In this document: piece by piece, positions 1 through 23,297 of the stretch | Position numbering within the stretch: the stretch's first letter is position 1 | Layout of the letters: each line of letters opens with the position of its first letter | DNA from: a virus | Length of the DNA: 23,297 bases | Virus record (IMG/VR): IMGVR_UViG_3300030060_001494 | Coordinates: 1 to 23,297 of that record | Strand: one strand, 5' to 3' | The notes under the pieces: generated by a model | Told to the model about the DNA's origin: nothing | What the model saw: only the letters and a program-made list of their open reading frames with translations | Database searches by the model: none | Made by a program: the position numbers and the translations under genes

Positions 1-179
1 CTGAAAAGCAAAGAGTATATGAAAGCCTCAATAATCTAGCGATTACTAACTTAAAAGAATCAGGTGGAACTAATACTGGTAACTTTAAAATGGTTCTTGA
101 CCAATGGTCTAATGACAGTCTTTTAATGCTTGCAATGTTCTTGAGTGAAGAAGTACAAAAAAGAATTGATAAGGAGTAA
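1..179 (+). CDS. Unidentified early protein, C-terminal part only
   Basis: An open frame enters from the left edge (codons in phase from base 3) and ends at TAA 177-179, giving about 58 residues that finish with SEEVQKRIDKE. It is soluble and mixed-charge with a helical end; I see no motif that names it. The GGAG of its last codons is the Shine-Dalgarno of the next gene, so it is translationally linked to the small-gene cluster downstream. A recombination or replication protein would fit the position upstream of an exonuclease, but nothing in the visible residues proves this. Confidence 0.6.
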   Translation, partial: EKQRVYESLNNLAITNLKESGGTNTGNFKMVLDQWSNDSLLMLAMFLSEEVQKRIDKE

Positions 180-183
180 AACA

Positions 184-315
184 ATGACACTTGATGAAAG
201 AAAACGAAGGCTCAATGCTGATTACTACGATATGACTACCGAAGAAATCAACAGAGAGATAACCAAGATCAACAAACTAGAACGAAAATCAAAACGACAA
301 AGGAGAAAACAATGA
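184..315 (+). CDS. Small basic hypothetical protein (43 aa)
   Basis: Starts at ATG 184 behind GGAGTAAAACA and stops at TGA 313-315, overlapping the next start as ATGA. The product begins MTLDERKRRL and is very rich in Lys and Arg, especially at the end (KSKRQRRKQ). It is predicted helical, without membrane segments. Such small charged proteins are common in early phage clusters and may bind nucleic acid, but no family is recognised. Support comes from the start leader and the exact overlap with its neighbour. Confidence 0.6.
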   Translation: MTLDERKRRLNADYYDMTTEEINREITKINKLERKSKRQRRKQ

Positions 316-632
316 CTAAAAAACTAGCTAAAAACATTGTGTCTTTTGAAAGGATAGGTAACAAATATGCAATAGCTAAAGTTACTAATAATATCTTTTG
401 CGATTGGAAAGTCTTAGAAAAGAAAAAACTAACCAGCAATGATCCAGCCATGTTTTGTGCTGTTAAAGGTAAAAAGATAATTAAGGATAATGCTATTTAC
501 TGGAAAAGCAAAAGACTAGGACATAACAGAAAATATTGTTTTGAGTACATACAATATCTATTGGGTAAAACTAAGATCGAGCCAGAGTACAGTCCAGACA
601 CAAAACACTTATCAAACAAATTTAAATTTTAG
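312..632 (+). CDS. Hypothetical early protein (106 aa)
   Basis: ATG 312 lies within the ATGA overlap with the preceding gene and has the leader GGAGAAAACA directly upstream. The product is basic, soluble and Lys-rich, with aromatic residues around 65-85 (IYWKSKRLG, CFEYIQYLLG). It has two or three Cys but no zinc-binding pattern and no membrane segment. I do not recognise a family. Its position in the densely packed plus-strand cluster suggests an early function such as host takeover or accessory DNA metabolism; this is inference. Confidence 0.65.
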   Translation: MTKKLAKNIVSFERIGNKYAIAKVTNNIFCDWKVLEKKKLTSNDPAMFCAVKGKKIIKDNAIYWKSKRLGHNRKYCFEYIQYLLGKTKIEPEYSPDTKHLSNKFKF

Positions 633-641
633 GAGAAAACA

Positions 642-806
642 ATGAAAGACTTTTTTTCAGAATACTTAGACTACCTTTGTGAATTGCATGGTAAAGATTT
701 CAGAGCCATGCGACTTACACAAGTCAAAGCTATATTACCTGTGCATCAATGGCTGATTCTGCACGATGCACTTAAATACAACAAAAAACCAGAGGTGCTA
801 CATTGA
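642..806 (+). CDS. Hypothetical early protein (54 aa)
   Basis: ATG 642 follows the leader TAGGAGAAAACA, nine bases after the previous stop. The frame runs to TGA 804-806 and overlaps the next gene's TTG start by four bases. The product begins MKDFFSEYLDYL and is mostly helical, with several His and a Cys; no family is recognised. The stereotyped ribosome-binding leader and the overlap with its neighbour are the main support that it is real. Confidence 0.65.
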   Translation: MKDFFSEYLDYLCELHGKDFRAMRLTQVKAILPVHQWLILHDALKYNKKPEVLH

Positions 807-1039
807 AAATAGAAAAGAACATACCTTTGAAAAAGAAAGGTGGTTGGGGTATCAAAACCAATCTAATCAACTCTATGGATATAGATGATTCGTTTGTGGT
901 TGATACAGAAGATGAAACTAGAGTCTATCGTCACAATTCAAAGATAAAGTGCAAAGACAAGAAATACTCTTATTGGCTGAAGAATGGTCAAAAGGTATTA
1001 ACTGGATGGGTAATTTTGATCTGGATAAACAACACCTAG
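803..1039 (+). CDS. Small phage protein with KIEKNIPL-type N-terminus (78 aa, TTG start)
   Basis: I choose TTG 803 because AGAGGT lies six bases upstream and the start overlaps the previous stop (TTGA). The N-terminus (KIEKNIPL, a Lys/Gly stretch, then SMDIDDSFVV) resembles a widespread uncharacterised family of about 80-residue phage and plasmid proteins that begin KIEKNIP and contain a MEVGDSF-like turn. The length fits that family, so the overlap with the next frame need not mean a frameshift. Its function is unknown in the family. The family match is from memory of the motif, not a search. Confidence 0.65.
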   Translation: MKIEKNIPLKKKGGWGIKTNLINSMDIDDSFVVDTEDETRVYRHNSKIKCKDKKYSYWLKNGQKVLTGWVILIWINNT

Positions 1040-1200
1040 ATTTTAACTATCCGCAAAAAAGACAACTAGGACATTGCCATGTGACTGCTTACAACTCAGG
1101 TGTTTACAAAACCGAGAATCTAAAGACTGGTGAAGTAAACTACTTTGGTGAGAACTTATCAGGCGATGCACTGATAGATAAATATATGTTCGGACAATAG
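1006..1200 (+). CDS. Hypothetical early protein (64 aa) overlapping its neighbour
   Basis: The frame is open from an ATG at 949, but I prefer ATG 1006. AAAGG lies ten bases upstream of it, and only the part after it looks like normal protein (GNFDLDKQHLDF, then LGHCHVTAYNSGVY and KTGEVNYFGENL). It overlaps the end of the 803-1039 gene by 34 bases in another frame. Alternatively it could be the shifted continuation of that gene. Its stop TAG leads straight into the GGAGAAAACA leader of the next gene. No family recognised. Confidence 0.55.
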   Translation: MGNFDLDKQHLDFNYPQKRQLGHCHVTAYNSGVYKTENLKTGEVNYFGENLSGDALIDKYMFGQ

Positions 1201-1209
1201 GAGAAAACA

Positions 1210-1530
1210 ATGAATGAACAAGCACAATGGTTTCAAGAACAATTAGATAATAGAAAAATTAGGTGTCCACAAAAAAGAAAACTTATGACACAAGATTTTT
1301 ATACTATGGATAATAAATTTGCAGATCATAAAGGTTTTGAATATATCGTCACTTTGAATCAAGGCTCATGGATTGCAAAAGGTAGAAAAAGATTTGCTTT
1401 CAATGAGATTGCTACAAGTCAGGAAATACAAACATATTTAGAAAATGTTTTGTCTGATAAAACTGACATCATGGACACAATTTCAAAAGAAGTTATCACA
1501 TATTTACCTAAAGAAGAATATCAAGATTAG
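1210..1530 (+). CDS. Hypothetical early protein (106 aa)
   Basis: ATG 1210 has the standard leader TAGGAGAAAACA. The product starts MNEQAQWFQEQL, is mixed-charge and soluble, and has an acidic helical C-terminal third (LPKEEYQD). There is no membrane segment or recognisable motif. It sits directly upstream of the nuclease gene, so co-translation and a role in the same recombination or nucleotide-recycling step are possible but unproven. Confidence 0.65.
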   Translation: MNEQAQWFQEQLDNRKIRCPQKRKLMTQDFYTMDNKFADHKGFEYIVTLNQGSWIAKGRKRFAFNEIATSQEIQTYLENVLSDKTDIMDTISKEVITYLPKEEYQD

Positions 1531-1539
1531 GAGAAAACA

Positions 1540-2505
1540 ATGAAACTTAGAGAACCACAAGAAGCGTTAGGCAAGCTAACTCCAGACCATGAAATGTCAG
1601 CTTCGCTAGTATCTGCTTTATGGCATGAAAACCCATATCAGAACCTAAATGAAGTACTAGAAAACTGTCACAAGGCATTGAAGGGGCAAAACATACGTTC
1701 TGAAGCAAATCTTTTGATGGAAGTAGGTAACATCATGGAGAAGCCTTTAATCGCGTTAGCGGCTAAAAGAATAGGTCTTTTTGATTACCATGACGAAATT
1801 CATAAGCCTGTACGCCATAGGCACATAGCTTTGAATGGCTCTATTGATGCCATAGGCGTTGCAGATGGCATAGATATCGTTACTGATCCAGATAAGTCTT
1901 TTTATGTGCCAGAAGGCGATTCTGTACGCTTAGAAGGCAAAGGCATACTAGAGATTAAGGCTACTGGTGCTAGACCTGAAAATCCACCAGCTAATCATCG
2001 TGGGGTTTTGCAATTAAAAGCACTTCTTGCCATAACCAGATATAACTGGGGAGCAGTTTGTGTTGCTTATGGTACTGATTACCGAATCTTCTTTTATCAA
2101 AGAGATGAGCAATGGGAGAAAGAAGAACTTGAACCCAAAGTAAAAGACTTTGATTCTAGGATTGCTGATTGTCGTTACTACGATCCTTTCAACACCAATC
2201 AAGCTAATCATGCTTTTCCATTAGACGATGGTTCAATTATTGATCTGCCTGACGATGCTTTAAACTCAATAGAGAATATCTTATTGCAAGAAAAGACCAT
2301 CAAGGCAGCACAAACGATCATAGACGAACATAAGACTAAGCTGATGAACGCTATGCAGTCTGCTCAGATTGGTAGAATGGGTAAGTATCAAGTGAATTGG
2401 AAAACTGTTAATTACAAAGCTAAACCAGAACAGACTAAAATCATTCCAGCTAAAGATGCTTATACCCAAAGACGATTTTCAATAAAGGTGCATGATGAGT
2501 CATGA
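1540..2505 (+). CDS. YqaJ/lambda-exonuclease-like PD-(D/E)XK nuclease
   Basis: A 321-residue protein with the restriction-endonuclease-like core of YqaJ-type viral recombinases and lambda exonuclease. The visible metal-binding set is Glu67 (GNIMEK), Asp103 (NGSIDAIG) and Glu138-x-Lys140 (ILEIKA), followed by the Gln158 helix (RGVLQLKALL) typical of this family. Members degrade one strand of duplex DNA 5' to 3' and feed a single-strand annealing protein for recombination or concatemer formation. No annealing partner is visible here; it may lie left of the window. Residues 230-321 form a helical, partly coiled tail. The start has the standard GGAGAAAACA leader. Confidence 0.85.
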   Translation: MKLREPQEALGKLTPDHEMSASLVSALWHENPYQNLNEVLENCHKALKGQNIRSEANLLMEVGNIMEKPLIALAAKRIGLFDYHDEIHKPVRHRHIALNGSIDAIGVADGIDIVTDPDKSFYVPEGDSVRLEGKGILEIKATGARPENPPANHRGVLQLKALLAITRYNWGAVCVAYGTDYRIFFYQRDEQWEKEELEPKVKDFDSRIADCRYYDPFNTNQANHAFPLDDGSIIDLPDDALNSIENILLQEKTIKAAQTIIDEHKTKLMNAMQSAQIGRMGKYQVNWKTVNYKAKPEQTKIIPAKDAYTQRRFSIKVHDES

Positions 2506-2614
2506 AATAAACGATATGCTTTTGGAGAGATGGTTTATAGAGTTTTTAGAACAAGGCTACTCAAAGGAAGAAGCTGCAAGATTAGCTATGGAGAAGTTTG
2601 AGAGTTATGGATAA
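2492..2614 (+). CDS. Small helical protein (40 aa) overlapping the nuclease gene
   Basis: Starts ATGATG at 2492 inside the 3' end of the nuclease gene in another frame, with AAAGGTG immediately upstream as ribosome-binding site, and ends at TAA 2612-2614. The product (MMSHEINDML, then EEAARLAMEKF) is an amphipathic helix-turn-helix-sized peptide with an acidic-aromatic N-terminal half. The EEAARLAMEKF segment is typical of very small phage proteins of unknown function. It is the last plus-strand gene before the long gene-free region. Confidence 0.6.
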   Translation: MMSHEINDMLLERWFIEFLEQGYSKEEAARLAMEKFESYG

Positions 2615-2678
2615 ATTGTTGGTTATAAGAAACTATGAACCTTATATTAAAATAATCTAACTATTAATTAACATTTAC

Positions 2679-2707
2679 TTGCAACTTAAAAAACAACAAA
2701 GTATATT
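2679..2707 (+). promoter_or_regulatory. Sigma70-type promoter for the gene-free region
   Basis: -35 TTGCAA (2679-2684), 17-base spacer, -10 TATATT (2702-2707); expected start of transcription near 2714. The block TTTACTTGCAAC at 2674-2685 is identical to the one at the 21342 promoter. No ORF with a ribosome-binding site follows, so the expected transcript is non-coding. Confidence 0.65.
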
Positions 2708-2713
2708 TCTCAT

Positions 2714-3373
2714 ATCGGCTTGTTGGTTAAACGATACAAAACTTAAAGATAACCAAACTTCTTAAAAAGATTAAGAACAAAAAAAGTTCACGATAGTTTC
2801 TTTAAGAGATTAAAGTTTATAGGAGATTTGATTCTAATTATTTAGATTGATATTGAAAATTAGAAATCATTATGATTTACACATGAAAAGAAACTTTGTT
2901 TCTTTGAAAGATGAAACTTGTTGAGTCCCATTTCTGGCTACAGGATAAGCTCTGTAGATAACAGACCAATGGAAATACTCTTGCAAAGAGTTGGAGAAAG
3001 TCCAGACACTACATAGACTCGATCTATGTTAAAAAGTAATCTTAACAAAAAGTGATCTTAGTTGATCGGCTGAAAGAGTCATAAGACTAAAGATAAGAAT
3101 GCTAATGCTTATCTAATATTTAACTACAGATATTATAGTCTTATGAATATGCGTGTTAAGTGTAATAGTAATGAGAGGAAGCGGGATAATTGTTGTTGTC
3201 GCCTTATGTGCTGAAGTACAACACAACCCCCACAACGATTAGGTATTGGCTTGTCTATGCAGATTCTAGGTGAATAAGAGAGTAGTTTCGTCTGCATATA
3301 TTTAAGTAAAAGTTCATGGCTTGATTATCAATTTCTAGGAATCTAAAGATAAGTAGCACTTATTATAGATTCC
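2714..3373 (+). ncRNA. Putative large structured non-coding RNA (~660 nt)
   Basis: Nothing longer than a 23-codon frame is seen here, in a genome that otherwise has almost no gaps. The stretch follows a promoter and has many perfect stems: 2723-2729/2750-2756; 2759-2765/2771-2777; 2833-2839/2858-2864; 2887-2894/2898-2905; nested CCATT, TCTG and CTACAG stems within 2929-2973; ACTCT/AGAGT near 2986-3000; ACATAGA/TCTATGT near 3011-3029; 3079-3089/3136-3146 (11 bp) enclosing 3091-3097/3108-3114; 3188-3195/3233-3240 (one wobble) enclosing a GTGC-TGAA-GTAC hairpin; 3256-3263/3291-3298; and 3338-3345/3366-3373 enclosing 3349-3354/3358-3363. Size, complexity and phage location recall the GOLLD and ROOL classes of large phage-borne RNAs, but I cannot assign it to one. 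Both ends are estimates; no U-tract terminator follows the last hairpin. Confidence 0.5.
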
Positions 3374-3397
3374 GCAAACTTTAATCCCTTAAAGGAA

Positions 3398-3844
3398 CTA
3401 TTCTTGAACTTCCTTCAACAACTTAGCATTTCTTTTAGCACGATTCGGAACTTGTTCTGCATACTTAGAATCTATTAGTTCTTCTGCTGCTCCGACATAA
3501 TCTGCTTCTGCTAAACAGTTCCACATATTGCGAAACTTAGATAAACCTTTCACCCCCAAATTAAAAGCCATATCGCATAATACGATACGAACATTATGAG
3601 GATAATATTGCCATTCAGGTTTTGCATTTGTGAGTTGTAAAAAAACAGATTCTATATCGTTGTCTAACAGAAAACTAATCTCTGCATCTGATATTCCTAC
3701 ACGATCTAAACATCTTCCAACACCTATAGTCACAAGACCAAGATGATCTTCATAAGGCATTTTTTCATAGCCTTCTTCTTTGATTAGCTTTTCTTTGAGT
3801 TCGCTTCTTAGTTCGTTGGTTGCACCAATTTCGTCAGTTATCAT
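3398..3844 (-). CDS. Endolysin: T4-type lysozyme (muramidase, GH24)
   Basis: A 148-residue muramidase that cleaves the N-acetylmuramic acid to N-acetylglucosamine bond of peptidoglycan. The catalytic triad has exactly T4 lysozyme spacing: Glu24 (KEEGYE), Asp33 (YEDHLG) and Thr39 (TIGVGR), that is E-x8-D-x5-T. Later family words are CDMAFNLGVKGLSKF and a basic end (NRAKRNAKLL). There is no signal peptide or SAR anchor, so it should need the holin for release. Its ATG overlaps the holin stop as TGATG. It is the last gene of the minus-strand late operon; downstream is the convergent ncRNA region. Confidence 0.92.
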   Translation of the reverse strand: MITDEIGATNELRSELKEKLIKEEGYEKMPYEDHLGLVTIGVGRCLDRVGISDAEISFLLDNDIESVFLQLTNAKPEWQYYPHNVRIVLCDMAFNLGVKGLSKFRNMWNCLAEADYVGAAEELIDSKYAEQVPNRAKRNAKLLKEVQE

Positions 3845-4242
3845 CAGTTTCCCTTTGTTACTTTTTCTTTCTTTTCGTAAGTTCTAAGACCAGCCATTCC
3901 TAGCATTGCCATTAGAATTGTAGATAGTTGACTAAATTCAAACTCAGGCAAATCAACTTGTATGCCAGCTATGCCGATAGCAAATTGAATCATAGGTGCA
4001 AGAATAAAATGATAAAGCATAGCAAGACTACAAACCCAGCCGACTGATGGTCGCCAGCCAGCTACAAACCAACTCTTACTAGCAGCTTCAATCTTATTGA
4101 CTTCTATCTGGGCAAGGTTAGCAGTTTGTAATTGTGTCTTGAGTTCGTGTTCTAGTTGCATTTTCAAGTTCTTATCTGCAACAAATTTATTTAATACATT
4201 GCCAGCAATGCCGACAACTGAGTTGGTTATAGGATCAGCCAT
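3844..4242 (-). CDS. Holin of the 3-TM (GTA-type) family
   Basis: About 132 residues. I start at the Met of MADPITNS (4242) rather than four codons earlier (4254), because GGAGATAAAA precedes it. An amphipathic N-terminal region (to about residue 60, with an EHELKTQLQ helix) leads to the family signature SWFVAGWRPSVGWVCSLAML. Membrane spans follow at roughly 62-100 and again near 108-122, before a Lys-rich tail (YEKKEKV). This matches the holin family first described in gene transfer agents and many proteobacterial phages. It would oligomerise in the inner membrane and release the lysozyme encoded next to it. Confidence 0.85.
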   Translation of the reverse strand: MADPITNSVVGIAGNVLNKFVADKNLKMQLEHELKTQLQTANLAQIEVNKIEAASKSWFVAGWRPSVGWVCSLAMLYHFILAPMIQFAIGIAGIQVDLPEFEFSQLSTILMAMLGMAGLRTYEKKEKVTKGN

Positions 4243-4606
4243 TTTTATCTCCATCTAGTAATTCTTTGATCTTTTGTGCTTTTTCTTCCTTAGTATCTTG
4301 ATGCAGTTCTGAATCAACAACTTTAGCTAATTTAAGTGTTGCGATTCTTTCGTTAGGTACATATCGCCAAGTCCAGCCATCAGGTGAGTAAACACCAAAG
4401 ACTGTTTGCGACATACCAATCTTAATGATCATAGCTTGCTGACCATCAAGAATAACTTTATCGCCTTCTTTTAAGGATGAGTTGTATTTAAAGTTGATGC
4501 CTTTAACTAAGCTAGTCGCCCAGTCTTTGATTGCTAGTCCTACCAATAATGTAAGTAAGAACCCTATGAGTTCTACATAATAATCTGATAGTTCTATTTC
4601 TGGCAT
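4235..4606 (-). CDS. Minimal MscS-like channel-domain membrane protein
   Basis: 123 residues with one clear membrane span (about 10-30, ELIGFLLTLLVGLAI). An amphipathic segment (KDWATSLVKGINFKY) and a beta domain follow, with the MscS middle-domain pattern SLKEGDKVILDGQQAMIIKIG, TVFGVYSPDGWTW and RYVPNERI (compare FRxGDxV, GxVxxI, DGxxxxIPN). This corresponds to the pore-lining TM3 plus beta domain of mechanosensitive channels, without TM1-2 and without the C-terminal cage; the end is a charged helix. It lies between holin and XhlA-like genes, so a role in lysis or envelope stress is likely. It overlaps the holin start by eight bases. Confidence 0.7.
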   Translation of the reverse strand: MPEIELSDYYVELIGFLLTLLVGLAIKDWATSLVKGINFKYNSSLKEGDKVILDGQQAMIIKIGMSQTVFGVYSPDGWTWRYVPNERIATLKLAKVVDSELHQDTKEEKAQKIKELLDGDKNG

Positions 4607-4609
4607 TCA

Positions 4610-4810
4610 TTAAAAAAGTTGTGCTGATAATATTGAACCCATGCCTACGACAAGGATTCCTAGACCAGCTTTGAGTTGTAGATTAACTGATTTTATTTCA
4701 TGTTTAAGATCAGCAGTTTCGTTGAAGATGGTTTTCCATCTTTCTTCACACATTTTTTCATGTGATTTGAGATCAGTATGAACAGAAGCGACTGTTGGTT
4801 TACTCGCCAT
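4610..4810 (-). CDS. XhlA-like single-span membrane protein
   Basis: 66 residues: a charged helical N-terminal half (HTDLKSHEKMCEERW to ADLKHEIKSV) and one C-terminal membrane span (about 47-65, LKAGLGILVVGMGSILSAQL). This layout is that of the haemolysin XhlA family, which acts with holins at the inner face of the membrane in phage lysis cassettes. The start ATG overlaps the previous gene's end by 11 bases and is followed three bases after its stop by the MscS-like gene. It could also be an accessory holin or a holin regulator. Confidence 0.6.
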   Translation of the reverse strand: MASKPTVASVHTDLKSHEKMCEERWKTIFNETADLKHEIKSVNLQLKAGLGILVVGMGSILSAQLF

Positions 4811-5042
4811 CTTCCTGATTTTCTGACTTCAGCAATTCTAAAAGTTCTTTAGATTTTAGATTTGTTAATTCCATCTTATCTCTGAATTCAGTTGCTAAAG
4901 GTTGCAATTGATTGACTCTGGCATTGAGTTCAGCAAGTTCTTCTAAAATCCTAGTCTGTTCTTCAGACATTTCGTCTTTGTAAAAAACTTCCTTAGTACC
5001 ATCATCATTTGTTACTTCTAATTTTTGACGATCTTCTGACAT
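4800..5042 (-). CDS. Coiled-coil protein of the lysis cassette (80 aa)
   Basis: Strong Shine-Dalgarno (AAAGGAG, eight bases before ATG 5042). After a beta-like N-terminus (KLEVTNDDGTKEVFYKDEM), residues 26-75 form a heptad-rich helix (EEQTRILEELAELNARVNQL and onward), very acidic and without a membrane span or Cys. Small coiled-coil proteins of this look often sit between fibre and lysis genes in marine siphoviruses, with unknown role. It might pair with the charged helix of the XhlA-like neighbour; this is inference. Confidence 0.6.
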   Translation of the reverse strand: MSEDRQKLEVTNDDGTKEVFYKDEMSEEQTRILEELAELNARVNQLQPLATEFRDKMELTNLKSKELLELLKSENQEDGE

Positions 5043-5058
5043 ATTATTCTCCTTTAGT

Positions 5059-5334
5059 TTATGGAGTTTGAGAGTCTATTAATGTTTCATACGCTGACTT
5101 AACATCGCTAGTCCAAGTTGCATTTGCTATTGCTTGAACTCTAGCGTCTTCAGCAGATATATCAGTATCACCCCAAGTGTCTCCTGATTTAGTTCTAGGG
5201 TTTAGAACATGTCTTGCGAACTGTCTGTTAAGTTCAGTACCATCTTCTTTAATTATCGTAGCAGTTCTGACTTGCACTTGACCCATTTCAAGTACCTCAA
5301 TCTTATCTACTACTGTTTCTTTTGTTATTGCCAT
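5059..5334 (-). CDS. Conserved hypothetical late protein (91 aa)
   Basis: ATG 5334 has AAAGGT eight bases upstream. The product (MAITKETVVDKIEVLEMGQVQVRTATIIKEDG and so on) begins with a two- or three-strand beta unit, continues with RQFARHVLNPRTKSGDTWGDTDIS and ends with a helix (SAYETLIDS). Proteins with this 'VxVRTxTxIxEDGxExxRxxHRxVxxPxxD' style are common directly after fibre genes in marine and enteric phages and are thought to be virion-associated; no function is established. It is soluble, without signal peptide. Confidence 0.65.
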   Translation of the reverse strand: MAITKETVVDKIEVLEMGQVQVRTATIIKEDGTELNRQFARHVLNPRTKSGDTWGDTDISAEDARVQAIANATWTSDVKSAYETLIDSQTP

Positions 5335-5346
5335 AATTATTACCTT

Positions 5347-6510
5347 TTATATTATGTAAGTTACTGTAAATCTCACAGTTTTACCTGATAGTTGTGCATT
5401 GGTAAGAGCACCGCCGCCATTAGTTCTAAATCTAGTACCAGCAGTGCCATCAATAGATGCTGTAACAGCCACACTAGTATCAAAATCTTGTTCAGTACAT
5501 ATACCACCTGCAACAGAGCCAATAGAATTTGAGTTAGGTGTGAAGGGTAAAGCTACTGTTGCTGTACTACCATTACTTGTAGATGGATAAGTAATTCTTG
5601 TATGAGCCATTACAAATCTGCCAATTTTGGTGTACCTATTTTTATCAACAGTAAAACTCAAACTAGCACCACTAGCATCTGTTGGCGTCCAAGTACCTTT
5701 CTCATAATCATCTAAGGCATTTGCGGCTGCTGTATCGCCATTAAATGTTAGACCATCAGAAGTAAACCTTGCTATCTCAGATGCGTTTGGTTTTATCAAA
5801 ATTGATTGACCAGAATCAGCTTGTATATGTAATGAGTTATCTCCGTAAAGTTTATGTGTTTTGCTATGTGTAGTATCAGTTATATTGACACCCTGATTAT
5901 CTGCACCGCTTCCACCAGAAGTTGATAATTTACCTTCATTAATAGAAACATCTTTGTTTTCATCAAAAGACATAATCGGTGTAGTACCTACAGTAGAACC
6001 TAGACCAATAATTAAATCATCTGCAGAATCATCTAATCCTACATAAAAGTCTTGTGCATTACCATTGTAAACAATCTTTGTATCAACTGCTGCGCCATCT
6101 CCTATAGTGATTGAATCGTCAGTAATTGTAAGAATTGCATTTGTTCCTACAGTTGATCCTTCTCCTATAATTAAAACATCTGCCGAATCATCAAGTGCAA
6201 TGTAGAAATCTTTTGCATTACCATCATAAACAATTTTTACATCTTCTTCTGCACCTGTACCCATATTCAAAGTAGGTGTTATTGTATTTGATGCAGTTAT
6301 TGACATCGGCAAAGTGATCCAAGCATTGTTTGCTGAATTTCTTAGTTTTAAAACATTGTTGCTTGTATCAACCCACCACATATAAGCAAATGTAGTAGAT
6401 GGATCAGAACTATTAGAATTGTTAGATACTATTGCATCTAAGCAGTTGTTTAAGTCTGTTCTAAAGTTAGCACCAGACTGGTTAGCTATATCATAATCAT
6501 GGGTTGCCAT
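5347..6510 (-). CDS. Tail fibre protein with two beta-repeat modules
   Basis: 387 residues. The N-terminus (DYDIANQSGANFRTDLNNCLDAI, then MWWVDTSNNVLKLRNSANNAWITL, about 4-67) is an attachment domain shared by many tail fibres. Two tandem modules of about 53 residues follow (about 90-135 and 143-188), each reading KIVYxGNAxDFYxxLDDSADxLIIGxGSTVGT, typical of shaft repeats. The C-terminal half (about 265-387, LDDYEKGTWTPTDASG onward) is a beta-rich head of the kind found at fibre tips. It starts two bases after the J-type gene's stop, with AGAGG eight bases ahead. The predicted role is host receptor contact. Confidence 0.8.
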   Translation of the reverse strand: MATHDYDIANQSGANFRTDLNNCLDAIVSNNSNSSDPSTTFAYMWWVDTSNNVLKLRNSANNAWITLPMSITASNTITPTLNMGTGAEEDVKIVYDGNAKDFYIALDDSADVLIIGEGSTVGTNAILTITDDSITIGDGAAVDTKIVYNGNAQDFYVGLDDSADDLIIGLGSTVGTTPIMSFDENKDVSINEGKLSTSGGSGADNQGVNITDTTHSKTHKLYGDNSLHIQADSGQSILIKPNASEIARFTSDGLTFNGDTAAANALDDYEKGTWTPTDASGASLSFTVDKNRYTKIGRFVMAHTRITYPSTSNGSTATVALPFTPNSNSIGSVAGGICTEQDFDTSVAVTASIDGTAGTRFRTNGGGALTNAQLSGKTVRFTVTYII

Positions 6511-6511
6511 A

Positions 6512-9500
6512 TTAAAAACCTCTTGCTAAATAATCAAAAGTTCTACCGACTATTGTACCACTAGAATTTTTGAAAGTTATATCAAATCCTGTAGTTGTAA
6601 CATTTTCTAATAAGAAGAAATCACCAGTTGCCATGTTCTGTGCAGTAACCGCAACTTTAGGTGCAGATAAAAATGCTTCGTTAAATGTGACTGATAATTT
6701 TGATGTGCTTGATGTTTCTGTATCTGTATCAAGTTTTGCATAAGTAAGTGCAGATGCAGTCAAAGCAGAAATATATATCTGGTGAGTTGTATCACCAGTA
6801 GAAGCATTGAGTTTGAATTTAAATCCTCTGCCATAGTAATTACCAATCGTAAAATCTTTAAAAGCTGTGTAAGTAGGCGATCCACTTGCTGGATCATCGT
6901 TAGTGATTGCGATTTGCAAATTAGCTAATACATCATCAAAGTCATTGGTATCTATGGCAAACCAGTCATCTACATTATCTGATCTATCATCCCAAAAGTC
7001 AGTTGTATCATCAGCAGTAAAAATTATGCCTGAAGTAAGTCTGGCATTTGCCACAACACCTAAATCAATGACGTTAGCAAATTCATAAGAACCAGAAGTG
7101 TCTAATCCACCGATTGCATCAATCAAAGGAAAATCATCCACATTACCTGAAACAGAATCCCATAAAACATCACCTTCAAATTTAAGCAGATTATCTACTG
7201 CCACCATGTTTGTTTTCGTGCCTGAGAATGTTGGATTCTCTGTTAGCGTTTGTCTGTTTTCTAATTGGAAAGAATCAGGTGAAACTGTATTGACTACAGT
7301 TGTTGCATTGACTGATTTTCTATTAGTTGAATCAACTGCTTTGATTAAATAAGTTCCTGTTAGTAATGGTAATTGCACACCATTAGATATACCTGAAACA
7401 GAATCACCAATCTTAACTGAGTTTTGCCAAACTGCACCAGAAGTCAAACTGTTATGTCTTATCTCATAAGTACCACCAATTTTGACATCAAGATCAGTTG
7501 TAGGAGTCCAAGTTAAAGTTGCAGTTATACCATCTGCTCTTAGATTTAAATTTGTAACATCTGCTGGATCAGCAGTTAGTCCATATATTCTTTGAGTGTA
7601 ATTAGTATATTCAGAAGCAACACCAGCAGTATTAACTGCTCTGACTCTGAATTGATATAAGTCAGGTTCAATATCAAAGAATGTAAATGTCGTTCCTAGT
7701 GAAGCACCAGCACGAACAAAATCTGTTGCTGATGTCTTTTTAAATTCAACATCGTATCTATCTATATTAACTCCCAAACTTTCCCAGTTTGGATTGCTGG
7801 TAGCAGTCCATAATAAATCTGCTTTTGCTTTTACTCCTGAACCTTGAGTAGTTGAAAATAAAGATTCAGTTACACTTTGTAAAGCTGGTGGATTGACTGC
7901 TGGTAATACAGACAAACCTTTTATCTTTTGATTCAAAGTAGCAAAGTTAGAAAAAACCCCTTTGGTGTTTTTTGCTCTGATCATTATTTTATAAAGACCT
8001 TTTTCTAAATCATCTACAGTAAATACAGAAGAATTTGCTGTTCCCTTCATTATGTAATTTTCTTTATCAAAGCTAGTAACTTGATCGTAATAGTTCAACT
8101 TGAATACAGATATTTCATAGCTTTCAACAAAGGTTGATGTTGGTGGAGTCCATGAAATATTTAATCTGTTAAATACAGTATCGTTAGCAAAGATTAAATC
8201 TTCATCTACTTGTATGTTTGTTGGTTTACCTATAGAAGCTACATCAGGTAAGTCTGTGTTTGGTGCAGTATCTTCTGCGGATATTGTGCCAAAGTCATAA
8301 ACATCAGCATCGTATTCTTGAGCAACTATATCTACTTCATCGTTGTTTTTTAGATTCATTGATTGAACTCTGAATCTTTTTCCAGCGTTATCGTTAAGAG
8401 TTTCAAAACCTAATGATTCTAATTTAACAAAAATGACATCACCGACTTCTGCTCTTAATCCAACAATGGTAGTTGTGAATTTAAGCACCATGCTTTGTCT
8501 TGATTGCTTCATGTTGATAGTTGCAATCATTCTTGCTCTTTCTTTATCTGTAGTAAAAGGCAGTTCAATGGCTCTTTCCAAAACTAAGTTATTATCAGCA
8601 GTTTTAAAAGTTCCGCTTTCTATAACTGCAAAATCACCTTGAAAATCTCTTTCTTTATTAAAGAATCCAGCACGAACTCTGTTAGCTTTGAAATCTTTAC
8701 TACCTAAAGAAACATCGTAGTTGCCAACAATATTATCTTCATCAAATGTTTGTACTGCTGTGCCAGCAGCATCAATAATTAATTTATATTTACCGCCTGT
8801 GAATATTAACGATCCACGACATGAAGATAGAATCTTTTGCACATTCTCAAAAGCTGTAGCGTTAGTGTCTAAGTAACCATTGCAAGTGTATTGGGGTACA
8901 AGTTCACCGCCTATAGTCACCATAGTGTCACAAGTGTTTGCAGCATTTGTGAAAGAAGTGGTATTGATATCGTTGATAGATATTCCTCTGCCATAGGTAG
9001 TGTTTGTTAAATAATCTAATAATACATTCGCTGGATTATTACTAAATCTGGTGACATATTGTGTTCCAGCAACCCAAGTGTTTGAACCAGAATCTACCGA
9101 ATAAACAAACCTTCTATCTTGAACTTTCTTACCTTTGATGTCGCAAGTAATTTGTGGAATATTTCTAAATACATCTTGATCAGCTTCTAGTCTTACATAT
9201 AAATATGCTAAACCTGACAACTTGTCGGAAGAAGTCCATTTACCGCCTGATTCATTGATTAAATCTTGATCTGCTGCTTGATCCGATCTGCCTAAATGTT
9301 TATTGACTCTAACTACATTTTTAAATTTTTGTTTGATATCACCAGCAAAAAGATAAGCAATGTTTCCTTCGACTGTGCTTGTGTATTGTGTATAAGTTCT
9401 AGTTTCAGTTTGAAATATTGGTTCATCGTTAAGATAAACCTGTTCTATTGATTCTATTTCTCCTTCGCATAAAAGTAAGATGATGTGCAGATATTCATTG

Positions 9501-9856
9501 TTATCACCAGTCACTTGATAATAAATTGGAGTACCCCCTATTCTTCTTTCTCCATAAATGACTGGAATCGGTGCTGTGTTTGATGGTGTATTTGATAAAG
9601 CCTTTGCACCAGTTGATTCTAGTGTTGATGGTAAAGGCTGCATTGCCTTACCTATGTAGTTATAAGTTGCATAAGTTGCAACAACTACAGTTGTAATTCC
9701 TATTGCTAAAGCTGTTGTTCCCGCAACTGTAACACCTACTGAAGCAGCTACTGTAGTACCTAAAGCTGTAAGTGCTGGTACTGCTGCTGGCATAGCAAAT
9801 ATAGCTGGTGCAACCAAAGCAGCTAAAATAAGAAAAATGTATTTAATATATTTCAT
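6512..9856 (-). CDS. J: Tail tip / host-specificity protein, lambda J type
   Basis: 1114 residues, the size of lambda J. The J core begins near residue 95 (IPVIYGERRIGGTPIYY) and runs to about 520, with family words such as ILLLCEGEIESIEQVYLND, GLAYLYVRLEAD and TFDEDNIVGNY. Three fibronectin type III-like domains follow at about 545-645, 655-760 and 765-855. A C-terminal beta tip ends with AFLSAPKVAVTAQNMATGDF and FDYLARGF. Unusually, residues 1-60 are strongly hydrophobic: MKYIKYIFLILAALVAPAIF followed by AMPA resembles a signal peptide, then alanine/valine-rich spans. The start overlaps the NlpC-like gene as ATGA without a good Shine-Dalgarno, so it depends on coupling. Confidence 0.9.
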   Translation of the reverse strand: MKYIKYIFLILAALVAPAIFAMPAAVPALTALGTTVAASVGVTVAGTTALAIGITTVVVATYATYNYIGKAMQPLPSTLESTGAKALSNTPSNTAPIPVIYGERRIGGTPIYYQVTGDNNEYLHIILLLCEGEIESIEQVYLNDEPIFQTETRTYTQYTSTVEGNIAYLFAGDIKQKFKNVVRVNKHLGRSDQAADQDLINESGGKWTSSDKLSGLAYLYVRLEADQDVFRNIPQITCDIKGKKVQDRRFVYSVDSGSNTWVAGTQYVTRFSNNPANVLLDYLTNTTYGRGISINDINTTSFTNAANTCDTMVTIGGELVPQYTCNGYLDTNATAFENVQKILSSCRGSLIFTGGKYKLIIDAAGTAVQTFDEDNIVGNYDVSLGSKDFKANRVRAGFFNKERDFQGDFAVIESGTFKTADNNLVLERAIELPFTTDKERARMIATINMKQSRQSMVLKFTTTIVGLRAEVGDVIFVKLESLGFETLNDNAGKRFRVQSMNLKNNDEVDIVAQEYDADVYDFGTISAEDTAPNTDLPDVASIGKPTNIQVDEDLIFANDTVFNRLNISWTPPTSTFVESYEISVFKLNYYDQVTSFDKENYIMKGTANSSVFTVDDLEKGLYKIMIRAKNTKGVFSNFATLNQKIKGLSVLPAVNPPALQSVTESLFSTTQGSGVKAKADLLWTATSNPNWESLGVNIDRYDVEFKKTSATDFVRAGASLGTTFTFFDIEPDLYQFRVRAVNTAGVASEYTNYTQRIYGLTADPADVTNLNLRADGITATLTWTPTTDLDVKIGGTYEIRHNSLTSGAVWQNSVKIGDSVSGISNGVQLPLLTGTYLIKAVDSTNRKSVNATTVVNTVSPDSFQLENRQTLTENPTFSGTKTNMVAVDNLLKFEGDVLWDSVSGNVDDFPLIDAIGGLDTSGSYEFANVIDLGVVANARLTSGIIFTADDTTDFWDDRSDNVDDWFAIDTNDFDDVLANLQIAITNDDPASGSPTYTAFKDFTIGNYYGRGFKFKLNASTGDTTHQIYISALTASALTYAKLDTDTETSSTSKLSVTFNEAFLSAPKVAVTAQNMATGDFFLLENVTTTGFDITFKNSSGTIVGRTFDYLARGF

Positions 9857-10260
9857 TGTTTAAATCTATAAGCAAGATCAAATGTTTTTAAATCTGATAT
9901 TGGTATAGGTGCAGTCCCTATTTCTTCATCTACTGATACGCATTTGTTATTTATAACTATGTGAGTCATTTCGTATATTTTATCTTTTTTAATCAAGATA
10001 TCACCGACTCTTACATCATAAACTGATATTTGTTCTAAGCCTTCATCTTGCAAAACTTCACTAGGTCTTTTGCCATATTTCTTTTGAAACCTAATAGCAC
10101 CGAATTTGTTTTTGTATTTACCTTTGAAAACTTCTAGCCAGTTTGTACCTTTTACATGATCAACGTAACCAGCAAGAAAAGTATTACAATCGTTAACACC
10201 CCATTCAAAAGGCATACCCATTTTTTCTTCGACATATTCATTTAATATATTTATGTTCAT
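9853..10260 (-). CDS. NlpC/P60-like tail assembly protein (lambda K-like)
   Basis: 135 residues with the Cys-His pattern of small phage NlpC-like (DUF6950-type) proteins: MPFEWGVNDCNTF places the nucleophile at Cys25, and MTHIVINN places His100 as its partner. GDILIKK (86-92) is the usual strand between them. It sits exactly where lambda K lies, between the L-like protein and J. K-type proteins may process tail components or cut peptidoglycan during entry. It overlaps both neighbours by ATGA, and AAGG precedes the start by seven bases. Confidence 0.75.
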   Translation of the reverse strand: MNINILNEYVEEKMGMPFEWGVNDCNTFLAGYVDHVKGTNWLEVFKGKYKNKFGAIRFQKKYGKRPSEVLQDEGLEQISVYDVRVGDILIKKDKIYEMTHIVINNKCVSVDEEIGTAPIPISDLKTFDLAYRFKQ

Positions 10261-12002
10261 CTTATTGCCTTGAATGGCACATCTATCTTCATTCCAGAAC
10301 CACCTTTAGAAGCACTTGATGTAGCTTTCTTAGGTCTAGTTATAGAAATCTGATTGCCACCACCAGAAGCAGTAGAACTAGCTGCTACAGAAGATGTTAT
10401 GGTGTAAGTATTAGCATCAGGAACAGAAGCTACAGTTTGTTCACCACCTATCAGATCACCTGTCAAACCACCGACATCTTGCAGACCGCTAATAAAAACT
10501 GTATCGCTAGTTGCTAATCCATGTGCGACATCGTTGATGGTTACAGTTGTCGAAGATGCAGTTGTTTCTATGACATTGTTCGCTGGTGTTGCAGCATCTA
10601 CAGTAATGCTTGTGCCACCACCTCTGCCAGTTGAAGTTGCATTAGATGTAACCTGAATCACAACTCTATTATTATCTGGAACTGCATAGACATCATGTTG
10701 CTTGTTCAATTCTGAAGTTCCTATGCCATTGGTAGCTGTAGCGTTTGCAATGGTAATTTTACTGCTAGTTGATAAACCATGATTTTGATAATCAACGATT
10801 ATTTGTCTTGAACCTGATGTAGTGCTTAATGGTTCTATAGTTGGAGTTACAGTTTGCTGAACTTCAGCAGTAATAGTATCTTTGGTAGCTGATTTAACTT
10901 TCGATAAAAGACTGCCATCAAAAACAAAACCACCAGCGTCAGCAGCGTTAGAATCTAATATTACTAAATCTCCTACATCAACAAAATTATTAGCATTTAT
11001 AGTTATATTTGCTGAACCAGATGTAGTTTCAATTAATACTGGTGGAACTGGTAAATCATTAACAGTCACTTCATTACCACCAAACAGATCAGTATGATCT
11101 GCTGTAATCGTTGCATCATCTGGAAGGTTAGTTGCAAAACCCTGACCATCTGCATCTACAGTTTGTACTGTAAGTTCTCTATTGACCAATGGTTGTATTA
11201 CATCGCCATTGTCAAAAATAGTTGTAGGAACTCCATCAACTATCACTTTTTCATTGACACCAAAAGTTGCCCCACCATACCTAAAATGCAATCTCCTAGC
11301 TGCTGATATTGTTTCAATAGTAAGAGTTGGATTAGTTGGTTGATCACCTTCTAAGAAAGTTTGTGATCCAGCATTTTCAGCGTGTTGAACAGAAGTGATA
11401 CCAGATTGAGTTGCTACAAATGCACTTCCTTTTGCTGAACCTTCAACACCCCAAGTTAAGTCTTTCAATATGACCGAAGCATATCTAAGACCAGTATCGT
11501 CGGAAAAGAAAGTTTGTTGTGATTCTAAGTTTGTGTATCTGCCGTTAGTCTTTTCAAAATTAACAAATTGAGAAGAACAAGTAACAGATATGGCAGCAGT
11601 ATTTGAATTATTATCTTCGCTAATAAGTGCATCATTAATTCTGCCAGCAAAAATTTGCAAAGGATCAGATACTAAAGCATTAGATGAATTTAGAAATGCT
11701 TTGTAAATTTTTACTTCACGATCTAAATAATCTTCGCTTAATAAAATGTTGCTATAAGTTTGCTCTACACCAGATAAAGTTATGGTGATTGATTCTATAG
11801 ATAACTGATTCGATTCAGTTATATCTGAAAAAGATAGAAAGTGTCCTGTAGGATTGTAAGTATTTGAATCGTAAGTTACTGGTATGAAGCCATCAGAAAG
11901 ATAAACAGTACCAGAATCAAAAGCTACCGATAAAAGATGAAATGGTCTATTCGCATCTTTTACTACTTCAGTCTGAAATCCACTTGTTGATCCTCTATCC
12001 AT
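10257..12002 (-). CDS. Distal tail / hub protein (DUF2163/L-like) with inserted beta modules
   Basis: 581 residues. The first 190 (FHLLSVAFDSGTVYLSDG, then LSIESITITLSGV, YLDREVKIYKAFL, FAGRINDA and RYASVILKDLTWG) match the L-like/DUF2163 tail proteins that build the tip hub. From about 225 to 555 there is an unusual insertion of three or four beta modules (about 228-300, 323-385, 390-468, 477-555). They contain words such as TTSGSRQIIV, HGLSTSSKITI, HGLATSDTVFI, VPDANTYTI and a Gly-rich end. These resemble the FCCH-like modules seen in phage proteins. A short Lys/Ser/Gly tail (KKATSSASKGGSGMKIDVPF) closes it. There is no convincing Shine-Dalgarno; the start lies five bases after the upstream stop. 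Confidence 0.7.
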   Translation of the reverse strand: MDRGSTSGFQTEVVKDANRPFHLLSVAFDSGTVYLSDGFIPVTYDSNTYNPTGHFLSFSDITESNQLSIESITITLSGVEQTYSNILLSEDYLDREVKIYKAFLNSSNALVSDPLQIFAGRINDALISEDNNSNTAAISVTCSSQFVNFEKTNGRYTNLESQQTFFSDDTGLRYASVILKDLTWGVEGSAKGSAFVATQSGITSVQHAENAGSQTFLEGDQPTNPTLTIETISAARRLHFRYGGATFGVNEKVIVDGVPTTIFDNGDVIQPLVNRELTVQTVDADGQGFATNLPDDATITADHTDLFGGNEVTVNDLPVPPVLIETTSGSANITINANNFVDVGDLVILDSNAADAGGFVFDGSLLSKVKSATKDTITAEVQQTVTPTIEPLSTTSGSRQIIVDYQNHGLSTSSKITIANATATNGIGTSELNKQHDVYAVPDNNRVVIQVTSNATSTGRGGGTSITVDAATPANNVIETTASSTTVTINDVAHGLATSDTVFISGLQDVGGLTGDLIGGEQTVASVPDANTYTITSSVAASSTASGGGNQISITRPKKATSSASKGGSGMKIDVPFKAIR

Positions 12003-12007
12003 CGCAT

Positions 12008-12610
12008 CTAAAATACTTCTGCAAGTTCAATTGAAAAACCATAAAGACTAGAAGCATCAGTATTGAATGAATTAAAATCAGTTGTGAAAGCTACAGTAAA
12101 AGGTACTGCTGATATTGTTAATGTTTCATCGTTAGCAACTGCATTTACTAATGCTGGTGCAAAATTTAAAGTTGCATCTCCACTACCATCTGAATCCATG
12201 TCGTCAGTAGCCATATAAACCTTTGTATGCCCTGAGAACTTAAAAAAGTCACCAGCCTTCAAGATATCGCTAGTTGACGCTGTAAGACCATCTATGGCTG
12301 CACTAGACACACCTACTGCTAAAGCACCATTGACTACTGGTGATTCTGAACTTTGTCCTTGAGTAGTAGATATAACTGGTGGTGTAAAAGTAAAAGTATC
12401 AAACTGACCTTTCTGCTTCATAGAGAAAGCATATAAAGGTGCAAAGTTTGCTCTAGTCATTGGTGAATAATTAACAGACATCAACCATCTTTGAGTGCCT
12501 CTTGATCTAGTTTGTCTTTTCAAACTATTAGAAACAGAAACCAAAGTAGGTTCAAATGATCTAACTTGAACTGAATTTGGTGCTGGTGATGTTGGAAATG
12601 ATCCACTCAT
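12008..12610 (-). CDS. Distal tail protein (lambda M-like position)
   Basis: 200 residues, directly after the tape measure and overlapping it as ATGA. The N-terminal part (SVQVRSFEPTLVSVSNSLKRQTRSRGTQRWLMSV) is a beta sheet typical of minor tail proteins that thread the tail tube end. The middle (KGQFDTFTFTPPVIS) and C-terminal (TDASSLYGFSIELAEVF) stretches repeat the pattern. Residues about 85-165 form a second beta domain (ALAVGVSSAAIDGL to GDFFKFSGHTKVYMATDD). The assignment rests on fold style and position rather than on a diagnostic motif. Confidence 0.6.
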   Translation of the reverse strand: MSGSFPTSPAPNSVQVRSFEPTLVSVSNSLKRQTRSRGTQRWLMSVNYSPMTRANFAPLYAFSMKQKGQFDTFTFTPPVISTTQGQSSESPVVNGALAVGVSSAAIDGLTASTSDILKAGDFFKFSGHTKVYMATDDMDSDGSGDATLNFAPALVNAVANDETLTISAVPFTVAFTTDFNSFNTDASSLYGFSIELAEVF

Positions 12611-14373
12611 GATGCTGTAAACCCTCTCTTACCTCGTCTGTTAAATTGTTGTTCAATGATACCTGATATTGCTGGTGCATTTTCAGTTATCGCTTGCAAT
12701 GTATCTCTAGAATCAAATGATTGAATATTGTAAGTAATGTTGACTGGTACACCGCCACCAGCCATGCCAAGTCTGTTATTAGGAATGATATAACCTGTCC
12801 TATTAGGAACAAATAATTCAGCACCTCTTTCTCCTACAATACTGGCTTTACCACCTGTAACAGTTCCACCCATAGCATTTTTTGGAAAAAACATAGACAT
12901 AGCACCCATGTTTCCTGTAGATGAAGATGCTGCACTAGCTGGATTTAGACCACCAGTAAACAAAGAAGTAATACCTTTGATGATTGTTTCTTGTATTGCA
13001 ATTCTAATTAATTGTTCAATAACAAAATCTGCAAGGTCTTTGAATTGTGCTTTACCTGTCATAACTGCTGACACTAAAGAATCTTCAAACTTTTTCAAAC
13101 TATTAACTGCAAGACCTTCCATAGCTTCTTTTGTTGCACCTAGTTTCATCAAAAACTGATCCATAGGAGAAGATATACTTGATAAAGTTGTCGTACTACC
13201 TTCACCAAACTCAAGAAACTTTTTCGTAAATTCATCAACACTTAGACTTCCATTTTTTATTTTTTCTATTGAAGAATCTAAAAATTCTAAGACTGCATCA
13301 AATTTTGGTGTATCAGTTCCTAAATTTTCAAGTGCATCTCTTGTTTCAAATATTCCTTGTGTTAGTTGATCTAATTCTTCCTTTGAGAATTTACTAAAAC
13401 CAGCAAAAGCCATTAGACTTTTACCACCAATTTTCAAAGTATCTATTAGGATTGATAATCCACCTATTGCTTTACTAATTGTATTAACAACAGGATTTAT
13501 AAATTGCACAAATTCTTTAAGACTTTGTACTGCATTTCTAACACCTAAAACAATTCCAACCGCTATAGATGTTCCAAGATTTTCAATGCCATCTTCTAAA
13601 TTAAAGACTTTAATCAAAACATCTCTAAAATTTTCAGCTAAGTCTTGTAAGACTGGCAAGAAGGCAGTGGTGACCTGATCTCTAAAGGCTCTAATTTGAA
13701 AAGTAATAACTGACATTGTGTCGTTAAATTTTTCTGTAGCCTTAATAGTTTTATCATCGAGAACTATTCCTAATTTTCTAGCACGATCTTCTAATTCATC
13801 AAGACCTTTTGCACCATTCTTAAAAATTTCAGTAAACTGAATACCAGCACGACCAAATAAATTAGCTAGTGCAGTTGCTCTTTCTGCTTCCGAACTGAAA
13901 CCGCCAATACCAGCAGCAGTGTCTCTTAATATGTCATTAAAATCTCTGGTTCGACCATTTGAATCTTTAAGTTCAACACCTAAATCTTTAAATAGATCAA
14001 CTTGAGTTTTTGTGCCTCTGATTGCATCACCAATTGATCTAGCAAATTTCTCTAAACCTTTTTGTGCTTGTTCAATAGAAGTACCAGACTCTATAGCAGC
14101 TAATTGAAATGCTTGTAAAGTGTCGGTTGAAATACCTGTCCGAGCAGATGTTTTACCTATCGCATCAATGAAATCAAAAGATTTTTTTGTCAGCAATACG
14201 ATAGGTGCTACTAAAGCAGCAATCCCAAGTGATAGTTTTGAAAAAATAGCTACTGTAGCACCAGCAGCTTTACCGATAGTTTTTAAAGATTTATTGACGC
14301 TAGAAAAAGTGCCTTTAGTTTTATTAACTGCACTTATTACAACTTGTAGTTTTCCTAATTTACCTAATGCCAT
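12607..14373 (-). CDS. Tail tape measure protein
   Basis: 588 residues. It starts with a basic helix (MALGKLGKLQVVISAVNKTKG) and has a hydrophobic stretch at about 38-62. The family segment FDFIDAIGKTSARTGISTDTLQAF through LEKFARSIGDAIRG is typical of tape measures that also contain GISxxxLQ. The C-terminus has the classic end NAMGGTVTGGKASIVGERGAELFVP and VPVNITYNIQSFDS. The protein sets tail length and is ejected through the tube; it is short for a siphovirus (lambda H is about 850), so a tail shorter than lambda's is expected. Its start is embedded in the end of the frameshifted T-like frame. Confidence 0.9.
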   Translation of the reverse strand: MALGKLGKLQVVISAVNKTKGTFSSVNKSLKTIGKAAGATVAIFSKLSLGIAALVAPIVLLTKKSFDFIDAIGKTSARTGISTDTLQAFQLAAIESGTSIEQAQKGLEKFARSIGDAIRGTKTQVDLFKDLGVELKDSNGRTRDFNDILRDTAAGIGGFSSEAERATALANLFGRAGIQFTEIFKNGAKGLDELEDRARKLGIVLDDKTIKATEKFNDTMSVITFQIRAFRDQVTTAFLPVLQDLAENFRDVLIKVFNLEDGIENLGTSIAVGIVLGVRNAVQSLKEFVQFINPVVNTISKAIGGLSILIDTLKIGGKSLMAFAGFSKFSKEELDQLTQGIFETRDALENLGTDTPKFDAVLEFLDSSIEKIKNGSLSVDEFTKKFLEFGEGSTTTLSSISSPMDQFLMKLGATKEAMEGLAVNSLKKFEDSLVSAVMTGKAQFKDLADFVIEQLIRIAIQETIIKGITSLFTGGLNPASAASSSTGNMGAMSMFFPKNAMGGTVTGGKASIVGERGAELFVPNRTGYIIPNNRLGMAGGGVPVNITYNIQSFDSRDTLQAITENAPAISGIIEQQFNRRGKRGFTAS

Positions 14374-14850
14374 CTTCTTTTTCTAGTTTGTTTCGTCTTT
14401 CAATGTAGGCGTACCACATTGTTATTTCATCAATAGTCATTGATTCAATCTCGCTAAGTGTTTTTCCGAGCCTGTCAGCGAGTGCAAACTGTGCAAATAA
14501 ATCAGACTCGGCTGCTATTTTCCCTCTGCTTCATTTGGTGTCATTGCACCAAGTATCTTGCCAGCAACATCAGCAACAACACCGACATCTGCATGATTCA
14601 TCAAAGTTTGTTTATCTGCTAATGAAAAAATCTTTTCTCCATCAGCATCTAAAGCCTTTGTAATAATTGCATAAACCATCACTTCAAGATCGCTGTCGTT
14701 AGCCATTTTATATAGCTTCTTGCTTTCCTGAAGTGTTAAAGGTTTTGAATATATAACTAATGGTTCGCCTTCTGTTCCCCATTCTGCTACTTCAAAAGAA
14801 ATAATCTCCTGTGCATCAAAATGAGCAACTACATTATCTATAGCACCCAT
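14360..14850 (-). CDS. Tail assembly chaperone GT-type fusion made by -1 frameshift
   Basis: The zero-frame gene (111 aa) stops at TAG 14515. At GGGAAAA just before it, a -1 shift continues in a frame that is open for 52 more codons, to TAA 14360-14362. That extension (ESDLFAQFALADRLGKTLSE, then MTIDEITMWYAYIERR) has the character of lambda T-type segments: a short helical unit with a W/Y-rich end. The fusion would be 163 aa. In lambda the G and GT products together load the tape measure and tail tube protein. The T frame ends inside the tape measure start, so the order G-T-H is conserved. Confidence 0.85.
14466..14524 (-). promoter_or_regulatory. Programmed -1 frameshift signal
   Basis: Slippery heptamer GGGAAAA at 14518-14524 in phase G-GGA-AAA, followed by the zero-frame TAG. 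After a six-base spacer, CCGAGTCTG (14503-14511) pairs with CAGGCTCGG (14466-14474): nine base pairs including one G-U wobble, with a 28-base loop. Heptamer, spacer and stem are all of the kind known to stimulate -1 shifting. Confidence 0.85.
14515..14850 (-). CDS. Tail assembly chaperone, G-type (unshifted product)
   Basis: 111 residues (MGAIDNVVAHFDAQEI to MTPNEAEGK). It comes directly downstream of the tail tube gene and upstream of the tape measure, the universal place of the G-type chaperone. The helical middle (QESKKLYKMANDSDLEVMVYAIITKALDADGEKIF) is the usual body of this family. Most ribosomes should make this form, while a minority shift at GGGAAAA to add the T-type extension. Only three bases separate its start from the tube protein's stop, and GGAG lies just inside the end of that upstream gene region only weakly, so coupling is likely. 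Confidence 0.85.
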   Translation of the reverse strand: MGAIDNVVAHFDAQEIISFEVAEWGTEGEPLVIYSKPLTLQESKKLYKMANDSDLEVMVYAIITKALDADGEKIFSLADKQTLMNHADVGVVADVAGKILGAMTPNEAEGK

Positions 14851-14853
14851 CTA

Positions 14854-15243
14854 TTAGTAAGTACCTATAGTTAATGCTCCACTTCCTTGAAAGCCAATTG
14901 TCATTTCAACTAAGCCATCGTGAGCAGCAGTTATAGTTTTTTCAGTAACTATTCCGCTTCCAGACAATTTATATGCTCCACTTCCTGATCCTTCAGGTGC
15001 TAGATTTAATGTGAATGAAGAACCGATTGTTAGTGAAACTTGCCCACTAGAATCAGTATCGTCAAAATATAAATCTATAGAACCTGAAAATTCAGTCAAA
15101 GTTGACTCAAAAGTTTTTGCTGAATCGCCCATAGCTGTAGATTCTGTAGTTTCACCTGATTGAGTTATTGAATAACTTCTAACTTCAGCTAAAGCATTAG
15201 AACCAGTTTGAACAACACCAGCTTTTCCAGTAAATACTGCCAT
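14854..15243 (-). CDS. Major tail tube protein
   Basis: 129 residues, small and almost entirely beta (MAVFTGKAGVVQTGSNALAE, then YSITQSGETTESTAMGD, SGSIDLYFDDTD and the Gly-rich end). The GKAGVV(Q)TGSN...V..YSIT....T.ES.AMGD pattern is that of short tail tube proteins in siphoviruses of alphaproteobacteria. Its position before the G-type chaperone agrees. It polymerises as hexameric rings around the tape measure. Its ATG overlaps the preceding 46-aa gene by one base (TAATG). Confidence 0.88.
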   Translation of the reverse strand: MAVFTGKAGVVQTGSNALAEVRSYSITQSGETTESTAMGDSAKTFESTLTEFSGSIDLYFDDTDSSGQVSLTIGSSFTLNLAPEGSGSGAYKLSGSGIVTEKTITAAHDGLVEMTIGFQGSGALTIGTY

Positions 15244-15383
15244 TATTTATCCTCTGTTTTAGATTTTTTAATTTTAGACTCTCCTTCAAGAGTCCACCCA
15301 TTTGCCTTGAGATTCTCCACATCAGCATCAAAAACAGTAACTTTTGACTTACCATCTGGAGAAACCATTACATTCTTATCCAT
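15243..15383 (-). CDS. Small tail-module protein (46 aa)
   Basis: ATG 15381-15383 has TGAGGT seven bases upstream (the TGA is also the stop of the tail terminator gene). The frame ends in TAATG with the tube protein start. The product (MDKNVMVSPDGKSKVTVF, then LKANGWTLEGE and a Lys-rich tail) reads like the short 'SPDGxxxxVxxxDVxxLKAxGWTxE' peptides found next to connector and tail genes in many siphoviruses. Function is unknown. The tight spacing on both sides makes it very likely real. Confidence 0.75.
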   Translation of the reverse strand: MDKNVMVSPDGKSKVTVFDADVENLKANGWTLEGESKIKKSKTEDK

Positions 15384-15393
15384 ATTGCTTACC

Positions 15394-15840
15394 TCATAAA
15401 GCTGAATCAGGAGCAGCTTCAGTAGTCAGATAAGAAATGTTAAATGTCATTTCCATGACTGCCAAAGGCTGATCTCCTTCACCATTATAATTGATTTCAG
15501 TTGATTCTAAAAAAGTATCTCTAGCTAAACTGTTATGAGTTACATCTGCTGCCATTGCAGCTTCTACTTCTTTAGCAATAGTGTCTATTGTATCGTCAAA
15601 GTTGCTGATTGCTTTTACATACGCTTCCACAACTAACGATAGATTTCTTTGTAGAGTTCTTGTTGAACCCATCTCCAATAATTCACCAGCTTCTGACTTT
15701 GTGTAAATAATAATCGCTGGTAAATTGCTTTCTTCTAAATTAAATACTCTGGATTGAAAAACATTTGATCCAGTAGTTGTTAAGCCAGTCAATGTTGTAC
15801 CGACTCTTTCTCTTATTTGTTGTCTTATGTGATTTGCCAT
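15394..15840 (-). CDS. Tail terminator / minor tail protein (U- or Z-like)
   Basis: 148 residues with alpha-beta layout: helix (HIRQQIRERVGTTLTGL), a strand series (FNLEESNLPAIIIYTKSE), a central strand-helix pair (LQRNLSLVVEAYVKA, then DTIDTIAKEVEAAMAAD) and closing strands (LAVMEMTFNISYLT). This is the pattern of tail terminator proteins that cap the tube and join it to the head. The position between adaptor and tube gene agrees. Its start overlaps the adaptor stop by one base (TAATG). Confidence 0.75.
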   Translation of the reverse strand: MANHIRQQIRERVGTTLTGLTTTGSNVFQSRVFNLEESNLPAIIIYTKSEAGELLEMGSTRTLQRNLSLVVEAYVKAISNFDDTIDTIAKEVEAAMAADVTHNSLARDTFLESTEINYNGEGDQPLAVMEMTFNISYLTTEAAPDSAL

Positions 15841-16187
15841 TATTGTTGCTCTAAGACTAAAGCTGTGATTCCTGTTTGATCAGGTTGCACACCAACAACA
15901 TTGTATGTAGTTGCTGCTTTGTATTGTGTGCCTGATAAAGTTGTTTGTGCTGCAAAAGCTAATGTATCACCATGACCCGCATTAGATACATCAGAAGTCT
16001 TGCAGTAAGCAATGGGCTGAGAACCTTCCACATCTACTGATAGACCACCCATTGCTAAAAATTCATCTTCTAAAATTACTTTGATTGTTGCTGCCGATCC
16101 ACCAGATACAGTATAGGTGGCAGAGATGCCATGACCATAATCTGCATCTAAATATCCATCTAAGTCAGCATCAAATTCTAAAGCCAT
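15840..16187 (-). CDS. Head-tail adaptor protein (lambda FII-like)
   Basis: 115 residues starting MALEFDADLDGYLDADYGHG, followed by beta strands (ISATYTVSGGSAATIKVILEDE). It ends with the characteristic VVGVQPDQTGITALVLEQ, equivalent to the 'Y.V..vepDgtGl..l.L' end of FII-type attachment proteins. FII sits under the portal/connector and accepts the completed tail. It is flanked by one-base TAATG overlaps on both sides, so it is coupled with both neighbours. Confidence 0.75.
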   Translation of the reverse strand: MALEFDADLDGYLDADYGHGISATYTVSGGSAATIKVILEDEFLAMGGLSVDVEGSQPIAYCKTSDVSNAGHGDTLAFAAQTTLSGTQYKAATTYNVVGVQPDQTGITALVLEQQ

Positions 16188-16396
16188 TATTTAGATTTTC
16201 TTTTAGTAACTTTAGGTTTTTCAGAAGATTCTAAACCAACACTTCTATCTTTTTTTTCTGATTTAGATTCACCGCCTTTGGCAGCTTTACCATAACTTTC
16301 TAAAATTTTTCCTTCTTCTTCAGAAAGTTCAATTACATCACCAGCAGAAACTTTTTTACCGCCAGCAACTGTATCTCTTAAAATTGTATATTTCAT
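16187..16396 (-). CDS. Small head-module protein with Lys-rich tail (69 aa)
   Basis: The frame is open further upstream (to 16456), but the earlier Met codons lie before or inside a hairpin and have no ribosome-binding site. ATG 16396 follows AAAGGAAAAG and gives a sensible product. The first 36 residues (MKYTILRDTVAGGKKVSAGD to LESYGKA) form the compact beta domain seen in many small proteins next to capsid genes ('LRDxxxxGkxyxaGDvieL...eaeALxxxGAa'). The rest is a low-complexity Lys/Glu/Ser tail (ESKSEKKDRS, KVTKRKSK). Role unknown; capsid accessory or connector-related is possible. Confidence 0.7.
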   Translation of the reverse strand: MKYTILRDTVAGGKKVSAGDVIELSEEEGKILESYGKAAKGGESKSEKKDRSVGLESSEKPKVTKRKSK

Positions 16397-16414
16397 AATC
16401 TTTTCCTTTTTAGC

Positions 16415-16439
16415 GAAGGGTGGCGATATGCCACCCTTC
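16415..16439 (-). terminator. Strong hairpin after the capsid gene (attenuator or processing site)
   Basis: GAAGGGTGGC and GCCACCCTTC form a perfect 10-bp stem with a five-base loop. It lies between the capsid stop and the next ribosome-binding site. On the minus strand it is followed by GCTAAAAA, not by a U-tract, so a complete intrinsic terminator is unlikely. A partial terminator or mRNA 3'-end stabiliser that raises capsid mRNA over the genes behind it fits better. Confidence 0.55.
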
Positions 16440-16464
16440 ATTGTATTCAATACCAATCTAGTTA

Positions 16465-17712
16465 TTAACTAGCGGCACAGAATGAAACAGCATGACGTAC
16501 TGCGACGTCCACGCTTTGTAGAGCAACCACCCTAACAGTTCCAGAACTAGAACTTGTGTAAGGATCAACAACAATATCAAGCCCACCGAAGAACCCAATC
16601 AATAAGTCATTAAAGTTACCAAATACATAGTTGTTAGCTGTCAATTGAGCAGATACAACTACTGGATAACCATTAACTTCATTGTTTACAGCTACAAATT
16701 CAGCAGTATTGTTTGCCTTTGCAGTTGTTTTTAAAGTTCCATAGTTAGATGGATGTATGATATACGCTAAGTCACCCATTAAAGCATTGTCAACAGCTAC
16801 AGCAGTTTCAATAGAAACCATTTCAGCAAAAGTTGGTGCAGCAGCACTACTTAGAGAAACACTATTAATACCACTTGTGTTAGTAATACCAGTTGGGTTT
16901 CCGCTTGAACCAGAACCTTCAAGAGCAGCATTATCAATAGCAATAGCCATAGATTGTGCTAAATCATCTCTGATCAAGTTTTCAACATCTAATGAAGATT
17001 GAATCATTAGTTGTCTAGTTACATCTGTAAATGCACCTAGAGTTTTAGGTGACATAGTTACAGAACCGATAACCATTTCTGATTCGCCTGAAGCTCCACC
17101 TTCACTTGATATGAAAGCAGCACTTGAAGCAGAAGTCTTTTTAGGGATTTTTACATCGCCAGAAAGACCATTTAGGTTAGTAGCCAAAGGCATAACAGAT
17201 GATGCATTTCTAAGAGCATCAATAAAGTCTGCTGGTCTGAAATCTTGACCAACTAAACCAGCATCGTCAGAAGCATTTAAGTCCCTAGTATTCCAGTTTC
17301 TTAAAACTTCTGGTGGAAGCATGATACCTTGTGCAGTTCTGCCATAGTGTTTAGCAGCTTCTTCTGAACATTCAAATTCAAATTCAGCATCCCTTTGAGC
17401 CTTTTTGTCAGTAGGATTAGCTAAAGCATTTATCGCCTTGAGAACTGAGAATTTTCTCACTTCTTTTTTAGACATACCGATGTCACCAGTTTCTAAAGGT
17501 TTGTCGTTAGAAATATTGTCTAACAATACACCTCTAAATTCTTCAACTGATATGCCTTCTTGAATAGCCTTGTCAGCTAGATCACGCCTGTTGTGTTTAG
17601 CAGCAAGATCAATGATTTCTTTTGAATTTCTTTGAAATTGCTCTCTTGCTTCTGCAACAGATTTTTCTCTAACTTCATCAAGGTTTATTTCACTTTTAAC
17701 TTCTTCAGTCAT
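16465..17712 (-). CDS. Major capsid protein from an internal start (HK97 fold, 415 aa)
   Basis: Within the fused frame, ATG 17712 (MTEEVKSEINL) has a perfectly placed AGAGGT seven bases upstream (17720-17725). Translation from here gives 415 residues, the normal length of HK97-type capsids. About 100 residues of charged helical delta/scaffold domain (VREKSVAEAREQFQ) come first. The shell domain follows: GIMLPPEVLRNW, then VMPLATNLNGLSGDVKIPK, ending SVDVAVRHAVSFCAAS. Free capsid would be needed in hundreds of copies, far more than protease. I therefore expect this internal product to dominate, but only the ribosome-binding site and size support it. Confidence 0.65.
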   Translation of the reverse strand: MTEEVKSEINLDEVREKSVAEAREQFQRNSKEIIDLAAKHNRRDLADKAIQEGISVEEFRGVLLDNISNDKPLETGDIGMSKKEVRKFSVLKAINALANPTDKKAQRDAEFEFECSEEAAKHYGRTAQGIMLPPEVLRNWNTRDLNASDDAGLVGQDFRPADFIDALRNASSVMPLATNLNGLSGDVKIPKKTSASSAAFISSEGGASGESEMVIGSVTMSPKTLGAFTDVTRQLMIQSSLDVENLIRDDLAQSMAIAIDNAALEGSGSSGNPTGITNTSGINSVSLSSAAAPTFAEMVSIETAVAVDNALMGDLAYIIHPSNYGTLKTTAKANNTAEFVAVNNEVNGYPVVVSAQLTANNYVFGNFNDLLIGFFGGLDIVVDPYTSSSSGTVRVVALQSVDVAVRHAVSFCAAS

Positions 17713-19173
17713 TGTTTTTACCTCTATATTAGAAAGTTTGTTTTTGGAACGACCTACTCCAACTGATTTTGATTGATCTGCTGGTACAGAAACGACAGAC
17801 ACTTCTAATGGTGTGTGTTGAACTCTATACACAGGTTTTTCAGAATCATTTGATTTAACTCTTTCCATGTTGTTTATTTTGTAGCCAACTGAGATATTTT
17901 GACGAATACCATCTTTGACATCATTAAATATTTCTTCTGCTAGTTCGCTTCGACCAAACCGAACAATAGCCACCGCCCTTTTTTCAGAAGAATTTAATTT
18001 ATATTGTTCAACCACTCCAATCTGTTTAGTCATGTCGTGATCTAACAATAAAGGTGATCTGCCACTAGCAATAAAGTCAGTTTCAATATCACCTTCAGAA
18101 TGAGATAAGACTTCCATTCCAAATTCCCTTTCAACAGGTTCTTCAGAACTTACGCCTATTCTCACCCTTCTGTTTTCTTCATCAATGTAAGATGCTCTTG
18201 AAAGATCAACAGTACGATAGACAATATCTTCTGCATTTGATCTGTCCTTATCTTTTTCTTCATCTTCATCGTGATATGGTCTGGATTCCATTTCATCTTT
18301 TTCAGATTCATTTTCTTCCATTTCCATTTCTTCTTCCATACCATGATGTTTTGCAAATTCGATGGTGTAACTATCATCGGATTCTTCAACATTTATGATA
18401 TGTCTTTCGTCTTTGTTTTTCATCGCTTTTTCCTCTTTGTCTTTTGATGATAAAGGATGTGATTCAGGCAGTAAATCAGTATCGTGTTTACCGCCTTGAA
18501 ATCTTCCATTCCGCAATGCGAAAAGGAAACTATTTACTCTTGCCATCGCCCAAGTTTGCGGACTAGACACATTAGGTCTGACTGAAGCTGGATTGGTATT
18601 GTATGCACCTATCCCCCTGTCATAGACCTTTTTAAGTGTTCCTAAAGTTGTTCTTTTAGAAGCTGCATTATTAACTTCTTCATTATGTTCTTTGACTTTA
18701 TTTTCTAAAGCCTTTTCTGTTTTTTCTGATATTTGTCTATCTTGTTGTGCCTGACTTGCTGAACCTGATTCTTTTTGTTCAACATATTTGATAGCTTCTA
18801 AAACAACATCTTTCATTTTTTGTTCACCGAGAGTTCCAATCACTCCCCATTTCATTTGTGCAATCACACCAGCTATATTTGATGGTCTGCCAGCTTTATC
18901 GCCTGACTTAAATTGTGAACCATCTTCAAAATGTCTAGCTGCCCATGCTTCCCTTTCTTTGATCCAACTGATAACTCCATCAGTCATTTCTCCATTTCTT
19001 GCTTTAGTCCAAAGATTAAATGCTTCGCTACCTCTGATGTTGCCACCAGCTTTGTAGATATCAGGATCGTTTTCTTTGACACCAGCAATAAAATCATAAT
19101 CAAACTGCGGATAGTTTGAGTTTCGCAAACTGACTTTTTTATCTTCGTCTTTAGTTGGAAAATCAGTTGCCAT
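16465..19173 (-). CDS. Fused head protein: N-terminal domain, S78 prohead protease, HK97-type major capsid
   Basis: One uninterrupted frame of about 902 residues (numbers below count from an ATG nine codons earlier, 19200). I prefer the start at ATG 19173, after AAGGTGGAG and overlapping the portal stop. Domains: residues 30-145, unknown (YPQFDYDFIAGVKENDPDIY, ISWIKEREAWAARHFEDG); 190-245, a conserved unknown unit (VYDRGIGAY, VRPN, WAMARVNSF, DTDLL); 287-320, a very acidic linker; 325-480, S78 protease with His388 (LLDHDM), Ser437 (NISVGY) and Glu466 (PLEVSVVSVPAD); 497-911, HK97 capsid. The protease should remove the scaffolding parts during head maturation. Protease-capsid fusions are known; the large N-terminal addition is not usual. 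Confidence 0.85.
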   Translation of the reverse strand: MATDFPTKDEDKKVSLRNSNYPQFDYDFIAGVKENDPDIYKAGGNIRGSEAFNLWTKARNGEMTDGVISWIKEREAWAARHFEDGSQFKSGDKAGRPSNIAGVIAQMKWGVIGTLGEQKMKDVVLEAIKYVEQKESGSASQAQQDRQISEKTEKALENKVKEHNEEVNNAASKRTTLGTLKKVYDRGIGAYNTNPASVRPNVSSPQTWAMARVNSFLFALRNGRFQGGKHDTDLLPESHPLSSKDKEEKAMKNKDERHIINVEESDDSYTIEFAKHHGMEEEMEMEENESEKDEMESRPYHDEDEEKDKDRSNAEDIVYRTVDLSRASYIDEENRRVRIGVSSEEPVEREFGMEVLSHSEGDIETDFIASGRSPLLLDHDMTKQIGVVEQYKLNSSEKRAVAIVRFGRSELAEEIFNDVKDGIRQNISVGYKINNMERVKSNDSEKPVYRVQHTPLEVSVVSVPADQSKSVGVGRSKNKLSNIEVKTMTEEVKSEINLDEVREKSVAEAREQFQRNSKEIIDLAAKHNRRDLADKAIQEGISVEEFRGVLLDNISNDKPLETGDIGMSKKEVRKFSVLKAINALANPTDKKAQRDAEFEFECSEEAAKHYGRTAQGIMLPPEVLRNWNTRDLNASDDAGLVGQDFRPADFIDALRNASSVMPLATNLNGLSGDVKIPKKTSASSAAFISSEGGASGESEMVIGSVTMSPKTLGAFTDVTRQLMIQSSLDVENLIRDDLAQSMAIAIDNAALEGSGSSGNPTGITNTSGINSVSLSSAAAPTFAEMVSIETAVAVDNALMGDLAYIIHPSNYGTLKTTAKANNTAEFVAVNNEVNGYPVVVSAQLTANNYVFGNFNDLLIGFFGGLDIVVDPYTSSSSGTVRVVALQSVDVAVRHAVSFCAAS
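18421..18436 (-). promoter_or_regulatory. Internal ribosome-binding site before Met260 of the fused head gene
   Basis: AGAGGA (18431-18436) stands seven bases before an in-frame ATG (18421-18423, MKNKDERHII). Initiation here would skip the unknown N-terminal domains and yield a protease-capsid protein of 652 residues, with the acidic linker at its N-terminus. The same motif can arise from Glu/Lys codons by chance, so this is weaker than the 17712 start. Confidence 0.4.
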
Positions 19174-20665
19174 CATCTCCACCTTGTATGTCTGCTTCAA
19201 CTGGCATTTTCATGCCATAGGGTTGAAATGCAGTTTTGATTCCATATTGTTCAGCCAGCTTTTGTTCTCTTTCATGTTGTTCAAACAGTTCTTCAACATC
19301 TCTGCCATAGTTTGCTTGTACATCTTGAAAGGTAACTAGACCTGATTGCATACCGCTTATGGATGCCATCATTTCTTTTTGTGGATCAACCCATGAGAAA
19401 CTTCTAGGAATAAAATTAGCTGCTAATGCAAACTTATCGTATCTGCTAATTGGTAAGGGTTGATTCGTTGATGGTGATGTTGATATTGCACCAGATGATA
19501 TAGCCATCTCTAGCCACTTCTCAAATACTGGTCTAACAAAATGATCTATAGTGAATCTTTGATATAACCTGTACATCTCACGATCTTCTAAAGCACCAGC
19601 ACGAAGGGATGAATAATTTACCGAACTTAAATCGTTAGTTAAAGCATGGTAAGAAATATTCAATCCTGATGCTATGCTTCTAAGAACCTGAGTTGAAAAA
19701 GATTCAAAAGCAGATGTTGGATGCGATGGATCAAATTCTTTGAAATCCATGCCACTAGGTAATTGTTCAAATGTACCAGCTTCAGCGTTCATTATTGGTA
19801 CATATTCTTCATCTTCGCCATCACCAACATATTGATCACCATCCTGTGAAACAAAGAATCCCATCTTACTTGCAGCAGTTCTAGCTGCCACAATTTCTGC
19901 TTCAAGATAACCATTTAATAATTTGATGTTTGCCATTGCAGAAGCAGTAAATGGTACTCCTCTGTTTTGCTCTGGTCTTTGCGGAATGTAAGCATGAATT
20001 AATTCATCAGCACTTACTCTTATGTGTTTTTGTGTATGTTCATAAGTGTTATCAAAAGGATGATTCTTATATAGATAGTAGGCTATAGGTTTTTGATTTG
20101 AATTAACTTCAACACCCATTTTAATTTTGTTGCCATTATTTTTTGCATCTTCATTTTTCTTTTCATCTAAATGATCTGCTTCTAAAAATTCTATTTTGTA
20201 ACCAAATTCAGAATCCCTTGATTTGACATGACGAACAAGAACTTCGCCATCTCTAGCTAATGATTCAACAAATAATTTTTGACAATCAATAAATGAAAGT
20301 CTGCCATTAGTTGTGCAACTACCTAGCTTGCACCAATTTCTCCATTGCTGTTCTATGATTCTGTTTGCAACTAAATCTAAAGAACCATCATCGTTTCTTG
20401 CTTTCATTGAAAGTCTTATGCCATTAGAACCAACAATGTTGCTTTGCATAAGATTTAAATATCTTTGAACATAAGAATCATTCCTTGCTAAATCTCTTGA
20501 TCTATCTCTTAGCAGTCTAAGTTGATCTTTGATTTCTGCATCAGCAGATGTAGATGTTTGCATGAAGTCAGAAAATAATCTTCCTGTGCTTGCACCTTGA
20601 TATTTCCTAGTTCTAGGAAAGTTTCTTTTTTTTGTTCTTCTTCTGAATCTATCGTACCAAGCCAT
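19163..20665 (-). CDS. Portal protein (lambda B family)
   Basis: 500 residues, typical for this family. It has the basic N-terminus (MAWYDRFRRRTKKRNFPRTR). The family stretch LRDRSRDLARNDSYVQRYLNL then NIVGSNGIRL follows, with the wing (SFIDCQKLFVESLARDGEVLVR, IEFLEADHLD). IHAYIPQRPEQNRGVPFTAS and the clip/stem region LNISYHALTNDLSSVNYSSLRAGALEDRE complete the pattern. It forms the dodecameric ring through which DNA enters and leaves the head. The start is TAATG-coupled to the connector gene, with GGAG ten bases upstream; the stop overlaps the fused head gene. Confidence 0.93.
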   Translation of the reverse strand: MAWYDRFRRRTKKRNFPRTRKYQGASTGRLFSDFMQTSTSADAEIKDQLRLLRDRSRDLARNDSYVQRYLNLMQSNIVGSNGIRLSMKARNDDGSLDLVANRIIEQQWRNWCKLGSCTTNGRLSFIDCQKLFVESLARDGEVLVRHVKSRDSEFGYKIEFLEADHLDEKKNEDAKNNGNKIKMGVEVNSNQKPIAYYLYKNHPFDNTYEHTQKHIRVSADELIHAYIPQRPEQNRGVPFTASAMANIKLLNGYLEAEIVAARTAASKMGFFVSQDGDQYVGDGEDEEYVPIMNAEAGTFEQLPSGMDFKEFDPSHPTSAFESFSTQVLRSIASGLNISYHALTNDLSSVNYSSLRAGALEDREMYRLYQRFTIDHFVRPVFEKWLEMAISSGAISTSPSTNQPLPISRYDKFALAANFIPRSFSWVDPQKEMMASISGMQSGLVTFQDVQANYGRDVEELFEQHEREQKLAEQYGIKTAFQPYGMKMPVEADIQGGDDGN

Positions 20666-21255
20666 TAGAATTTAACTCCAATTGTGTTGCCTGATCTTTG
20701 TTTATTTTTGATTCTTGCTTCTTTTATTTCTTTCAAATATTCAGCCTTGTATCTATTTTTCAAAGTCAGTAATTCATCTACAGACATTCTGGATAATGAT
20801 CTTCCAGCAATAGAAAAAGATGATTGATCTACAGTTGCTCTATTTTCTATGACTGCTTCAATTGCATCTAAAACTTTCTTTGCATGACTTCGTAAGTCTG
20901 CATTTGTATTTGCAAAGTTTTTAACAATGGTTGTTCTGCCTTCGTCAATTGCTACTCTTTCATTATCAGATGATCTAGTGATAAATGCATACCAGATAAA
21001 ATCACCATCTGCTAAAGATGCAGTTGTGCTTGAAGCTATTTCAACTAAATATGAATCATCTGCTTCTGTAGCAGCTATTGTGAATTTATGTGAACCGCCA
21101 CCACCAGAATCTTCGTGAAATTCATAACTGAGTGCATAAGAAGCTAATGGATAATCTGAAACAAGATCATCCCTTCGCCATACCCAGCGATCACCTATCA
21201 CTAATTCATCTGGTTCTTGTGTAGGGTAATTGCTACGATCAAATTGATTTGCCAT
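20665..21255 (-). CDS. Head-tail connector protein (gpW-like C-terminus)
   Basis: 196 residues in two parts. Residues 1-120 form a beta domain (DELVIGDRWVWRRDDL, YALSYEFHEDSG, GDFIWYAFITRSSDNERVAI) like those at the start of many gpW-associated proteins. The rest is helical (LRSHAKKVLDAIEAVIENRA) and ends SFSIAGRSLSRMSVDELLTLKNRYKAEY, close to the gpW/DUF6148 'sysiaGRsltrm...eLl.lr..y..e' signature. In lambda, W stabilises filled heads and accepts FII. No Shine-Dalgarno precedes ATG 21255 (CTATTTCTT); a leader-poor start from a nearby promoter is possible. Confidence 0.65.
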   Translation of the reverse strand: MANQFDRSNYPTQEPDELVIGDRWVWRRDDLVSDYPLASYALSYEFHEDSGGGGSHKFTIAATEADDSYLVEIASSTTASLADGDFIWYAFITRSSDNERVAIDEGRTTIVKNFANTNADLRSHAKKVLDAIEAVIENRATVDQSSFSIAGRSLSRMSVDELLTLKNRYKAEYLKEIKEARIKNKQRSGNTIGVKF

Positions 21256-21277
21256 AAGAAATAGATTTTTAATGACT

Positions 21278-21283
21278 ATTATA
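21278..21283 (-). promoter_or_regulatory. Possible -10 element for the head-tail operon
   Basis: TATAAT on the minus strand, 23 bases before the connector start. No good -35 is found at the proper distance. A promoter here would be useful, because the terminator at 21606 should stop transcripts coming from the terminase gene. Weak call. Confidence 0.3.
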
Positions 21284-21341
21284 AATCAAAAAGCAATAAA
21301 TCTTTAGGTAAAAAAAACTTTAAATAAAGTGTAACTTTTAC

Positions 21342-21369
21342 TTGCAACAATTTAGAAAATAAGTATAAT
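21342..21369 (+). promoter_or_regulatory. Sigma70-type promoter of the 57-aa moron gene
   Basis: -35 TTGCAA (21342-21347), 16-base spacer, perfect -10 TATAAT (21364-21369); start of transcription expected near 21376. The surrounding TTTACTTGCAAC (21337-21348) is identical to that at the 2679 promoter. Confidence 0.75.
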
Positions 21370-21413
21370 AATAACTGTAGCCAATGATGGTTGAACTTAA
21401 CAAGGAGAAAACA

Positions 21414-21587
21414 ATGGAAAACTTAAACAACTTAGAAATGAATCACATCTTAGACTCGCTTTATTCTCAAAGAAACAAAATAGAAAAAGCTAACTCTAAA
21501 TTTGATGGAGAATTCCAAAAAGAACTTGATTTCAATATGAAGTTAATAAAAAAAGTTTATGCACACTTAATAAACGAAACCGAATAA
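21414..21587 (+). CDS. Moron-like small protein (57 aa) inside the late operon
   Basis: I choose ATG 21414 (leader CAAGGAGAAAACA) over an in-frame ATG at 21384, because this leader is the one used by the plus-strand early genes 20 kb away. The product (MENLNNLEMNHILDSLYSQR to YAHLINETE) is fully helical, likely a coiled coil or small bundle, with alternating Lys and Glu. It has no Cys, membrane span or recognisable motif. It stands on the strand opposite to the late genes with its own promoter and terminator, so it is expressed independently, perhaps early or in lysogeny. Function unknown; anti-host or exclusion activity would be typical of such inserts. Confidence 0.8.
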   Translation: MENLNNLEMNHILDSLYSQRNKIEKANSKFDGEFQKELDFNMKLIKKVYAHLINETE

Positions 21588-21601
21588 TCAATTATTTTTC
21601 T

Positions 21602-21631
21602 AAAAGCCACCTATATAGGTGGCTTTTTTTT
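21602..21631 (+). terminator. Bidirectional intrinsic terminator
   Basis: GCCACC-TATATA-GGTGGC (21606-21623) is a perfect 18-base palindrome with AAAA before and an eight-T run after it on the plus strand. It ends the 57-aa gene 14 bases after its stop neighbourhood. On the minus strand the same stem is followed by TTTTAG, so it can also reduce transcription leaving the terminase gene; the terminase stop codon lies within the T-run. Confidence 0.9.
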
Positions 21632-23297
21632 ATCTCCAAGAATTGACCCAGTTTGGATTTCTTCTGTTTCTGTTCAGTTTTCTTTTTTTCTGTATTGGTT
21701 TTTGATCTGTAGCTTTGTTTTTTAAACTTTCTAAATCAGGGTTCAAGATATAAAAACCAGCGATGTTATAAACCCAAGTATCTAAGACTTCATTTCTTTC
21801 TCTGATCTGTTTCCATTCCATTCGCTTTTGTCCTTTATAATATTTAATGATTCTTTTCTCTGCTGTTAGCTGTCGAAAATATTCTTCATCAACATCTGCT
21901 GGAAAATGAATATAACCAGATTTAACTTCGTCAATATTGAGCCATGAAAATAAAGTGTCTTTTGCGGAATCTGTACCTACTGGGAAAAGTTGCACTCTTT
22001 GCTTACCTGATTGTGTTGGTCTATTGGCAATTGGTTTACCATGTTGACTCTGCCCTTTGATTGCAAAGATTCTTCTGCCTTGTCGTTGTTTACAGAAAGC
22101 ATAAACATTTTGAGTTGCATAACCTGAGTCAATACAAGTGATAGATATTTTTATGGTTCTGCCATCTTCTGTTTTGAATGACGATTTCAAATATTCATCT
22201 AGTTCGTTCCAGACTTGTAATTGGTTTGGATCACCAAACATGATTTGATAATCCACGACATACATCTGATTTTCAGCCGACCAACCGATAACTTGTGACT
22301 CGATCCGATCTGACTGCACATCAATACCGCAAGTCAGCAAGACAACTGGTTCGGGTATAGATTGTGCATCGTAGTTTTCTCTGCGATTAAGTAACGAATC
22401 ACTTTCTATTTCTTCTGCATCTGATTGCCAAACCTGACCAAGTGAAGTATTTACAAAAACTCTTAACTGATCTGGATGTTCTTTTGCATTGAGAAATGAT
22501 TCAACGACTTCTGACCAAGATCGCCAAACTGAGTACAGTTCATTAAGATGAAAACCAGCAGTCTTGTAGGTTTCTTCTTCTGCAATCCATTTACCATTTC
22601 TGATCATCCAGATTTTATCTTTTTCTTCTATGACTGATCCGCAATGTATGCAGACCATGTGTGCATCTTTTGCTTCATCCCATTTTACATTTGCCCATTC
22701 TAGTTTTTGTTTCTCTTTGCAATGCGGACAAGGAACATGGAAATATCTTTTATCTGATTCTTCCCATGCATCTTGTATTCTTGATGCACCATCTATCGTT
22801 GGCGTTGATGTCATTATGATTTTACGATTGGCAAATGTTGCTGTTCTTTTAGTTGCAAGTGATACAGCGTCACCTTCACTTGTTGTTTCGTAACGATCAA
22901 CCTCATCAAGCAGAACAATCCTACATGGTCTGGATGCTAATGAAGCTGGTGAGTTTGATCCAGTCATTACAACGAAACCACCAGCAAAGGATTTAGATAA
23001 TATTGTGTTTCCTGAATCTCTAGCTTTAGAGTCTTTGATCTTGTGCTTTAAAGATTCAGAAGCAGCGATCATTTTTGAAAATCTTTGGGTACTCCATGAT
23101 CTAGCCATTTCTAAAGTTGGCATGACTACAAGCATAGGTGCTGGATCGTGGGCAATGTGATAACCAATAATGTTATTAATCATCTCAGTCTTGCCAACCT
23201 GTGACGAACTCATAATGACGATTCGTTCTAATCTGCGATCATTGACCGCATCCATCATTCCTCTTTGGTATTCTGCTCTGCTAGTTTTCCATTGACC
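21630..23297 (-). CDS. Large terminase, GpA family (N-terminus outside the window)
   Basis: The frame is still open at the right edge (upstream residues GQWKTSRAEYQRG before the first Met), so about 555 residues are seen and the start is missing. The packaging ATPase is visible: Walker A-like SSSQVGKT (window residues 30-37), Walker B VLLDEVD (about 128-134) and the SATP-like MTSTPT. A four-Cys zinc ribbon follows (CPHC and CIHC, about 190-219), as in lambda A/GpA proteins. The nuclease part has CGIDVQSDRIE, CIDSGYAT and NEVLDTWVYNIAG, giving the acidic residues. It cuts concatemers and pumps DNA into the prohead. The C-terminus is very basic (KKRKLNRNRRN). Confidence 0.93.
   Translation of the reverse strand, partial: GQWKTSRAEYQRGMMDAVNDRRLERIVIMSSSQVGKTEMINNIIGYHIAHDPAPMLVVMPTLEMARSWSTQRFSKMIAASESLKHKIKDSKARDSGNTILSKSFAGGFVVMTGSNSPASLASRPCRIVLLDEVDRYETTSEGDAVSLATKRTATFANRKIIMTSTPTIDGASRIQDAWEESDKRYFHVPCPHCKEKQKLEWANVKWDEAKDAHMVCIHCGSVIEEKDKIWMIRNGKWIAEEETYKTAGFHLNELYSVWRSWSEVVESFLNAKEHPDQLRVFVNTSLGQVWQSDAEEIESDSLLNRRENYDAQSIPEPVVLLTCGIDVQSDRIESQVIGWSAENQMYVVDYQIMFGDPNQLQVWNELDEYLKSSFKTEDGRTIKISITCIDSGYATQNVYAFCKQRQGRRIFAIKGQSQHGKPIANRPTQSGKQRVQLFPVGTDSAKDTLFSWLNIDEVKSGYIHFPADVDEEYFRQLTAEKRIIKYYKGQKRMEWKQIRERNEVLDTWVYNIAGFYILNPDLESLKNKATDQKPIQKKRKLNRNRRNPNWVNSWR

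Follow-up and report, generated by a model that had tools for sequence, protein, structure and literature searches.

A stretch of about 800 nt without a supportable gene was found at positions 2615-3397 of a viral DNA (IMG/VR record IMGVR_UViG_3300030060_001494, positions 1 to 23,297; the whole 23,297 nt is called the window). The stretch is probably part of an accessory, 'moron'-type cassette at a swappable site, and the product of this cassette would be a rightward noncoding structured RNA of about 600-700 nt. An earlier note on the same DNA had proposed a promoter-driven, complex folded RNA. This proposal was retained as the best explanation, with the fold z scores, the hairpins and a recurrent promoter motif in its favour. 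The segment 3175-3337, however, folds alone no better than chance, and the folding does not favour the rightward strand.

The phage and its variable cargo site

Genes for a RecE-like exonuclease, an endolysin, a holin, a tape measure protein, a portal protein and a large terminase were recognisable in the window. The terminase is 49% identical to those of roseophages CRP-821/823, which are members of the CRP-822-type family (PMC12629253). Judged by its genes, the source is a marine siphovirus-like phage related to the CRP-822-type roseophages. The window also has a 911-aa ORF (16465-19200, minus strand) in which prohead protease and major capsid domains are fused (PF04586 then PF05065).

The cargo site lies between rightward early genes and leftward lysis genes. 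It was compared with the same site in related phages by blastn of the flanks and direct reading of the junctions. The flanking proteins of the relatives are mostly 92-98% identical, and the flank DNA is 93-97% identical. The insert of the window (2607-3399, no strand assigned) is absent in loci L038, L040 and L044, where the empty junction reads GAGAGTTAT directly followed by TCTTGAACTTCC. In loci L036, L037, L041 and L042, protein genes are found instead, on inserts of 360-1169 bp. The insert sizes in the relatives were 0, ~360, 692, 838 and 1169 bp, and all of these inserts are unrelated to that of the window. The protein encoded by the L042 cargo (1232-2077) has a PAPS-reductase domain (Pfam PF01507, E 8e-9). 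PAPS reductase is an accessory gene in a subset of the CRP-822-type family (PMC12629253). The right junction of the L042 insert likewise replaces the end of the endolysin gene. These comparisons showed that the site varies both in presence or absence and in its cargo. An empty site need not be the ancestral state, as a deletion across a TTAT repeat could also have produced it.

A small conserved ORF of 40 aa (2492-2614, plus strand), with a weak PHROG match of unknown function, borders the cargo site on the left. A second cassette of this kind was observed at 21337-21634, between leftward late genes. It consists of a predicted TTTACTTGCAAC promoter, AAGGAGAAAACAATG and a rightward ORF of 57 aa that belongs to no known family, and its terminator is GCCACC-tatata-GGTGGC followed by a T-run.

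Absence of a supportable gene

The stretch 2615-3397 is bounded by the 40-aa rightward ORF, which ends at 2614, and by the stop codon of the leftward endolysin gene (3398-3400). No ORF of at least 60 aa was found within it. The longest ORF, 54 aa on the minus strand, is at chance level, as the mean of shuffled sequences was 49 aa and 31% of the shuffles attained 54 aa. No ORF of the stretch attained the Pfam cut-off, and the PHROGs search gave nothing at E <0.1. The statement of the earlier note that no supportable gene lies here was thus confirmed. The note had also called such a stretch exceptional in a packed genome, and our gap count agreed with it. When a gap was defined as at least 350 nt without an ORF of at least 45 aa, this stretch was the sole gap in the window, and none was found among 74 other loci.

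Folding of the candidate RNA

The candidate structured RNA was assigned to 2714-3411 on the plus strand by its fold z score, its hairpin excess and the lack of an ORF above chance. Its 5' end was inferred from the predicted promoter, and its 3' limit is provisional. This region contains 10 perfect hairpins of at least 6 bp versus 2.25 expected, a number attained in none of 300 shuffles, and 28 other 698-nt windows contained 0-7. Perfect stems of at least 5 bp numbered 12 versus 7.1 expected (3% of shuffles). The dozen or so perfect stems described previously are therefore real. The minimum free energy of 2714-3411 was also extreme, with z of -5.5 on the plus strand and -6.7 on the minus strand (0 of 200 shuffles each). 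Control folds of 17 other 698-nt pieces, which covered the window up to 8 kb, gave z from +1.9 to -2.65. Some 557-nt coding windows of the same genome attained z of -4 to -4.7, so the free-energy excess is strong but not unique, and an RNA could not be proved from energy alone. The strand is not decided by thermodynamics. The z of the minus strand is the more extreme one, which does not favour the plus strand, and the share of G-U pairs (15 of 209 on plus, 22 of 202 on minus) is not decisive.

The outermost element is a closing helix of about 33 bp between 2784-2818 (5' arm) and 3376-3411 (3' arm), both on the plus strand. Its inverted-match score was 50, and the maximum in 500 shuffles was 33. 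The last 12-14 nt of the 3' arm lie within the conserved 3' end of the endolysin gene, and the insert-free relatives share the flank sequence under this end. What the left arm matches is therefore flank DNA that existed before. An RNA that grew at this site fits this better than would a mobile element carrying end repeats of its own.

Just within the closing helix is a 15-bp hairpin (3338-3373, plus strand) with no T-run behind it. The best-folded part is an inner domain at 2867-3174 on the plus strand (z -4.4 when folded alone), in which a two-step helix (2867-2882/3160-3174) encloses hairpins and a three-way junction. This junction is made by an 11-bp perfect helix (3079-3089/3136-3146, spanning 3079-3146 on the plus strand) that bears two hairpins, 3091-3114 and 3115-3134. 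Nested helices and three-way junctions are typical of RNAs. The segment 3175-3337, about a quarter of the region, folded alone no better than chance. Our results showed strongly non-random pairing with a long closing helix in 2714-3411.

Promoter and terminators

A putative promoter, TTTACTTGCAAC, was located at 2674-2707 on the plus strand, with a -35 of TTGCAA, a 17-nt spacer and a -10 of TATATT. A sigma70-type promoter had been claimed at the start of the region before. The plain consensus does not carry this claim, as the scan gave 9/12 for TTGCAA-17-TATATT (2679-2707), which alone is not above chance. The extended motif, however, recurs. TTTACTTGCAAC occurs twice in the window (2674 and 21337), both times in intergenic DNA. 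The related TACTTGCAAC, usually with TT just before it, heads the cargos of L036, L037 and L041 and an early gene of L038, and in all of these an A/T-rich -10 sits about 15 nt beyond it. The version ahead of the gene-free stretch, at 2674-2707, is TTTACTTGCAACttaaaaaacaacaaagTATATT. A longer promoter pattern matched 3 of 14 related records, and the reversed control matched 0. Because the same motif stands at cargo and early genes of relatives, the promoter at 2674-2707 is credible despite the weak consensus scan, and rightward transcription from about 2714 is favoured. The predicted promoter is thus better supported than the earlier note could tell.

No terminator was found on the plus strand in 2400-3900, nor a leftward one in 2400-3398. 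The cassettes of L036, L037 and L041 terminate with GGGAGTGCTAGTCACTCCC followed by a T-run. Within the structured region, a leftward sigma70-like site (TTAACA-16-TATAAT, 11/12; window 3159-3132, minus strand) was also noticed, which could yield an antisense RNA. The predicted promoter is flanked by an 83% repeat, TTGTTGGTTATAAGAAAC (2616-2633) and TTGTTGGTTAAACGATAC (2720-2737). A further imperfect repeat pair lies at 2796/2898, with a spacing of 102 that is nearly equal to the 104 of the 2616/2720 pair.

Comparison with known RNA families and search for homologues

Rfam was scanned at gathering and lax thresholds and gave chance matches only, with group I and II introns, RNase P, OLE and HEARO included. 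The models of ROOL (RF03087) and GOLLD (RF02032) gave no match at E<=10, and the control genomes were also without a match above the cut-off. No family named in the earlier note (GOLLD, ROOL, HEARO, OLE, group I intron, RNase P) fits the region. ARAGORN found 0 tRNA in the window, which is a fragment of the genome. A GAC/GUC pair resembling P7 of a group I intron was seen by eye at about 2962-3005; this candidate was dropped because the P4-P6 part is missing and Rfam was negative.

Homologues were searched in several collections. Four exact patterns were matched in IMG/VR records, but outside the pattern itself no similarity was seen, and most of the matches visibly lie in coding sequence. Exact patterns of this kind miss all but close copies. 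One exact pattern gave four matches in GTDB genome contigs, with no similarity beyond 18-21 nt. Blastn against phage and plasmid records returned short chance pieces only, and nhmmer against 74 loci found no homologue of the stretch. A DNA search of the records of 25 relatives yielded the promoter piece and short chance matches only. A wider family scan by exonuclease alignment gained distant relatives, among which the number of RNA-like gaps was 0. Pairing of the candidate RNA as antisense with the phage's own genes gave no match longer than 13 nt, and an anti-ribosome-binding motif was absent.

Alternative explanations

The functional RNA could instead be leftward. Late transcripts of the lysis operon that read through the endolysin stop would then carry a structured 3' untranslated region, in which the closing helix stabilises or ends the messenger. 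The endolysin gene does point into the region, no leftward terminator follows it in 2400-3398, the closing helix begins in its codons and overlaps its 3' end, and the minus-strand z (-6.7) is the more extreme. We nevertheless regard this as unlikely, because a recurrent rightward promoter motif heads the cassette, and because insert-free relatives keep an intact endolysin gene without such an RNA, which means that their lysis operon can do without it. Slightly less likely again is an element acting as DNA, either a set of palindromes to which proteins bind or a non-autonomous insertion whose ends are inverted. Its folding as RNA would be incidental. Many stems are pure Watson-Crick and hence symmetric on both strands, and each closing arm (CTTTAAgagaTTAAAG and CTTTAAtcccTTAAAG) is a quasi-palindrome by itself. 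These palindromes are, however, absent elsewhere in the window and in the 11 relatives' loci checked, and DNA binding needs neither nested helices nor a three-way junction. The right arm enters flank DNA common to insert-free relatives, and no target duplication was seen. A MITE with terminal repeats was dropped for the same extension of the right repeat into the native flank, and an imperfect direct repeat between the two ends of the insert was not significant (17% of shuffles).

The relatives' cargos at this site are protein genes under the same promoter, so that a decayed cargo gene, of which the promoter and debris are left and which folds by chance, has to be considered as well; the lack of excess structure in 3175-3337 would suit it. 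This explanation is improbable, as no ORF fragment has a meaningful Pfam or PHROG match, a ribosome-binding motif comparable to AAGGAGAAAACAATG, which other cargos have, is missing, and the structure is far above that of shuffles. The least probable explanation, which we give very little weight, is a highly diverged ROOL or GOLLD member missed by the models. The candidate RNA is similar in size, complexity and phage location, and members of both families occur in phages and prophages (PMC12286853). Neither RF03087 nor RF02032 matched at E<=10, and the lax Rfam scans matched neither family. The window contains 0 tRNA, whereas both families are often near tRNA islands (PMC12286853); for ROOL this location is typical but not obligatory. 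The suggestion of a divergent ROOL or GOLLD member in the earlier note was thus not upheld.

Discussion

The rightward RNA of a moron cassette, which is the reading we prefer, agrees with other morons in several features. The insert is an extra cassette that close relatives (L038, L040 and L044) lack at the same site; it has its own predicted promoter, a recurrent motif common to other cargo cassettes; and it occupies a permissive intergenic site that varies among close relatives. An own terminator was not seen on the plus strand. As to base composition, in which a moron would differ from its host phage, the GC content of the stretch (0.29-0.32) is only slightly lower than that of the phage (about 0.35). 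Noncoding RNAs have a precedent at phage moron sites, namely the sRNAs of 51-60 nt in lambdoid prophages (PMC4104026). Compared with these sRNAs, the candidate RNA would be about ten times larger and structured, and no terminator was seen for it.

The likeness of the candidate RNA to ROOL and GOLLD lies in its size and its phage setting alone. Like ROOL, it would be hundreds of nt long, elaborately folded, phage-encoded and without a known protein partner. It differs from ROOL in having no model match and no tRNA island nearby, and a single sequence is known. Like GOLLD, it would be a large phage or prophage RNA, and some GOLLD members come from marine samples (PMC12286853). It differs in lacking a match to the GOLLD model (conserved 3' domain) and a tRNA in the window. 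In addition, the promoter motif found here also serves an early gene in L038, whereas the level of GOLLD rises at lysis (PMC12286853).

Cargo at moron sites would usually act on the host. To our knowledge, no function has been established for ROOL, GOLLD and other large structured RNAs of phages. In the mechanism we propose, transcription would start at about 2714 early in infection and run rightward from the promoter. The two ends of the transcript would pair in the 33-bp helix, which may shield the RNA or be trimmed by RNase III. The compact RNA may then act in trans on a host component, as a protein or RNA sponge or as a counter-defence factor; we infer this because relatives fill the same place with dispensable protein genes. 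As no terminator was seen at the right, rightward transcripts may continue antisense into the endolysin gene, and a delay of lysis by such read-through is conceivable.

Tentatively, and with less confidence than in the cassette itself, the candidate RNA may be the first example of a class of large ornate phage RNAs that has so far gone unrecognised. Such RNAs would replace accessory protein genes as interchangeable cargo behind the same early promoter, and during infection they would act on the host in trans. If the region is a DNA element or a decayed gene instead, it is ordinary. What is new here is the context. In close relatives the site either lacks an insert or is filled with unrelated genes for proteins, and several of these genes have the same promoter motif. 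If true, a large RNA in such a slot would give a natural comparison of phages with and without it, and would link large RNAs to those accessory parts of phage genomes that are directed at the host.
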